Shown here in pieces: positions 1 to 64,000 of a stretch of 64,000 bases of DNA. The stretch's first letter is position 1; each line of letters starts with the position of its first letter. This stretch comes from Rhodoplanes sp. Z2-YC6860 (GTDB lineage: Bacteria; Pseudomonadota; Alphaproteobacteria; Rhizobiales; Xanthobacteraceae): contig NZ_CP007440.1 of NCBI RefSeq assembly GCF_001579845.1, positions 372,001 to 436,000 of the forward strand, written 5' to 3'. The notes beneath the pieces were generated by a model. That model was not told where the DNA came from, ran no database searches, and was given only the letters and a program-made list of their open reading frames with translations. Position numbers and translations under genes: made by a program.

Positions 1-805
1 CGACCTGGATGAGCGATCGCGGCAACCCGGCAGGATCGCCGTAAAGCGGCGATGCATCGGGACTGCGGGGATCGGCGCCGGCCAGATACAATCGAGCGAT
101 GTATCGGGCCTGCTCCGGCTCCAGGAGTGGATCGGACGCGGCGTTCACCCGGTTGGATTCGCCTGTCACCGCCAGGTCGGTCCACGGCGACATCATCACG
201 GTCGCGGCCGGCAAGGCGATGCCGGCATCGCGGAGCCGGAGCAACGCCGAAACCGCGAGGCCGCCGCCGGCCGAATCCCCCATGATGATAATGCGCGAAG
301 GGTCGGCGCCATCCGCCAACAGCCAGCGGTAGGCGGTGACGGCATCGTCCAGAGCCGCCGGAAACGGATGCTCCGGAGCCAGCCGATAGTTGACGAACAG
401 CACTTGGGCTCGCGTGGCTCTCGCGATGCGCCAGAGCAGATTGCGATAAAGCGACGGCGAACCGAAAACATACGCGCCGCCGTGCAGATAAAGCACGTGA
501 TATCCGTCGCGCGACTCCGGCCGGACGACGCGAAGCGCGCTCACGCCGCCGGCGTCGAGCGCTGTCGCTTTGGTATTCTTCGGCGCACCGGGGAAGATCC
601 GGGCGAGCGAATCCATCCGGTGGCGCAGCGCGCCGATGTCCGGGGCCCGACCGTCGCGGCCTTTGACGACGAAGCGCAGCACGAGCCGTAGCAGACGGCT
701 GGCTACGCTCACGCCCGGTGTTTCGAGCGCGCTGTATACGGCGCCGCCGCCGAGGGTCGCGATGACCGCGCCGCCGACAAGCGCCAGGAATTGCCGTCGC
801 CTCAT
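1..805 (-). CDS. alpha/beta hydrolase, hormone-sensitive-lipase family (3' end outside window)
   Basis: The reading frame opens at an ATG (805-803) and stays open to the window edge, so the C-terminus is missing. Residues 1-30 are basic then hydrophobic (MRRRQFLAL followed by an Ala/Gly-rich stretch), suggesting a signal anchor or export signal. The oxyanion motif HGGAY lies at residues 108-112 and the nucleophile elbow GDSAGG places the catalytic serine at about residue 178. These are hallmarks of the HSL/acetyl-esterase branch (alpha/beta hydrolase fold-3). The catalytic His would lie beyond position 1. Substrate is unknown; a short-chain ester or lactone is the family expectation. It is transcribed away from katG and separated from it by REP-like palindromes. 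Confidence 0.85.
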   Translation of the reverse strand, partial: MRRRQFLALVGGAVIATLGGGAVYSALETPGVSVASRLLRLVLRFVVKGRDGRAPDIGALRHRMDSLARIFPGAPKNTKATALDAGGVSALRVVRPESRDGYHVLYLHGGAYVFGSPSLYRNLLWRIARATRAQVLFVNYRLAPEHPFPAALDDAVTAYRWLLADGADPSRIIIMGDSAGGGLAVSALLRLRDAGIALPAATVMMSPWTDLAVTGESNRVNAASDPLLEPEQARYIARLYLAGADPRSPDASPLYGDPAGLPRSLIQV

Positions 806-887
806 TTCAGTTTCCAAGCTTGGGACGCGGCATCCTAAAACGTCAGATTGATGTGGTGTAAGGGGCTGGAGGGCCGCGCAGTTGGAG

Positions 888-915
888 GGCGGGTTAGCCG
901 AAGGCGTAACCCGCC
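888..915. repeat. REP-like palindrome, copy A
   Basis: A 28-bp hairpin with 9-nt arms GGCGGGTTA and TAACCCGCC around a 10-nt loop. It sits 20 nt from a second, sequence-related palindrome (935-960). Paired short palindromes of this kind in intergenic space are typical of REP/BIME-type elements. Confidence 0.7.
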
Positions 916-934
916 ATGTCTCTTGAGGCGAATT

Positions 935-960
935 GGCGGATTACGCTTCGCTAATCCGCC
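935..960. repeat. REP-like palindrome, copy B
   Basis: A 26-bp hairpin with 9-nt arms GGCGGATTA and TAATCCGCC around CGCTTCGC. The arms differ from copy A at one base (GGCGGGTTA versus GGCGGATTA). It lies between the convergent-side end of katG and the hydrolase start. Confidence 0.7.
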
Positions 961-985
961 CTACGCCGCATGGAGCGCATAAATC

Positions 986-1030
986 TTATGAAACGAAATC
1001 GCCGGGCGCGGCAGGTGCCGGCCCGGCGAT
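986..1030 (-). terminator. probable intrinsic terminator of katG
   Basis: Stem ATCGCCGGGC (998-1007) pairs perfectly with GCCCGGCGAT (1021-1030). Read on the minus strand the stem is followed by a T-rich tail (TTTCGTTTC). It starts about 20 nt after the katG stop codon. Confidence 0.6.
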
Positions 1031-1050
1031 GACGTCGGAGTGTGCAGTCG

Positions 1051-3222
<2,172 letters not shown>

Positions 3223-3319
3223 TTACGCGCGCTTGAGTGTCCCGGTCCGCTGCCGGGCCCAATCCCGGCCGGACCTTGGTCTTTAGAATGGATCAGGTCT
3301 AATCGTATTGTCTGACCGC

Positions 3320-3342
3320 GTCGATAAGCTTAGCTTATCGAC
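3320..3342. promoter_or_regulatory. palindromic operator in the katG-oxyR divergent promoter region
   Basis: An inverted repeat with 11-nt arms, GTCGATAAGCT and AGCTTATCGAC, separated by one T. It contains an ATAAGCT-T-AGCTTAT core of the T-N11-A type bound by LysR-family regulators. It ends at the base before the oxyR ATG and lies about 115 bp upstream of the katG start. OxyR binding with autorepression is an inference from position and symmetry. Confidence 0.65.
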
Positions 3343-4248
3343 ATGATCACTTTGAGACAGCTGAAGTATCTGGTCGCGCTCGGCGAGCATAGGCATTTCG
3401 GGCGGGCCGCCGAAGCGAGTTCCGTGACCCAGCCGGCGCTGTCCATGCAGATCAAGGAGCTCGAGGACGAGCTCGGCGTCGATCTGGTCGAGCGGCGCCC
3501 CGGCGACATCACGCTGACCGACACCGGCTATGAGGTCGCGCGGCGGGCCGAGCGGGTGCTGGCCGCCACTCGCGATCTCACCGACTTCGCCCGCCACAGG
3601 AGCCACGTGCTGACCGGACGGCTTCGGCTCGGCGTGATCCCGTCCATGGCGCCCTATGTGCTGCCGAAAATCCTGCCGATGCTTCAGGACCGCTATCCCG
3701 ATCTGCGCGTCGAACTGCGCGAGACCCTGACCCGCGTGCTGCTGGCGGAGCTCGGCCGCGGCTCGCTCGACTGCGTGCTGCTGGCGCTGCCGGTCGAGGA
3801 GCACGACATCGAAACCACGCCGCTGTTCGACGACCCGTTCCTGCTGGCGGTGCCGGCGACCGACGCGCGTCCGCAAGACACCTGTGTGGGCGTCGACGAC
3901 ATCGACGCGCAGCAGCTCATCCTGCTCGAAGAAGGCCACTGCCTGCGCGACCAGACGCTGGCGTTCTGTGCCAGCGCGCGGCGCGATCTGAGCCTCGGTG
4001 CGACGAGTCTCACGACCGTGATGCAGATGGTGGCGAACGGTTACGGCGTGACGCTCCTGCCGCGCGTTGCGGTCGATGTCGAATTGCGCGACGAGCGCGT
4101 CAAGCTGTTGCGCTTCGCCGAGCCTGCGCCGGGCCGCACGGTGGGCTTGGCTTGGCGGCGCACCTCGCCGCGCAAGGTGGATTTCGTGGCGCTCGGCGAA
4201 CTGATCACCGAAACGCTGCGCGTGGGCGGTCCGAAAATCATCTCGTAA
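3343..4248 (+). CDS. oxyR: hydrogen-peroxide-sensing LysR regulator OxyR
   Basis: LysR-type regulator of 301 aa with an N-terminal winged helix-turn-helix (residues 1-60, including FGRAAEASSVTQPALSMQI) and a C-terminal sensor domain. The redox motif is explicit: GHCLRDQTLAFC gives Cys200 and Cys209, matching the Cys199/Cys208 disulfide pair of E. coli OxyR in sequence and spacing. Peroxide would oxidise these and activate transcription of the divergent katG. The start codon abuts the palindrome at 3320-3342 and no Shine-Dalgarno sequence precedes it, so translation may be weak or leaderless and the operator may block the gene's own promoter. Confidence 0.95.
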   Translation: MITLRQLKYLVALGEHRHFGRAAEASSVTQPALSMQIKELEDELGVDLVERRPGDITLTDTGYEVARRAERVLAATRDLTDFARHRSHVLTGRLRLGVIPSMAPYVLPKILPMLQDRYPDLRVELRETLTRVLLAELGRGSLDCVLLALPVEEHDIETTPLFDDPFLLAVPATDARPQDTCVGVDDIDAQQLILLEEGHCLRDQTLAFCASARRDLSLGATSLTTVMQMVANGYGVTLLPRVAVDVELRDERVKLLRFAEPAPGRTVGLAWRRTSPRKVDFVALGELITETLRVGGPKIIS

Positions 4249-4252
4249 TGAG

Positions 4253-4276
4253 GGCAGGGCCGGGCTTGGCCCTGCC
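4253..4276. terminator. hairpin between convergent oxyR and the Spy-like gene
   Basis: Arms GGCAGGGCC and GGCCCTGCC with a 6-nt loop, 4 nt after the oxyR stop. There is no clear T-run, so it is only a candidate terminator. Confidence 0.4.
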
Positions 4277-4304
4277 AGATGCGGCAGCACTCAGCGTTCG
4301 GCGT

Positions 4305-6065
4305 TCAAATCCCGAAGCGCCGCAGGATGCCGTAGATGTTCACGCCGCCATGCCGGCGCGAGCGGACGTGCCGCACGCGCGGCCGGTCCTGATCGGTCGA
4401 CGCGTCGGCGTCCTGTCCGGTGCGCTGCGGGCCGAGCGTCTCGAAGCTCGCCTTCTGCTCGTCGCTGAGCTGCGCGTAGAAGTCGTTCAGCGCGCTGTGC
4501 ACGGTCTTCACCGCCTGCAGCATGGTCTCGAGCCGCGTCTCGATTGCAGCAAGGCGCGCGGGCGGCGTCAACGCGCTGTCCGGCGGACAGGCCTTGAGCA
4601 TCTCGGCCGCCTTGGCGGACGCGTTCTGCAGCCCGGTGAGACTTTCGCGCTGCGCGTCGGTCAGATGCAGCGTGCGGTCGAGCTCGGCGGTCGGCCAGCT
4701 GTCGGTGCTGCCTTGCGCCGCGTTGCAGCTCCGCGCCAGCGAATTGCCGCGCCGCGCCTGGCGCTGCTCGCTGCCGAGCGCCGCGATCCGCGCCTTCTGC
4801 TCGTCGTTGAGGAGACCGTAGAGCTTGTCGAGCGGCTGCTGCACAGTCTGCACCGCGCCGATCATCGCCTGGATGCGCTGCTCCATCAGCGCGAGCCGCG
4901 TCGGGGCCGTGAGGCCGACCTGCGACGGACAGGCGTTCTTGATGTCCTGCGCGGCCTTGGCCGAGGCGCGGGCGAGCTCGTCGAGCGCGGCCTGCTGGTC
5001 CGCGTTGGGCTGGATCGCCTGCCGGAACTGATCGACCGGAAGACCCGCGATGTCGCTCGAATCGTCGCCGCACATCTGCGCGAGCTGTGACGGCTGGTTC
5101 TGCTGCGTCGCCACAGGGGGCGCGCCAGTGCCTTGCGTCGCAGGGCCTCGCGTCACGACACGCGTGCCGCCTGACGGCAGGTAGCCCGCATAGCCTGCGT
5201 AGTCGTCATAGCCGTAGGGCGAGAAGATTCCGGCGTAGATGTCGTCGTAGCCGTAATCCCAGAACGCATAGTCGTAATCGTCACCCCACCACGCATAGTC
5301 GTAGAAGTCGTAGTAGGCGAACGGCCAGAACACCGGGCCGACCCAGCCGAAGCCGCCGTGGCGATGGCGCCACCAGCCGCCGTTGCGCCCATGGTTGTGT
5401 CCCGCCAGTGCCGCGTTCGCGAGGAGGCGCGAACGGTTTTGCGGATTGTGCAGGGCTCTCCTGTTGCTCAGGCTGTTGGTGAGCGAGCGCGAGCTCAGCG
5501 CGTTGCTCACGGCGCGCGTCCTGGCCTGATTGCGGATCGTATTCTTGCCGAGCCGGTTGTTGTTCAGGCCGGCGCTGTTGGCGTTGAAGCGTCCGTTGCG
5601 GCCGGAGAGATTGTTCCGATTGTTCTGGATGGCGAAGGACCGGTTGCTGCGGCCGTTCGAGAACGAGCGCGAGACGCCGCGGTTGCCCGACCGGATGGCC
5701 TGACGCGAGAAATTTTGTCGCGAGAAGTTTTGCCGCGAGATGCCACGGTTGCTGAAGCTGCGGCCGCTGAACCGCGGGCCACTGCTGAAGCGCGGAGCGC
5801 TGCTGAACCGGGGTCCGCTGCTGAAGTGCGGCGCGGCTCGGAAGCCGCCGCCGCTGAAGCGTGCGCCACCGCCTCCAAAGCGTGCACCGCCACCGCCACC
5901 GAAATGCGCGCCACCGCCACCGCCGTGTCCGCCACCACCACCGCTAGCGTGCCCTCCGCCACCACCACCGCCGCGGCCTCCGCCACCCCTTCCCGCGGCG
6001 TCAGCCGGCAACGCCAGCACGGACGCGAGGGCAACAAGCGCGATACTCAAGGTGAGCTTTGACAT
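4305..6065 (-). CDS. secreted low-complexity protein with two Spy/LTXXQ-like helical repeats
   Basis: About 586 aa. The start at 6065 (MSKLTLSIAL) follows GGAGGA and gives a clean signal peptide ending near ADAAG, so the product is exported. Order of parts: a Gly/His-rich stretch (about 24-65); an Arg/Ser/Asn/Phe-rich stretch; a segment very rich in Tyr, Asp and Trp (about 245-310); then two similar helical units of about 100 aa. Each unit begins and ends its first half with a Cys (CGDDSS...NACPS; CNAAQG...KACPP) and contains LNDEQKARI or LSDEQKASF, resembling the LTXXQ motif of Spy/CpxP periplasmic chaperones. Role in envelope stress is an inference from those repeats; the N-terminal half has no assignable function. 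It is monocistronic with its own AT-rich upstream region. Confidence 0.75.
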   Translation of the reverse strand: MSKLTLSIALVALASVLALPADAAGRGGGGRGGGGGGGHASGGGGGHGGGGGAHFGGGGGARFGGGGARFSGGGFRAAPHFSSGPRFSSAPRFSSGPRFSGRSFSNRGISRQNFSRQNFSRQAIRSGNRGVSRSFSNGRSNRSFAIQNNRNNLSGRNGRFNANSAGLNNNRLGKNTIRNQARTRAVSNALSSRSLTNSLSNRRALHNPQNRSRLLANAALAGHNHGRNGGWWRHRHGGFGWVGPVFWPFAYYDFYDYAWWGDDYDYAFWDYGYDDIYAGIFSPYGYDDYAGYAGYLPSGGTRVVTRGPATQGTGAPPVATQQNQPSQLAQMCGDDSSDIAGLPVDQFRQAIQPNADQQAALDELARASAKAAQDIKNACPSQVGLTAPTRLALMEQRIQAMIGAVQTVQQPLDKLYGLLNDEQKARIAALGSEQRQARRGNSLARSCNAAQGSTDSWPTAELDRTLHLTDAQRESLTGLQNASAKAAEMLKACPPDSALTPPARLAAIETRLETMLQAVKTVHSALNDFYAQLSDEQKASFETLGPQRTGQDADASTDQDRPRVRHVRSRRHGGVNIYGILRRFGI

Positions 6066-6252
6066 GGCATCCTCCGCCACTCGATCTGTTCGCGGGTGCA
6101 GCAAATTTCATGGAACAAGCAGCATTTAATAATCTGGTGCTGATAACGTTTTTTTCAAATTACAAATGCAGCAGGTAGATGAATGAGCAGTCAGGCTGCG
6201 GTGCCGGACACGTGTCATGGCGCGGAAGCGCGAGCCGAATTCGCAGCACGGA

Positions 6253-7053
6253 TCATTTGTGGATCGACAAATCCGTGATCGAAGGCGTCGTGCCGCTCAG
6301 CGGATTGGTCTCGTCCCACGCATAGCTCAGCGTCTCGAACCGCATCGCGCGCGCATCGACCATCAGCAGGCGTCCAACCAGGCCCTCGCCAAAACCCACG
6401 AGCTCGCGGATGAGTTCCAGCGCCATCATCGAGCCAAGCACGCCGGCGAGCGCGCCGAGCACGCCGGCCTCGGAGCAGGCCGGTACGGTGCCGGGCGGCG
6501 GCGGCTCGGGAAACAGACAGCGATAGGTCGGATTGGGCTTGCCGTCCTTGCCGCGCTCGTGCGCGCGCACGGTGGTCAGCGTGCCGTCGAAGGTGCCGAT
6601 TGCGGCGGTGACCAGAGGCTTCTTGGCGAAGAAGCACGCATCGGCGACGAGATAACGCGTCGCGAAATTGTCCGAGCCGTCGGCGACGATGTCGTAGCCT
6701 TCGAGGATCGACACCGCGTTGGCGGCGTCGAGCCGCGTCGCGTGCGTGATCACCTTCACATGCGGATTGAGCTTGCCGATCGCCTCCGCGGCGCTTTCGA
6801 TTTTCGGGCGGCCGACGTCGTGCGTCGTATGGATCACCTGGCGCTGCAGATTCGACAGCGACACGGTGTCGTCGTCGATCACGCCGAGCGTGCCGACGCC
6901 GGCGGCTGCGAGATAGAGCAGCACCGGCGCCCCAAGCCCGCCCGCGCCGATCACAAGCACGCGAGCGCGGCCGAGCGCCTGCTGGCCCGGTCCGCCAACC
7001 TCGCGCAGGACAATGTGCCGCGCATAACGTTCGAGCTCTTCCGGCGAAAGCAT
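6253..7053 (-). CDS. moeB: MoeB/ThiF-family adenylyltransferase
   Basis: E1-like enzyme of 266 aa that adenylates the C-terminal glycine of a small sulfur carrier (MoaD in molybdopterin synthesis, or ThiS). The N-terminus ELERYARHIVLREVGGPGQQ is the MoeB signature. The nucleotide loop GAGGLGAPV is at about residues 37-45, followed by the acidic DDDTVSLSNLQRQ segment and the DGSDNFATRY motif. The Cys in YRCLFPEPPPPG and the SEAGVLG motif are conserved. No rhodanese domain is attached. MoaD or ThiS genes are not in the window, so the partner cannot be assigned. The gene is divergent from the peptidoglycan-binding protein at 7135. Confidence 0.88.
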   Translation of the reverse strand: MLSPEELERYARHIVLREVGGPGQQALGRARVLVIGAGGLGAPVLLYLAAAGVGTLGVIDDDTVSLSNLQRQVIHTTHDVGRPKIESAAEAIGKLNPHVKVITHATRLDAANAVSILEGYDIVADGSDNFATRYLVADACFFAKKPLVTAAIGTFDGTLTTVRAHERGKDGKPNPTYRCLFPEPPPPGTVPACSEAGVLGALAGVLGSMMALELIRELVGFGEGLVGRLLMVDARAMRFETLSYAWDETNPLSGTTPSITDLSIHK

Positions 7054-7134
7054 CAGGTTCCCTCGAAGGCCATCATTGGCGCATTGAGCTGGTTTCGGCT
7101 AGGGTTTGCGAGTCTGAAGTTGAGCTGGGTGATC

Positions 7135-8811
7135 ATGCGAATCTTGCGCGCGGTTTCGTTTGCGATCTTGGTCATTGCGTTGGCGAGCCCAGAAGTCTTT
7201 GCCCAAGGCGACGTCCACGAAAGCTACGGCCCGATCACGCCTGCAAAGCCCGTTTCCGCCAAGCCCGCTCCGAAGACCAAGGCCGCCGCAAAACCCGATG
7301 CACCTGCCGCGCCGGCACCAGCGAAAGCTGCCGCCGTGCAGAAGCCCGCCAAGGAAGCCTCGGCTCCGGCGCAGCCGGCCCCGGAAATAACCACGGACGG
7401 CAGAGCCGCCAAGGGCAGGCAGACCGGCAAAAGTGCCCGCAAGGCGAAGGCTGAGCCGAAGCCCAAGACAGCGCCCAAGACGGCAGCGTCCAAGACTGCA
7501 GCGCCCAAGAGCGCGACGCCCAAGACCGGAGCGCCCAAGGCTGCGGCCGCGAAGGAGACCGCTCCGAGCCCGACGAACGCTGCGACGTCGCCGGCTCTGC
7601 GCGACGCCTATACGGCGATGACGCCGAGCGAACGGATCGCGATCCAGTCCGATCTCATCTGGGCCGGCGATTATCGCGGCCTCGCCGACGGCGAGTTCAG
7701 CGACAAACTGGTCAACGCGGTCAGGGATTATCAGAAGCGCAACAAGCTGAAGGTCACCGGGCTGCTCGCGCCCGAAGAGCGCGCGTCGCTTGCGGCTTCC
7801 GTCGCATCACTCCGGGACGCGTCGGGCTGGCGCGTGGTCGACGATCCGGTGACCGGTGCGCGGCTCGGTATTCCGTCGAAGTTTGCAACGAAGACGACGC
7901 CGGGCTCGAGCGGTACGCGCTGGAGCTCGGAGCAGGGTCAGTTGCAGATCGAGACCTGGCGCGTCGACACCGGCGCGACGATCGCGGCGGTGTTCGATCA
8001 GCAAAGGAAAATGCCGCGCCGGCGGCTGTCCGGCAGCAGTCTCCTGAGCGACTCCTTCACCATCATCGGCATGCAGGGCCTGAAGAAAATGCGCGTCGTG
8101 GGTTTTGCCCGCGACGGCGAGGTGCGGGGGCTCACGATCCTCTACGACCAGGCGATCGAAGGCGATATCGATCCGCTGGTGCTGCCGGTCGCCGGCAGCT
8201 ATCTGCCGTTTGCACAAGGTTTGTCGCTCACCGGCGGCGCGGGCGCGTCACGTCGCAAGGTCGACTACGGCACCGGCGTGTTCGTTTCCGCCGCGGGCGA
8301 CGTGCTGACCGACAGCCGTGTCGTCGAGGGCTGCTCGAGCGTCACGCTGCCGGGCCTGGGTTACGCCGAGCGCGTTGCTGACGACCGCGCGACGGGCCTC
8401 ACACTGCTGCGGATCAATGGCGTGTCGGATGTCGGCGTCGCGCCGCTTGCGGCCGACGATGAGGATGCGAGCAACGTGACGCTGGTCGGCGTCGCCGATC
8501 CGACGGCGCAGGCCGGCGGCAGTGCGGTTTCGACTGCGAAGGCGCAAGTCAGCAGCACGAAGGCGCTCGATGCCACGCCTGCGCTGGGTTTCGCAGGCGC
8601 CGGCGCATTCAACGCTTCGGGAAAACTCGCGGGGGTGGTGCAGCTCAGCCCGGTGCAGACCAGCAGCACGGCAGCCTCGGCGTCGCAAGCGTCGATGGTG
8701 CCAGTCGGTGCGATCCGCAGCTTCCTACGACAGAACAACGTTGCAACGAGTGACGCGGCGCTCGCCTACGCGGCGTCGGCCGTCACCCGTGTGATCTGCA
8801 TCCGGAAATAG
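7135..8811 (+). CDS. secreted peptidoglycan-binding protein with degenerate trypsin-like domain
   Basis: 558 aa. I start at the ATG at 7135, which opens a signal peptide (MRILRAVSFAILVIALAS...VFA); the longer open frame upstream is antisense to moeB. Residues about 25-160 are Ala/Lys/Pro-rich low complexity. A peptidoglycan-binding-like helical unit follows (SERIAIQSDLIWAGDYRG...VRDYQKRNKLKVTG). The C-terminal third resembles a trypsin-like protease (GVFVSAAGDVLTDSRVVEGCSSV) but the catalytic His position is Arg395, and the expected GNSGGP reads GFAGAG, putting Ala487 at the Ser position. It is therefore probably a binding or scaffold protein of the envelope. It converges on the ech gene with a 5-nt gap. 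Confidence 0.8.
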   Translation: MRILRAVSFAILVIALASPEVFAQGDVHESYGPITPAKPVSAKPAPKTKAAAKPDAPAAPAPAKAAAVQKPAKEASAPAQPAPEITTDGRAAKGRQTGKSARKAKAEPKPKTAPKTAASKTAAPKSATPKTGAPKAAAAKETAPSPTNAATSPALRDAYTAMTPSERIAIQSDLIWAGDYRGLADGEFSDKLVNAVRDYQKRNKLKVTGLLAPEERASLAASVASLRDASGWRVVDDPVTGARLGIPSKFATKTTPGSSGTRWSSEQGQLQIETWRVDTGATIAAVFDQQRKMPRRRLSGSSLLSDSFTIIGMQGLKKMRVVGFARDGEVRGLTILYDQAIEGDIDPLVLPVAGSYLPFAQGLSLTGGAGASRRKVDYGTGVFVSAAGDVLTDSRVVEGCSSVTLPGLGYAERVADDRATGLTLLRINGVSDVGVAPLAADDEDASNVTLVGVADPTAQAGGSAVSTAKAQVSSTKALDATPALGFAGAGAFNASGKLAGVVQLSPVQTSSTAASASQASMVPVGAIRSFLRQNNVATSDAALAYAASAVTRVICIRK

Positions 8812-8816
8812 CGCCG

Positions 8817-9590
8817 CTATTTGTTCTTGAACTTCGCCGGGCGCTTCCCGATGAAGGCCGCCATGCCTTCCTTCTGATCTTCCGTGGCAAACAGCGCGTG
8901 AAACACGCGGCGCTCGAAGCGCACGCCCTCGGCCAGCGTCGTCTCGAAGGCACGATTGACGCTTTCCTTCGCGGCATAAACCGACGGCAGGCCCATGCCG
9001 GCGATGGTCTCGGCCACTTTAATAGCCTCGTCCATCAGGCTCGCGGCCGGCACCACGCGCGCGACGAGGCCTGAGCGTTCCGCCTCCTGCGCGTCCATCA
9101 TCCGGCCGCTGAGGATGAGATCCATCGCCTTGGCCTTGCCGACCGCGCGGGTGAGCCGCTGTGTGCCGCCATAGCCCGGAATGACGCCGAGCTTGATCTC
9201 GGGCTGGCCGAATTTCGCCGTATCGGCGGCGATGATGATGTCGGCCTGCATCGCGAACTCGCAGCCGCCGCCGAGCGCAAAGCCCGCGACGGCCGCAACC
9301 ACCGGCTTGCGGCAGCGCGCGATGCGATCCTTGTCGCCGCCGAAATCCTCCATGTTCACGTCCTGGTAGGTCTTGTCCGCCATCTCCTTGATGTCGGCGC
9401 CGGCGGCGAACGCCTTGTCCGATCCGGTTATGAGCAGACATCCAATGTTGGTGTCGGCTTCCAGCACATCGATTGCCGCGATCAACTCGCCGACCAGCGC
9501 GGCGTTGAGTGCGTTGAGCGCGTTCGGCCGGTTGAAGCGGATGACGCCGACGCGGCCTTTGGTCTCGACGATGATGTTCTGGTAGCTCAT
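8817..9590 (-). CDS. enoyl-CoA hydratase (crotonase family)
   Basis: Hydrates trans-2-enoyl-CoA to 3-hydroxyacyl-CoA in beta-oxidation-type pathways. 257 aa, typical crotonase length. The oxyanion-hole and active-site blocks are present: [20 protein letters not shown] with Glu111, and [18 protein letters not shown] with Glu131. The 20-residue spacing equals the catalytic Glu144/Glu164 pair of rat mitochondrial hydratase. The C-terminal [12 protein letters not shown] is usual for short-chain hydratases. It lies 27 nt downstream of mutM on the same strand. In Sinorhizobium-type genomes the next genes would be rpsT and dnaA, which are not here. Confidence 0.93.
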
Positions 9591-9617
9591 GCGGCGTTCC
9601 TTCGTGAATGACTCGCG

Positions 9618-10499
9618 CTACTTCTGGCAGACCGGACAGAAAAACGTCGAGCGGCCGTTCTGCGTGATGCGCTTGATGGTGCCCGGACAGCCGCGCGTCG
9701 GGCATGGCTTGCCCTCGCGGTCATACACCCGGAAGCGATGCTGGAACATGCCGAGGTCGCCGTTGGTCTTCTGATGATCGCGCAGCGACGATCCGCCGGC
9801 TTCGATGGCGTCCTGCAGCACCGTCTTGATCGAATCCGCAAGCTTCATGGCGCGATCGTTCGGCGCGCCCTTGCGATCGGCGATGGTCGAGGCTTTGCGC
9901 TTGGGTGAAAGCAGCGAGCGGTTGAGCGCCTCGCAGACATAGATGTTGCCGAGCCCCGCGACATTGCGTTGGTCGAGCAGTGCGGCCTTGAGACTCGTGT
10001 TCTTGCCTTGGAAAGCTTCCGCAAGCATCGCGGCATCAAACGCATTGCCGAGCGGTTCGGGTCCGAGCGCCTTCAGCAGGGGCTCATCGTCGAGCTCGGT
10101 GCGCTTCACGAGCTTCATCGAACCGAAGCGGCGCGGATCGTTGAAGCGGATGGTCGCACCCGACGACATCCGGAACACGACGTGGTCGTGCGCCGTGTTC
10201 TTGCTGCGGTCGTGATAATAGGCGCCAGGCGTTTTTCCGCCCTCGTCATGCTCCACCCGGAACGAACCCGACATGCCGAGATGCATCACGAGCACCTCGC
10301 CCGAGGACACGTCGGCCAGGAGATATTTCGCGCGGCGGCCGAGCCCGGTCACGGTGTGGCCTTTGAGCCGGGCGGCGAAGTCCTTGGGCAGCGGCCAGCG
10401 CAGATCGCCGCGATGGGCGATCACGTCGACGAACTTGGCGCCCTCCATCACGGGCGCAAGCCCGCGGCGCACGGTCTCGACTTCGGGGAGCTCGGGCAT
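9618..10499 (-). CDS. mutM: formamidopyrimidine-DNA glycosylase MutM (Fpg)
   Basis: Base-excision repair enzyme that removes 8-oxoguanine and formamidopyrimidines and nicks the abasic site. 293 aa. The N-terminus [14 protein letters not shown] provides the catalytic Pro2 and Glu3. The helix-two-turn-helix region contains [11 protein letters not shown], and the C-terminal zinc finger ([12 protein letters not shown]...FFCPVCQK) has all four cysteines. It is divergent from ubiE, and the two 5' ends share about 100 bp. Confidence 0.96.
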
Positions 10500-10599
10500 A
10501 ATTAAGCTAGATGTCAGCGGCGTGTACTGGGCAACGGCCTGATAGATAGCCTCATCGCCCGTGCCGCGCTATGGTCCTGTCCACAAAGGACGATTTCCG

Positions 10600-11349
10600 A
10601 TGGCTGCCTCCGAGACCGATTTTGGCTACCGCCGCGTGCCGCTTGCCGACAAGCAGGGTCTGGTCGACGACGTCTTCCATTCGGTAGCGCGCCGCTATGA
10701 CCTGATGAACGACCTGATGTCCGGCGGCCTGCACCGCGCCTGGAAAGAGGCGCTGGTCACGGCGGTCAATCCGCCCAAGGGCCGGGCGCCGTTTGCGCTG
10801 CTCGATCTGGCCGGCGGCACCGGTGACGTGGCGTTCCGCGTCCTCGACCGCGGCGGCCGGGGCGTCCGCGTGACGGTTGCCGATATCAACGCCGAGATGC
10901 TGGCGGTCGGCCGCGAGCGTGCTGAGAAGGCCGGGCGCGACGTCAAGTTCATCGACGCCAACGCAGAGACCTTGCCGTTTCCCGACAAGAGCTTCGACGC
11001 CGTCACCATCGCGTTCGGCATCCGCAACGTGCCGCGCATCGATGTGGCGCTCGGCGAGATCCATCGGGTGCTGAAGCTCGGCGGACACTTCCTGTGTCTC
11101 GAGTTCTCGTCGGTCGATGTGCCGGGCCTCGACCGGCTCTACGACCTCTATTCGTTCAACGTCATTCCGGCGATCGGCCGCGCCGTGACCGGCGATGGCG
11201 AGGCGTATCGCTATCTCGTGGAATCGATCCGCAAGTTTCCGAAGCCGGCGAAATTCGCCGACATGATCCGCGGCGCGGGGCTGGGCCGTGTCTCGTTCGA
11301 ACGCCTCACCGGCGGCGTGGTGGCTTTGCATTCCGGCTGGCGGTTGTGA
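10600..11349 (+). CDS. ubiE: ubiquinone/menaquinone C-methyltransferase UbiE
   Basis: S-adenosylmethionine-dependent C-methylation step of ubiquinone synthesis. 249 aa from the ATG at 10600 ([13 protein letters not shown]), which follows AAAGGA; an upstream GTG would add 13 atypical residues. The UbiE signature blocks are present: [20 protein letters not shown], the SAM loop [14 protein letters not shown] and the substrate-side [18 protein letters not shown]. Followed by ubiB after a palindromic intergenic element, forming a ubiquinone gene pair. Confidence 0.95.
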
Positions 11350-11392
11350 GCGCTGTGAATTTGAGACTTTGCTCGGTGGTTGCCCCAACGTC

Positions 11393-11492
11393 CCCTCTCC
11401 CGCTTGCGGGGGAGGGACAGGGAGGGGCGAGCCGCAACTGCTGCGCTCGCATTCGGCCCCCTCCCCAACCCTCCCCCGCAAGCGGGAGAGGG
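11393..11492. repeat. long inverted repeat (hairpin element) between ubiE and ubiB
   Basis: Two perfectly complementary 24-nt arms, 11393-11416 (begins CCCTCTCCCGCTTGCGG) and 11469-11492 (ends GCAAGCGGGAGAGGG), separated by 52 nt. Each arm is itself partly self-complementary. Related pyrimidine/purine-strand hairpins occur at 39372-39501 and 41667-41770. Confidence 0.8.
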
Positions 11493-11541
11493 CGCAAACC
11501 ACCCGTGTCGCCAGATTTTCTGAGCTAGCGGAATTGCCCGC

Positions 11542-13104
11542 GTGATCTCCGCCATCTCTCACCTCATTCGTCTGGGTCGTGCGGGCGTCGTGTTCGCGCG
11601 CGAGGGCGTGCTGGCGCTGCCGTATCAGGTGCCGCTGCCATGGTCGGCGCAGGTGGCGGTGAAATTCGCGCGGCTGATCGAGCGCCCGACCGGTTCGAGC
11701 GCCGAGCACCGGCTTTCCACCGCGCTGACGCGGCTTGGCCCGGCTTACGTCAAGCTCGGTCAGTTCTTCGCGACGCGGCCCGATGTCGTCGGCATGGCGC
11801 TCGCGCGCGACCTGGAATCGCTGCAGGATCGGATGGCGCCGGTCCCGCAGGCCCAGGCCGAGGCGGTGGTGACGGCGGCGCTCGGCAAGCCGCTGAACCA
11901 GGCCTATGTGTCGTTCGGGCCGGCTGTTGCGGCGGCCTCGATCGCGCAGGTGCATCGCGCCGAGGTGGTGACGCCCGACGGCGTGAAGCCTGCGGCCGTC
12001 AAGGTGCTGCGTCAGGATGTCGAGCGGCGCTTCCGCGTCGATCTCGAAGCCTTCAGCTTTGTCGCCGAAACCGCCGAGCGTTTCTCGGCCGAGGCACGGC
12101 GGCTGCGGTTGATCGAGACGGTCGAAACCATGCGCCGCTCGGTGGCGATGGAAATGGATTTGCGGCTGGAGGCCGCCGCGCTCTCGGAGATGGCCGAGAA
12201 CACCAAGAACGATCCGGACTTCCGCGTCCCGACGGTCGACTGGGACCGCACCGCCAAAGACGTGCTGACGATGGAGTGGATAGCAGGCACGCCGCTCAAC
12301 GACCGGGCGCGGCTCGAAGCGCAGGGCCTCGATCTGCCCAAGCTTGCCGCCTCGGTGATCCAATCGTTCCTGCGTCACGCGCTGCGCGACGGCTTTTTCC
12401 ACGCTGACATGCACCCCGGCAATCTGTTCGTGGATGCCGAAGGCAATCTGATCGCGGTGGACTTCGGCATCATGGGCCGGCTCGGGCCCAAGGAACGGCG
12501 CTTTCTGGCCGAAATCCTCTACGGCTTCATCACCCGGAACTATCGCCGCACGGCCGAGGTGCATTTCGAGGCCGGTTATGTCCCGGCGAAGCATTCGATC
12601 GACGATTTCGCCCAGGCCATCCGCGCGATCGGCGAGCCGATCCACAAGCGCACCGCCGAAGACATCTCGATGGCGAAGCTTCTGACGCTGCTGTTCGAGG
12701 TGACCGGCCTGTTCGACATGCGCACGCGGCCGGAGCTGTTGCTGCTGCAGAAGACCATGGTGGTGGTCGAAGGCGTGGCGCGCGGGCTCGATCCGAAGCT
12801 CGACATGTGGACCGTGGCTGAGCCCGTGGTGCGCGAATGGATCGAGCGTCATCTCGGTCCGACCGGCCGGATCGAAGATGCGGCCAAGGGCACGCTCGGC
12901 TTTCTGGCCGCGGTGCCCTCGCTGCTCACGCGCAGCGCCGCGCTGGTCGAGCATCTCGACGAGATCACCCGCGATGGCCTCGTGCTGGCGCCGGAGATTG
13001 TCGAGGCGATGGGCAAAGCCAACACGCGGATCCATCGCTGGACGGCCACGGCGCTCTGGGCAATCGTCGCGCTGCTGGTCTGGATCGTTTGGCGGGTCGT
13101 TTGA
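11542..13104 (+). CDS. ubiB: ubiquinone biosynthesis kinase-like protein UbiB
   Basis: Atypical kinase-like (ADCK/ABC1) membrane protein needed for ubiquinone synthesis, thought to act by ATP hydrolysis on lipid intermediates. 520 aa from a GTG. Visible features: the KxGQ motif (AYVKLGQFFATRPD), the Ala-rich replacement of the glycine loop (AAASIAQVHRAEV), catalytic-type loop DGFFHADMHPGNLFVD and the DFG-like AVDFGIMG. The C-terminus ends in a hydrophobic helix (ALWAIVALLVWIVWRVV), as in bacterial UbiB. It converges on the GMC oxidoreductase with a 3-nt gap. Confidence 0.93.
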   Translation: MISAISHLIRLGRAGVVFAREGVLALPYQVPLPWSAQVAVKFARLIERPTGSSAEHRLSTALTRLGPAYVKLGQFFATRPDVVGMALARDLESLQDRMAPVPQAQAEAVVTAALGKPLNQAYVSFGPAVAAASIAQVHRAEVVTPDGVKPAAVKVLRQDVERRFRVDLEAFSFVAETAERFSAEARRLRLIETVETMRRSVAMEMDLRLEAAALSEMAENTKNDPDFRVPTVDWDRTAKDVLTMEWIAGTPLNDRARLEAQGLDLPKLAASVIQSFLRHALRDGFFHADMHPGNLFVDAEGNLIAVDFGIMGRLGPKERRFLAEILYGFITRNYRRTAEVHFEAGYVPAKHSIDDFAQAIRAIGEPIHKRTAEDISMAKLLTLLFEVTGLFDMRTRPELLLLQKTMVVVEGVARGLDPKLDMWTVAEPVVREWIERHLGPTGRIEDAAKGTLGFLAAVPSLLTRSAALVEHLDEITRDGLVLAPEIVEAMGKANTRIHRWTATALWAIVALLVWIVWRVV

Positions 13105-13107
13105 TTT

Positions 13108-14718
13108 TCAGCGTCTTGTATCTTCCAGCACCATGTCGGCGCCCTTCTCGGCGATCATGATGGTCGCCGCGTTGGTGTTGCCCGACACCACCATCGGCAT
13201 GATCGAGGCGTCGATCACGCGCAGGCTTTCAAAGCCACGGACGCGCAGCCGCTCGTCGACCACGGCTTTGTCGTCCTGGCCCATGCGGCAGGTGCTGACC
13301 GGATGATAGACCGTCGAGCCGCGGCGCCGCACATAATCGAGAATGTCGTCGTCGGTGGCGCAGGGCGGGCCTGGCTCGAACTCTTCCGCAATGTGCCGTG
13401 CCATCGCCGGCTGCTGCACGATGCGCCGCAGCGCTTTGATGCCCTCGACCATGGTGTCGCGGTCGCGCTGGGCCGCGAGATAGTTCGGATGGATCGCCGG
13501 CGCGTCGGTTGGATTGGCCGACTTGATGCGCACCCAGCCGCGACTTTCCGGCCGCAGCAGCGTGCATACGCCGGTGACGGCCGAGAACGGATGCAGCGCA
13601 TCGCCGATGTTCTGCACGGAATAAAGCGCCAGCGAGCACTGCACGTCGGGTGTCGCCGATGACGGCAGCGCGCGAAGGAAGCAGCCGGCCGACAGCGCCG
13701 GGATCGCGAAATAGCCGCGCCGGAACAGCGCATAGCGGAACACGGCCGCGGCGCCGCGATGCCATTGCCGCACGGCGTCATTGAGCGACAGCGGCTCCTT
13801 GCAACGCAGGATCAGCCGCGCGAAATAGTGGTCGTTGAGATTGTCGCCGACGCCCGGCATGTCGGCGATCACCGGGATGCCGAGCGGCGAGAGCAACGAA
13901 GCCGGGCCGAGCCCGGACAATTGCAGAAGCTGCGGCGAATTGAATGCGCCGGATGTGACGATCACCTCGACATTGGCGCGCACGATGCGCGTCTCGCCGC
14001 CGGCCGTGTATTCGACGCCGACGGCGCGGCGGCCTTCGAATAGGATGCGTGTCGCAAGCGCTTGCGACACCACCTTGAGATTTTCTCGATTTCGCGCCGG
14101 ATCGAGATAGGCGACCGCTGTCGATGAGCGCACGCCGTGGCGTGTCGTGGTCTGATAGAAGCCCGCGCCCTCCTGCTGCGCGCCGTTGAAGTCGTCGTTG
14201 CGCGGATAGCCGCACTGCTGTGCGGCTTCGACATAAGCCTTCGCGAGCGGATGCTGGTCGCGCAGGTCGGAGACGCCGAGCGGGCCGCCGGCACCGTGAA
14301 GCGCATCCGCGCCGCGCTCGTTGTCCTCGGCCTTGCGGAAATAGGGCAGCACGTCGTCTGCGCCCCAGCCGGTGTTGCCGAGCTGGCGCCAGTGGTCGAA
14401 GTCCTCGGCCTGGCCGCGGATGTAAATCAGTCCGTTGATCGAGCTCGATCCGCCCAGCACTTTGCCGCGCGGCGCGATCACGTTGCGGCCGTGACATTCA
14501 GGCTGCGGCTCGGTCGTGTAGAGCCAGTTGAAGCGGCGGTCGGTGAACAGCTTGCCGTAGCCGAGCGGAATGCGGAGCCACGGATGGCGGCTGTCGGGTC
14601 CGGCTTCGAGCAGCAGGACGCGGTGGCGGCCCGACGCGGTGAGGCGGTTGGCCAGCACGCAGCCGGCGCTGCCGGCGCCCACGATGACGAAATCGCAGGC
14701 TTCCGAATTGTCGTTCAT
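13108..14718 (-). CDS. GMC-family FAD oxidoreductase (choline/alcohol dehydrogenase type)
   Basis: 536 aa. The N-terminal FAD-binding motif DFVIVGAGSAGCVLANRL is intact, as are the two GMC signatures: GKVLGGSSSINGLIYIRG and VTSGAFNSPQLLQLSGLGP. The C-terminus carries HPVSTCRMG and SGNTNAATIMIAEKGADM, which contain the paired catalytic His/Asn region. Family members oxidise primary alcohols including choline; no betaine-aldehyde dehydrogenase or transporter is nearby, so the substrate is not assignable. The gene sits between ubiB and coaBC, which are normally neighbours in related genomes, so it looks like an insertion. Its 5' end faces the coaBC operator. Confidence 0.88.
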   Translation of the reverse strand: MNDNSEACDFVIVGAGSAGCVLANRLTASGRHRVLLLEAGPDSRHPWLRIPLGYGKLFTDRRFNWLYTTEPQPECHGRNVIAPRGKVLGGSSSINGLIYIRGQAEDFDHWRQLGNTGWGADDVLPYFRKAEDNERGADALHGAGGPLGVSDLRDQHPLAKAYVEAAQQCGYPRNDDFNGAQQEGAGFYQTTTRHGVRSSTAVAYLDPARNRENLKVVSQALATRILFEGRRAVGVEYTAGGETRIVRANVEVIVTSGAFNSPQLLQLSGLGPASLLSPLGIPVIADMPGVGDNLNDHYFARLILRCKEPLSLNDAVRQWHRGAAAVFRYALFRRGYFAIPALSAGCFLRALPSSATPDVQCSLALYSVQNIGDALHPFSAVTGVCTLLRPESRGWVRIKSANPTDAPAIHPNYLAAQRDRDTMVEGIKALRRIVQQPAMARHIAEEFEPGPPCATDDDILDYVRRRGSTVYHPVSTCRMGQDDKAVVDERLRVRGFESLRVIDASIMPMVVSGNTNAATIMIAEKGADMVLEDTRR

Positions 14719-14781
14719 GAATCCCCACGGCCTTGCCCGAACCGTCTCAGCGCATCACCATTTCGCAGGGCAGGCAACCCG

Positions 14782-14809
14782 ATGATTGCATTGATTTCAA
14801 TGCAATCAT
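14782..14809. promoter_or_regulatory. 28-bp inverted repeat, candidate operator of coaBC
   Basis: Perfect dyad with 13-nt arms, ATGATTGCATTGA (14782-14794) and TCAATGCAATCAT (14797-14809), around a central TT. It lies 33 bp upstream of the coaBC ATG between two divergent genes, so it is not placed like a terminator, and it covers the -35 element of the promoter at 14791-14819. Because coaBC encodes a FitA-type ribbon-helix-helix domain, autoregulatory binding is the natural inference. Confidence 0.7.
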
Positions 14810-14819
14810 TTTCTACATT
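14791..14819 (+). promoter_or_regulatory. predicted sigma-70 promoter of coaBC
   Basis: TTGATT (14791-14796), a 17-nt spacer, then TACATT (14814-14819). Transcription would start near 14826, leaving a short leader with GAGGG just before the ATG at 14843. The -35 box is inside the inverted repeat. Confidence 0.5.
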
Positions 14820-14842
14820 GGGCCGGATATGAGGGTTTCCGC

Positions 14843-16258
14843 ATGGCCAGCCTCACGGTCCGGCAGCTCGACGAGCGTCTGAAGAAGCTTCTCCGCCTGC
14901 GCGCCGCGAAAAACGGCCGCTCGGTCGAGGACGAGGTGCGCACCATCCTGCGCGGCGCCGCGGAGGAAACCGGCCTGGCGGCGCTCGACATGATCAATCC
15001 GCCGAACGCCCGTCAGGCGAAAGCCGGCGCGCGCGAGGATGATCCGTCCGTCGGCGCGAGGCGCGTGCTGCTGATCATCGGCGGCGGCATTGCGGCCTAC
15101 AAATCGCTCGATCTGATCCGGCGGCTGCGCGAGCGCGGGCTGTCGGTGCGCGTCGTCATGACCGAGGCGGCGCAGAAGTTCATCACGCCGCTGTCGGCCG
15201 GCGCGATCAGCGGCGAGCATCCCTACACGGATCTGTTCGACACCAAGCTCGAGCTTGACGTCGGCCACATCCGATTGGCGCGCGACACGAGTGCCGTGAT
15301 CGTCGCGCCGGCCACGGCCGACCTGATGGCCAAGATGGCGAACGGCCACGCCGACGATCTCGCCTCGGCGGTGCTGCTTGCGACCGACAAACCGGTCCTG
15401 CTCGCGCCGGCGATGAATCCCAAGATGTGGTCGAACAAGGCGACCGCGCGAAATCTTTTGCAGCTCAAGGCCGATGGCGTGTCCTTCATCGGTCCCAACG
15501 CGGGTGAAATGGCCGAGAGCGGCGAGGCGGGCACCGGCCGCATGGCCGAGCCGCTCCAGATCGTGGCGGCCGCCGAAGCGCTGCTCGCGCCATCCGCGCC
15601 GGCGCTGAAAGGCCTCAGGATGATCGTCACCTCGGGTCCGACGCATGAGCCGATCGATCCGGTGCGCTATATCGCGAATCGTTCGTCGGGCAAGCAGGGC
15701 CACGCCATCGCCGAGGCTGCGGCGCGCGCCGGTGCGCATGTCACGCTGGTGTCCGGCCCGGTGAATATTCCCGATCCACCGGGCGTGAATATCGTGAGGG
15801 TGGAAAGCGCGCGCGACATGCTGGCCGCTGTCGAGAAAGCGCTGCCTGCCGATATCGCGGTGTTCGCGGCCGCCGTCGCCGATTGGCGCACCGCCCACAA
15901 CAGCCGCGAGAAGATCAAGAAGACCGGCAAAGGCACGCCCGAACTTGAGTTGATCGAAAATCCCGACATCCTCTCGACCGTGGCGCATCGCAAGACCAAA
16001 CGGCCGGCGCTCGTGATCGGCTTCGCCGCGGAAACGCAGCACGTCATCGAGCACGCCAAGGCCAAGCTCGCGCGCAAGGGCTGCGACTGGATCCTCGCCA
16101 ATGACGTGTCACCCGAAACCGGCATCATGGGCGGCGACAGCAACACCATTCATCTCGTCACAAAGACCGGTGTCGAGGACTGGCCACCTCAATCGAAAAC
16201 CGAAGTCGCGGCCGCGTTGATCGAGCGCATTGCCGCGGCGATGAGCGAGAAACCGTGA
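14843..16258 (+). CDS. coaBC: CoaBC (phosphopantothenoylcysteine synthetase/decarboxylase) with N-terminal FitA-type RHH domain
   Basis: Flavoenzyme making 4'-phosphopantetheine from phosphopantothenate and cysteine in CoA synthesis. Residues 1-45 ([15 protein letters not shown]...[19 protein letters not shown]) match the ribbon-helix-helix of FitA-type antitoxins (MAS-V-R-L..., AxGRSxExEIRxIL). A 25-residue linker leads to the CoaC half with [11 protein letters not shown], His142 and PAMN (Asn192). The CoaB half has [30 protein letters not shown] and KIKK (357-360). The usual Cys-containing substrate clamp (ACGE/D) reads AESGE (224-228), without Cys. GAGGG-type spacing supports the ATG at 14843; the next internal ATG (14990) lacks a Shine-Dalgarno sequence. 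The stop overlaps the dut start by 4 nt (GTGA). Confidence 0.93.
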
Positions 16259-16749
16259 GCACATCGAAGATCGAATTGCAGATTGAATTGCAGGTGATGC
16301 GGTTGCCCCACGGCGCCGACCTGCCGTTGCCGGCCTATCAGAGCGAAGGCGCCGCGGGCCTCGATCTGATGGCCGCGGTGCCTGAGGACGCGCCGGTGAC
16401 GCTGGCTGCGGGCCGGCGCGCGCTCATCCCGACGGGCCTGTCGATTGCGCTGCCTCAAGGCACCGAAGGCCAAGTCCGGCCGCGCTCCGGGCTGGCGGCG
16501 CGCCACGGCATCACGGTGCTCAACACGCCGGGAACCATCGATTCGGACTATCGCGGGGAACTCCAAGTCATCCTGGTGAATTTCGGGGAGGACCCGTTTG
16601 TGGTGACGCGAGGACTGCGGATTGCTCAACTCGTCGTCGTGCCTGTGTTGCATGCGCGGATTACGGAACAAAAAAAGCTGGATACAACCGAGCGAGGGGC
16701 GAAAGGTTTTGGCTCTACAGGCCAACGACTAATTGACAAGACGAGGTAG
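16255..16749 (+). CDS. dut: dUTP diphosphatase
   Basis: Hydrolyses dUTP to dUMP and pyrophosphate, keeping uracil out of DNA and supplying thymidylate synthesis. 164 aa from GTG, overlapping the coaBC stop by 4 nt, so translationally coupled. The five trimeric dUTPase motifs are readable: [54 protein letters not shown] and the C-terminal arm [11 protein letters not shown]. Confidence 0.96.
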
Positions 16750-16801
16750 TTCCGGCCGTAATATCCGGCGCTTATACAACATAACAAACGCTTGGGACCG
16801 G

Positions 16802-17230
16802 ATGGTGCTGCTTTCGCGAAAAAGTCTGCTTGCGGTCGCGGCTGTCATCGATGTGGCAGTTCATGGGCAAGACCGCCCCGTGTCCGCCAAGGCTTTGGCG
16901 GCGCGACACAGTTTGCCGGCGCGACACTTGGAGCCTGTGCTCCAGGCGCTGGTCAGAATGGGAATCCTCAAAGGCATCCGCGGACCGCGCGGAGGCTATG
17001 AACTCGCCCGCGAGCGGCGGCGAATCACCGCCGACGAGATTCTGCGGGCCGCGGGCACGATCGAGGACGATATCGATCCGGTGACCGCAAGCTCGGCGCT
17101 GCTCAACGATGTGGTGGTGCCGGCGGTCAGCCAGGCCGAGAAGGCGTTCTCGCTGGCGCTCAGCCGCATCAATCTCGACGATCTGGTGCGGCAGGCCGAG
17201 CCGCTGCGGGACCTCACGCGCGACCTTTGA
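16802..17230 (+). CDS. Rrf2-family transcriptional regulator without cluster cysteines
   Basis: 142 aa from the ATG at 16802 (MVLLSRKSLLAVAAVIDVAV). The N-terminal winged helix carries the Rrf2 pattern: LAARHSLPARHLEPVLQALVRMGILKGIRGPRGGYELAR. There is no cysteine anywhere in the protein, so it cannot hold the Fe-S cluster used by IscR, NsrR or RirA and would sense something else or act by partner contacts. The upstream codons of the open frame overlap the end of dut and are not conserved-looking. Target genes are not evident; it is followed by divL. Confidence 0.83.
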   Translation: MVLLSRKSLLAVAAVIDVAVHGQDRPVSAKALAARHSLPARHLEPVLQALVRMGILKGIRGPRGGYELARERRRITADEILRAAGTIEDDIDPVTASSALLNDVVVPAVSQAEKAFSLALSRINLDDLVRQAEPLRDLTRDL

Positions 17231-17373
17231 CGAGGCGGTCAGCCGGCCCTGCCGGCAACAGTCTCCATCGTTCACGGTCTGGACTCTTTCGGTGCGATTC
17301 CGGTTGCGCGTAAAGTCGCAATGATTCGCGGGCGGTGGGCGCGTTGGGCGCCTGCTCCAGGGGCAGATCAGGC

Positions 17374-19887
17374 ATGCCGGGAACAATCCGGAGGACGGGC
17401 GGGAGACCTTGCTCTCATCCGGGACAAGGTGGATTCCGGGCCGCCACAATCGCACTCGCGACGGCCGCGGGCGCTGCACCGGCGCGCGCCGAGGGCGGTG
17501 GGCTGCCCGACGTCGCGGGCACCGTCCACGTCCTGACGTCGTTGAACCGCAGCGAACTCGTCGCGATGGTGCTGACGCTCGGCGTGCTGGTGTTCGGCGT
17601 CGTCACCGCTGTGATGCTGGTGCGCACGCGCATCCGCGCGAGCTTCAACGACAGCAAGCTGCGCGACCGGATCGCCGCGGTGCGCGCCGATCACGATCGC
17701 CTGCGGACGCTGCTGATGTCCGATTCGCAGGTGCTGGTGTCCTGGGCCGCGGCCGACAACGAGCCCGAGATCATCGGCGACATCTCGCTCGTGACCAACG
17801 CGTCGATCCCGCAGCGCGTCTTGGCGTTCGGATCCTGGCTTGAGCCGGACAAGGCTCAGGCGATGGAGCGTGCCACCGATGCGCTGCGCGCCCACGGCGA
17901 AGGCTTCGCGATGCAGCTCATGACGACCAACGGCCGCGCCATCGAGGCCGATGGCCGCGCCATCGGCGGCCGCGCCGTGTTGCGCCTGCGTGAGGTCAGC
18001 GGCCCCCGGCGCGAATTGACCGAGCTGCAGGCACGGCACGACAAGCTTCTGAGCGACATGGAGTCGCTGCGCGCGCTGATCGATGCCTTGCCGTCGCCGG
18101 TGTGGACCCGCGACGTCGCGGGCACGCTCACCTTCGTCAACACCGCCTATGTCCGCGCCGTCGAGGCGCGCGATCCGACCGACGCGCTGAATCGCGCGCT
18201 CGAGCTTCTCAACCGCGCGGCGCGCGAAGAAGCGAGCCGGGTCCGGGCCGCGGGACATATCTATGCGGGACGGCAGCCCGCGATCGTCGCCGGCAGCCGG
18301 CGCAACTTCGACATCATCGACCTGCCGACGCGGCGCGGCAGCGCCGGCATCGGCATCGATGTGACCGAGGCCGAGCAGATGCGCACCGAGCTGAAACGGC
18401 TTGGGGATGCGCATCGCCGCACGCTGGATCACATTTCCACGGGCGTCGCGATCTTCAATGCCGAGCAGCATCTGGTGTTCTACAACGCCGCCTATCGCGC
18501 GCTGTGGAATCTCGATCCCGCCTTTCTCGACCAGTATCCGACCGATTCGAGCCTGCTCGATCAGCTTCGCGCCACGCGCAGGCTGCCGGAGGAGAAAGAC
18601 TACAAGGAGTGGAAGGCCGCGCTGCACGAGGCGTATCGCGCGGCCGAAACCCGCGAACACCTGTGGCATCTTCCCAATCGCAGCACGCTGCGCGTCGTCA
18701 CCACGCCGAACCCGGAAGGCGGCGTGACCTACCTGTTCGATGACGTCACCGAGAGCCTGCAGATGGCTCGCGACTATGACGCGTTGATCCGGGTGCAGCG
18801 TGAGACGCTCGATAACCTGGCTGAAGCCGTCGCGGTGTTCGGCAGCGACGGCCGTTTGCGGCTGCACAATCCGGCCTTCGCCGCGATGTGGCGGCTGGAG
18901 CCTGCGGCGCTCGCCGAGCAGCCGCATATCGAAGCTGTCATCGAGCGCTGCCGTCCGCTCTACGGCGATGACGCGCTCTGGCAGCGGTTGCATGCAGCCG
19001 TCACGGCGATCGAGGGCCGCGACAGCGTCAAGGGCCGGCTCGAATTGCGCAACGGCAACGTGGCCGACCTCGTGACCGTGCCGCTGCCCGATGGCGCGAC
19101 GCTGGTGGCCTTCCTCGACGTCACCGACACGATCAACGTCGAGCGCGCGCTCCGCGAGCGCAACGAGGCGCTGGAAACCGCCGACGCGCTCAAGGTCGAC
19201 TTCGTGCACCACGTGTCCTATGAGCTGCGCTCCCCGCTCACCAACATCATCGGCTTTGCGCAGCTGATGGCCGAGCCGAGCCTGGGCGCGCTCACGCCCA
19301 AGCAGCGCGAATACCTTCACTACATCGGCACCTCGACCAACGCGCTGCTCGCCATCATCAACGACATCCTCGATCTCGCGACGATCGATGCCGGCGCGAT
19401 GAAGCTCAATCTCGGCGCGGTCGACATCCGCCGCACCATGCTGGCCGCGGCCGAGGGCATCGGCGATCGCCTGGTCAAGAACGGCATCACGCTCGACATC
19501 GTTGCGAGACCGGACATCGGCAGCTTCACGGCCGACGATCGGCGCATCCGTCAGATTCTGTTCAATCTTCTGGCCAACGCGGTGGGCTTCTCGCCAGCCG
19601 GCTCCAAGATCACGCTGTCGGCGACGCGGCAGCCGGACGCCATCGAATTCTCGGTCGCGGACACCGGCGCGGGCATTCCGCCCGAGGTGCAGGGCCGGGT
19701 GTTTGATTGGTTCCAGACCCATTCGCGGGGCTCCGGCCACCGCGGCGCGGGGCTCGGTCTGTCGATCGTCCGCTCGTTCGTCGAGTTGCACGGCGGCACC
19801 GTGACGCTGCACTCGGCGGTGGGCGAGGGTACCACCGTGATCTGCCGTTTCCCGCTGGAACAGCATGTCGAGCGGACCGCGGCCTAA
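17374..19887 (+). CDS. divL: DivL-type atypical sensor kinase (Tyr in place of phospho-His)
   Basis: About 837 aa. The N-terminus has an Ala-rich exported-like segment, then a transmembrane helix (ELVAMVLTLGVLVFGVVTAVMLV). Three PAS-like regions follow (for example LIDALPSPVWTRDVAGTLTFVNTAYV and GVAIFNAEQHLVFYNAAY). The dimerisation box reads HHVSYELRSPLTNIIGF: the phospho-acceptor of normal kinases is Tyr here (residue about 616), exactly the substitution that defines Caulobacter DivL. The ATPase domain retains the N box (NLLANAVGFSP), DTGAGIPPE and GAGLGLSIV. DivL controls CckA-CtrA cell-cycle signalling as a binding protein. The start is uncertain: GTG at 17335 or ATG at 17374. Located just upstream of tsaE. 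Confidence 0.85.
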   Translation: MPGTIRRTGGRPCSHPGQGGFRAATIALATAAGAAPARAEGGGLPDVAGTVHVLTSLNRSELVAMVLTLGVLVFGVVTAVMLVRTRIRASFNDSKLRDRIAAVRADHDRLRTLLMSDSQVLVSWAAADNEPEIIGDISLVTNASIPQRVLAFGSWLEPDKAQAMERATDALRAHGEGFAMQLMTTNGRAIEADGRAIGGRAVLRLREVSGPRRELTELQARHDKLLSDMESLRALIDALPSPVWTRDVAGTLTFVNTAYVRAVEARDPTDALNRALELLNRAAREEASRVRAAGHIYAGRQPAIVAGSRRNFDIIDLPTRRGSAGIGIDVTEAEQMRTELKRLGDAHRRTLDHISTGVAIFNAEQHLVFYNAAYRALWNLDPAFLDQYPTDSSLLDQLRATRRLPEEKDYKEWKAALHEAYRAAETREHLWHLPNRSTLRVVTTPNPEGGVTYLFDDVTESLQMARDYDALIRVQRETLDNLAEAVAVFGSDGRLRLHNPAFAAMWRLEPAALAEQPHIEAVIERCRPLYGDDALWQRLHAAVTAIEGRDSVKGRLELRNGNVADLVTVPLPDGATLVAFLDVTDTINVERALRERNEALETADALKVDFVHHVSYELRSPLTNIIGFAQLMAEPSLGALTPKQREYLHYIGTSTNALLAIINDILDLATIDAGAMKLNLGAVDIRRTMLAAAEGIGDRLVKNGITLDIVARPDIGSFTADDRRIRQILFNLLANAVGFSPAGSKITLSATRQPDAIEFSVADTGAGIPPEVQGRVFDWFQTHSRGSGHRGAGLGLSIVRSFVELHGGTVTLHSAVGEGTTVICRFPLEQHVERTAA

Positions 19888-19963
19888 CTGATACCGTATT
19901 GCCGGGCGAACGCAGGCGTGGCCTTAAGTTCATGGCCCCCCAAGATCAGGGTACAAACAGCGT

Positions 19964-21583
19964 ATGGCTATGCTTCCCATCACGTCCGGCGGCTCGAGCT
20001 ACAGCGTCACGCTGGCGAGCGAGCAGGGCATCCATCGGCTGGTGATGGATATCGCGGCCGCTCTCGATCCGGGCGATCTCGTCACGCTGTCCGGCGATCT
20101 CGGCGCCGGCAAGACCACCTTCGCGCGCGCGCTGATCCGGCATCTCGCCGAGAATCCTGAGATCCCGGTGCCGAGCCCGACCTTCACGCTGATGCAGACC
20201 TACGATCTGAAGCAGTTTCCGGTGGTGCATGCCGATCTGTATCGGCTGGACGGCCCGGGCGAGCTCGCCGAGCTCGGCTTCGACGACCTGCCGAGGAACG
20301 CCGTGGTGCTGCTCGAATGGCCGGACCGTGCCGCGGGCTTCCTGCCGCCGGACCGGCTCGACATCGCATTCACGCTCGCGCCGCTCGCCGGCCCCGAGCA
20401 CCGCAACGTGCGCGTCACCGGCTATGGCAAGTTCGCGGGGCGCGCCGAACGCATCCCGGTGATCCGCCGCTTTCTCGATGGCACGCAGTTCGCCGAGGCC
20501 TCGCGCCGCCGCATCCAGGGCGACGCCTCGACGCGCACGTATGAGCGGCTGACGCTCGGCACGAACAGCGCCATCCTGATGAACGCGCCGCGCAAGCCCG
20601 ATGGCCCGCCGGTGCGTGACGGCAAGCCTTACAGCCAGATCGCCCATCTCGCCGAGGACGTCGTGCCTTTCGTCGCCGTGGCCAACGGGCTGCGCCAGCT
20701 CGGCTACTCGGCGCCGCAGATCTACGAGGCCGAGCTTGCCGACGGTCTGCTGCTGATCGAGGACCTCGGCACCAGTCCGGTGGTGTCGGGCGAGCCGCCT
20801 GCGCCGATCCCGGAGCGCTATGCCGCGGCGGTCGATGTTCTGATCTCGCTGCACGACCAGAAGGTGCCGGCCGGCGTGCGCATCGCGCCGAACGTGGCGC
20901 ATCGCCTGCCGGTCTACAGCGAGGATGCGATGCTGATCGAGGTCGAGCTGCTGCTCGACTGGTATCTGCCGTATCACGGCATGCCGGTGACCGAGTCGAT
21001 GCGGGAGGTCTATATCGGGCTCTGGCACGAGGCCCTGCAGGTCGCGCTCAACGCCAAGCCGACCTGGGTGATGCGTGATTTCCATTCGCCCAACCTGATC
21101 TGGCTGCCGGAGCGCAAGGGCATCGCCCGTGTCGGTCTTTTGGATTTCCAGGACGCGTTGCTGGGACCCGCGGCCTACGATCTCGCTTCGCTGCTGCAGG
21201 ACGCTCGCGTCGATGTGCCCGAGCTGATGGAGGTCGAGCTCCTCGGCAACTACGTCAAGCAGCGCTCGGCGGCCGATCATGAGTTCGACCCGGCGGGCTT
21301 CATCCGCGTTTACGCCACCGTGGCGGCGCAGCGCGCGTCAAAAATTTTGGGCATCTTCGCGCGGCTCAACAAGCGCGACGGCAAGCCGCAATATCTCCGA
21401 CACATCCCCCGCGTATGGGGCTATCTGCAGCGGTCGCTGGCGCATCCGTCGCTGGAGGCCCTGAGGGATTGGTACACCGAGAACGTGCCGGTTCCGCAGG
21501 CGCCGCGGGTGCCGCAACAGCCGAGCGGCGCGGAGGCTCAACCGGAGCCTGCCACGGCCGCGCCGGAAGCAGGGAATGCCTGA
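19964..21583 (+). CDS. tsaE: TsaE-AmgK fusion: tRNA t6A ATPase subunit joined to a sugar kinase/phosphotransferase
   Basis: 539 aa in one uninterrupted frame. Residues 1-150 are TsaE: Walker A GDLGAGKTT (44-52), PSPTFTLMQTYD, HADLYRLDGPGELAELGFDD and LLEWPDRA. TsaE is the ATPase needed for the N6-threonylcarbamoyladenosine modification of tRNAs. Residues 180-500 are an aminoglycoside-phosphotransferase-fold kinase: DASTRTYERL, IEDLGT, catalytic loop RDFHSPNLIWL (Asp372) and metal site LLDFQDALLGP. The second half resembles AmgK, which phosphorylates MurNAc/GlcNAc at C1 in peptidoglycan recycling, and murU follows 6 nt later, supporting that reading. The C-terminus is a Pro/Ala/Gln-rich tail. 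Confidence 0.9.
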   Translation: MAMLPITSGGSSYSVTLASEQGIHRLVMDIAAALDPGDLVTLSGDLGAGKTTFARALIRHLAENPEIPVPSPTFTLMQTYDLKQFPVVHADLYRLDGPGELAELGFDDLPRNAVVLLEWPDRAAGFLPPDRLDIAFTLAPLAGPEHRNVRVTGYGKFAGRAERIPVIRRFLDGTQFAEASRRRIQGDASTRTYERLTLGTNSAILMNAPRKPDGPPVRDGKPYSQIAHLAEDVVPFVAVANGLRQLGYSAPQIYEAELADGLLLIEDLGTSPVVSGEPPAPIPERYAAAVDVLISLHDQKVPAGVRIAPNVAHRLPVYSEDAMLIEVELLLDWYLPYHGMPVTESMREVYIGLWHEALQVALNAKPTWVMRDFHSPNLIWLPERKGIARVGLLDFQDALLGPAAYDLASLLQDARVDVPELMEVELLGNYVKQRSAADHEFDPAGFIRVYATVAAQRASKILGIFARLNKRDGKPQYLRHIPRVWGYLQRSLAHPSLEALRDWYTENVPVPQAPRVPQQPSGAEAQPEPATAAPEAGNA

Positions 21584-21589
21584 AGCCAA

Positions 21590-22339
21590 ATGCCTGAAGC
21601 GATGTCCACGCAACGTCCCGTCACCATGCCACGCACCGCGATGGTGCTCGCCGCGGGCCTCGGCGAGCGGATGCGGCCTCTGACCGACAAGCTGCCGAAG
21701 CCGCTGGTGTCGGTGGCCGGCAAGCCGCTGCTCGACCATGTGCTGGATCGCCTGGCAGACCAGGGCGTCGAGCGGGTGGTCGTCAACGTGCACTACCTTG
21801 CGGACCTGATCGAAAATCATCTGGCGCCGCGTAAGAAGCCGCAGATCATCATCTCGAACGAGCGGGCCAAGCTCCTCAACACCGGCGGCGGTGTGGTCAA
21901 GGCGCTGCCGAAGCTCGGCACCGAGCCGTTCTTCCACATCAACTCCGACACCATCTGGATCGACGGTGTGCGGCCCAACCTGGAGCGGCTCGCCGAGGCG
22001 TTCGACCCGGGCACCATGGACGCACTGCTGCTGCTCGCGGCCTCGAACGACAGCATCGGCTACGCGGGCCGTGGCGATTTCATCATGGCAACCGACGGCC
22101 GGCTGAAGAAGCGCCCGGAGCGCGAGATGGCGCCGTTCGTCTATGCGGGCGCGGCGCTGCTGCGGCCGGAGCTGTTCAAGGATGCGCCGGACGGCGCGTT
22201 TTCGCTGACCGCGCTGTTCGACCGCGCGGCGGAGGCCGGCCGGCTGCACGGGCTGCGGCTCGAAGGCGTCTGGATGCATGTCGGCACACCGGGCGCCATT
22301 GCGCAGGCGGAGGCCGCGATTCTGGCCAGCGCTGCCTAG
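21590..22339 (+). CDS. murU: MurU-type sugar-1-phosphate nucleotidyltransferase
   Basis: 249 aa. The N-terminal nucleotidyltransferase motif AMVLAAGLGERMRPLTDKLPKP is followed by the metal/substrate motifs NSDTIWIDG and FVYAGAALLRPELF, and the C-terminal GVWMHVGTPGA. In Pseudomonas, MurU converts MurNAc-1-phosphate from AmgK into UDP-MurNAc, bypassing de novo synthesis and giving intrinsic fosfomycin tolerance. The immediate coupling to the AmgK-like kinase makes this assignment preferable to mannose-1-phosphate guanylyltransferase. ATGs at 21590 and 21602 are both possible starts. Confidence 0.85.
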   Translation: MPEAMSTQRPVTMPRTAMVLAAGLGERMRPLTDKLPKPLVSVAGKPLLDHVLDRLADQGVERVVVNVHYLADLIENHLAPRKKPQIIISNERAKLLNTGGGVVKALPKLGTEPFFHINSDTIWIDGVRPNLERLAEAFDPGTMDALLLLAASNDSIGYAGRGDFIMATDGRLKKRPEREMAPFVYAGAALLRPELFKDAPDGAFSLTALFDRAAEAGRLHGLRLEGVWMHVGTPGAIAQAEAAILASAA

Positions 22340-22398
22340 ACGCCGGCCCTAGCCCGTTTTCCACCTGAATCGAAGCGAGCCCGCGCCACAGGCACACT

Positions 22399-22530
22399 GT
22401 CACCCCCGCGCTTGACGCGGGGGTCCATGACCCGGGCTCAACAACGGAAGTCTTACGTAAAGCTGCCTTCAGCGCAGCCGATCATGGATCACAGGGTCAC
22501 GCCGCTTCGCGGCGGCCCGGTGATGACACC
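22399..22530. repeat. intergenic palindromic element between murU and addB
   Basis: The 319-nt gap (22340-22658) holds no gene. It contains hairpin CCCCCGCG-CTTGA-CGCGGGGG (22403-22423) and, further on, a second GC-rich palindrome (CCGCTTCGCGGCGG near 22502), with GTCCATGACCC/GGATCACAGGGTC in between. This looks like a mosaic REP-type element. The last 100 nt before addB shows no clear promoter to me. Confidence 0.55.
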
Positions 22531-22658
22531 GCCGTTGTGGCCCAAGACATAAGTCGGCTCGAAAATGCGCTGGCCTTATCAACAGCAGCGCATATCTGAA
22601 CCCGTCTGACTGATTCTCAATCGCGCGCACCCGCGTGCGGTGACACAATGCATCCGCC

Positions 22659-25600
22659 ATGGCCTCCCGACCGCGCGTCTTCACCATTCCGGCTTCGGCG
22701 CCGTTCCTGACGGTGCTGATCGACGCGTTGATGAACGACAAGCTCGGCTTGGGCTTCAAGCCCGGCGGCGATCCGCTCGCGTTGGCGGACGTCACGATCT
22801 ACCTGCCGACACGCCGCGCCGTGCGGCTGCTGCGCGAAACCTTCCTCGACATCGTCAAGGGCGACGCCGCGATCCTGCCGCGGCTCGTGTCGCTCAACGA
22901 CGTCGATGCCGACGAGATCATGTTCGCGGAGGCGGCGGGCGATGCCGAGCCCGGCGCGCTGGAAATGCCCGAGGCATTGCAGGGCTTGGAGCGGCAGACG
23001 CTGCTGGCGCAGCTCATCCTCAAATGGGTTGCGCAAATTACGCCCACTGAAAAGGTTCAGGCGCCACTGGTCGCCGGCAATCCACGCGCCGCCATGGCGC
23101 TGGCGCAGGATTTGGCTCGGCTGATGGACGACATGACCATGCGTCAGGTCGACTGGTCGAAGCTCGACGGCCTCGTGCCGGAAGACCTCGACACGTATTG
23201 GCAGCTCACTCTCAAATTCCTCAAGCTCGTTCATGAGCCTTGGCAAGGGATTCTCGCCGAGCGCAACCTGATCGAACCCGCGGCGCGGCGCGACCTGCTG
23301 ATCACCGCCGAAACAAATCGTCTTGCAACGCTTCGCGGTCCGGTGATCGCAGCGGGTTCGACCGGTTCGATCCCGTCGACCGCGAAGCTCCTCACCACCA
23401 TCGCGCATCTGCCGCAGGGCGTGGTGATCCTGCCGGGCCTCGATACCAATCTCGATACAACGACGTGGGAGCAGGTCGACCGCGGCGATGGCCATCCGGT
23501 CTACGGTCATCCGCAATTCGGCATGCACGCGCTGCTCCGGCGCATCGGCATTTTGCGCGACGCCGTCGAGGTGCTGGGCGCGCCCGCGCCTCACGGCCGC
23601 GAGATGCTGGCCTCCGAGGCGCTGCGGCCGGCGACGGCGAGCGAACTGTGGCGGGAGCGGCTCCTCTCGAATGAATTCACCGCGCACGCGGACGATGCGT
23701 TCAAGGACATCGCCGTGATCGAAGCCGGCAATGCCGAAGAAGAGGCCTTGTCGATCGCGATCGCGTTGCGCGAGGCGATGGAGACCAAGAACAAGACCGC
23801 GGCGCTGGTGACGCCGGATCGGGCGCTCGCCCGTCGTGTGCTGGCCGCGTTGTCGCGCTGGAATGTGCCGGTGGATGACTCGGGCGGCGATGCGCTGGCC
23901 GATACGCCAGTGGGCGTGTTCGCGCGGCTGGTGGCCGAAGCGGCACTCGATGGCCTGCCGCCTATCACGCTGCTCGCTATGCTCAAGCACGAGCAATCGC
24001 CGTTCGATCGCCGTGCCGTCGTGGCGCTGGAGCGCTCCGTGCTGCGCGGTTCGCGACCGAGGCAGGGCACCGAAGGCCTGGCACATGCGTTGAAGACGTT
24101 CCGCGAGGAGCTGGGAAAATACCGGCGCCGCGAGACGTCGTCGCTGCATCGCACGGACGCGCGTACCCGGCTGACCGATGCGGAGCTTGATGCCGCAACG
24201 GCGCTGGCCGACCGACTCAGGGCCGCGCTTCAACCCTTGGAGGCGCTGTCGAATAAGCGCGCGCCGTTTGCAGCTTTCGCCAAGGCTCATGGCCAGGCGC
24301 TGCAAACACTCCGCCGCATCGATGAGCATCTGGGCGGCCGTTTCGATGCAATTGAAAAGGCTGGCTCGATCGTCATCGAAGCGTCGGACTACGCGGAGCT
24401 GTTTCACGCCGCCATCGCCGAGCCGGTGATCCGCCGTCCCGAGCAGAACGTCCGGGTCCGCATCTTCGGCCCGCTCGAGGCGCGCCTGCAGTCGGTCGAT
24501 CGGCTGGTGCTAGGTGGTCTCGTCGAAGGCGTCTGGCCGCCGGAGACGCGCGCCGATCCCTGGCTCAGCCGTCCGATGCGTCAGGAGCTCGGCCTCGATC
24601 TGCCGGAGCGTCGCATCGGCCTTTCGGCGCACGACTTCGCCCAGGCGCTCGGCGCGCCCGAAATCATCCTCAGCCGCGCGGCCCGGCAGGGCGGCGCGCC
24701 GACGGTTGCGTCCCGCTTTGTGCAGCGGCTCGCCGCGGTGGCGGGCGGACGGTGGTCGACGGCGCTGAAGAACGGCGAAAAATATCTGGCGCTGGCGCGA
24801 AGTCTCGACGAGCCGCAGGGCAAGCCGCGGCCCGTGGCGCGACCCGAGCCCAAGCCGCCATTCGAGGCGCGGCCCAAGCGTCTCACCGTCACCGAGATCG
24901 AGGACTGGCTGCGCGATCCCTACACGATCTATGCGCGGCATGTGTTGAAGCTTCGTCCGCTCGACGATGTCGACACGCCGCCCGGCGCCGCCGATCGCGG
25001 CACGCTGATCCACGGTTCGATCGGCGATTTCGCCAAGGCTTATGCGCAAAAGCTGCCGGACGATCCGGTGCGCGCGCTCACCGAGATCGGCGAACGGCAC
25101 TTCGCGCCGCTTGCCGACTATCCCGAAGCGAAAGCGTTCTGGTGGCCGCGCTTCCGGCGCATCGTCGACTGGTTCGCGCGCTACGAGACCGAGCGGCGAG
25201 GCAAGCTCGCGTCGCTGCAGGCTGAGATTGCCGGAAGCATCAAGATTCCTTTCGGCAACGAGGAGTTCGAGCTTGTGGTGCGCGCCGACCGCATCGAATG
25301 CCTGGCCGACGGCCGTTATGCGATTCTCGATTACAAGACCGGCGCGCCGCCAACCACGAAGCAGGTTCAAGCAGGCCTCGCGCCGCAGCTCACTCTCGAA
25401 GCTGCAATCCTGCGCCAGGGCGGCTTCGACGGCGTGCCCAAGGGCGAATCGGTGGCGCAACTGCTCTATGTGCGGCTCTCCGGCGGCGCGCGGGCCGGCG
25501 AGGAGTTTCCGATCCAGCTCGACAAGGTCACCCCGGACGAGCATGCCGACAAGGCGCTGGAGAAGCTCACCGAGCTTCTGCGCAAGTTCGCTGATCCGGC

Positions 25601-25724
25601 GACGCCCTACTATTCGCTGCTGCATCCGATGTGGGCGACGCGCTACGGCGACTATGACCATCTGGCCCGTGTGCCGGAGTGGTCGATGTTTGCCGACGAG
25701 AACGACATCGGGGGCGGCGAGTGA
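22659..25724 (+). CDS. addB: double-strand break repair protein AddB
   Basis: Subunit of the AddAB helicase-nuclease that processes DNA ends for RecA-dependent repair, replacing RecBCD in alphaproteobacteria. 1021 aa. The N-terminus (MASRPRVFTIPASAPFL...DVTIYLPTRRAVRLLRETF) is the inactive helicase-like part typical of alphaproteobacterial AddB. The C-terminal RecB-type nuclease is recognisable: LTVTEIEDWLRDPYTIYARHVL, RGTLIHGSIGDFA, VVRADRIECL, ILDYKTGAPP and PQLTLEAAIL. The stop overlaps addA by 4 nt. Confidence 0.93.
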   Translation: MASRPRVFTIPASAPFLTVLIDALMNDKLGLGFKPGGDPLALADVTIYLPTRRAVRLLRETFLDIVKGDAAILPRLVSLNDVDADEIMFAEAAGDAEPGALEMPEALQGLERQTLLAQLILKWVAQITPTEKVQAPLVAGNPRAAMALAQDLARLMDDMTMRQVDWSKLDGLVPEDLDTYWQLTLKFLKLVHEPWQGILAERNLIEPAARRDLLITAETNRLATLRGPVIAAGSTGSIPSTAKLLTTIAHLPQGVVILPGLDTNLDTTTWEQVDRGDGHPVYGHPQFGMHALLRRIGILRDAVEVLGAPAPHGREMLASEALRPATASELWRERLLSNEFTAHADDAFKDIAVIEAGNAEEEALSIAIALREAMETKNKTAALVTPDRALARRVLAALSRWNVPVDDSGGDALADTPVGVFARLVAEAALDGLPPITLLAMLKHEQSPFDRRAVVALERSVLRGSRPRQGTEGLAHALKTFREELGKYRRRETSSLHRTDARTRLTDAELDAATALADRLRAALQPLEALSNKRAPFAAFAKAHGQALQTLRRIDEHLGGRFDAIEKAGSIVIEASDYAELFHAAIAEPVIRRPEQNVRVRIFGPLEARLQSVDRLVLGGLVEGVWPPETRADPWLSRPMRQELGLDLPERRIGLSAHDFAQALGAPEIILSRAARQGGAPTVASRFVQRLAAVAGGRWSTALKNGEKYLALARSLDEPQGKPRPVARPEPKPPFEARPKRLTVTEIEDWLRDPYTIYARHVLKLRPLDDVDTPPGAADRGTLIHGSIGDFAKAYAQKLPDDPVRALTEIGERHFAPLADYPEAKAFWWPRFRRIVDWFARYETERRGKLASLQAEIAGSIKIPFGNEEFELVVRADRIECLADGRYAILDYKTGAPPTTKQVQAGLAPQLTLEAAILRQGGFDGVPKGESVAQLLYVRLSGGARAGEEFPIQLDKVTPDEHADKALEKLTELLRKFADPATPYYSLLHPMWATRYGDYDHLARVPEWSMFADENDIGGGE

Positions 25725-28700
25725 GCAAGCCGCGCAACATTCCGGCTGTCGTCACGGAGCGCCAGATCGAGGCCTCCGATCCGGCGCGCTCGGCTTTCGT
25801 CGCGGCCAATGCGGGCTCGGGCAAGACCCACGTGCTGGCGCAACGCGTGATCCGGCTGCTGCTGTCGGGCGTCGATCCGGCGCGCATCCTCTGCATCACT
25901 TTCACCAAGGCCGCGGCCGCCAACATGGCGAACCGGGTGTTCGACACGCTGCGCACCTGGACGCTGCTGAATGACGCCGCGTTGGATGCCGCGATGCTTG
26001 CCTCTGGCGCGACTGCGATCGATGACAAATTTCGGCGGCGAGCCCGCCAGTTGTTCGCGCTGGCGCTGGAAACGCCGGGCGGGCTCAAGGTGCAGACCAT
26101 CCACGCGTTCTGCACGCAGATTCTGCATCTGTTTCCGTTCGAGGCCAATGTCGCGGCGCGCTTCGAGGTGCTCGACGACGCGACCGAAAGCCAGATGCTC
26201 GACACGCTCAGTCTCGGCGTGATGATGAAGGCCGCGCAGGAACCCGAAACGCCGCTCGGCCGCGCACTCGCCACCGCGGTGCTGTTCGCGGCCGACATCA
26301 CGTTCCAGGAGTTGGTGCGCGACTCCATCCGCAAGCGCGACATGCTGGTGCCGTGGGTCGAAGCGGCGGGAGGACTGCCGCAAGCCATCGAGCAGTTGTC
26401 CAGGTCGCTCGGTGTCGATCCCGGCGAAACGCTGCAACAGGTCGAAGCCGAGTTCTTCTCTCACAGCCACATCGCCAGCTCCGAATGGGCCTCGGTCGCT
26501 GCGGCTTTTGCGCAAGGCAGCAAAAGTGACAAGGAGCAGAGCGCGCGCTTTGCCGCGCTGTCGCAGCTCGACGATGTCGAACGGCTCGAAACGTATTTCG
26601 ATATCTTCTGTACGGACAAACAGAGCAAGCTGCGTGAGCGATTTGCCACCAGGGCGATTCAGTCCGCGCATCCGGACCTGTGCGAACGGCTGACCCGCGA
26701 GCGCGATCGTGTCTGGGACCTGTTGCAACGCCGTCGCGCGATCCAGGCGCGCGATCGCACCGCGGCATTGTTTACGATCGCTTATGCGGTGATCGAACGC
26801 TTTCGTGCCGAAAAAGACCGGCGCGGGCTGCTGGACTACGACGACTTGATCGATAAGGCGCTCGACCTTCTCAACAACGTGTCCGCCGCCTGGGTGCACT
26901 ACAAGCTCGACCGCGGCATCGATCACCTGCTGATCGACGAGGCGCAGGACACGAGCCCCAAGCAGTGGTCCATCGTGAAGGCGCTGGTCAGCGAGTTCTT
27001 CGCCGGCGCCGGTGCGCGCTTGCTGCCGCGAACGCTGTTTGCGGTCGGCGACGAAAAGCAGTCGATCTTCTCGTTCCAGGGCGCTGCACCGCGCGAGTTC
27101 GATATCGTGCGGCGGTACTTTGAGAAGGCGCATCGCGACGCCGAGCTCGACTTCGTCTCCATCGAATTCAAGCACTCGTTCCGCTCCGGCCCCAACGTGC
27201 TCGGCGCGGTCGACACCGTGTTCGCTCATGTCAAGGCGCACACCGGCCTCACCGCGCAGGCGGTGGCGCCGGTGCATGAGTCCCTGCCGGAGGCAGCGCC
27301 GGGCCTGGTGGAAATCTGGGATTTGGAAAAATCCGACGAGGTGGAACAAAAAGAAGGCTGGGCTGCACCGCTCGATACACAGACGGTGACGAGCGGGACG
27401 ATGAGACTGGCGCGGCGCATCGCAGGCTCGGTCGCCGTCTGGCGCCGGCAGGGCCGGCTCGCCAAGGACATCCTGATTCTGGTGCGGCAGCGCGGCGCGC
27501 TGTTCGAGGCGATCATCCGCGCGCTGAAGAACGAGGGCATTCCGGTCGCTGGCGCCGACCGCCTGGTGCTGACCCAGCACATCGCGGTCATGGATCTGAT
27601 GGTGCTTGCCGATGCGCTGCTGCTGCCCGAGGACGATCTGGCGCTCGCCACGGTGTTGCGCAGCCCGTTGTTCGGATTGAGCGACGACGATCTTTTCCAT
27701 CTGGCCTGGAAGCGCGAGGGCAATCTGTGGACATCGCTGCGCGCGAAGCGGCCCGATGTCGCCGCAGAGCTTGACGCGATCGCCGAGGCCGCGCGCCGCG
27801 AGACGCCGTTCGCGTTTTACGCCGGGCTGCTCGGCGAGCGCCGTGGCCGGCGGAAAATCCTGGCACGGCTTGGTCACGAGGCGACCGATGCACTCGATGA
27901 GTTTTTGAATTTGGCGCTCGACTACGAGAAGCGCGAAACGCCATCACTGCAGGGTTTCGTGTCGTGGCTGCGCAACGCGCAGGCCGAGGTGAAGCGCGAT
28001 ATGGAGCTCGCGCGCGACGAGGTGCGGGTGATGACGGTGCACGGCGCCAAAGGCCTCGAGGCGCCGATCGTGATCCTGGCCGATACGACGTCGCCGCCCC
28101 AGGGCTGGCATCCGCCGAAACTCTTGAAGCTGCCGGCGCAGAGCGGCGTGCCCGATGCGCCGAGTCCGTCGATCTGGGCCACGGCGAAGATCAACGACGT
28201 CGGACCGATGGCGGACGCGCGCGAAGGGGCACTCGACAGCATGCGCCAGGAATACCGGCGGCTGCTGTACGTGGCGATGACGCGCGCCATCGACCGGCTG
28301 ATCGTGTGCGGCATCGACAGCATTCGCAAGCTTCCGGACGGCTGCTGGTACGAACTGGTGCGCAACGGGCTCGAAGACGAGTGCACCAAGGAGAAAGCCG
28401 ATTTCGGCGACGTCGACGTGCTGCGCTATCGCAAGACTGCGGAAGCGGCGGCGACTGCTGCGGAGCAGAAGACGGCCGCTCCGTCGAGCATCGCCATTCC
28501 GTCCTGGCTGACACGCAGCGTCGAAACCGGACTGGTGCGGCCGCCGACACTCAAGCCGTCGGGCTTCGTGGACGATCCGGTCGTCCCGGCGCCGGTCACG
28601 CGCGACGAGGCGCGTGAGCTCGCCATCGCGCGCGGGATCGCGGTGCATCGGCTGCTGCAGTCGCTGCCGGAAATTCCGCCTGAGCGGCGTGCCGAGGCGG

Positions 28701-29137
28701 CGCAGCGATTTTTTGCGCGGCGCGAAGCGTTCGCCGATGCAGAACGCGACACGCTGATCAGACAGGTGCTGGCGATCCTGTCCGCGCCGCGCTTCGCGCC
28801 GCTGTTCGGTCCGGGCAGCCGCGCCGAAGTGTCGATCGCCGGGCGCTTCAAGGGACGGCCGGTGGCCGGACAGGTCGACCGGCTGGTGGTGACACCCGAT
28901 GCCGTATTGATCGCCGATTACAAATCCAACCGCCCGGCGCCGTGGAGCCTCGACCAATGCCTCGATCGGTATGGCAGCTATGTCAAACAGCTTGCGCTCT
29001 ATCGGGACGTGCTGCGGCGCGTCTATCCGGGCCGTGCGGTGCTCGCCGCGCTGTTGTGGACCGAGACGTTGGAACTCATGGAATTGCCGGCCCGTGCGCT
29101 GGATGAAGCACTGGACACCGCCGTCACCAGCCCGTGA
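25721..29137 (+). CDS. addA: double-strand break repair helicase AddA
   Basis: UvrD-type helicase plus nuclease, 1138 aa from a GTG that overlaps the addB TGA. Helicase motifs: Walker A AANAGSGKTHVLAQRV, motif Ia ITFTKAAAANM, Walker B HLLIDEAQDTSPKQW, motif III FAVGDEKQSIFSFQGA, motif V/VI VMTVHGAKGLEAPIVIL and LYVAMTRAIDRL. The C-terminal RecB nuclease shows RGIAVHRLLQ, GQVDRLVVTPDAVLIADYKSNRP and YVKQLALYRDVL. It works as a heterodimer with AddB; addB-addA-trxA run in the same direction. Confidence 0.95.
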   Translation: MSKPRNIPAVVTERQIEASDPARSAFVAANAGSGKTHVLAQRVIRLLLSGVDPARILCITFTKAAAANMANRVFDTLRTWTLLNDAALDAAMLASGATAIDDKFRRRARQLFALALETPGGLKVQTIHAFCTQILHLFPFEANVAARFEVLDDATESQMLDTLSLGVMMKAAQEPETPLGRALATAVLFAADITFQELVRDSIRKRDMLVPWVEAAGGLPQAIEQLSRSLGVDPGETLQQVEAEFFSHSHIASSEWASVAAAFAQGSKSDKEQSARFAALSQLDDVERLETYFDIFCTDKQSKLRERFATRAIQSAHPDLCERLTRERDRVWDLLQRRRAIQARDRTAALFTIAYAVIERFRAEKDRRGLLDYDDLIDKALDLLNNVSAAWVHYKLDRGIDHLLIDEAQDTSPKQWSIVKALVSEFFAGAGARLLPRTLFAVGDEKQSIFSFQGAAPREFDIVRRYFEKAHRDAELDFVSIEFKHSFRSGPNVLGAVDTVFAHVKAHTGLTAQAVAPVHESLPEAAPGLVEIWDLEKSDEVEQKEGWAAPLDTQTVTSGTMRLARRIAGSVAVWRRQGRLAKDILILVRQRGALFEAIIRALKNEGIPVAGADRLVLTQHIAVMDLMVLADALLLPEDDLALATVLRSPLFGLSDDDLFHLAWKREGNLWTSLRAKRPDVAAELDAIAEAARRETPFAFYAGLLGERRGRRKILARLGHEATDALDEFLNLALDYEKRETPSLQGFVSWLRNAQAEVKRDMELARDEVRVMTVHGAKGLEAPIVILADTTSPPQGWHPPKLLKLPAQSGVPDAPSPSIWATAKINDVGPMADAREGALDSMRQEYRRLLYVAMTRAIDRLIVCGIDSIRKLPDGCWYELVRNGLEDECTKEKADFGDVDVLRYRKTAEAAATAAEQKTAAPSSIAIPSWLTRSVETGLVRPPTLKPSGFVDDPVVPAPVTRDEARELAIARGIAVHRLLQSLPEIPPERRAEAAQRFFARREAFADAERDTLIRQVLAILSAPRFAPLFGPGSRAEVSIAGRFKGRPVAGQVDRLVVTPDAVLIADYKSNRPAPWSLDQCLDRYGSYVKQLALYRDVLRRVYPGRAVLAALLWTETLELMELPARALDEALDTAVTSP

Positions 29138-29225
29138 ACGTCCTTGACGCTCCCCCATGGCGTCCATAGGTTCCGAAGACCCCAGGGGGACGGTTTTCCC
29201 GATTCGAAAACAACGAGGTGCTCCG

Positions 29226-29546
29226 ATGAGCGTAGGCAAGGTTTCCGACTCGACCTTCGAGGCTGAGGTGCTGAAGTCCTCCAGCCCGGTCGTGGTGGAT
29301 TTCTGGGCCGAGTGGTGCGGTCCGTGCCGCATGATCGCGCCGGCTCTGGAAGAGATCGCCGGCTCGATGGGCGAGAAGGTCAAGATCGTCAAGCTCAACG
29401 TCGATGAGAACCCGAACGTCGCGCAGAAGTACGGGATCATGTCGATCCCGACGCTGATGATCTTCAAGAACGGCGAGATGGCCGCCCGTCAGGTCGGCGC
29501 CGCGCCGAAGCAGAAGCTCGAGCAGTGGATCAACACCGCGGTGTGA
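29226..29546 (+). CDS. trxA: thioredoxin
   Basis: Cytoplasmic disulfide reductase of 106 aa with the active site [10 protein letters not shown] and the cis-Pro loop [12 protein letters not shown] start at 29226 (MSVGKVSD), which has GAGG 7 nt upstream; an earlier ATG would add 23 unlikely residues. A strong terminator follows, so trxA ends this plus-strand run. Confidence 0.97.
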
Positions 29547-29568
29547 TCTTCGCTGAGATTTGAGTTGT

Positions 29569-29603
29569 GAAATGGCCGGCGAAATGCCGGCCATTTCGTT
29601 TTT
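29569..29603 (+). terminator. intrinsic terminator of trxA
   Basis: 12-bp perfect stem GAAATGGCCGGC / GCCGGCCATTTC with loop GAAAT, followed by GTTTTT. It lies 22 nt after the trxA stop and 9 nt before the end of the convergent folC gene. Confidence 0.9.
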
Positions 29604-29611
29604 CGTGCTGC

Positions 29612-30928
29612 TCAGTCCGGCAGGGTGCCGTTCAGCGCCAGCACTTCGCCCGCGAGATAGAGCGAGCCCGTGATCAGAATGCGCGGCGCGGGCATCAATC
29701 CCAGATGACCGGTTGTCTTCAGCGCGGCCTGGAGCGTATCGCGGCTTTCGGCCGGGATGCCGATGCCGCGTGCGATGTCGACCAGCGTTTCCGGAGGCAC
29801 GCTTTTGTCCTGCCGCGGGATCGGCACCGCGATCACGCGGCGCGCGAGGCCGGTGAAATTCTTCAGAAAACCAGCACTGTCCTTGGTCGTCAGCATCCCG
29901 ACGACCATCACCAGCGGGCGCGGCACGCGCTCCTCGAGATCGCCCAAAGCCGCTGCGATCGCGCGGCCGCCGTCGGCGTTGTGACCGCCGTCGAGCCAGA
30001 GCTCGCTGCCGGCCGGCACAAGCTGCTTCAACGCACCTTGCGACAGATGCTGCATGCGCGCCGGCCATTCGGCCCTGGCCAGACCGGTCTCGAACGCCTG
30101 GATCGGCAGCGACAACCCCGCGGCGCGCAGCGTGGCGATCGCGGTGCCGGCGTTGTCGAGCTGGTGGCGGCCTGCAAGCTTGGGCAGCGGCAGATCGAGC
30201 AAGCCGCCGTCGTCCTGATAGACCAGGCGGCCGCGTTCTCCATGCACGTGCCATTGCTCGCCGCAGATGCGCAGCGGCGCGCGCACGCGATGCGCTGCGC
30301 GTTCGATGGTGGCGAGCGCCGCTTCGGGCTGCGGCGATATCGCGGCCGGCACGCCGCGCTTGAGGATGCCAGCCTTTTCGGCAGCGATCTTCTCGATACC
30401 GTCGCCCAGGAATTCGAGATGGTCCATCGAGATCGGCGTGATCGCGCAAGCCAGCGGCTTGTCGATCACGTTGGTGGCGTCGAGCCTGCCGCCGAGGCCC
30501 ACCTCCAGCAGCACCACGTCGGCGGGATGGCGTGAGAACAGCATGAACGCCGCGGCCGTCTCGATCTCGAACACGGTAATCGGCGCGCCATCATTGGCGC
30601 GCTCGCATTCCTGAAGCACGCTGGCGAGCGCTTCGTCGCTGACGAGCTTGCCGCCGGCGGGCGCGGCGAGCCGGAAGCGTTCGTTGAAGCGCACCAGATG
30701 CGGCGAGGTGTAGACGTGCACGCCACGGCCCGCAGCTTCCAGCACCGCGCGCATGAAGGCGACGGTCGAGCCCTTGCCGTTGGTGCCGGCCACATGAATG
30801 ACCGGCGGGATGCTCCGTTCCGGATGGCCGAGCGCATCGAGCACACGCCACATCCGGTCAAGCGACAGGTCGATCCGCTTGGGATGCAGCGTCAGAAGAC
30901 GCTCGATGATCGGTTGATAGGCGCTCAT
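29612..30928 (-). CDS. folC: dihydrofolate synthase/folylpolyglutamate synthase
   Basis: Adds glutamate to dihydropteroate and extends folate polyglutamates. 438 aa from the ATG at 30928 (MSAYQPIIERL); the upstream TTG start would overlap accD and adds 18 unlikely residues. Mur-ligase motifs: P-loop VIHVAGTNGKGSTVAFM, YTSPHLVRFNERF, LEVGLGGRLDATN and LDGGHNADGG. Last gene of the trpF-trpB-TM-trpA-accD-folC run, 28 nt after accD. Confidence 0.95.
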   Translation of the reverse strand: MSAYQPIIERLLTLHPKRIDLSLDRMWRVLDALGHPERSIPPVIHVAGTNGKGSTVAFMRAVLEAAGRGVHVYTSPHLVRFNERFRLAAPAGGKLVSDEALASVLQECERANDGAPITVFEIETAAAFMLFSRHPADVVLLEVGLGGRLDATNVIDKPLACAITPISMDHLEFLGDGIEKIAAEKAGILKRGVPAAISPQPEAALATIERAAHRVRAPLRICGEQWHVHGERGRLVYQDDGGLLDLPLPKLAGRHQLDNAGTAIATLRAAGLSLPIQAFETGLARAEWPARMQHLSQGALKQLVPAGSELWLDGGHNADGGRAIAAALGDLEERVPRPLVMVVGMLTTKDSAGFLKNFTGLARRVIAVPIPRQDKSVPPETLVDIARGIGIPAESRDTLQAALKTTGHLGLMPAPRILITGSLYLAGEVLALNGTLPD

Positions 30929-30956
30929 GCGCGTGGGCTGCAGCGAGCCCTCCCGG

Positions 30957-31874
<918 letters not shown>

Positions 31875-31960
31875 GCGGGCGTTCCTGTCTCTCGGCCCTA
31901 TATAGGCCCGCGAAAGGCGGCCGTCACGGCCTGCCGATCAAGCTTTTTTCGCAGTGTTTT

Positions 31961-32806
31961 CTAGGTGTTCTTCTTGGTGCTTTTCTTGGCTGCGCGCACG
32001 CCTGAGGCCAGCTCGTTCACGAGCCGGGTGACCGCCTTGACGGTCTTTGCCGTGGCCTTGCCTTTCTTGTCGAGACTGTCTTTGACGGCGTTCACCAGCG
32101 CCGAGCCGACCACGACGGCTTCGGCGCTGGCTGCAAGCGCCTGCGCCTGCTTCGCGGTGCGCACGCCGAAGCCCACCGCCACCGGCAGCTTGGTGTGACG
32201 CTTGATGCGGGTCACCGCTTCGGTGACCTTGCCGACATTGGGCGCTGCCGAGCCGGTGATGCCGGTGATCGAGACGTAATAGACGAAGCCCGATGTGTTC
32301 GCGAGCACCGCCGGCAGACGGTTGTCGTCGGTGGTCGGCGTCGCGAGCCGGATGAAGTTCACGCCGGCTCGGAGCGCTGGCAGACACAGCTCTTCGTCTT
32401 CCTCGGGCGGGAGATCGACCACGATCAAGCCGTCGACGCCCGCGTCCTTCGCGTCCTTCAGGAAGCGCTCGACGCCGTAGATGTAGATCGGATTGTAGTA
32501 GCCCATCAGCACGATCGGCGTTGTATCGTCGCCCTTGCGGAACGCGCGCACCATGCCGAGTGTCTTGACCATGTTCTGCCCGGCATTCAGCGCGCGTAAG
32601 CCGCCCGCCTGGATCGCCGGACCGTCCGCCATGGGATCGGTGAACGGCACGCCGAGCTCGATCACGTCGGCGCCGGCTTTCGGCAATTCCTTGAGGATCG
32701 CCAGCGACGTCTTGGTGTCGGGATCGCCGGCCATCGTGAAGGTCACGAGTCCGGCGCGGCCTTCGTTCTTGAGGTCGGCGAAGCGTTGATCAATGCGGGT
32801 GGTCAT
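31961..32806 (-). CDS. trpA: tryptophan synthase alpha chain
   Basis: Cleaves indole-3-glycerol phosphate to indole, channelled to TrpB. 281 aa from the ATG at 32806 (MTTRIDQRF). Key segments: [12 protein letters not shown], the catalytic Glu in [16 protein letters not shown], the catalytic Asp in [11 protein letters not shown], loop 6 ITGITGS and [10 protein letters not shown]. The start overlaps the stop of the small membrane-protein gene by 4 nt. The C-terminus is Lys-rich ([10 protein letters not shown]). Confidence 0.96.
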
Positions 32807-33072
32807 CGGCGGCTGCGCTGCTTGGGATCGACGAGCGGCATGGTCTGTTGATTGCGCTCTTTCATCTCGGCCATGCGGATGTTGATGGTGCCGATCATGA
32901 TCAGCACGAACATCGCTACGAAGTAGAACCATTCCTTGTTGGTGATCACGGGGCCGGTCTCGAACAGCCGTGCCTTCAGGAAATAGAGGATGTAGACGAG
33001 TCCAACGGTCACCAGCGTCCAGCCGGTGCGCTTCTGCCGGGGCATCGAGTTCCACCAGACATAAAGCGACAT
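32803..33072 (-). CDS. small two-helix membrane protein of unknown function inside the trp operon
   Basis: 89 aa: [18 protein letters not shown], a first hydrophobic helix ([19 protein letters not shown]), a short polar turn ([11 protein letters not shown]) and a second helix ([19 protein letters not shown]), then a basic, polar tail. Its ATG overlaps the trpB stop by 1 nt (TGATG) and its stop overlaps the trpA start by 4 nt (ATGA). This packing indicates a real, translationally coupled gene, not a random open frame. I do not recognise a family or function. Two helices with short loops suggest an inner-membrane protein. Confidence 0.75.
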
Positions 33073-34289
33073 CAGAGCTTGCCCTTCAGGTGATGGGCGA
33101 CGCTTTCCAGGTCCTTGTCGCCGCGGCCTGAGAGATTGACCACGATGAGATGGTCCTTGGGCTTGTTCGGCGCAATCTCCGGCAGCTTGGCGAGCGCGTG
33201 GCAGGGCTCCAGCGCCGGAATGATGCCTTCGAGCCGGCTGCAAAGCTGGAACGCGGTCAGCGCTTCCTTGTCGGTCGCGCTGAGGAATTTCACGCGGCCG
33301 AGATCGGCAAGCCAGGCATGCTCCGGCCCGATGCCCGGATAATCGAGACCGGCCGAGATCGAGTGCGCCTCTTCGATCTGTCCGTCGTTATCCATCAAAA
33401 GATAAGTGCGGTTGCCGTGCAGCACGCCGGGACGTCCGCCCGCGACGGACGCGGCGTGCTTCTTGTCGAGGCCGTGGCCCGCGGCTTCCACACCGTAGAT
33501 GTCGACCTGCCGGTCGTCGAGGAACGGATGGAACAGCCCCATGGCGTTCGAGCCGCCGCCGATGCAGGCGATCAGCGAGTCCGGCAGCTGGCCTTCGGCC
33601 TCCTGCATCTGCACGCGGACCTCGTCGCCGATCACGCACTGGAAGTCGCGCACCATCATTGGATAGGGATGCGGGCCCGCGACGGTGCCGATGCAATAGA
33701 ACGTGTTGGAGACGTTCGTCACCCAGTCGCGCAACGCTTCGTTCATCGCGTCTTTGAGGGTCTTGGCGCCCGCCTCGACGGGCCGCACCTCGGCGCCGAG
33801 AGCGCGCATGCGCAGCACGTTGGGCTGCTGCCGCGCCACGTCGACCGCGCCCATGAACACCACGCATTCGAGACCGAACTTGGCGCACATCGTCGCGGTC
33901 GCGACGCCGTGCATGCCGGCGCCGGTCTCGGCGATCACGCGCGGCTTGCCCATGCGCTTGGCCAGCATGATCTGGCCGAGCACGTTGTTCACCTTATGCG
34001 CGCCGGTGTGGTTGAGGTCTTCGCGCTTGAAGTAGATCTTGGCGCCGCCGAAATGCGAAGTGAGCCGCTCGGCGAAATAGAGCGGCGACGGCCGGCCCAC
34101 ATAGTGCTTCAGATGCGAGTCCATCTCGCGCTTGAAGGCGGGATCGGACTTGGCCTCCGCATACGCCTTCTCGAGCTGAAGGATCAGCGGCATCAGCGTC
34201 TCGGCGACGAAGCGGCCGCCGTAGATGCCGAAGTGGCCGCGCTCGTCGGGGCCGGTGCGGAACGAATTGGGTTGCTGCGGAGCGGTCAT
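33072..34289 (-). CDS. trpB: tryptophan synthase beta chain
   Basis: PLP enzyme condensing indole with serine. 405 aa. PLP lysine motif [15 protein letters not shown], the catalytic region [12 protein letters not shown], phosphate-binding [10 protein letters not shown] and the C-terminal [10 protein letters not shown] are present. The start overlaps the trpF stop by 4 nt. Confidence 0.97.
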
Positions 34290-34957
34290 GCGCGGTTCGC
34301 CACTTTGAGCGTCTGTTCACCTTCGCGTGCTGCGCGCACAAAGGCGCGGATCTTGTCAAGATCCTTTTCGCCGGGCTCGCGCTCGACGCCCGACGACACA
34401 TCGACCGCGGGCGCCCGCGTGATGCGAAGCGCCTCGGCGACATTGTCGGCATCGAGCCCGCCCGAGAGCATGAACGGCACGCCGGGATTGAGCCGCTCAA
34501 GAAGCGTCCAGTCGAAGGTCTTGCCGAGACCGCCAGGCCGGGTCGCGGTGCGTGGCGCGCGGCCGTCGAACAGGAGCCAGTCGACAACCTTGGCGTAGCC
34601 GTTGATCGGAGACAGGTCGGCCCGAGTCTCGATCGGCAGGGCCTTCATCACCGGCAAACGAAAGCGCGAGCGCACCGACACGACCCGCTCCGGCGTCTCT
34701 TTGCCATGGAGCTGCAGCATATCGGGCTTCAGCGCCTCGATCGCGGCGGCCAGCGCCGTGTCTGTCGCGTCGACCGACAGCGCGACCTTCTTGGCCCGGC
34801 CCCTGACCCGTTCACCCAGGAGCCGCGCGGCCTCGAGGCCGAGGTTCCGCGGGGACGGAGGGAAGAACACAAAACCCACCATGTCGGCGCCGGCGTCCAG
34901 CGCCGCGTCGAGGGCTTCGGGGGTTTTCAAGCCGCAGATTTTGACCAGAAGAGCCAT
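34286..34957 (-). CDS. trpF: phosphoribosylanthranilate isomerase
   Basis: Isomerises phosphoribosylanthranilate in tryptophan synthesis. 223 aa TIM barrel: catalytic Cys in [34 protein letters not shown], catalytic Asp in [21 protein letters not shown] and [15 protein letters not shown]. First gene of the tight trpF-trpB-TM-trpA cluster. Confidence 0.96.
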
Positions 34958-35078
34958 GTCCGCCGTCGTTTTGAAGGCGCGGTTCTACAGGATCAAGCGG
35001 TTTTTGTCTTGCCCGCTCGGCCGGTCCCTTTGGGCCGGTTTTGCGGTTGCGGCCTGCTGATTTTTCAGGTTCGGGACG

Positions 35079-36287
35079 CTATTCGGTCGCGGCGCTGCGC
35101 CGCCGCAGCATGGTGCGCACAAGGCGGTTCGCCTCCATGGGCTTGGCGAACAGGAAGCCCTGGCCGGCGTCGAAATCCATCTGGCAGGCCGCGCGGCAGT
35201 CGGCGGTCCGCTCAAGGTTCTTGGCCAGCGTCTTGGCTTGAAGCTTCTTGGCGATCTCGATGGCCATTTCGCAGGCGGCGCGCTTGGCGCGATCGTCGGC
35301 GCAGCCGTTGATGAAGTCGCCGTCGATCTGCATCTCGGCGATCGGAAAATCGGCGACATCGATCCACGAGGATTCGGCCATCACGTCGCCCACCGAAATG
35401 CCGATGTTGTAATGCTCAAGCCGTCGCGCGGCCTCCCGCACCACCGCGTGGTCGCGGCAGACGTCGACGCTGTTGATTTCGACGAACAGGCTGGAAAAAG
35501 CCGCACAATCGGGCAGCTGAAGGCACAGCCGGTCGACAAAACCGCGGTCTACAAGCAGGGCAGACGGCACATTGATCGTCATATCGAGGGGCGGGCGGCC
35601 CTGCGCGAAGAACGTCCAGTCCTGCATCACCCGCTTGACGACGAACTCCGACAATTCGCGAAGATTCGGATCGTCGTATTTCGGCACGAAGGCCGCGGGT
35701 GGCACGATGCCCCAGGTCGGATGGCGCATGCGGATCAGCGCCTCCGCGCCGCACGGCAGCATCTCGCGAAGATCAATCTTGGGCTGATACCACATCTCGA
35801 GCCAGCCGTTTCGCATCGCCTCTTCGACATCGACCACCATGCTGGGCGATGCCGGGATCGGCAGAAACGGCGACAGGTTCTGATGCAGGTCGCTGTCGCG
35901 ATAGGGCGTGCCAAGCGGCGGCAGCATGGCGAGACCCGATTGCTCGCCGAGCTCGTGCAGCGCGATCAGCGAGGTCGCGGCCCGCCCGCCGAACAGCATG
36001 ACGCGGCCGCGGAAGCTCGCCGAAACCAGAAGATGCAATGTCTTGGTGACTTCGCTTTCGGGAGCCAGATGGCCGAGCACGATCAGCGCGGGATCGAAAT
36101 CGTCAAGCGCGCTCGCGACGTCAGCGAGCCGCCCACAGGAACGCGTGACAAATCCGAGCTCTTCCAGCGCGTCCGCGAGAAACGTACGGATATGCGGTTT
36201 GATGTCGACCACGCAGGCTCTCGGGGCTACGTGACGCTTTCCAAAAAGCACAGTCGTCCGTTGCTCGCGACCTGAGCGATTCATCAT
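35079..36287 (-). CDS. degenerate receiver-EAL domain protein
   Basis: 402 aa from the ATG at 36287 (MMNRSGREQ), preceded by GGGAG at 7 nt. Residues about 20-140 have a response-regulator fold pattern (ACVVDIKPHIRTFLADALEELGF...ALIVLGHLAP...GRVMLFGG), but the phospho-acceptor Asp position reads Gly. Residues about 150-390 are EAL-like: EMWYQPKIDL, AEALIRMRHPTWGIVPPAAF, FVEINSVDV and EMQIDGDF. The loop that normally reads DDFGTG is replaced by GDVMAES, which removes metal and c-di-GMP catalytic residues. It is therefore more likely a c-di-GMP-binding or protein-binding regulator than an active phosphodiesterase. Flanked by trpF and an ornithine cyclodeaminase homologue, same strand. Confidence 0.78.
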   Translation of the reverse strand: MMNRSGREQRTTVLFGKRHVAPRACVVDIKPHIRTFLADALEELGFVTRSCGRLADVASALDDFDPALIVLGHLAPESEVTKTLHLLVSASFRGRVMLFGGRAATSLIALHELGEQSGLAMLPPLGTPYRDSDLHQNLSPFLPIPASPSMVVDVEEAMRNGWLEMWYQPKIDLREMLPCGAEALIRMRHPTWGIVPPAAFVPKYDDPNLRELSEFVVKRVMQDWTFFAQGRPPLDMTINVPSALLVDRGFVDRLCLQLPDCAAFSSLFVEINSVDVCRDHAVVREAARRLEHYNIGISVGDVMAESSWIDVADFPIAEMQIDGDFINGCADDRAKRAACEMAIEIAKKLQAKTLAKNLERTADCRAACQMDFDAGQGFLFAKPMEANRLVRTMLRRRSAATE

Positions 36288-36496
36288 ACGCTTGCTCCCG
36301 TTTAAAGCCGGACCCCCCTCGGTCTCAGGCTCAATCCCGAACGTTCGGAAGCTTCTAGACAAAAATTGCGGCCTGGGTGCCGCCACCCAGATGAGCCCAC
36401 TGGTAAGTTGGCCGTCAACCTTGATGTCGACAGTTCGCGATTCAATCGCGACGATTTCGATTCAATTCGGATGCGATGGTATTTTGTTCGCTGCGA

Positions 36497-37450
36497 TCAG
36501 CCGCCAAGCGCACGCCAGATCAGCATCGCGGCCGCAAGGTCTTCGAGTGCGACGCCGGTCGATTTGAACAATGTGATCTCGTCCTTGCGTTTGCGGCCCT
36601 TCGCGCTGCCGCGGCAGAGCTCGAACAGATCGCCCTGGATGTCCTTCGCGGTCATGATTTTCTTTTTCAGCGGTACCGCGATATCGCCGGAGCCTTTCGG
36701 CGCTACTGTTCGCGAGTCGACATAGACGCGCGCGCGCCGGATCGCTTCGTCGTCGGACTCGCGCGTTTTCAGCGTGAACGCACCGACCAGGTCCACGTGC
36801 GCGCCCTTCTTCAGCCAGGCGCCGCGCACCAGAGGCTTCTCGGAGAGCGTCGCGCAGGACACGATATCGGCGTCGCGCATCGCCTCTTCGAGGTCGTCGG
36901 CAAGCATCGGCTCGATGCCGGCGGCCGACAGCGCAAACGCCGTGGCAACGGCACGCGAGCGCGTCCTGTTCCAGATCGTCACCTGGCTGATCGGGCGCAC
37001 GGCGCGATGCGCACGCACGAGATGCGGGCTCAGGGCGCCTGCGCCGATCATCAGGAGATGCGCCGCATCCTCGCGAGCAAGATAGCGCGCCGCGAGCGCC
37101 GAGGTTGCCGCGGTTCGCCACAGCGTCAGTGCCGTGCCGTCGATCAGGGCGAGCGGCTCGCCGGTGTCGCCCGACATCAGCACGTAGCTGCCGAGCACGG
37201 ATGGCTTGCCGGCCTTGGCGTTGTCGGGAAACACGTTGACGAGCTTGTGGCCGATGAAGCGCTCGCCGGTGTTGGTCCAGGCGGGCATCAGCAGCACCTT
37301 GGCTTCGCTGCCCGACGGCAATTTGACGAAATGCGCGATCTTGTCCGGCACCGAGATGTCGGCGCGGAACGCGTCGGCCAGGGCGTCGATCAGCTTGTCG
37401 TAGGCGAGAAGCCGATTGACGTCATCGGCGGTGACGATGCGAAGCGCCAT
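36497..37450 (-). CDS. ornithine cyclodeaminase/mu-crystallin family protein
   Basis: 317 aa NAD(P)-dependent Rossmann enzyme. Substrate side: VLLMPAWTN, GHKLVNVFPDN and DGTALTLWRTAATSALAARYLA. Nucleotide loop LMIGAGALSPHLVRAH. Family members are ornithine cyclodeaminases, ketimine (delta1-pyrroline/piperideine-2-carboxylate) reductases or alanine dehydrogenases; the sequence alone does not decide, though a cyclic imino-acid reductase is common in Hyphomicrobiales. It lies 14 nt downstream of the lapA-like gene. Confidence 0.85.
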   Translation of the reverse strand: MALRIVTADDVNRLLAYDKLIDALADAFRADISVPDKIAHFVKLPSGSEAKVLLMPAWTNTGERFIGHKLVNVFPDNAKAGKPSVLGSYVLMSGDTGEPLALIDGTALTLWRTAATSALAARYLAREDAAHLLMIGAGALSPHLVRAHRAVRPISQVTIWNRTRSRAVATAFALSAAGIEPMLADDLEEAMRDADIVSCATLSEKPLVRGAWLKKGAHVDLVGAFTLKTRESDDEAIRRARVYVDSRTVAPKGSGDIAVPLKKKIMTAKDIQGDLFELCRGSAKGRKRKDEITLFKSTGVALEDLAAAMLIWRALGG

Positions 37451-37464
37451 TGCGGTTCCAGCGC

Positions 37465-37818
37465 TCAGGCGGCGGGCGGCAGGATCAGCGACGTTCCGGT
37501 GTCGCGCGGCACCGGCATCGGGCGCCTCGGCTCAAGTGCGTCCAGTCTCGCGCGCAACTCGCGCGCCTCGGCTTCGGCGCGGCGCGCCCGGGTCCGCCAT
37601 TTCTGCTGCTTGAGCCAGGATGCTATGCCGCCGACCAGCACGCCAAGCGCAACGAGGGCGAAGATCAACCCGTAGAGCGGAACCTTCACGGCGAAGGCCG
37701 GGCTCACGGTGGCGAACGGGTCGAACGACACTGTGATGACTTCGCGATTCGCCACCGCGAACATTACGATGACGATGCCGAGAGGCACGAGAATCAGAGC
37801 GGAAAGAAACTTGCGCAT
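37465..37818 (-). CDS. lapA: LapA-domain (DUF1049) inner-membrane protein
   Basis: 117 aa with two N-terminal membrane helices (FLSALILVPLGIVIVMFAVANRE and VPLYGLIFALVALGVLVGGIASWL) and a charged coiled-coil-like C-terminal part ([22 protein letters not shown]). Gene order ihfB-lapA-(...)-trpF is usual in alphaproteobacteria. In E. coli LapA works with LapB to tune LpxC and LPS synthesis; there is no lapB here, so the role is by family only. Confidence 0.8.
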   Translation of the reverse strand: MRKFLSALILVPLGIVIVMFAVANREVITVSFDPFATVSPAFAVKVPLYGLIFALVALGVLVGGIASWLKQQKWRTRARRAEAEARELRARLDALEPRRPMPVPRDTGTSLILPPAA

Positions 37819-37877
37819 TCACGTGCCTCGCAGGATCGACGGCGAGCGCAGCGAGCCGCACTCTGCGGGAGCGCGGC

Positions 37878-38198
37878 TTATTCGTCGTCGGAATCGTCGT
37901 CCAACGCCGCGTCGGGATTGCCCTTGTTCAGGCGCTCGCGCATTTCCTTGCCGGTCTTGAAGAACGGCACGGACTTCTGCGCCACCGACACATGGGCGCC
38001 GGTGCGCGGATTGCGGCCGGTGCGGGCCGGCCGGTGCTTGACCGAGAAGGCGCCGAAGCCGCGCAGCTCCACCCGATCGCCGCGCGCCATGGCGGCGACG
38101 ATCTCGTTGAGGATCGCGTTGACGATGTTCTCGACATCGCGCTGGTAGAGATGCGGATTGGCCGATGCAATCTGCTGGACCAATTCGGACTTGATCAT
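37878..38198 (-). CDS. ihfB: integration host factor beta subunit
   Basis: DNA-bending HU/IHF-family protein, 106 aa. [23 protein letters not shown], then [28 protein letters not shown], which includes the beta-arm Pro that intercalates into DNA. A short acidic tail (ALDDDSDDE) is typical of alphaproteobacterial IhfB. Located in the rpsA-sppA-ihfB-lapA order. Confidence 0.96.
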
Positions 38199-38243
38199 CG
38201 GGCTGCCTCTCCCACTCCGGCGGCGAACCGGATGTGTACCGCA

Positions 38244-39227
38244 TCAGTTCGTCGCTGAAGGGTGCCAAAGCGCCAATAGACCGTCAAGGTTGAGCCGTTC
38301 CATGGCCTGCACGGCGCCCAAATCCTTGAAGCGTTCGGCGAGGCCGCCCAATCCGACCGCATCGAGCATCCACACGGCCCCGGTGTGCAGGAACGGCAGA
38401 TCGCCGAAGCGCGGGCTCAGCCGGTAGTCGCGCACGGGGGTCTTCGGATTGATGCCCTTTTCCTTGGCAAGCCAGTCGACGGCCGCGAACTCGTCGCCCA
38501 GCGCATCGATGAGCTTCAGCTCCAGCGCCTGCCGGCCGGTATAGACGCGGCCGTCGGAGACCTTCTCCACCGCGGCCTGGTCGAGGCCGCGGCGGTCGTG
38601 CACCAGGCCCTTGAACCAATCGAATGAATCCTTGACCAGCGATTCCACCGCGGCGCGGGCCTCGGGCGTTGTCGGCTCGAGTCCGTTCGGCGAAGCCTTC
38701 AGAGGCGCGGACTTGATGCTCTCGACCTGAACGCCGACCGTCTTGAGCAATTCGGTGAAATTCGGGAACTGGAAGATCACGCCGATCGAGCCCACGATGG
38801 AGCTCTGCTGCGCCAGGATGCGGTCCGACGCCATCGCGGCGATATAGCCGCCGGAGGCCGCAAGTCCGTCGACCACCACTACCATTGGCTTCTTGGCCTT
38901 CAGCCGCATCAGCGAGTCGTAAAGCTCCTCGGACCCAGCCACCGTGCCGCCAGGGCTGTTGATGTGGACGATCACCGCCTTGGCGTCGGATTCGGCGAGC
39001 CGCGTCAGTGCCTCAGTGCGCGTCCGGTTGTTGCGGATCAGGCCTTCGATGGTGACTCGGGCGATCGAGCCGCTGGCCATTGGCGTAATCGCGCCACGGC
39101 GCTCGGCGAAGATCCATCCGCCGCCCACCACGGCGGCGATCAGGATGAAAATCGTGGCAGCGCGCCAGAAGGTGAGTTTGCGCCGCATCCGGCGGCGGTC
39201 GACGATCTGATCGGCATCCAGCGACAT
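38244..39227 (-). CDS. sppA: signal peptide peptidase SppA (short form)
   Basis: Membrane-anchored serine protease that degrades cleaved signal peptides. 327 aa with a single N-terminal membrane helix (RAATIFILIAAVVGGGWIF). Protease core: VIVHINSPGGTVAGSE, catalytic Ser125 in DGLAASGGYIAAMASD, SIVGSIGVIFQFPNF, and Lys177 in SAPLKASPN as the dyad partner. The length corresponds to the short (Bacillus-like) SppA. Confidence 0.93.
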   Translation of the reverse strand: MSLDADQIVDRRRMRRKLTFWRAATIFILIAAVVGGGWIFAERRGAITPMASGSIARVTIEGLIRNNRTRTEALTRLAESDAKAVIVHINSPGGTVAGSEELYDSLMRLKAKKPMVVVVDGLAASGGYIAAMASDRILAQQSSIVGSIGVIFQFPNFTELLKTVGVQVESIKSAPLKASPNGLEPTTPEARAAVESLVKDSFDWFKGLVHDRRGLDQAAVEKVSDGRVYTGRQALELKLIDALGDEFAAVDWLAKEKGINPKTPVRDYRLSPRFGDLPFLHTGAVWMLDAVGLGGLAERFKDLGAVQAMERLNLDGLLALWHPSATN

Positions 39228-39371
39228 GGCCTTGTTTCCTCGAATTTGATTCGAAACCCAGTTTACCGCCCGCCAAGCAAAACCAGCATCACATGCGGGT
39301 TAAAGTTTGGCACCTCAAGCTGCCCGAACCCGAAGTCATGACACACCGGCGGCAACGTCGGCGGTGCTCCA

Positions 39372-39501
39372 CCCTCCCCTGGAGGGGGAGGGTCGCGAGC
39401 GAAGCTCGCGGGGTGGGGTGAATCCTCTTCGCAAAAAAGATCACCCCACCCCGCCCGCCTTCGCTTCGCTACGGCGGTCGACCCTCCCCCTCCAGGGGAG
39501 G
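39372..39501. repeat. nested long inverted repeat downstream of rpsA
   Basis: The 376-nt gap between rpsA and sppA (39228-39603) has no gene. It holds an outer pair of 23-nt complementary arms (39373-39395, begins CCTCCCCTGGAGGGGG; 39479-39501) and an inner pair, CGGGGTGGGGTGA / TCACCCCACCCCG. It is clearly related in design to the elements at 11393-11492 and 41667-41770. Confidence 0.8.
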
Positions 39502-39543
39502 ATGAAGACGGCTGTTGCACCACTGATCCAAGCAATCAGGCAC

Positions 39544-39586
39544 AAAAAACTAAGCCCCGGGCCTTGCGGTCCGGGGCTCTGTTTTT
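39544..39586 (-). terminator. intrinsic terminator of rpsA (bidirectional)
   Basis: Stem AGCCCCGGGCC (39553-39563) / GGTCCGGGGCT (39568-39578), loop TTGC. Read on the minus strand it is followed by TAGTTTTTTG; on the plus strand by GTTTTT. It starts 18 nt after the rpsA stop. Confidence 0.9.
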
Positions 39587-39603
39587 GATCGAAATCAGGC
39601 CGA

Positions 39604-41319
39604 TCAGGCGTCCTTGTCGGATTCCTCGCCCTTGCGGCGGAGCGCCGTGCCGAGGATGTCGCCGAGGGTGGCACCCGAGTCGGAGGAGCCGTACTGAGCG
39701 ATGGCCTCCTTCTCCTCCTGGACCTCCAGGGCCTTGATCGACAGCTGCACCTTGGAGGCGCGGCGATCGAACGAGACGACACGGGCGTCGACCTTCTGGC
39801 CGACCGCGAAGCGGTCGGAGCGCTGGTCGTTGCGGTCGCGGGCGAGTTCCGAGCGCTTGATGAAGGAGGTCAGCTCGCCACCGACGATCTTCACGTCGAT
39901 GCCGGATTCCTTGACCTCGGTCACCTCGGTGGTGACGACGTCGCCCTTCTTCATGTCGCCGGCGGTCGCCATCGGATCGCCCTGGAGCTGCTTGACGCCG
40001 AGCGAGATGCGCTCCTTTTCGACGTCGACGTCCAGCACCTGAGCCTGGACCTTGTCGCCCTTCTTGTAATCCTCGATCACCTGCTCGCCCGGACGCTTCC
40101 AGTCGAGATCGGAGAGATGGACCATGCCGTCCACGTCGCCGTCGAGGCCGAGGAACAGGCCGAACTCGGTCTTGTTCTTGACTTCGCCTTCGATGGTGGA
40201 GCCCGGCGGATACTTCTCGACGAAGACCTCCCACGGGTTGCGCATGGTCTGCTTGAGACCGAGCGAGATGCGGCGCTTGACCGGATCGACTTCGAGGATC
40301 TGCACCTCAACCTCTTGCGAGGTGGAGACGATCTTGCCCGGATGCACGTTCTTCTTGGTCCACGACATTTCGGAGACGTGGATCAGGCCTTCGATGCCGG
40401 GCTCGAGCTCGACGAACGCACCGTAGTCGGTGATGTTCGTCACGCGGCCGGTGTACTTGGCGCCGACCGGGAACTTGGCCTCGATGTTCTGCCACGGATC
40501 GTCCAGCAGCTGCTTCATGCCGAGCGAGATGCGGTGCGTCTCGTGGTTGATCTTGATGATCTTGACCTTCACGGACTGACCGATGTTGAGCACCTCGGTC
40601 GGGTGATTGACGCGACGCCAGGCGATATCGGTGACGTGCAGCAGGCCGTCGATGCCGCCGAGGTCGACGAACGCACCGTAGTCGGTGATGTTCTTGACCA
40701 CGCCGTCGATGACCTGACCCTCTTCGAGGTTCTGCACCAGCTCCTGGCGCTGCTCTGCGCGGGTCTCTTCCAGCACGGTGCGGCGCGACACCACGATATT
40801 GCCGCGGCGCCGATCCATCTTCAGGATCTGGAACGGCTGGCCGACATTCATCAGCGGGGTGACGTCGCGGATCGGCCGGATGTCGACCTGCGAGCGCGGC
40901 AGGAACGCCACGGCGCCGTCGAGATCGACCGTGAAGCCGCCCTTGACCTGGTTGAAGATGACGCCCTGGACCTTCTCGTTGTTCTTGAAGGCCAGCTCGA
41001 GCTTGCCCCAGCTTTCCTCGCGTCGCGCCTTGTCGCGCGAGAGCACCGCTTCACCGAGCGCATTCTCGACGCGCTCCAGATAGACTTCGACGGTGTCGCC
41101 GATCTTGATTTCGCCCTGCCGGCCGGGGCCGGTGAATTCACGGAGCGCAACGCGCCCTTCGGTCTTGGCCCCGACGTCGATGACGGCAAGGTCCTTTTCA
41201 ATTCCGACGACGATCCCCTTAACGACTTGCCCTTCCTGAGGGCTGCCGCCGGTAAAGGACTCTTCGAGCATCGCGGCAAAATCTTCGCGCGTCGGCGCGG
41301 CGCTGGTAGCAGTGGCCAT
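39604..41319 (-). CDS. rpsA: 30S ribosomal protein S1
   Basis: 571 aa with six S1 (OB-fold) RNA-binding repeats, seen in repeated units such as GQVIDGVVKNITDYGAFVDLGGIDGLLHVTDIAW and GAKYTGRVTNITDYGAFVELEPGIEGLIHVSEMSW. Needed for initiation on mRNAs with structured or weak leaders. The C-terminal tail is acidic. In most alphaproteobacteria cmk is directly upstream; here three unrelated genes and 466 nt without a gene separate them. Confidence 0.97.
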   Translation of the reverse strand: MATATSAAPTREDFAAMLEESFTGGSPQEGQVVKGIVVGIEKDLAVIDVGAKTEGRVALREFTGPGRQGEIKIGDTVEVYLERVENALGEAVLSRDKARREESWGKLELAFKNNEKVQGVIFNQVKGGFTVDLDGAVAFLPRSQVDIRPIRDVTPLMNVGQPFQILKMDRRRGNIVVSRRTVLEETRAEQRQELVQNLEEGQVIDGVVKNITDYGAFVDLGGIDGLLHVTDIAWRRVNHPTEVLNIGQSVKVKIIKINHETHRISLGMKQLLDDPWQNIEAKFPVGAKYTGRVTNITDYGAFVELEPGIEGLIHVSEMSWTKKNVHPGKIVSTSQEVEVQILEVDPVKRRISLGLKQTMRNPWEVFVEKYPPGSTIEGEVKNKTEFGLFLGLDGDVDGMVHLSDLDWKRPGEQVIEDYKKGDKVQAQVLDVDVEKERISLGVKQLQGDPMATAGDMKKGDVVTTEVTEVKESGIDVKIVGGELTSFIKRSELARDRNDQRSDRFAVGQKVDARVVSFDRRASKVQLSIKALEVQEEKEAIAQYGSSDSGATLGDILGTALRRKGEESDKDA

Positions 41320-41666
41320 AAGTTCTCCAAAGCGGTGCGCAGGCGGTTGATGTTGATGGCGTTCCGAACGCGCGGGCTGAAGGCCCCGCAGACCTTCAGC
41401 GCTGCCGGGAATCCGGCAGGCCTGTGCTCAAACCGAGCGGTCGAAACGATGGTTTGTGTCCGGCGCGCCGCGGCAGGGCTCGAAGCGGGGCTTGGTCCTC
41501 CAACCGCGAGGGGCGGTCAATCGCGCCCTCGGCCCGCTCGGGTGGCCACACCGATGAATGTGGCGGCCCGGACCGGCGGGATATAGCCGCAGAACGGCCA
41601 CCCGGCAAGGCGCAAGCGGTCTTCATCCTTTCAAGGCAGGGCTATCGCAGCTCAGGCGGTGCACTC

Positions 41667-41770
41667 CCTCCCCCTGAAAGGGGGAAGGTCGGGGTGGGGG
41701 TCAGTTAGCGTGCCAGATCGACCCCCACCCGACGCGCTTCGCGCGTCGACCTCCCCCTTTCAGGGGGAGG
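41667..41770. repeat. nested long inverted repeat upstream of rpsA
   Basis: Within the 466-nt stretch 41320-41785, which has no credible gene. Outer arms start CCTCCCCCTGAAAGGGGG (41667-41684) and end CCCCCTTTCAGGGGGAGG (41753-41770). Inner arms GTCGGGGTGGGGGTC and GACCCCCACCCGAC pair with one bulged base. The rest of the stretch (41320-41660) is the rpsA leader side, where I see no clear promoter. Confidence 0.8.
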
Positions 41771-41785
41771 TAAGAGAGCTGCGGC

Positions 41786-42778
41786 TCATTCCAGCGTGAT
41801 CCGGCCGCGCTGCACCGTCTCCCGCCACAGCGCGGCCTCGGCCTTGATGCCCGCCGCGAACTGCCGGCGCGACTGTTCCGGGGCCAGCATGCCCAGAACG
41901 TTGAACCGGTCCTGGACCGGGGCGGTCTTCTGCGCCTCGGCGACCGCCTGGGCGAGGGTGTCGAGAATGCCGTCCGGGGTGCCGGCCGGCGCCGCCATGC
42001 CCCACCAGTTCGAGGCGACAAAGCCCGGAAAGCCGGATTCCGCCATGGTCGGCACGTCCGGCAGCATCGGCACACGGGCTTCGGTCGCGACCGCGAGCGC
42101 GGTCAGCCGGCCCGCCTGGTAGTGGCCGCCGACCGCGGCAAGCCCGATCGGGAACAGCTGGATGTCGTTCTTGATGAGCGCCAGGGTCGCCTCCGGCGAG
42201 CCCTTGTAGGGCACCCGCGTCAGTTCGACGCCGGTGGTCTGCTTCAGCCGCTCCATCATCAGATGGTTGACGGTGCCAAGGCTCGGAATCCCGTAGTTCA
42301 CCTTGCCGGGATTGGCACGTGCGTAGTCGATCAGCTCGCGGAGCGTGCGGACCGGCACGGCAGGATTGGAGAACAGCACCAAGGGCACCTCCGCGACCTT
42401 GGCGATCGGCGCGAGTGCGGTCGCCGGATCGAACGGCATGCGGATGACGAACTGGTTGATGGCGAAATTGTTGGTCGCCGCCACCAGCAGCGTGTAGCCG
42501 TCAGGCGCGGCTCGCGCGACCTCCTGAGTGCCGATGTTGCCGGCGGCTCCGGGCTTTGCTTCGAGCACGAGCTTCTGGCCAAGGCGCTGTTCCATGCTGA
42601 CGGCGAGGAGCCGCATGATGTTCTCGGCGACGCCGCCGGCCATGTACGGGATGATCACCCGGATCGGATGGTTCGGATAATCCGCGGCCTCAGCCGGTGT
42701 GATGAACTTGGCCCGCGCGATGACGAAGGGCGCCGCTGCCGCAGCGGCGAGAAGTTTTCGGCGAGTGATCCTTTGCAT
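41786..42778 (-). CDS. tripartite tricarboxylate transporter (Bug/TctC) substrate-binding protein
   Basis: 330 aa periplasmic solute receptor. I start at 42778 (MQRITRRKLLAAAAAAPFVIA), preceded by GAGG; the twin arginines and Ala-rich core suggest Tat or Sec export. The Bug-family fold is recognisable: YPNHPIRVIIPYMAGGVAENIMR, KPGAAGNIGTQEVARAAPDGYTLL, VPYKGSPEATLALI and LPDVPTMAESGFPGF. Such receptors bind carboxylates; no TctA or TctB membrane subunits are nearby, as is common for orphan Bug proteins. It lies downstream of the MBL hydrolase, same strand. Confidence 0.88.
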   Translation of the reverse strand: MQRITRRKLLAAAAAAPFVIARAKFITPAEAADYPNHPIRVIIPYMAGGVAENIMRLLAVSMEQRLGQKLVLEAKPGAAGNIGTQEVARAAPDGYTLLVAATNNFAINQFVIRMPFDPATALAPIAKVAEVPLVLFSNPAVPVRTLRELIDYARANPGKVNYGIPSLGTVNHLMMERLKQTTGVELTRVPYKGSPEATLALIKNDIQLFPIGLAAVGGHYQAGRLTALAVATEARVPMLPDVPTMAESGFPGFVASNWWGMAAPAGTPDGILDTLAQAVAEAQKTAPVQDRFNVLGMLAPEQSRRQFAAGIKAEAALWRETVQRGRITLE

Positions 42779-42807
42779 CGTGCACCTCACTCCCGGCATC
42801 GGTTGGT

Positions 42808-43863
42808 TTAGAATTTGGGAAAGAGCTGCTTGTCGGCGAGCCAGCGTGACATGGTCGGTTTTTTGGCACGGGCCGCCGCGCGGAATTCGTCGTGGCGCTC
42901 CTTGTTGGGCCACACCAGCGTCGGCGTCACGGCAAGCCGCGTGGCGATCTTTTCCCTGGTGACGTTGAACACCATCAGATCCTGCGCGAGCGCGAGCGGC
43001 CCGTCGTAGTTCTTGCGGATGTCACGCTCGACCTCGGGGCCGGTGTCGAAGTCGTTGAAGAAGTGATAGGCGACCGCGAGCCGCGGCTTCACAAGGGCAA
43101 GCACCTTGCCGCATTCCTCCGGCGAGGTGTGCGCGATGGTGCCGATGCCGATTGCGCTTTTTTCCGGATAGCCGGAGCGCTCGACGAGCTGCTTCACGGT
43201 GTTGAAGCATTCGTGGACCAGAAGATCGGCGCCCTGCGCGTTGTCGACGAAAAATTGGCTCGGCGTCGTGTCGCCGGAAAACACGAAGGTCAGCCCGTTC
43301 CATTCGAGCCGGTAGCTGACCGGTCCATCGAAGATATGAATTGCGGGAAAGCTTTTGATCGTAACGCCGTTGCGATCGTAGACCGTGCCGGTTTTGGTGA
43401 AGTCGAACTCGTGGACTTCAACCTCGGCGCCGGCGTCGGGCAGCAGGCCGAGCCGTGTCTCGGTGTCCCAGACCAGCGATTCCATCTGGCGCCGGACGAA
43501 GTGCTCGGTGCCGTATTTCGGCTCGGGCCCAGAAGGACCGTAGAGCACCAGAGGCTTCACCCGGCCGCCGGCCCAGCTTCCCACCCAAACCTGCGCGAAG
43601 TCGCCGACGTGGTCGGCGTGCAGATGCGTCGCGAAGTAGGCGGTGACGTCCTGCGGCGGAATTTCCAGTGCGGTGAAATTGGCCTGCGAGCCGGAGCCGA
43701 AATCCATGACGAACTTGTCGCCGTTGCCCAACTCAATGAGCCACGAGCAGTTGGCCTGGCCGCGGCGCACGAACGGCCGGCCGGTGCCGAGCGCGATGAC
43801 GCGCATCTCGTCGGGCGCAAGCGGCTCGGTGTTCGGATAGTAGTAGTCGCGCAGTGCTGCCAT
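42808..43863 (-). CDS. MBL-fold metallohydrolase (RNase Z/arylsulfatase-like)
   Basis: 351 aa from the ATG at 43863 (MAALRDYYYPNTEPLAPDEM), 2 nt after the marR stop. The di-zinc motif THLHADHVGD (His80, His82, Asp84, His85) is intact, with later metal ligands in SGDTTPSQ and AYHFFND. The N-terminal MRVIALGTGRPFVRRGQANCSW resembles the RNase Z/arylsulfatase subfamily. Substrate unknown. Co-transcription with a MarR regulator and a Bug receptor suggests a small-molecule uptake and hydrolysis unit. Confidence 0.85.
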   Translation of the reverse strand: MAALRDYYYPNTEPLAPDEMRVIALGTGRPFVRRGQANCSWLIELGNGDKFVMDFGSGSQANFTALEIPPQDVTAYFATHLHADHVGDFAQVWVGSWAGGRVKPLVLYGPSGPEPKYGTEHFVRRQMESLVWDTETRLGLLPDAGAEVEVHEFDFTKTGTVYDRNGVTIKSFPAIHIFDGPVSYRLEWNGLTFVFSGDTTPSQFFVDNAQGADLLVHECFNTVKQLVERSGYPEKSAIGIGTIAHTSPEECGKVLALVKPRLAVAYHFFNDFDTGPEVERDIRKNYDGPLALAQDLMVFNVTREKIATRLAVTPTLVWPNKERHDEFRAAARAKKPTMSRWLADKQLFPKF

Positions 43864-43865
43864 GA

Positions 43866-44399
43866 TCAGCCGCTCTCCAGAAGCGAGACGTCCGCCATCA
43901 TCAGTGCGTTGGCTTTGACCCGCCGAAGCAGACCCATCAGAGCCTTGTACTCGGCACCGGAAATCCCCCGCAGCAGCCGGCGATAATGTGCGACGACAAG
44001 TGGGAACGCGGCTGCCCGCCGCTTCTTGCCTGCCGGCGAAAGCCGGATCAGCACGGCGCGGCGGTCCTCCGGCGCGCTGGTTCGTTCCACCAGCCCGGCC
44101 ATTTCCATCTGCTCGAGCAGACGCCCGAGACCCGAGCGGTCGAGCACCGCGAATTCGGCGATCTGTCCGACGGTGTGGCGGTCCTTGGCGGCAAGCGCAG
44201 ACAGCACCCGCCATTGCGGCACCGACAGCTCGAACGGCCGCAGCACATGGGTGAGGTTGAGCTGGTTCTGGCGAACGATGGCCGCGAAATAATGCATCGG
44301 GAAATCGGTCACGCCGGAATAGTCGGGTGCAGACGTCTGAGCGGGCGCCTCGGCGCTGTCGTCATGGTCGGCTGCACGGATGGGCGCGGCTCGTTTCAT
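43866..44399 (-). CDS. MarR-family transcriptional regulator
   Basis: 177 aa from the ATG at 44399 (MKRAAPIRAADHD). Winged helix with the MarR pattern: LSVPQWRVLSALAAKDRHTVGQIAEFAVLDRSGLGRLLEQMEMAGLVERTSAPEDRRAVLIRLS. A further in-frame ATG at 44435 would place the palindrome 44406-44423 inside the coding region, so I prefer 44399. It likely represses its own operon (marR, MBL hydrolase, Bug receptor), with a carboxylate or aromatic ligand as the family expectation. Confidence 0.85.
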   Translation of the reverse strand: MKRAAPIRAADHDDSAEAPAQTSAPDYSGVTDFPMHYFAAIVRQNQLNLTHVLRPFELSVPQWRVLSALAAKDRHTVGQIAEFAVLDRSGLGRLLEQMEMAGLVERTSAPEDRRAVLIRLSPAGKKRRAAAFPLVVAHYRRLLRGISGAEYKALMGLLRRVKANALMMADVSLLESG

Positions 44400-44405
44400 G
44401 AAAGA

Positions 44406-44423
44406 TATGATATATATATCATA
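44406..44423. promoter_or_regulatory. AT-rich palindromic operator of the marR operon
   Basis: Perfect 18-bp palindrome TATGATATATATATCATA, 6 nt upstream of the chosen marR start, in otherwise GC-rich DNA. Length and symmetry fit a MarR dimer site overlapping a -10 element. Confidence 0.6.
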
Positions 44424-44485
44424 ATTTGCATGCAATGGGCTGTGACCTCGCCTGAGGGCGCAAGAGCGGCCTTAAATCAACGAAA

Positions 44486-45109
44486 TCAGCGCCGGGCTTT
44501 TTCCACCAGGGCCAAGGCCGCCTGGAACGCCGCCTCGATGCCCAGCGTGCTGGTGTCGAGCAGGTGGGCGTCCTTGGCCTGCGCCAGCGGTGCCGTGCTG
44601 CGCGAGCGGTCGCGCTCGTCGCGGGCGATAATGTCGGCCAGCACCGCCTTCTCGTCGGCCGTCTCGCCACGGCCACGCAGTTCGTTGGTGCGGCGCTGCG
44701 CCCGCACCTCCGGGCTCGCGGTGACGAAAATCTTCACCTCGGCGTTCGGGCAGATCACGGTGCCGATATCGCGGCCGTCGAGAACCGCGCCGGGCGGCGC
44801 CGCGGCAAACTCCTGCTGCAGGTTGAACAGCGCGGCGCGCACCTCGGGGATTGCCGAGACCACGGAAGAGCCTTCGCCGACGTCGTAGCGCTTCAGTTGC
44901 GTCTCATCGAACTTCGCCGGATCGATCGTCTTGGCCGCCGCGATGGCCCGGTCGCGGTCGCTCGGCTTGTGGCCGGCGGTGATCACCGCCAGCGCCACGG
45001 CGCGATAGAGCAGGCCGGTGTCGAGATGGCGCAGCCCGTAATGAGCAGCGAGCTTCTTCGCGAGCGTTCCTTTGCCGGACGCGGCCGGCCCGTCGATGGC
45101 GATGATCAT
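44486..45109 (-). CDS. cmk: cytidylate kinase
   Basis: Phosphorylates CMP/dCMP. 207 aa. P-loop [56 protein letters not shown] and [13 protein letters not shown] match the Cmk family. Located downstream of aroA (144 nt apart), as in the conserved aroA-cmk-rpsA order. Confidence 0.96.
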
Positions 45110-45253
45110 TTTTTCTCGTTCCGTGACGCCAGCCCAAGCGCATCGCGAAGAACTGGCCGTTCAATGCTGTTCACTTCTTGGCTCTCGGACCATCCGCGAA
45201 GCCGAACAGCTTCTTAATCTCCCGCCTGGCCCTGGCACGTTGATCTGCGTTGA

Positions 45254-46624
<1,371 letters not shown>

Positions 46625-46748
46625 TTAGGCGTGTCGTCCTAGCACGGGGGCGCCGAAAGCTGCGAGAGCACTATTGACAGCGGGCTTGCCAGCGGCCAAG
46701 TGAGGCACCAATTTTTCGTCATACGGACCGTTCGAGGATATCCGAACC

Positions 46749-47171
46749 GTGGCAAAACCCGAGCTCGGCACTAAGCGCCTCTGCGCTAGTTGCGGCGCCA
46801 AGTTCTACGATCTGAGCAAGGATCCGATCACCTGCCCGAAGTGCGGCACGGTGTTCGAGATCGTTGTTCCCGTGACGCGCGGTGGCCGTGATGCGGCCGC
46901 CGCGGCGGCCGCGGCCGCTGCTGCCTCGCGCGCGCAAGCCAAGGAAGCCTCCGAGGAGGCGCCGGAAAACGCCGACGTCGAGTTGGTCTCGCTCGAGGAC
47001 GCGGATGCTGAGAGTGAGGGCAAGAAGGGCGACGCCGCTGCGGCGGAAGGCGACGACGATCTCGAGATCGAGGAGACCGAAGAGGCTCCGTTCATCGAAG
47101 AGACCGAAGAGGGCGACGACGACGTCACCGACATTATCGGCGAAGGCCGGGAGGACGAGGAAGAGACCTGA
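46749..47171 (+). CDS. TIGR02300-family zinc-ribbon acidic protein
   Basis: 140 aa. The N-terminus KPELGTKRLCASCGAKFYDLSKDPITCPKCGTVFE has two CxxC pairs forming a zinc ribbon. Then a poly-Ala stretch and a strongly acidic C-terminal half (EETEEGDDDVTDIIGEGREDEEE). This family is characteristic of alphaproteobacteria and has no established function. It lies divergent from aroA and immediately upstream of the tRNA-Ala gene. Confidence 0.9.
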   Translation: MAKPELGTKRLCASCGAKFYDLSKDPITCPKCGTVFEIVVPVTRGGRDAAAAAAAAAAASRAQAKEASEEAPENADVELVSLEDADAESEGKKGDAAAAEGDDDLEIEETEEAPFIEETEEGDDDVTDIIGEGREDEEET

Positions 47172-47232
47172 TTTTTTTGGAATCCGGCCGCGAACCTGAT
47201 ATCAGGCGTGTCCGAATTCCTGTTCCCAGTAA

Positions 47233-47308
<76 letters not shown>

Positions 47309-47383
47309 GTTTCAAGATGACGGCATAAGCCTTCCAGAGGCAGCCGGGACAACAAGACGAAGAAACGCAATCAGCACTGCAAA

Positions 47384-47412
47384 AAAGCCGCCTCCGGGCG
47401 GCTTTCGTTTTT
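47384..47412 (+). terminator. intrinsic terminator downstream of tRNA-Ala
   Basis: Perfect 9-bp stem AAAGCCGCC / GGCGGCTTT with loop TCCG, followed by CGTTTTT. It separates the tRNA unit from the decarboxylase gene. Confidence 0.85.
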
Positions 47413-47456
47413 GGCGCGGACCCGCGTAGGATTGCCGCCCAAACGGGAGGGAACGG

Positions 47457-48437
47457 ATGAAAGGCAAGATCGGTCTCGAGGAGCACTTTGCGATCGAAGA
47501 CACCCTGATGGACTCCAAAGGATTCTTTCCGGAGGTGACCTGGGTCGAGGTGAAGGACCGCATCATGGACCTGCACGGGCGCAGGCTCCGTCTGATGGAC
47601 GAGTTCGGCATGGACATGATGATCCTGTCGCTGAACGCGCCGGCGATCCAGGCGATCACCGATCCGAAGAAGGCCAACGAGATCGCGCGCAAGGCCAACG
47701 ACTATCTGGCCGAGAACGTGCGCAAGCGGCCCGACCGGTTCCAGGCGCTGGCGGCGCTGCCGCTGCAGGATCCCGATCTCGCGGCGCGCGAGCTCGAGCG
47801 TTGCGTGAAGGAGCTCGGCATGGTCGGTGCGCTCGCCAACGGGTTTTCGCAGATCGGCGATCCGAACACGATCGCGTATCTGGACGAGAAGCAGTACTGG
47901 CCGTTCTGGGACGTGTGCGCCAAGCTCGACGTGCCGTTCTATCTGCACCCGCGCAATCCGCTGCCGCAGGACTCCCGCATCTACAAGGGCCATCCGTGGT
48001 TGATGGGGCCGATCTGGGCGTTCGGCCAGGAGACCGCGGTGCATGCGCTTCGGCTGATGGGCTCGGGGCTGTTCGACAAACACCCGAACCTGCAGATCAT
48101 CCTCGGCCACATGGGCGAGAGCCTGACCTTCAGCATGTGGCGCGTCGACAACGCCAATGCGTGGATCCCGGACCGCAACCAGTATCCGGCTAAGAAAAAG
48201 ATCGCCGAGTATTTCCGCAACAATTTCCACATCACGGTGTCGGGCAACTTCCACACGCAGGCGCTGCTCAACGCCATGCTGGTGATCGGCTCCGACCGCA
48301 TCATGTTCTCGACCGACTGGCCGTTCGAGAACATCGATCACGCTGCGGTGTGGTTCGATGCCGCGCCGATCAGCGAGGGCGACCGGCTCAAGATCGGCCG
48401 CACCAACGCCTTGAAATTGTTCAAACTTAAAGGCTGA
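47457..48437 (+). CDS. amidohydrolase-family aromatic acid decarboxylase, gamma-resorcylate type
   Basis: 326 aa. Metal and catalytic ligands occupy the positions reported for Rhizobium gamma-resorcylate (2,6-dihydroxybenzoate) decarboxylase: Glu8 and His10 (IGLEEHF), His164 (FYLHPRNPLP), His218 (LGHMGES) and Asp287 (FSTDWPFENIDH). Long blocks such as LSLNAPAIQAI, LPLQDPD and GRTNALKLFKLKG also fit that enzyme. The reaction would be non-oxidative, reversible decarboxylation of a dihydroxybenzoate. No resorcinol hydroxylase genes are adjacent, so related substrates (2,3-dihydroxybenzoate, 5-carboxyvanillate) are not excluded. ATG follows GGGAGGGAACGG. Confidence 0.87.
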   Translation: MKGKIGLEEHFAIEDTLMDSKGFFPEVTWVEVKDRIMDLHGRRLRLMDEFGMDMMILSLNAPAIQAITDPKKANEIARKANDYLAENVRKRPDRFQALAALPLQDPDLAARELERCVKELGMVGALANGFSQIGDPNTIAYLDEKQYWPFWDVCAKLDVPFYLHPRNPLPQDSRIYKGHPWLMGPIWAFGQETAVHALRLMGSGLFDKHPNLQIILGHMGESLTFSMWRVDNANAWIPDRNQYPAKKKIAEYFRNNFHITVSGNFHTQALLNAMLVIGSDRIMFSTDWPFENIDHAAVWFDAAPISEGDRLKIGRTNALKLFKLKG

Positions 48438-48445
48438 TGCGAAGA

Positions 48446-48470
48446 GGGCCGGCGCACGCCGGCCCTTGCC
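48446..48470 (+). terminator. hairpin after the decarboxylase gene
   Basis: Stem GGGCCGGCG / CGCCGGCCC with a 2-nt apical spacer, starting 8 nt after the stop codon. The tail (TTGCC) is poor in T, so efficiency is doubtful. Confidence 0.5.
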
Positions 48471-48527
48471 TCCCTGTCATCTGGCCTTATAAATCCAGGT
48501 CAAACGAGACATTGGACGAGGCAGATC

Positions 48528-49304
48528 ATGGACCGCCAGGCCGTCGCCAAGCTGACCGAGTTCATTGTTGGCTCGGTCGAGAACGCGCAAGCGCACGAGA
48601 AGCCATTCTATCACCTGCAGTTCGGCAAGGTGTTCCCCGACGATATCTACGCGGCGATGATCCGCGAGATGCCGGTCGCGGCCGACTACCGCGCGCTCCC
48701 CGGCCGCGACAATGTGAACATCCTGGAAGACGGCAGCGCGACGCGGGTGAAGATCGACCTGTTCCCGGAATACATCCGTCGCCTGCCGCAGCAGAAGCGC
48801 GATCTGTGGGATCTGGTCGGCCGTGCGCTCTGCTCCAACGAGGTGCGCGATGCCTTCGTGCGCCGGCTTGCGCCGGCGCTGGAGCGGCGCTTTGGCGTGG
48901 AGTATCGCGAGGTCGGGATGTTCCCGATCCCGATCCTGACGCGCGACGTGCCGAAGTACAAAATCACGCCGCACACCGACACCAAGTGGAAGGGCATCAC
49001 GGTGCAGTTCTATCTGCCGCCGGATGACTCGACGAACGACATCGGCACGATCTTCCACGACAAGCTGCCGGACGGCAGCATGCCGAAGGTCAAGAAGATG
49101 CCGTTCTCGCCGAACAGCGGTTATGCGTTCGCGGTCGGCAGCGACTCCTGGCACTCGGCCGATCCGGTCGGGCCGCACGTGAAGACGCGCGACAGCATTC
49201 TGCACACCTACTTTGTCGATCAGGGCTTGCTGCGCATTCTGCGCAACCGCGGCCGCAGAGTTGGCAACTTCATCGGCAACGAAGTCCGCGGGCTGATCCG
49301 CTAA
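48528..49304 (+). CDS. 2OG-Fe(II)-oxygenase-like protein
   Basis: 258 aa. The facial-triad pattern of the double-stranded beta-helix oxygenases is visible: HTD in KITPHTDTKWKG (His149, Asp151), a distal His209 in GSDSWHSADPVG, and Arg221 in KTRDSILHTYF for 2-oxoglutarate. The N-terminal half has no clear domain. Substrate unknown; homologues often lie in surface-polysaccharide or natural-product loci, but nothing nearby supports either. Transcribed alone between a hairpin and a REP-like element. Confidence 0.75.
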   Translation: MDRQAVAKLTEFIVGSVENAQAHEKPFYHLQFGKVFPDDIYAAMIREMPVAADYRALPGRDNVNILEDGSATRVKIDLFPEYIRRLPQQKRDLWDLVGRALCSNEVRDAFVRRLAPALERRFGVEYREVGMFPIPILTRDVPKYKITPHTDTKWKGITVQFYLPPDDSTNDIGTIFHDKLPDGSMPKVKKMPFSPNSGYAFAVGSDSWHSADPVGPHVKTRDSILHTYFVDQGLLRILRNRGRRVGNFIGNEVRGLIR

Positions 49305-49311
49305 CGGTGCT

Positions 49312-49420
49312 GTCATTCCGGGGCGCGCCGGCAAGGCGCGAACCCGGAATCCAGACGAGCAGAGACTGCCGTTGTAACTGGATTCCGGGTTCGCTCGCTT
49401 CGCGCGCGCCCCGGAATGAC
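49312..49420. repeat. REP-like nested palindromic element
   Basis: 109 bp bounded by GTCATTCCGGGGCGCGC and its complement GCGCGCCCCGGAATGAC, with an inner pair GAACCCGGAATCCAG (49340-49354) / CTGGATTCCGGGTTC (49378-49392). It sits between the convergent 2OG-oxygenase and enolase-superfamily genes. Elements with this CCGGAATGAC end are common dispersed repeats in Bradyrhizobium-like genomes. Confidence 0.8.
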
Positions 49421-49436
49421 CGCTGGGCCACCTTCA

Positions 49437-50534
49437 TCAAACCCGATAGCGCTCCACCGCCGCTTTGTCCCAGACGACACCGGTGCCAGGCCGGTCGGGA
49501 ACGACGGCGTGGCCGTCGACGATCTTGAGCGGCTCCTGCACGATCTTGTCGGCCCAGTCGACATATTCGAGATAGTGCGCGGTCGGCGTCACGGCGGCGA
49601 GCAGATGTGCGCTCGTCTCCGGATAGAGGTGCGATGACATCTTGATCCCGCGCGTCGCTGCGAGCTTGGCGGCGGCGCGCCATCCCGTGATGCCGCCGAT
49701 CCGCTCGAGATCGGGCATCACGAGATCGCAGCAGTTGGCGTCGAGCGCGGTCTGCATTCCGGACGGGAGCGAAAAATTCTCGCCGATCTGAATCGGCACG
49801 GCCAGCTCACTCTTGAGCATCGCGGCGCCTGCATAATCGTCGTGACGCATCGGCTCTTCGAGCCAGGCGATGCTCTCGCGGTCAAGCGCGCGGCCGCGCT
49901 TCAGCGCTTCGTCGCTGCCGAGCGCCTGATTGTAATCGACCATCAGCGCGACGCTCTCCGGGATGCGTTTCTTCACCGCGTGGACGGCTGCGAGATCCTC
50001 GTCGAGCGTCGGATAGCCGAGGCGAAGCTTGATGGCGCGGAAGCCGTTCGCGAGCAGCGTCTCGGCCTCGTCGGCGAGTGCGTCGGTCGGCATCAAGCCG
50101 AGCCCGCATGAGTTGTACGCCAGGACGTGCCGCGGCTCGCCACCCAGAAACTTTACCAATGGCACGCCGGCCGCCGTCGAGAGCGCGTCCCAGCACGCGA
50201 TGTCGAATCCCGCCATCGCCATGCGGACCACGCCCTGCACGCCGATCAGCGCGAAGCGTTCAGCGAGCTTTGGCCAGAGCACCGCGGGATCGACACGCTC
50301 ACCGTTGGTGCGCTCCTCGATTTCCTGGAGGATGCTCGCGATCGCCACCATGGCGCGCGGGAAATAAGACCAGAGATAGGCCCGCCCCGTGATGCCCTCG
50401 GCGGTGGTCACATCGATCAGCAGCAGCGGCGCTTTGGTGATGCGGCCGCGGCTCGTGCCGAGTGCGAAATTCATCGGCACCTCGACACCGACGCTGGCGA
50501 TCGAGCGGATGGTCAATGCAGGCGAATCGGACAT
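49437..50534 (-). CDS. mandelate racemase/muconate lactonizing enzyme family protein
   Basis: 365 aa from the ATG at 50534 (MSDSPALTIRS). Enolase-superfamily barrel with acid/base residues of the mandelate racemase subgroup: AIKLRLGYP (K-x-R on strand 2), metal ligands in LMVDYNQ, WLEEPM and QIGENF, and the strand-7 His in KMSSHLYPE followed by LEYVDWAD. Such enzymes abstract a proton alpha to a carboxylate (racemases, sugar-acid dehydratases). The specific substrate is not determined. Confidence 0.85.
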   Translation of the reverse strand: MSDSPALTIRSIASVGVEVPMNFALGTSRGRITKAPLLLIDVTTAEGITGRAYLWSYFPRAMVAIASILQEIEERTNGERVDPAVLWPKLAERFALIGVQGVVRMAMAGFDIACWDALSTAAGVPLVKFLGGEPRHVLAYNSCGLGLMPTDALADEAETLLANGFRAIKLRLGYPTLDEDLAAVHAVKKRIPESVALMVDYNQALGSDEALKRGRALDRESIAWLEEPMRHDDYAGAAMLKSELAVPIQIGENFSLPSGMQTALDANCCDLVMPDLERIGGITGWRAAAKLAATRGIKMSSHLYPETSAHLLAAVTPTAHYLEYVDWADKIVQEPLKIVDGHAVVPDRPGTGVVWDKAAVERYRV

Positions 50535-50716
50535 GGCGTTTCGAGACCTCAAATGAACGGCGGTTCACCTCACGCCGTCGTGTCTATTATTCAGGAACCC
50601 GCGTCCTGCCTTGGCTCTTGAGTGATTCTTGAAAGCTTAACCCGAGCCAACCATATTACGTATCGAGTGGGGCGGCGGGTGCCGGTCCATTCAGGGGTGC
50701 CATATCGGGCCCCATC

Positions 50717-50745
50717 AAAGTCGCTTTCAGCGAGGGCTTTGAAAG
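50717..50745 (+). promoter_or_regulatory. possible RNA hairpin occluding the hsp20 ribosome-binding region
   Basis: AAAG-TCGCT (50717-50725), loop TTC, AGCGA, three bulged G, CTTT (50737-50740). An alternative pairing CTTTCA/TGAAAG would cover the GAAAG that precedes the ATG at 50746. Placement fits a ROSE-like thermosensor, which is established for small heat-shock genes in rhizobia; not tested here. Confidence 0.35.
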
Positions 50746-51171
50746 ATGTCCCGAGTACCGTCGTTGTCCAGTCCGTTTCTCATCGGCTTCGAGCAGATCG
50801 AGCGTGCGCTCGATCGCGTCGCCAAAGCGGCGGATGGCTACCCCCCATACAATATCGAACGGCTTTCTGCCGACGAAAATAATCCTGAGCGGCTGCGGAT
50901 CACATTGGCCGTCGCGGGATTTACTCTTGAGCAGCTTGAGGTGACCGTCGAGGAGAAGGAGCTCGTGATCAGGGGCCGCCAGCAGGATGACAAAAGTCGT
51001 CAGTACCTGCACCGCGGCATTGCCGCCCGGCAATTCCAGCGCACGTTCGTGCTGGCGGACGGCATGGAAGTCCAGAAAGCCGACTTGAGAAACGGACTGC
51101 TTTCGATCGACTTGGCACGGCCGGAGCCGGCTCGTGTGATCAAGACGATCCAGATCGCAGAACACGAGTGA
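50746..51171 (+). CDS. small heat shock protein, Hsp20/IbpA type
   Basis: ATP-independent holdase chaperone, 141 aa, with an alpha-crystallin domain from about residue 35 (YNIERLSADENNPERLRITLAVAGFTLEQLEVTVEEKELVIRG) to LRNGLLSIDLARPEP. The G-x-L motif of the domain end is GLL. The N-terminus SPFLIGFEQIERALDR is typical of class A rhizobial small heat-shock proteins. Followed 61 nt later by the DUF1150 gene in the same direction. Confidence 0.94.
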   Translation: MSRVPSLSSPFLIGFEQIERALDRVAKAADGYPPYNIERLSADENNPERLRITLAVAGFTLEQLEVTVEEKELVIRGRQQDDKSRQYLHRGIAARQFQRTFVLADGMEVQKADLRNGLLSIDLARPEPARVIKTIQIAEHE

Positions 51172-51232
51172 AGTGGAAGCGTTGAACTGGAGTTCGGACT
51201 CGACCGACAAACCCAGAAAGGAGTCGAGGGCC

Positions 51233-51508
51233 ATGAGTGAGAGAACCAACGAAACGATCATCGACGACCGTCACCAGATGACGGAGCAGGCCTTTGCAAT
51301 TTTCGGTGGCGGCAAGATCGCCTACGTAAAGCCGATCCGCTCCGAAGACGTGCACAGGCTCTATCCGCAGGCGCCCGAGCTCGAGCCCGGCATGGCGCTG
51401 TTTGCGCTGCACGCCGCCGACGGCACGCCGATCATGGTGACCGACAGCCGCGAGGCAGCTGTCGCGAATGCGATGACGCACGAGCTGGAGACGGTCAGCG
51501 TCCACTGA
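51233..51508 (+). CDS. DUF1150-family protein
   Basis: 91 aa from the ATG at 51233 (MSERTNE), preceded by AAAGGAG at 8 nt. The conserved core FAIFGGGKIAYVKPIRSEDV...LFALHAADGTPIMVTDSREAAVANA is the DUF1150 pattern. This small alphaproteobacterial family usually follows an hsp20 gene, and does so here; function is unknown. A link to heat stress is inferred from the pairing. Confidence 0.85.
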   Translation: MSERTNETIIDDRHQMTEQAFAIFGGGKIAYVKPIRSEDVHRLYPQAPELEPGMALFALHAADGTPIMVTDSREAAVANAMTHELETVSVH

Positions 51509-51637
51509 CTGTGGGACGCGAAGTTACCGACGCGCGCAGCGAGCGCGCGTCGGATGGACTCGAACCGATTTTCTTGAAGGGTTACGCCGCGCTTGTTTTT
51601 GTTTGGCCGCTCACGCGGCGCTTATTTCTCTTCCCGC

Positions 51638-52099
51638 CTACGCGGCGCTTGCCGACGGCATCGCCAGCACGGCGTAGATCGCCTCAGCCCCATTCGAAGC
51701 ACGAAGCTTGCGCGCGGTCTCCGGATCGCGAAGGAGCCGCGCGACGCGCGCCAGCGCCTTGAGATGATCGGCGCCGGCGCCTTCCGGCGCCAGCAGCAGA
51801 AAGATCAGATCGACCGGCTGGCCATCGAGCGCTTCAAAGTCCACCGGCCGCTCCAGCCGCGCGAACAAGCCAAACACATTGCCCAGCTTTGGCAGCTTGC
51901 CGTGCGGAATGGCGACGCCGTTGCCGACGCCCGTCGAGCCGAGCTTCTCGCGTTGGAGCAGGATTTCGAGAATGGCTTTCTCGTTCTGCCCGGTCAGCTC
52001 GGCTGCCTTGCCTGCGATCTCCTGTAACGCTTGCTTCTTCCCGTTGACCTTCATGGCCGGGATGATCGCGTTCGGCGAAACGAGATCGGTGGTCGCCAT
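51638..52099 (-). CDS. ptsN: nitrogen PTS enzyme IIA (EIIA-Ntr)
   Basis: 153 aa regulatory phosphocarrier of the PTS-Ntr. The phosphorylated His is in GVGNGVAIPHGKLPKLGNV, and DLIFLLLAPEGAGADHLKALARVARLL is the usual EIIA-Ntr block. It ends the rnd-lptC-lptA-lptB-rpoN-hpf-ptsN run. Confidence 0.95.
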   Translation of the reverse strand: MATTDLVSPNAIIPAMKVNGKKQALQEIAGKAAELTGQNEKAILEILLQREKLGSTGVGNGVAIPHGKLPKLGNVFGLFARLERPVDFEALDGQPVDLIFLLLAPEGAGADHLKALARVARLLRDPETARKLRASNGAEAIYAVLAMPSASAA

Positions 52100-52177
52100 G
52101 GATGGATCGCAGGTCGCGTTGCTAACGTTGGGGGCTGGTTGAAAGGCGGCGGACCATAGGGACCGCCAACAGGGCCG

Positions 52178-52780
52178 TCAATGGCCCCCGGCGGGCACCG
52201 CCGGAGGATCGATCCAGCCGATATTGCCGTCGGCCCGGCGATAAACCATGTTCACACGGCCGTGGCTGGCATGCCGAAAAACCATGACAGGCGCGCCTGT
52301 CATGTCGAGGTGTGTCACCGCCTCGCTGACCGAGAGCTGCTTCAGCGACGTCGTCTGCTCCGCGATGATCACCGGGTTGAAGGTCGCGACGTCGTCGCTG
52401 TCCTCCTGTCCCGGTGCTGCGATGGTGTAGTCGGACGCAGTCAGCGCGGTTTCGTCCAGTACAGCGCCGTTGCTGCGGCCGTTGCCGTGATAGTCCTTCA
52501 GGCGGCTGTGGTACCGGCGCAGCCGCTTCTCCAGCTTCTCCGCCGCTTGATCGGCGCTGAGATAGGCATCGGCCGCCATCGAGTCGGCACGCAGCACGAT
52601 CCCGGAATCGAGATGCACCACACATTCGGTCTGAAAACCGAAGGCTTCTTTTCCCACGGTCACATGCCCGGAAAATCCGCCGTCGAAATATTTCTCCAAC
52701 GCTTCGAGCACGCGCGCGCTGATGCGTTCACGCAGGGCTTCGCCGACTTCGATGTTTTTTCCGGATACGCGAAAGGGCAT
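52178..52780 (-). CDS. hpf: ribosome hibernation promoting factor, long form
   Basis: 200 aa. The N-terminal S30AE ribosome-binding domain (MPFRVSGKNIEVGEALRERISARVLEALEKYF) is joined by a linker to a C-terminal dimerisation domain (NPVIIAEQTTSLKQLSVSEAVTHLDMTGAPVMVFRHASHGRVNMVYRRADGNIGWIDPP). The long form makes 100S ribosome dimers in stationary phase. Its position directly after rpoN is conserved. Confidence 0.94.
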   Translation of the reverse strand: MPFRVSGKNIEVGEALRERISARVLEALEKYFDGGFSGHVTVGKEAFGFQTECVVHLDSGIVLRADSMAADAYLSADQAAEKLEKRLRRYHSRLKDYHGNGRSNGAVLDETALTASDYTIAAPGQEDSDDVATFNPVIIAEQTTSLKQLSVSEAVTHLDMTGAPVMVFRHASHGRVNMVYRRADGNIGWIDPPAVPAGGH

Positions 52781-52917
52781 TGATGCCTCCGATTTTAAAT
52801 CGCCGGCCGATCAAGTTCGCGCGGGCTGGGCCGGTTCCATTCCATTTGACGTAGGAGCGGCTTCCATGGGTGTCAATGCGACGTGAAGCGTATCACTGTT
52901 TCGCGGCGCAACAAATT

Positions 52918-54471
52918 TCATGTCGCCACTGCAAGTTTGTCACGGCGGCGCTGCACCGACGACGGGATCCGCATCGCTTCGCGATATTTCGCCACAGTGC
53001 GGCGGGCGATATCAACGCCGGCCGAACGCAACTTCTCGACGATGGTGTCGTCGGAAAGCACGTCATCGGCGCTCTCCGCGTCAATCAGCTGCTTGATCCT
53101 GTGACGGACCGCTTCGGCCGAATGCGCCTCGCCGCCGTTCGCCGCGGCGATCGCCGAGGTGAAGAAATATTTCAATTCAAAGATGCCGCGGCTGGTCGCG
53201 ATGTACTTGTTCGCGGTAACGCGCGACACCGTCGACTCGTGCATGCTGATCGCGTCGGCGATCGTCTTCAAATTCAGCGGCCGCAGATGCTGTACGCCGT
53301 GGGTGAAGAACGCATCCTGTTGCTTCACGATCTCCATCGAGACCTTGAGGATGGTCTTGGCGCGCTGATCGAGTGCGCGCATCAGCCACGTGGCCGATTG
53401 CAGATTCTCTGCGAGATAAGTCTTGGCGCTGTCGTTGTTGGCGCTTCTGGTCAGCTCGGCATGATAGCGCTGATTGACCAGCACCTTGGGCAGCGTGTCG
53501 GAATTGAGCTCGACGATGTAATTGCCGTCAGGGCCCTGGCGTACGTAGACGTCCGGCACGATCGGCTGCACGGTGGTCGAGCCGAAGGCGAGACCGGGCT
53601 TCGGGTTGAGTGCGCGAATCTCGGCAATCATGTCGGCGAGATCCTCGTCGTTGACGCCACAGATCCTGCGCAGCGCTGCGAGATCGCGCTTGGCCAGAAG
53701 ATCGAGCCGGCCGACGAGGGCCTGCATTGCAGGATCGAAGCGGTCGCGCTCGCGCAGTTGGATCGACAGGCATTCGGTGAGATTGCGCGCGCACACGCCC
53801 GGCGGGTCGAAGCCCTGGACCACCTTCAGCACCGCCTCGACCTCCGCGATCGGCGCACCGAGCTTCTCGGATACCGACGCGAGATCGCCTGCGAGATAAC
53901 CCGCCTCGTCGACCATATCGATCAGGAACTGGCCGATCATGCGCCGCACCGGATCGGTGATCGCGAGGGCGAGCTGTTCGGCGAGATGATCGGCCAGTGT
54001 CAGCTCGGCCGAGACAAAGGATTCGAGATTGTAGTCGCTGTCCTCGCGGCCGCCGCTGCCGACGTTAGACCAGTCCGACGGCGTCAGCGGCTGATCGGTG
54101 CTGTTGCGCGAAGCGGTCGGCCCGGCGTCGTCAGGAAATTCGTTTTCGAGATCGGTGCCGAGCCGCTCCTCGATGGCGCTGCGGCTGGTCTCTAGGCTTT
54201 CGTCGATCCGGTCGGCTGGGGCGCCTGTCTGGGTTGGGGCACCGCTGTCGCCATCGAAGTCGGTCTCGCTTGCGCCGGCCTCGCGGGTGTTGTCGCCCGG
54301 CCCGTCGTCATCGGCGGCGCGTTCGAGCAGGGGGTTTTTTTCAAGCTCCCCCTCGACGTAGGTAGCCAGGTCCAGGTTCGAGAGCTGCAGCAGCTTGATG
54401 GCTTGCATCAGCTGCGGCGTCATCACGAGCGCCTGGCTCTGGCGCATTTGCAGGCGTTGCGACAGTGCCAT
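52918..54471 (-). CDS. rpoN: RNA polymerase sigma-54 factor
   Basis: 517 aa. Gln/Leu-rich activator-interaction region I (LSQRLQMRQSQALVMTPQLMQAIKLLQLSNLDLATYV), an acidic region II, the core-binding domain, a helix-turn-helix (TIADAISMHESTVSRVTANKYI) and the RpoN box ARRTVAKYREAMRIPSS. Directs transcription of nitrogen and other activator-dependent promoters. A 19-bp dyad lies 54 bp upstream of its start. Confidence 0.96.
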   Translation of the reverse strand: MALSQRLQMRQSQALVMTPQLMQAIKLLQLSNLDLATYVEGELEKNPLLERAADDDGPGDNTREAGASETDFDGDSGAPTQTGAPADRIDESLETSRSAIEERLGTDLENEFPDDAGPTASRNSTDQPLTPSDWSNVGSGGREDSDYNLESFVSAELTLADHLAEQLALAITDPVRRMIGQFLIDMVDEAGYLAGDLASVSEKLGAPIAEVEAVLKVVQGFDPPGVCARNLTECLSIQLRERDRFDPAMQALVGRLDLLAKRDLAALRRICGVNDEDLADMIAEIRALNPKPGLAFGSTTVQPIVPDVYVRQGPDGNYIVELNSDTLPKVLVNQRYHAELTRSANNDSAKTYLAENLQSATWLMRALDQRAKTILKVSMEIVKQQDAFFTHGVQHLRPLNLKTIADAISMHESTVSRVTANKYIATSRGIFELKYFFTSAIAAANGGEAHSAEAVRHRIKQLIDAESADDVLSDDTIVEKLRSAGVDIARRTVAKYREAMRIPSSVQRRRDKLAVAT

Positions 54472-54524
54472 GTTTCCGACCGATTAGTGGTCCGGTTCTT
54501 GCTTATCTAATTCTGAGAGGCTTG

Positions 54525-54543
54525 TATACCGCATTGCGGTATA
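54525..54543. promoter_or_regulatory. 19-bp perfect dyad upstream of rpoN
   Basis: TATACCGCA-T-TGCGGTATA in the 123-nt lptB-rpoN gap. There is no T-tract, and the adjoining sequence is AT-rich. A regulator site for rpoN is a possibility only. Confidence 0.4.
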
Positions 54544-54594
54544 AATCTCTAACGCGTTGCACCAACTAGAGTTTTTCTCGGCACGCGTGAGGGA

Positions 54595-55785
<1,191 letters not shown>

Positions 55786-55908
55786 GTCGGTGTCCCGGCT
55801 CCCTGAACTGGGCGCGATACAGGCTGCGACTCAGGGCAGCAACAAGGCATTGCCTCGCCGTGATAATCACACTGCGGCGGGCTTTCAACCGAAGGCCCGT
55901 TTCATGCC

Positions 55909-56652
55909 TTAGTTTGATGAGTTTTGCCGCGGGCTGCCCGGCAAGAGCCCATTTTTTGAGCCCATGCCACCAAGGCCTCCGAGGCCGCCCATGCCGGAGC
56001 CCGACTTGCCGTCTGCCGAGGAGCCGGTCTGCGGGATCAGAAGCTTGACCGGGCCGGACCCGTCGACCCGCGACACCCCGCTCGTCAGGTCGACCGTCAG
56101 GCGGTCGCCGCGCATGATGTTGCCGCCCTGGGTGACCACCACGTTGCCCCGCAGGATGACGGTGTTGGTCTTCATGTCGAAATCGGCACGCTCGCCAGTC
56201 GCGACCTGGTCCTTCTGGGTGACGGTGACGCCCCCGCTGGCCTCCAGCCGGCTGATCGATGAAGATCCGCCGGGGCCGGGCGCCGCCGCCTTCATGGGCT
56301 GCGCGCCCGACTGCTGCTGCTGTTGTCCTTGCGAGTCATAGAACACCACCAGCGATTTGCAGCGCATGGTGGTGTCGCCCTGAACCACCTTCACGTTGCC
56401 GGTGAAGGTCGCCTTCTTCTCCTTGTCGCGCACTTCAAGCGATGCGGCTTCGATCTGCACCGGCTGATTGCGGTTCTGCGAAAACCCCTGCAGTGCGTTG
56501 TTGTTGGGGGACGCGTTGTTGGTCGCAGCGTTGCCCTTGTTGGCGTTCGGCTGCGCTGCGGCGTGTGCTGCGGTTGCGATCAGCATTGATGCCGCTGCGG
56601 CAATTGCACGCAGTCTTGTCGACGTGATGGGGTTTCGCGCGCGCATGATCAT
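55909..56652 (-). CDS. lptA: LPS transport periplasmic protein LptA
   Basis: 247 aa exported protein bridging LptC and LptD across the periplasm. Signal peptide up to AAHAAA, a short Asn-rich stretch, then the OstA/LptA domain: VQIEAASLEVRDKEKKATFTGNVKVVQGDTTMRCKSLVVFY and GGVTVTQKDQVATGERADFDMKTNTVILRGNVVVTQGGNIMRGDRLTVDLTSG. The Gly-rich C-terminus is low complexity. The start overlaps the lptC stop by 4 nt (ATGA). Confidence 0.93.
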   Translation of the reverse strand: MIMRARNPITSTRLRAIAAAASMLIATAAHAAAQPNANKGNAATNNASPNNNALQGFSQNRNQPVQIEAASLEVRDKEKKATFTGNVKVVQGDTTMRCKSLVVFYDSQGQQQQQSGAQPMKAAAPGPGGSSSISRLEASGGVTVTQKDQVATGERADFDMKTNTVILRGNVVVTQGGNIMRGDRLTVDLTSGVSRVDGSGPVKLLIPQTGSSADGKSGSGMGGLGGLGGMGSKNGLLPGSPRQNSSN

Positions 56653-57269
56653 CGCTTCTCCGCAGCCTTTGCGTCGTCAGGCTGTGCAGTGAGATTCATG
56701 ATCACGTTTCCAGTGAAGCGGACGACCTCGCCGGATTTGAGCACTTCGAGCCGTTCGGAGGTGATCGTCCCTTGCTGCGACTGCACTTCGACCGGCTTGT
56801 TGGAGACGATCTCGCCGCTTGCCGTGTCGACCACGGCCTCGCTCAGCCGGATCTCATAGCCGGTCGTCGATTTCAGCGAGATATCGTTGTTGAGCGTCAG
56901 CACATTGGCCTTGCGGTCGAACGTGCCGTCCCTGGCGGAAAGAAACATCGTGCTCTTGTCCTGGCCCTCGACCTTGGCGCGCACCTGACTGAGTTCGACG
57001 AAATCGGGCTTGGTGATGTCCTGCGCGGCGGCGGCCGCATTCAGCTCGTACCAGCGCTGGTCGCGCGTATAGCCGGAAAGCTTTGGCGCTGCCATGGTGA
57101 TCTTGGTTCCGGAGATCACCATCGAGCCGACATCGACCGGGAGTTTGGCCATGACCTTCAGAGGGTCGAGCCAGGACACCAGCCAGGTCAGGCTCAGCGC
57201 CACCACAATCGTCGCCGGCACGGCGATCCGGAGAAACCGCACACGGCGGCTGTGCCGCGCCGCTCGCAC
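56649..57269 (-). CDS. lptC: LPS export protein LptC
   Basis: 206 aa bitopic membrane protein. One N-terminal helix (FLRIAVPATIVVALSLTWLVSWL), then the periplasmic LptC domain (GTKITMAAPKLSGYTRDQRWYELNA...FLSARDGTFDRKANVLTLNNDISLKSTTGYEIRLSEAVVDTASGEIVSNKPV). No ATG opens this frame: the best initiator is the GTG at 57269. The frame continues upstream through plausible LptC-like residues to a stop near 57370, so a non-standard start further up is possible. Part of the lptCAB cluster. Confidence 0.88.
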   Translation of the reverse strand: MRAARHSRRVRFLRIAVPATIVVALSLTWLVSWLDPLKVMAKLPVDVGSMVISGTKITMAAPKLSGYTRDQRWYELNAAAAAQDITKPDFVELSQVRAKVEGQDKSTMFLSARDGTFDRKANVLTLNNDISLKSTTGYEIRLSEAVVDTASGEIVSNKPVEVQSQQGTITSERLEVLKSGEVVRFTGNVIMNLTAQPDDAKAAEKR

Positions 57270-57496
57270 GAACGCACGTGCGTTATCGCCGCGGTCCTCG
57301 ATGACGAAGCGGCGCGTTCCGGACGGTTCGATCGCGGACGTGGCGGACAGGCTGTTGTTCCCCAGTGGTCGTCAGGAGCCGCGCAGCCTCCGAATTCGCT
57401 CGAAGGCGCGGCAGGTTCGGCCACATCTTACGGTCCCGCGGCTTAAAAATCCGCTCCGAATGTGGCCTGACAGTGTCGCAGGCCGGAACCGCCGGG

Positions 57497-58114
57497 TCAC
57501 GAATGGGCGAAAATGTCTTCGGCGGCCCAGCCAGCCAGGTCAAGCTTCGACCGGTCGGGCAGGAAGCGGAAGCAAGCCGCGGCCAGTTCCATGCGGCCCT
57601 CCCGGGCCAGCATGACGTCGAGCTTGTCTTTCAGCTCGTGCAGGTGGAGCACGTCGGAGGCCGCATAGGCGAGCTGGGCGTCGGACAGCTTGTCGGCGCC
57701 CCAGTCCGAGGATTGCTGCTGCTTCGACATGTCGATGCCGAGCAACTCGCGCGAGAGGTCTTTGAGGCCGTGCTTGTCGGTGTAGGTGCGGGCGAGCCGT
57801 GACGCGGTCCGCGTGCAGTAAAGCGGCTCCGGCATCACGCCGAGCGTGTTGAAGATCATGCCGATGTCGAAGCGCGCGAAATGGAAGATCTTCAAGACCT
57901 TCGGATCGGCCATCAGCTTCTTCAGGTTGGGCGCCTGGATGTTGTTCGCGGGAATCTGCACCACATCGGCCGAGCCGTCGCCCGGCGACAGCTGTACGAC
58001 ACAGAGCCGGTCGCGCTTCGGATCGAGGCCCATGGCTTCGGTGTCGACCGCGACGGCAGGACCGGTGTAGCGCGAAAGATCGGGAAGATCGCCGCGGTGC
58101 AGGCGAATGGTCAT
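57497..58114 (-). CDS. rnd: ribonuclease D-type 3'-5' exonuclease (single-domain)
   Basis: 205 aa. DEDDy exonuclease motifs: GPAVAVDTEAMGL (Asp, Glu), KIFHFARFDIGMIF (Asp) and LAYAASDVLHLHEL (Tyr, Asp). It lacks the HRDC domains of E. coli RNase D, as usual for the alphaproteobacterial version next to lptC. Probable role is RNA 3'-end trimming. Confidence 0.9.
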   Translation of the reverse strand: MTIRLHRGDLPDLSRYTGPAVAVDTEAMGLDPKRDRLCVVQLSPGDGSADVVQIPANNIQAPNLKKLMADPKVLKIFHFARFDIGMIFNTLGVMPEPLYCTRTASRLARTYTDKHGLKDLSRELLGIDMSKQQQSSDWGADKLSDAQLAYAASDVLHLHELKDKLDVMLAREGRMELAAACFRFLPDRSKLDLAGWAAEDIFAHS

Positions 58115-58156
58115 AGAGCAATCCTTAAAGCGATCGTCGCGCGAACGAACTGTGAG

Positions 58157-59263
58157 CTAGTGCGCAAGCTTCTGATGCCCATCGTTGTCGGCAAACGTTT
58201 CCTCGCGGTAAAGCCCGAGCGCCTGCATCGATGGCAGATCACTGAACGAGAACAGCACCGCATCGTCGCGCTCCGACGCATTGGCGTGCTCATGCCACGC
58301 CCATGAGGGCACGACGAAGATATCGCTCTTGTTCCAGTCGTAGCGCTTGCCCTCGATGATCGAATACCCCTTGCCCTTCGCCACCGTGTAGACGATCGAG
58401 CCGGTGTGGCGATGCGCCTTGGTGCGCTCGCCGCCGCGCAGAAGCTGAATATGCGCGCCGAGCGTTTTCATCACCGGGCCGCCGGTCGCCGGATTCACGT
58501 ATTGCATCATGATGCCGTCGTAAGGCGAGCCGTCGGTCGCTTGCGCGGCGCGCGTCAGCGTCTCGTAGGTGCGGCCCCATTCGTACTTGAACAGAGGTGA
58601 ATATGGCTTGCTCCAGGCCTCGCCGCCGGCGGGCAGCAGGCCCGGCCCGCCGAACACCTGGGCGGTGTCGTTGAGTGGATAGTTCGACTTCTGCACGGTC
58701 TCGGGATGCACCGCGTAGAAGTTGGCATCGAGCTGATTGACCATCAGCATGTCGAGGCCGTCCTGCCAGATCGTAGTCTCGCCGCTCGCTTCGACGCCGT
58801 GATCGTGCCAGGTGCCGTTCGGCGTGATGACGAAGTCGCCGGCGTTCAAATCCATCTTGTGGCCGTCGACCACGGTGTAGGCGTTCTTGCCTTCGATGAT
58901 GAAGCGCAGCGCCGACGACGCATGGGAGTGCGCGGATGCCGACTCGCCGGGCTTCATCACCTGCAATCCGGTGTAGAGCCAGCCGACGCAGGCCGAGGTG
59001 CCCTTGCGGCCGGGGTTCTCCAGCGCGATGACTCTGCGGCCGGCCTTCTCGGGACTGACCAGATCGAGCGCTTTGAGCACCAGGGGGCGCATCGCCTGAT
59101 AGCTCCAGAGCTGCGGCAGGGAGCTCGGCTTCGGCTGCCAGGGCTCGATCGAATTGGCCACCGTCCAGAGCGCGTAGCTCTCCTGCTGACCAAGCTCGTT
59201 GTAGTAACGATCGAGCTCCGGGCTGTCCTCGACATTGGCCCGGCCTAGGACGTCCTCGCGCAT
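58157..59263 (-). CDS. bicupin dioxygenase, gentisate 1,2-dioxygenase-like
   Basis: 368 aa with two cupin domains. The N-terminal cupin has iron ligands in GESASAHSHASSALRFIIEG (His112, His114) and DFVITPNGTWHDHG; the C-terminal cupin retains KAHRHTGSIVYTVAKGKGYS. This layout is that of gentisate, salicylate and 1-hydroxy-2-naphthoate dioxygenases, which open the ring between carboxyl- and hydroxyl-bearing carbons. Maleylpyruvate isomerase genes are not adjacent, so the substrate is open. A fumarylacetoacetase/hydratase-family gene lies 2.2 kb away. Confidence 0.85.
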   Translation of the reverse strand: MREDVLGRANVEDSPELDRYYNELGQQESYALWTVANSIEPWQPKPSSLPQLWSYQAMRPLVLKALDLVSPEKAGRRVIALENPGRKGTSACVGWLYTGLQVMKPGESASAHSHASSALRFIIEGKNAYTVVDGHKMDLNAGDFVITPNGTWHDHGVEASGETTIWQDGLDMLMVNQLDANFYAVHPETVQKSNYPLNDTAQVFGGPGLLPAGGEAWSKPYSPLFKYEWGRTYETLTRAAQATDGSPYDGIMMQYVNPATGGPVMKTLGAHIQLLRGGERTKAHRHTGSIVYTVAKGKGYSIIEGKRYDWNKSDIFVVPSWAWHEHANASERDDAVLFSFSDLPSMQALGLYREETFADNDGHQKLAH

Positions 59264-59424
59264 GCGCGCCTCCGATTTCCGATGCGGCCGTGCGATTTAA
59301 CACCCCTCCCAAGGGCTGGTCCACCAGCGGGGCCGGCAAGCCAGGACATGTTGGTCGGGGCCTCGCCAACGCCCGAAAATCAACGCATTGTGCGCCCATC
59401 AGGCACACCCCAAGACGGATGCCC

Positions 59425-59664
59425 ATGACCCGATCCCTGTTGCTGCTGTCCCTCCTCGCCGTGACACTCGCGGCCTGCGCGTCCGCCAAGGACATCGAGG
59501 CCCGCAATGACGCCCGCTGTCAGGCGCGCGGGCTCCAGCCGAACACCAAGAATTACGAGGATTGCATGGCGCAGGTCGAAACCGAGCGCACCAATCGCAT
59601 GGAGCAGCGGCGGCGTGAGGCGCTGGAGCAGCCGTATGTGCCGCCGTTGAACCGCGGGTATTAG
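59425..59664 (+). CDS. small putative lipoprotein
   Basis: About 79 aa. Begins MTRSLLLLSLLAVTLAAC, a lipoprotein signal with lipobox LAAC, so the mature protein would be lipidated at Cys18. The rest is polar (AKDIEARNDARCQARGLQPN, two more Cys) and ends QPYVPPLNRGY. ATGs at 59419 and 59425 both work. No function recognised; small Cys-containing lipoproteins like this are common in the order. Confidence 0.7.
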   Translation: MTRSLLLLSLLAVTLAACASAKDIEARNDARCQARGLQPNTKNYEDCMAQVETERTNRMEQRRREALEQPYVPPLNRGY

Positions 59665-59695
59665 TACGTTCGATTGCGATCGCGCGCGTCGTTTC

Positions 59696-59714
59696 GACGA
59701 CGACCGGCGTCGTC
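59696..59714. terminator. hairpin between convergent genes
   Basis: GACGACG-ACCGG-CGTCGTC, between the lipoprotein stop and the end of the 2-hydroxyacid dehydrogenase gene. No T-tract; candidate only. Confidence 0.35.
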
Positions 59715-59716
59715 CG

Positions 59717-60721
59717 TCACAGCATCGACGGCAGCACGCGGTCCGGCGGCTTGTGACCATCCATGAAGGTGCGGATGTTCACGATCACCTTCTCGCCCAT
59801 CTCGATGCGGCCCTCGATGGTGGCCGAGCTCATATGCGGCAGCAGCACCACCTTGCCGTCGCGGGCCAGCCGCGCAAGCTTGGGATTGACCGCGGGCTCA
59901 TGTTCGAACACGTCGAGGCCTGCGCCGGCGAGCTCTTCAGCGGCGATCATGCGAATGAGCGCGTTCTCGTCGATCACCTCGCCACGCGCGGTGTTGACCA
60001 CATAGGCCTGCGGGCGCAGCAGCTTCAGCCGCCGCGCCGACAGCAGATGGAACGTCGCCGGCGTGTGCGGACAGTTGATCGAGATGATGTCCATGCGGGC
60101 GAGCATCTGATCGAGGCTCTCCCAGTAGGTGGCGTGCAACTCCTCCTCGATCTTCGCCGGGAGACGGCGGCGGTTGTGATAGTGGATCTGCAGGCCGAAG
60201 GCCGAGGCGCGCCGCGCCACCGCCTGGCCGATCCGCCCCATGCCGATGATGCCGAGCCGCTTGCCGGAGATGCGCTTGCCGAGCATCCAGGTCGGCGACC
60301 AGCCGGCCCAGTCCTTGTCGGTGCCGCTCAGCACGTTCGCGCCCTCGGCGAGGCGTCGCGGCACCGCGAGGATCAGCGCCATGGTCATGTCGGCGGTGTC
60401 TTCGGTGAGCACGCCCGGCGTGTTGGTCACCGTGATGCCGCGCTGGACGGCAGCCTGCACATCGATGTTGTCGACGCCGTTGCCGAAGTTGGCGATCAGC
60501 TTGAGGCTGGGGCCGGCCTCCTTCAGCACCGAGGCGTCGATCCGGTCGGTCACGGTCGGCACCAGCACATCGGCGGCCTTCAGAGCCTCGCCGAGCTGGG
60601 CCTGGGTCATCGGCTTGTCGTCGATGTTGAGACGGGTTTCGAACAGCTCGCGCATGCGCGTTTCGATGCTGTCCGGCAGCTTGCGCGTGACGATCACCAC
60701 GGGCTTCTTGGCTTTCGGCAT
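59717..60721 (-). CDS. D-isomer 2-hydroxyacid dehydrogenase (glyoxylate/hydroxypyruvate reductase type)
   Basis: 334 aa NAD(P)-dependent reductase. Nucleotide loop LGIIGMGRIGQAVARRASAFG, followed by the basic stretch HNRRRLP that favours NADPH. Catalytic residues: Arg in NTARGEVID, Glu in LDVFEHEPAVNP, and His in VVLLPHMSSATIEGR. The GVDNIDVQAAVQRGITVTNTPGVLTEDTADMTMALIL block is typical of GyaR/GhrB-like enzymes. Reduction of glyoxylate or hydroxypyruvate is the probable reaction. Confidence 0.88.
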   Translation of the reverse strand: MPKAKKPVVIVTRKLPDSIETRMRELFETRLNIDDKPMTQAQLGEALKAADVLVPTVTDRIDASVLKEAGPSLKLIANFGNGVDNIDVQAAVQRGITVTNTPGVLTEDTADMTMALILAVPRRLAEGANVLSGTDKDWAGWSPTWMLGKRISGKRLGIIGMGRIGQAVARRASAFGLQIHYHNRRRLPAKIEEELHATYWESLDQMLARMDIISINCPHTPATFHLLSARRLKLLRPQAYVVNTARGEVIDENALIRMIAAEELAGAGLDVFEHEPAVNPKLARLARDGKVVLLPHMSSATIEGRIEMGEKVIVNIRTFMDGHKPPDRVLPSML

Positions 60722-60918
60722 GCTTCAGCGCGCCTTGATCGAGATCTGAAAGTTTTAGCCGTTCAGACCTCCTTAACCGAGGTGAACGACACTCTAAACG
60801 CCCCTCGCGGTGCGGTGGGGCAAGCCGGTCTGAGCAGAATTCTCTGTATCAGATGGGGCTTTCAAGACAAAGCACCCGGGTAGCGTCCTTCTTGATCAGA
60901 GTTTCAGCTGCGTATCGC

Positions 60919-61500
60919 ATGAGACACGTCCGTCGTGCCCTGGTTGTAACGATTTTGGTCGCCGCGGCGGCCGCCGCCGTTGTCGCGCAGGCCCAGCCAT
61001 TGGGGCAACAGCAGGCGTCCCTGCAGCCGGCCAAGGAGGTTGCGCCTCCGCAGCCGCCGGTCGGCTCCGTCAGCGGGCTCCCGGTGCCGCGCTTCGTCAG
61101 CCTGAAGTCCGACAAGGTCAATATGCACATCGGTCCGGCCAAGACCTATGACGTCAAATGGCTGTACCAGCGGGCCGGCCTGCCCGTGGAGATCATCGCC
61201 GAGTTTGAAACCTGGCGCAGGATCCGGGACGCCGAGGGCACCGAAGGCTGGGTCTACCACTCGTTGTTGTCCGGCCGGCGCACCGGGATGGTGACGGCCA
61301 AGGCCGCCGATGACCTGGTTCCACTCTACGACAAGCCCGACGACAAGGGTGCGGTGACGGCGCGGCTCGAGCGCGGCGTGGTCGCCAACCTCAAGCGCTG
61401 CAGTGGCGAGGGCTGGTGCTTTGTCACCGGCCGCGGCTTCGAGGGCTATGTGCGGCAGACGCGGCTGTGGGGCGTCTATCCGAACGAGAAGGTGGACTGA
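60919..61500 (+). CDS. secreted SH3-domain protein
   Basis: 193 aa from the ATG at 60919 (MRHVRRALVVTILVAAAAAAVVAQA, a clear signal peptide). The mature part holds bacterial SH3-like repeats: FVSLKSDKVNMHIGPAKTYDVKWLYQRAGLPVEIIAEFETWRRIRDAEGTEGWVYHSLLSG and a second unit with LERGVVANLKRCSGEGWCFVTGRGFEGYVRQTRLWGVYP. Probably periplasmic, possibly cell-wall binding. Divergent from the 2-hydroxyacid dehydrogenase; no strong ribosome-binding site is visible. Confidence 0.85.
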   Translation: MRHVRRALVVTILVAAAAAAVVAQAQPLGQQQASLQPAKEVAPPQPPVGSVSGLPVPRFVSLKSDKVNMHIGPAKTYDVKWLYQRAGLPVEIIAEFETWRRIRDAEGTEGWVYHSLLSGRRTGMVTAKAADDLVPLYDKPDDKGAVTARLERGVVANLKRCSGEGWCFVTGRGFEGYVRQTRLWGVYPNEKVD

Positions 61501-61507
61501 CGGCGGG

Positions 61508-62278
61508 TTACCCGACGATCGTTGCCTCCATCGTCCCGAAACCCTCGAATTCTCCGGTCACCGGCTGATCGAGTGCGACCGGGTGAAATCCGGTGAAGGA
61601 GCCGGTGACGATGAACGTTCCGGCCTTCAATCCGGAGGTGGTCCGGCGCAGGTTTGCCAGGACGACCGCCGGTTTGCCCGGATTGCCGGTCGGATGGCCG
61701 CCGATCTTCTCGATGATCGTCCGGCCGCCCTGTTTCATCGACACGCGGGTCTTGGTGAAATCGGTGTTCTGCCAGTCGTTGCGGAACGCGCCGAACACCA
61801 TCGCGCCGTTGGCGATGTGATCGGCATAGAATTCGTAAGGCGCTTTCTCCATCGCGGATTTCAGATCGCGGAAGCGGCTGTCGACCAGCTCGAAGGCGGT
61901 GCAGCCTTCAAGCGCGTCGAACACTTCGGCCTCCGAATATTCCGCGGCGCGCGGCGGCAGATCGCGCGTCAGCCGGAAGCTGATCTCGCATTCCATGTAC
62001 TGGCTCGGCGTGAGTTCGCGCGGCACCCGCGCCGGACTGACGAACACGCGGCCTGATGCGAGCGGCGCGTAAACCACCTCGGCGCCGGGCTTGGCCGCAA
62101 TTTTCGTTCCGACGATATCATCGCCGACCAGACGGTCGACGGCATCCATGACGGCGCGCGAGTCGGCGAAGCTTTTCGGTGCGATCGCGGCCGGCAGCGG
62201 ATCAAGCCGCTCGCCGGTCTGCCGTGCGCGCACGAAAGTCCTGGCAACTTGGTCGATGGCCGCCTGATCCATATGCAC
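61508..62278 (-). CDS. 2-keto-4-pentenoate hydratase/fumarylacetoacetate hydrolase-family protein
   Basis: 256 aa. Metal-binding pattern MECEISFRLTRDLP (E-x-E), the downstream FELVDSRF, and GHPTGNPGKPAVVLANLRR with GTFIVTGSFTGFHPV, as in MhpD-type hydratases and 4-oxalocrotonate decarboxylases that act after ring cleavage of catechols. It is not beside a dioxygenase of that pathway, so the substrate is unknown. Converges on the SH3 gene with a 7-nt gap. Confidence 0.85.
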   Translation of the reverse strand: MHMDQAAIDQVARTFVRARQTGERLDPLPAAIAPKSFADSRAVMDAVDRLVGDDIVGTKIAAKPGAEVVYAPLASGRVFVSPARVPRELTPSQYMECEISFRLTRDLPPRAAEYSEAEVFDALEGCTAFELVDSRFRDLKSAMEKAPYEFYADHIANGAMVFGAFRNDWQNTDFTKTRVSMKQGGRTIIEKIGGHPTGNPGKPAVVLANLRRTTSGLKAGTFIVTGSFTGFHPVALDQPVTGEFEGFGTMEATIVG

Positions 62279-62329
62279 GTCGCCTCATGAGCGCTTTGAT
62301 GGCAGCGCTTTGACGGCCGAAGGGTACGC

Positions 62330-62360
62330 AAAACAAAACGGCCGGGCGAGGCCCGGCCGT
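62330..62360 (-). terminator. intrinsic terminator of irr
   Basis: Perfect 10-bp stem ACGGCCGGGC (62338-62347) / GCCCGGCCGT (62351-62360), loop GAG. On the minus strand it is followed by TTTGTTTTG. It begins 24 nt after the irr stop. Confidence 0.85.
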
Positions 62361-62384
62361 CGGAAAACGGTGATGCGTGCGGCT

Positions 62385-62885
62385 CTAGCGGCGGCCGTCC
62401 TTGCGGCGCAGGCGGACCACCACGTCGATGCGGGCGATCTCGTAGCCTTCCGGCGCGGACGGCGTCCGGCCGACGATTTCCTCGGCGCCCGGAATGTCGA
62501 CCAGCGCGTTGTCGCCTTCGACGAAGAAGTGGTGATGCGCCGTGGTGTTGGTGTCGAAGTAGGTCTTTGACCCATCGACCGCGACCTGACGCAGGAGGCC
62601 TGCTTCGGTGAACTGATGCAGCGTGTTGTAGACGGTCGCCAGCGACACCGGCACCTTGGCCTTGGTGGCTTCCTCGTAGAGCATTTCGGCGGTGAGATGC
62701 CGGTCGCCCTTGGCGAACAGGATCCAGCCGAGCGCCATGCGCTGCCGGGTCGGCCGCAGGCCGACATCGCGCAGCATCGACTTGACGTCGTGCCACGGGC
62801 AGCCGTTGAGTTCGTCCTTCCGGAGGTCCGCAGGAACCACCGGGAAGCCAGCGATCGGTAGGATTGTGGTACGCGTCTCAGCCAT
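62385..62885 (-). CDS. irr: iron response regulator Irr (Fur family)
   Basis: 166 aa Fur-superfamily protein that represses haem synthesis under low iron in rhizobia. The haem regulatory motif GCPWHD places Cys29 exactly where Bradyrhizobium Irr binds ferric haem, and HHH at residues 117-119 (TAHHHFF) is the ferrous-haem site; both drive haem-dependent degradation in that protein. The winged helix is LRPTRQRMALGWILFAKGDRHLTAEMLYEEA...SLATVYNTLHQF. A box matching the Irr consensus lies in its own promoter region. Confidence 0.95.
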   Translation of the reverse strand: MAETRTTILPIAGFPVVPADLRKDELNGCPWHDVKSMLRDVGLRPTRQRMALGWILFAKGDRHLTAEMLYEEATKAKVPVSLATVYNTLHQFTEAGLLRQVAVDGSKTYFDTNTTAHHHFFVEGDNALVDIPGAEEIVGRTPSAPEGYEIARIDVVVRLRRKDGRR

Positions 62886-62904
62886 CGTTTTGTACGCCCG
62901 ATAG

Positions 62905-62922
62905 ATCAGAACAGTTCTAAAA
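62905..62922 (-). promoter_or_regulatory. iron-control-element (Irr box) upstream of irr
   Basis: On the minus strand TTTAGAA-CTG-TTCTGA, close to the inverted-repeat iron control element TTTAGAA-N3-TTCTAAA as I recall it. It ends 20 nt from the irr start codon, overlapping where the promoter should be, which suggests autoregulation. The remaining irr-fabA gap (62923-63302) has no credible gene. Confidence 0.6.
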
Positions 62923-63302
62923 TCGTTTCATTTGCAATCATATAAGCCCGATCCCCTTGATGCAAGCTTTTCGCAACAAGTGGAGCGCACAGCGCCTCTG
63001 CGCTAGTGTCGCGGCTCGGTCGTTCGCCCGAATGCTTAGGCTTGCTCGAAGCGAAACTTTCGAGCCAAAGCGATGCTGGAAAGCCTATGATGCTGGTGTC
63101 CCCTTTGAACCTGAAGTTGCAAAAGCGCCTGCCCAGCGTGGGTGCGCACCTCGGGGGCGGGATACTGGCGTCGCGGGCTTCCAATCCGAACATTGGTGCC
63201 AAGGCGTGGATTCGGTCCTAATTTGTGGAGAACCGGCTTTGTCCCGCCGCGGTTGCCCGTGATAAAACATGACAATTCAATGGGCGGCATCACGAGACCA
63301 AG

Positions 63303-63833
63303 ATGGAAAATCGGCGCAACAGCTTTGAATTCGAAGACCTTTTGGCATGCGGTCGCGGCGAGATGTTCGTCGAGGGACCGCAACTGCCGCTGCCGCCGAT
63401 GCTGATGTTCGACCGCATCTCGGAGATCGCCGAGATCGGCGGCGAATACGGCAAGGGTCTGGTTCGGGCGGTGCTCAACGTGAAGCCCGACCTCTGGTTC
63501 TTTCCATGCCATTTCAAGGGCGATCCGGTGATGCCGGGCTGCCTGGGGCTCGATGCGCTCTGGCAGCTGCTCGGCTTTTTCCTCGGCTGGGGCGGTTCGT
63601 CGGGCAAGGGCCGCGCGCTGGGCCTAGGTGAACTGAAATTCTCGGGCCAAGTGCTGCCGACCATGAAAAACGTGATGTACGGCCTGGAAATCAAGCGCGT
63701 GATGCGTTCCAAGCTGGTGCTGGGTATTGCCGACGGCTGGCTGTCGGCGGACGGTTCGGTGATCTATCGCGCGTTCGATCTCAAGGTGGGATTGTTCCGC
63801 GACGCCGATGCGATGAAGCCCAATCCGGCTTAA
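63303..63833 (+). CDS. fabA: 3-hydroxydecanoyl-ACP dehydratase/isomerase FabA
   Basis: Introduces the double bond in anaerobic-type unsaturated fatty acid synthesis. 176 aa. Catalytic His70 and Asp84 ([22 protein letters not shown]) sit at the same numbers as in E. coli Fab[13 protein letters not shown] and [10 protein letters not shown] are conserved. fabB begins 124 nt downstream. Confidence 0.96.
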
Positions 63834-63957
63834 GTATCGAAAACATTCGGCGGTCTTGCGGGGCCGCCTGCGGCGGTCCTAGTTTGAGGGCTATTCATCA
63901 ACCCGCTGGCCCTTGGCGAGAGCTTTGGCCGATGCGGAAGATGCAGGCGAGGCAGAA

Positions 63958-64000
63958 ATGAGGCGGGTTGTCGTCACCGGGATGGGGATCGTCTCATCCA
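63958..64000 (+). CDS. fabB: 3-oxoacyl-ACP synthase I FabB (5' end only)
   Basis: Fourteen codons at the window edge: MRRVVVTGMGIVSS, the standard N-terminus of KAS I/II enzymes. GGCGAGG lies 5 nt before the ATG. Downstream of fabA, the usual fabA-fabB pair, so FabB is preferred over FabF. Confidence 0.8.
   Translation, partial: MRRVVVTGMGIVSS

Follow-up and report, generated by a model that had tools for sequence, protein, structure and literature searches.

The coaBC locus and its upstream dyad

We analysed a 64,000-nt stretch (hereafter the window) of the 8.19-Mb genome of Rhodoplanes sp. Z2-YC6860 (NZ_CP007440.1, positions 372,001-436,000 of the forward strand), in which a coaBC gene encodes a 471-aa bifunctional enzyme of CoA synthesis with a FitA-type ribbon-helix-helix (RHH) domain at its N-terminus (Table 1). 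We infer that coaBC and the overlapping dut gene belong to the same operon. The neighbours of coaBC are dut and a divergent gene for a GMC oxidoreductase (choline-dehydrogenase-like), so no PIN-domain toxin gene lies beside it, as the first-pass annotation had noted. The GMC oxidoreductase gene sits between ubiB and coaBC. It has in common with coaBC a 124-bp intergenic region, in which the dyad described below lies, and this candidate operator may be shared by the two genes. Such an upstream gene is present in only three of 132 loci (the window, L001, as well as L003 and L004), all of them from the genus of the window.

Table 1 Features of the coaBC locus, with positions counted from the first nucleotide of the window
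Feature	Position	Strand	Remark
GMC oxidoreductase (choline-dehydrogenase-like)	13108..14718	-	divergent
Candidate operator, 28-bp dyad	14782..14809		13-bp perfect arms, 2-nt centre; by sequence symmetry
Half-site TGATTGCA	14783-14790		sequence
-35-like TTGATT, within the dyad	14791..14796	+	consensus match only
Half-site TGATTTCA	14792-14799		sequence
Half-site TGCAATCA	14801-14808		sequence
-10-like TACATT	14814..14819	+	N17 after -35; consensus match only
Ribosome-binding-site-like GAGGG	14831..14835	+	7 nt 5' of ATG; sequence
CoaBC ORF	14843-16258	+	471 aa, ATG start
FitA-type RHH domain, residues 1-40	14843..14962	+	Pfam PF22513 at 2-40
Variable linker, residues 41-71	14963..15055	+	relaxed selection
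CoaC (Flavoprotein, phosphopantothenoylcysteine decarboxylase), residues 74-243	15062..15571	+	profile match
CoaB (DFP, phosphopantothenate-cysteine ligase), residues 255-438	15605..16156	+	profile match
dut (dUTP diphosphatase)	16255..16749	+	start overlaps coaBC stop by 4 nt

The first-pass annotation had described a single 28-bp dyad lying 33 bp upstream of the ATG over the -35 element of a TTGATT-N17-TACATT promoter. The arms are indeed perfect at that distance, the dyad covers TTGATT and extends into the spacer in front of TACATT, and both promoter elements (by consensus only) as well as the ribosome-binding site are found where they had been placed. However, the description as one dyad, correct in itself, is incomplete, since the site consists of three 8-bp half-sites at 9-bp steps. 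Of 63 aligned sites, 38 have this layout, with six or more of eight matches in each of the two left half-sites; the inner left half-site is present in 61 and the outer left one in 40. In this alignment, which is anchored on one half-site, it is the half-sites rather than the flanks that carry the information, and no conserved T run was found in the flanks of the 63 sites. The operator is located upstream of the predicted transcription start.

Apart from the dyad, no perfect repeat in the 64 kb has arms of at least 13 bp and a loop of up to 6 nt. The dyad was never matched when the intergenic region was shuffled 3000 times, and whole-window shuffles yielded 0.075 such repeats per 64 kb; these two controls rule out a chance dyad. 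The window also holds perfect inverted repeats with shorter arms, of 11-12 bp, at 29569-29597, 3320-3342, 14049-14070, 51527-51553 and 52283-52304.

Conservation of the RHH domain and of the half-sites

The presence of a FitA/VapB-like RHH at the N-terminus of CoaBC, which had been read from the translation, is borne out by the Pfam profile FitA-like_RHH (PF22513, cut-off 27 bits), which scores 53.9 bits at aa 2-40 of the full-length protein and 59.8 bits when aa 1-56 are searched alone. The best phmmer matches of aa 1-56 in the PDB are to FitA (2h1o, E 0.013; 2bsq, E 0.014), and they are weak, although the alignments are colinear starting at residue 2. AlphaFold2 predicts residues 1-56 (mean pLDDT 84.6) with helices at 11-24 and 28-51, as expected for one RHH chain, and DSSP assigned no strand in this single-chain model. 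For the remainder of the protein, Pfam places Flavoprotein and DFP at the residues listed in Table 1, the TIGR00521 coaBC_dfp equivalog profile scores 419.2 bits against a cut-off of 219.7 with both catalytic domains, and residues 4-399 of the 402-residue core align with Mycobacterium smegmatis CoaBC (6TGV). We had considered the absence of the CoaC cysteine present in the E. coli enzyme a peculiarity, and dropped this idea because M. smegmatis CoaBC has no cysteine at the aligned place either.

Translation from an internal ATG at 14990, which the first-pass annotation had raised, is contradicted because the RHH codons evolve like those of the enzyme core, the linker that holds this ATG being relaxed: pN/pS is 0.176 for the RHH, 0.186 for the core and 0.646 for the linker, as uncorrected proportions over 37 pairs of related fused genes, which share members among 34 genes and have protein identities of 0.78-0.985. 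The RHH domain is conserved and under purifying selection, as constrained as the enzyme core, and codon evolution rules out that it is untranslated 5' sequence in front of an internal start. Seven RHH residues (M1, T5, R7, A22, S27, E29 and R33) are invariant in the 34 fused proteins, of which T5 and R7 presumably face DNA, as in other RHH proteins, the register being that of the phmmer alignment to FitA. In FitA, a strand valine contacts a base, according to PMC3325190.

RHH-CoaBC fusions occur through much of the family of the window. Among the best 80 loci, they are found in Bradyrhizobium, Nitrobacter, Rhodopseudomonas, Afipia, Pseudolabrys, Mesorhizobium, Phyllobacterium and Zhengella, and are absent from the loci of Rhizobium, Ensifer, Shinella, Microvirga, Hyphomicrobium, Xanthobacter, Bosea, Parvibaculum and Mesorhizobium denitrificans. 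Profile searches divided 134 CoaBC loci into 90 with the fusion, 39 without an RHH and five with a separate RHH; one of these five (L169) is spaced like a fusion and is probably frameshifted. In the 102-row CoaBC tree the fusions form two main groups, one within a 65-row clade (56 members fused) and one within a 12-row Phyllobacteriaceae-like clade (nine fused), to which L190 is added; the three states require 12 changes on this tree.

We counted the half-site pair TGATTGCA..TGCAATCA as present when at least 14 of 16 positions matched. By this criterion it occurs upstream of 82 of the 89 fused, three of the five separate-RHH and one of the 38 RHH-less coaBC genes (134 loci, two of them too short). 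Thus, the survey of homologues proposed with the first-pass annotation finds domain and dyad together, and the dyad is far from absent upstream of RHH-CoaBC homologues. A smaller collection, which has some loci in common with the former, has the pair in 75 of 85 RHH and 0 of 36 RHH-less regions, with six further loci unassigned to a state and one too short; its RHH regions include the free antitoxin of G111 (L095), and its RHH-less regions include one genome twice (G019, L020 = L109) as well as G082 (L113), the G019 and G082 loci having a separate FitA further upstream. In a check that uses no motif, a perfect 8-1-8 palindrome was found upstream in 39 of the 85 RHH regions and in none of the 36 others, compared with 0.6% and 0.4% in the respective shuffles.

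Ten of the 85 RHH loci fall below the motif threshold. Four of them have another palindrome (L011, L015, L052 and L064), and in the other six (L054, L055, L061, L068, L080 and L081) no convincing palindrome was seen by eye. In the larger collection, seven of the 89 fused loci are below the threshold, as are two toxin-antitoxin loci (G019 and Mesorhizobium sp. J18). Diverged half-sites are still symmetric (TGATATCA, TGATAGCA, TGCTAGCA, TGCATGCA and TGATGGCA), and therefore both halves have changed together. The palindrome ATGGCCGGG-N5-CCCGGCCAT, or a close form of it, recurs upstream of coaBC at L054, L061, L094 and L149 and resembles a dispersed repeat element.

In the window genome, the exact pattern TGATTGCA-N0-12-TGCAATCA has a single site, at coaBC; a regulon beyond coaBC was considered for this genome and rejected, as the pattern without mismatches gives this one site only. 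It is present in 38 of 119 genomes of the family, at one place each (four places were counted twice through overlapping matches), and absent from 81, and the reversed control gave none. By coordinates, 35 of the 38 sites immediately precede an RHH-coaBC or FitA-coaBC locus (in G001 the RHH is at a contig end), and the other three lie before a nitrilase-like gene (G092), between unrelated ORFs (G125) and after an unrelated ORF (G097). The G092 site (L234, 1501-1517) is an exact TGATTGCAATGCAATCA within a longer palindrome, CCGATCTGATTGCAATGCAATCAGATCGG, and the nitrilase-like gene behind it is unrelated to coaBC.

Among loci with at least 500 nt of upstream DNA, a same-strand ubiB gene precedes 73 of the 89 fused loci, 17 of the 38 RHH-less ones and all five with a separate RHH. 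Since ubiB is also found in front of so many RHH-less genes, the contrast in the dyad does not come from the locus alone. Four independent pairs lie on starred branches of the CoaBC tree, and in these the RHH and the dyad go together 3.1 times on average and are never opposed; as there are only four such pairs among these related loci, the phylogeny-corrected support for co-occurrence is not significant (median p 0.25). These counts also bear on the possibility that another transcription factor recognises the dyad, or that the dyad forms an RNA hairpin, with no relation to the RHH. Its position between divergent genes in the window and the three exact sites away from coaBC would fit such a role. 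However, the dyad accompanies the RHH and is missing without it even though ubiB is shared, nearly all exact sites are at coaBC, and the location upstream of the predicted transcription start with flanks free of a conserved T run speaks against a hairpin, so that we consider this explanation quite improbable.

At L006, L008, L010, L014, L050, L051, L078, L095 and other loci, a half-site ends 15-17 nt before the ATG, and in several of them a -10-like TATAAT or GCTA stretch lies in between, which suggests that the coaBC (or fitA) mRNA is leaderless there.

Toxin-antitoxin operons upstream of coaBC

FitA-type antitoxins bind inverted repeats in their own promoters, and the FitA of N. gonorrhoeae reportedly uses a sequence similar to the half-sites found here. 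In relatives, an unfused coaBC follows a whole antitoxin-PIN operon in six cases, a PIN gene in two and a PIN remnant in two. The order in G111 is ubiB, TGATTGCAATGCAATCA, a FitA-like antitoxin, a FitB-like PIN protein (145 aa) and unfused coaBC, with Pfam scores of 70.6 bits for the RHH and 45.2 bits for the PIN domain. Antitoxin, PIN and unfused coaBC are likewise found in Mesorhizobium sp. J18 (by translation only), in G477 with TGACTGCA-T-TGCAGTCA in front, in G305 with two RHH genes, and in G529 and G391. A PIN gene precedes coaBC in G520 and a PIN-like tail, seen by eye, does so in G539; in G019 and G082 the antitoxin is present, but just the two ends of the PIN gene are left. The whole operons directly upstream of unfused coaBC (L095, L296, L297, L309, L319 and L217) come from several lineages. 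At L296 and L319 the PIN stop codon overlaps the coaBC start, and toxin and CoA enzyme may therefore be translationally coupled.

A Mesorhizobium-like RHH-CoaBC fusion in G440 points to how the two proteins may have been joined. Its sequence ..RQELVSGMPLS continues across the region that in G305 separates the PIN stop codon from the start of coaBC (..GQELVSGMILS), and its RHH groups with the antitoxins of J18 and G305 (SH-aLRT 97) in a tree of 40 RHH columns in which L147 and L154 are misaligned. This junction and this grouping give direct evidence, at the sequence level, that the fusion arises by deletion of the PIN toxin gene, and the fusion very probably had two or more origins. Similar half-sites also precede two of ten free RHH-PIN pairs, namely, L267 (TGCTATCA-N12-TGATAGCG) and L256 (TGATATCATGATAGCA), and TGATATCA-like stretches lie in front of L277 and L280; no similar half-site was seen before the other six pairs from the same genomes.

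Measured against a FitA-type antitoxin, the window protein has the RHH and has neither the toxin-binding tail nor an adjoining PIN gene. One might suppose that the RHH survives as an antitoxin remnant, neutralising a PIN toxin elsewhere in the cell instead of regulating coaBC, given that it belongs to the FitA antitoxin family and that G440 has a longer N-terminal stretch before CoaC, which may be an antitoxin tail. However, in none of the 34 fused proteins did we see the tail that L095 and L109, as FitA relatives, possess (..DPIGG..EPPRFDDW); the fused proteins have the variable, relaxed linker in its place, making this role very unlikely.

Putative autogenous control of coaBC-dut

Taken together with the conserved half-sites and the upstream toxin-antitoxin operons, the RHH domain leads us to propose, with a probability of roughly 0.8, that RHH-CoaBC is both a bifunctional enzyme and an autogenous repressor of coaBC-dut, derived from a domesticated antitoxin of the FitAB/VapBC type; its DNA binding and repression are inferred from sequence. 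RHH domains dimerise, and the N-terminal RHHs of neighbouring CoaBC chains would pair into dimers that bind the 8-bp half-sites over the -35 element and spacer of their own promoter and block RNA polymerase. Once enough CoaBC is present, coaBC-dut would be shut down, and CoaBC would in this way limit the synthesis of itself and of Dut. The domain and its operator would stem from FitAB/VapBC-type operons that became positioned between ubiB and coaBC, the antitoxin RHH being joined to CoaBC upon loss of the PIN toxin gene. The activity of the repressor might be set by enzyme occupancy, with CoA thioesters or substrates, or by the dodecameric state; the first-pass annotation had suggested substrate, FMN or oligomeric state. 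According to PMC7794376, M. smegmatis CoaBC is a dodecamer and the mycobacterial enzyme is inhibited by CoA and CoA thioesters; regulation of CoaBC is presented there as this inhibition and not as transcriptional autocontrol.

RHH-CoaBC could also bind the dyad and activate the promoter, or mainly regulate the divergent GMC oxidoreductase gene, as the dyad lies in the intergenic region common to both genes. However, a site over the -35 element and spacer of the coaBC promoter is in the position of a repressor, and the GMC gene is upstream at only the three loci mentioned, in contrast to the prevalence of ubiB and of the dyad at fused loci, so that we give these variants as little credence as a role in toxin neutralisation. 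Least probable of all is that the RHH serves in oligomerisation or nucleoid tethering with no role in transcription, since the dimerisation of RHH domains, including that mediated by the PutA RHH (PMC5293562), explains neither the matching operator nor the invariance of T5 and R7, the residues taken to face DNA.

Autogenous repression by RHH-CoaBC would have precedents, as a small number of enzymes, PutA among them, are known to control their own genes through a DNA-binding domain that they carry. Trifunctional PutA carries an N-terminal RHH on a bifunctional flavoenzyme and is the autogenous repressor of put, and an RHH-less PutA gained DNA binding when the PutA RHH was moved onto it (both from PMC5293562); such domains are therefore portable. 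RHH-CoaBC resembles PutA in having an N-terminal RHH on a bifunctional flavoenzyme, an operator (here by sequence alone) in its own promoter, and expected autorepression, so that it may work like PutA without being one. It differs in that CoaBC acts in anabolic CoA synthesis, that its RHH is of the FitA antitoxin family, and that PutA is a dimer, unlike the dodecameric mycobacterial CoaBC. With FitAB and RHH-type VapBC it has in common the RHH family, half-sites like those before some free FitA genes, and the whole antitoxin-PIN pairs before coaBC in six relatives; unlike in those systems, the RHH is fused to CoaBC, the antitoxin tail is lost, and the window has no toxin gene. Both catalytic domains are as in CoaBC (Dfp) of TIGR00521 and M. 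smegmatis 6TGV, to which about 71 N-terminal residues with the DNA-binding domain are added here.

We found no description of RHH-CoaBC or of its toxin-antitoxin origin in the open-access papers searched, and the words 'Dfp' and 'pantothen' do not occur in the main text of the 2009 toxin-antitoxin survey (PMC2701414). An essential CoA enzyme thus seems to have gained autogenous control by taming a toxin-antitoxin operon, with the whole operon, the toxin remnant and the fusion all existing as living intermediates. Two questions become directly testable, namely, how bacteria use transcription to set CoA synthesis, and what fate awaits an antitoxin regulator once its toxin is lost.

Different N-terminal domains on three CoaBCs of another family hint at convergence. 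A wider proposal, to which we would give slightly less than an even chance, is that coaBC of the Hyphomicrobiales (Rhizobiales) is a recurrent landing place for mobile antitoxin and repressor domains: antitoxin-PIN operons come to drive coaBC, the toxin is then lost, and a DNA-binding domain, with its own repeats ahead of the start codon, is fused to CoaBC, repeatedly and convergently (a FitA RHH at least twice, a Cro/C1 HTH in G299, a third, small domain in G436 and G528), becoming a built-in sensor of CoA supply in which CoA-thioester occupancy would set coaBC-dut transcription. An order-wide search covered 297 genomes, at least 291 of them with a match; match starts were read and 14 places examined further. 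A class-wide sample of 385 genomes, at least 289 with a match, was searched with the N-terminal part of the G528-type fusion, and no DNA-binding domain was seen by eye in the N-termini of 38 of 40 loci from it (the 20 best matches and 20 mostly with long open frames, including two without a motif match and two identical pairs). The following cases from family f16 (28 genomes) are single or double, were seen in passing and are not statistics. G489 has an RHH fusion, by reading. The CoaBC of G299 (L295:1020-2450) carries an N-terminal Cro/C1-type HTH (HTH_3 in Pfam, 26.3 bits against a cut-off of 23), and GGATATATCC occurs twice just before its ATG. G436 (L310:3-680, minus strand) and G528 (L311:1-627, minus strand) have in common a third N-terminal domain of about 60 residues, for which no Pfam (E up to 0.1) or PHROG match and no meaningful PDB match was found; TAGGAT-AA-ATCCTA precedes the ATG in G528 (L311), and TAGGA/TACCT repeats precede it in G436.
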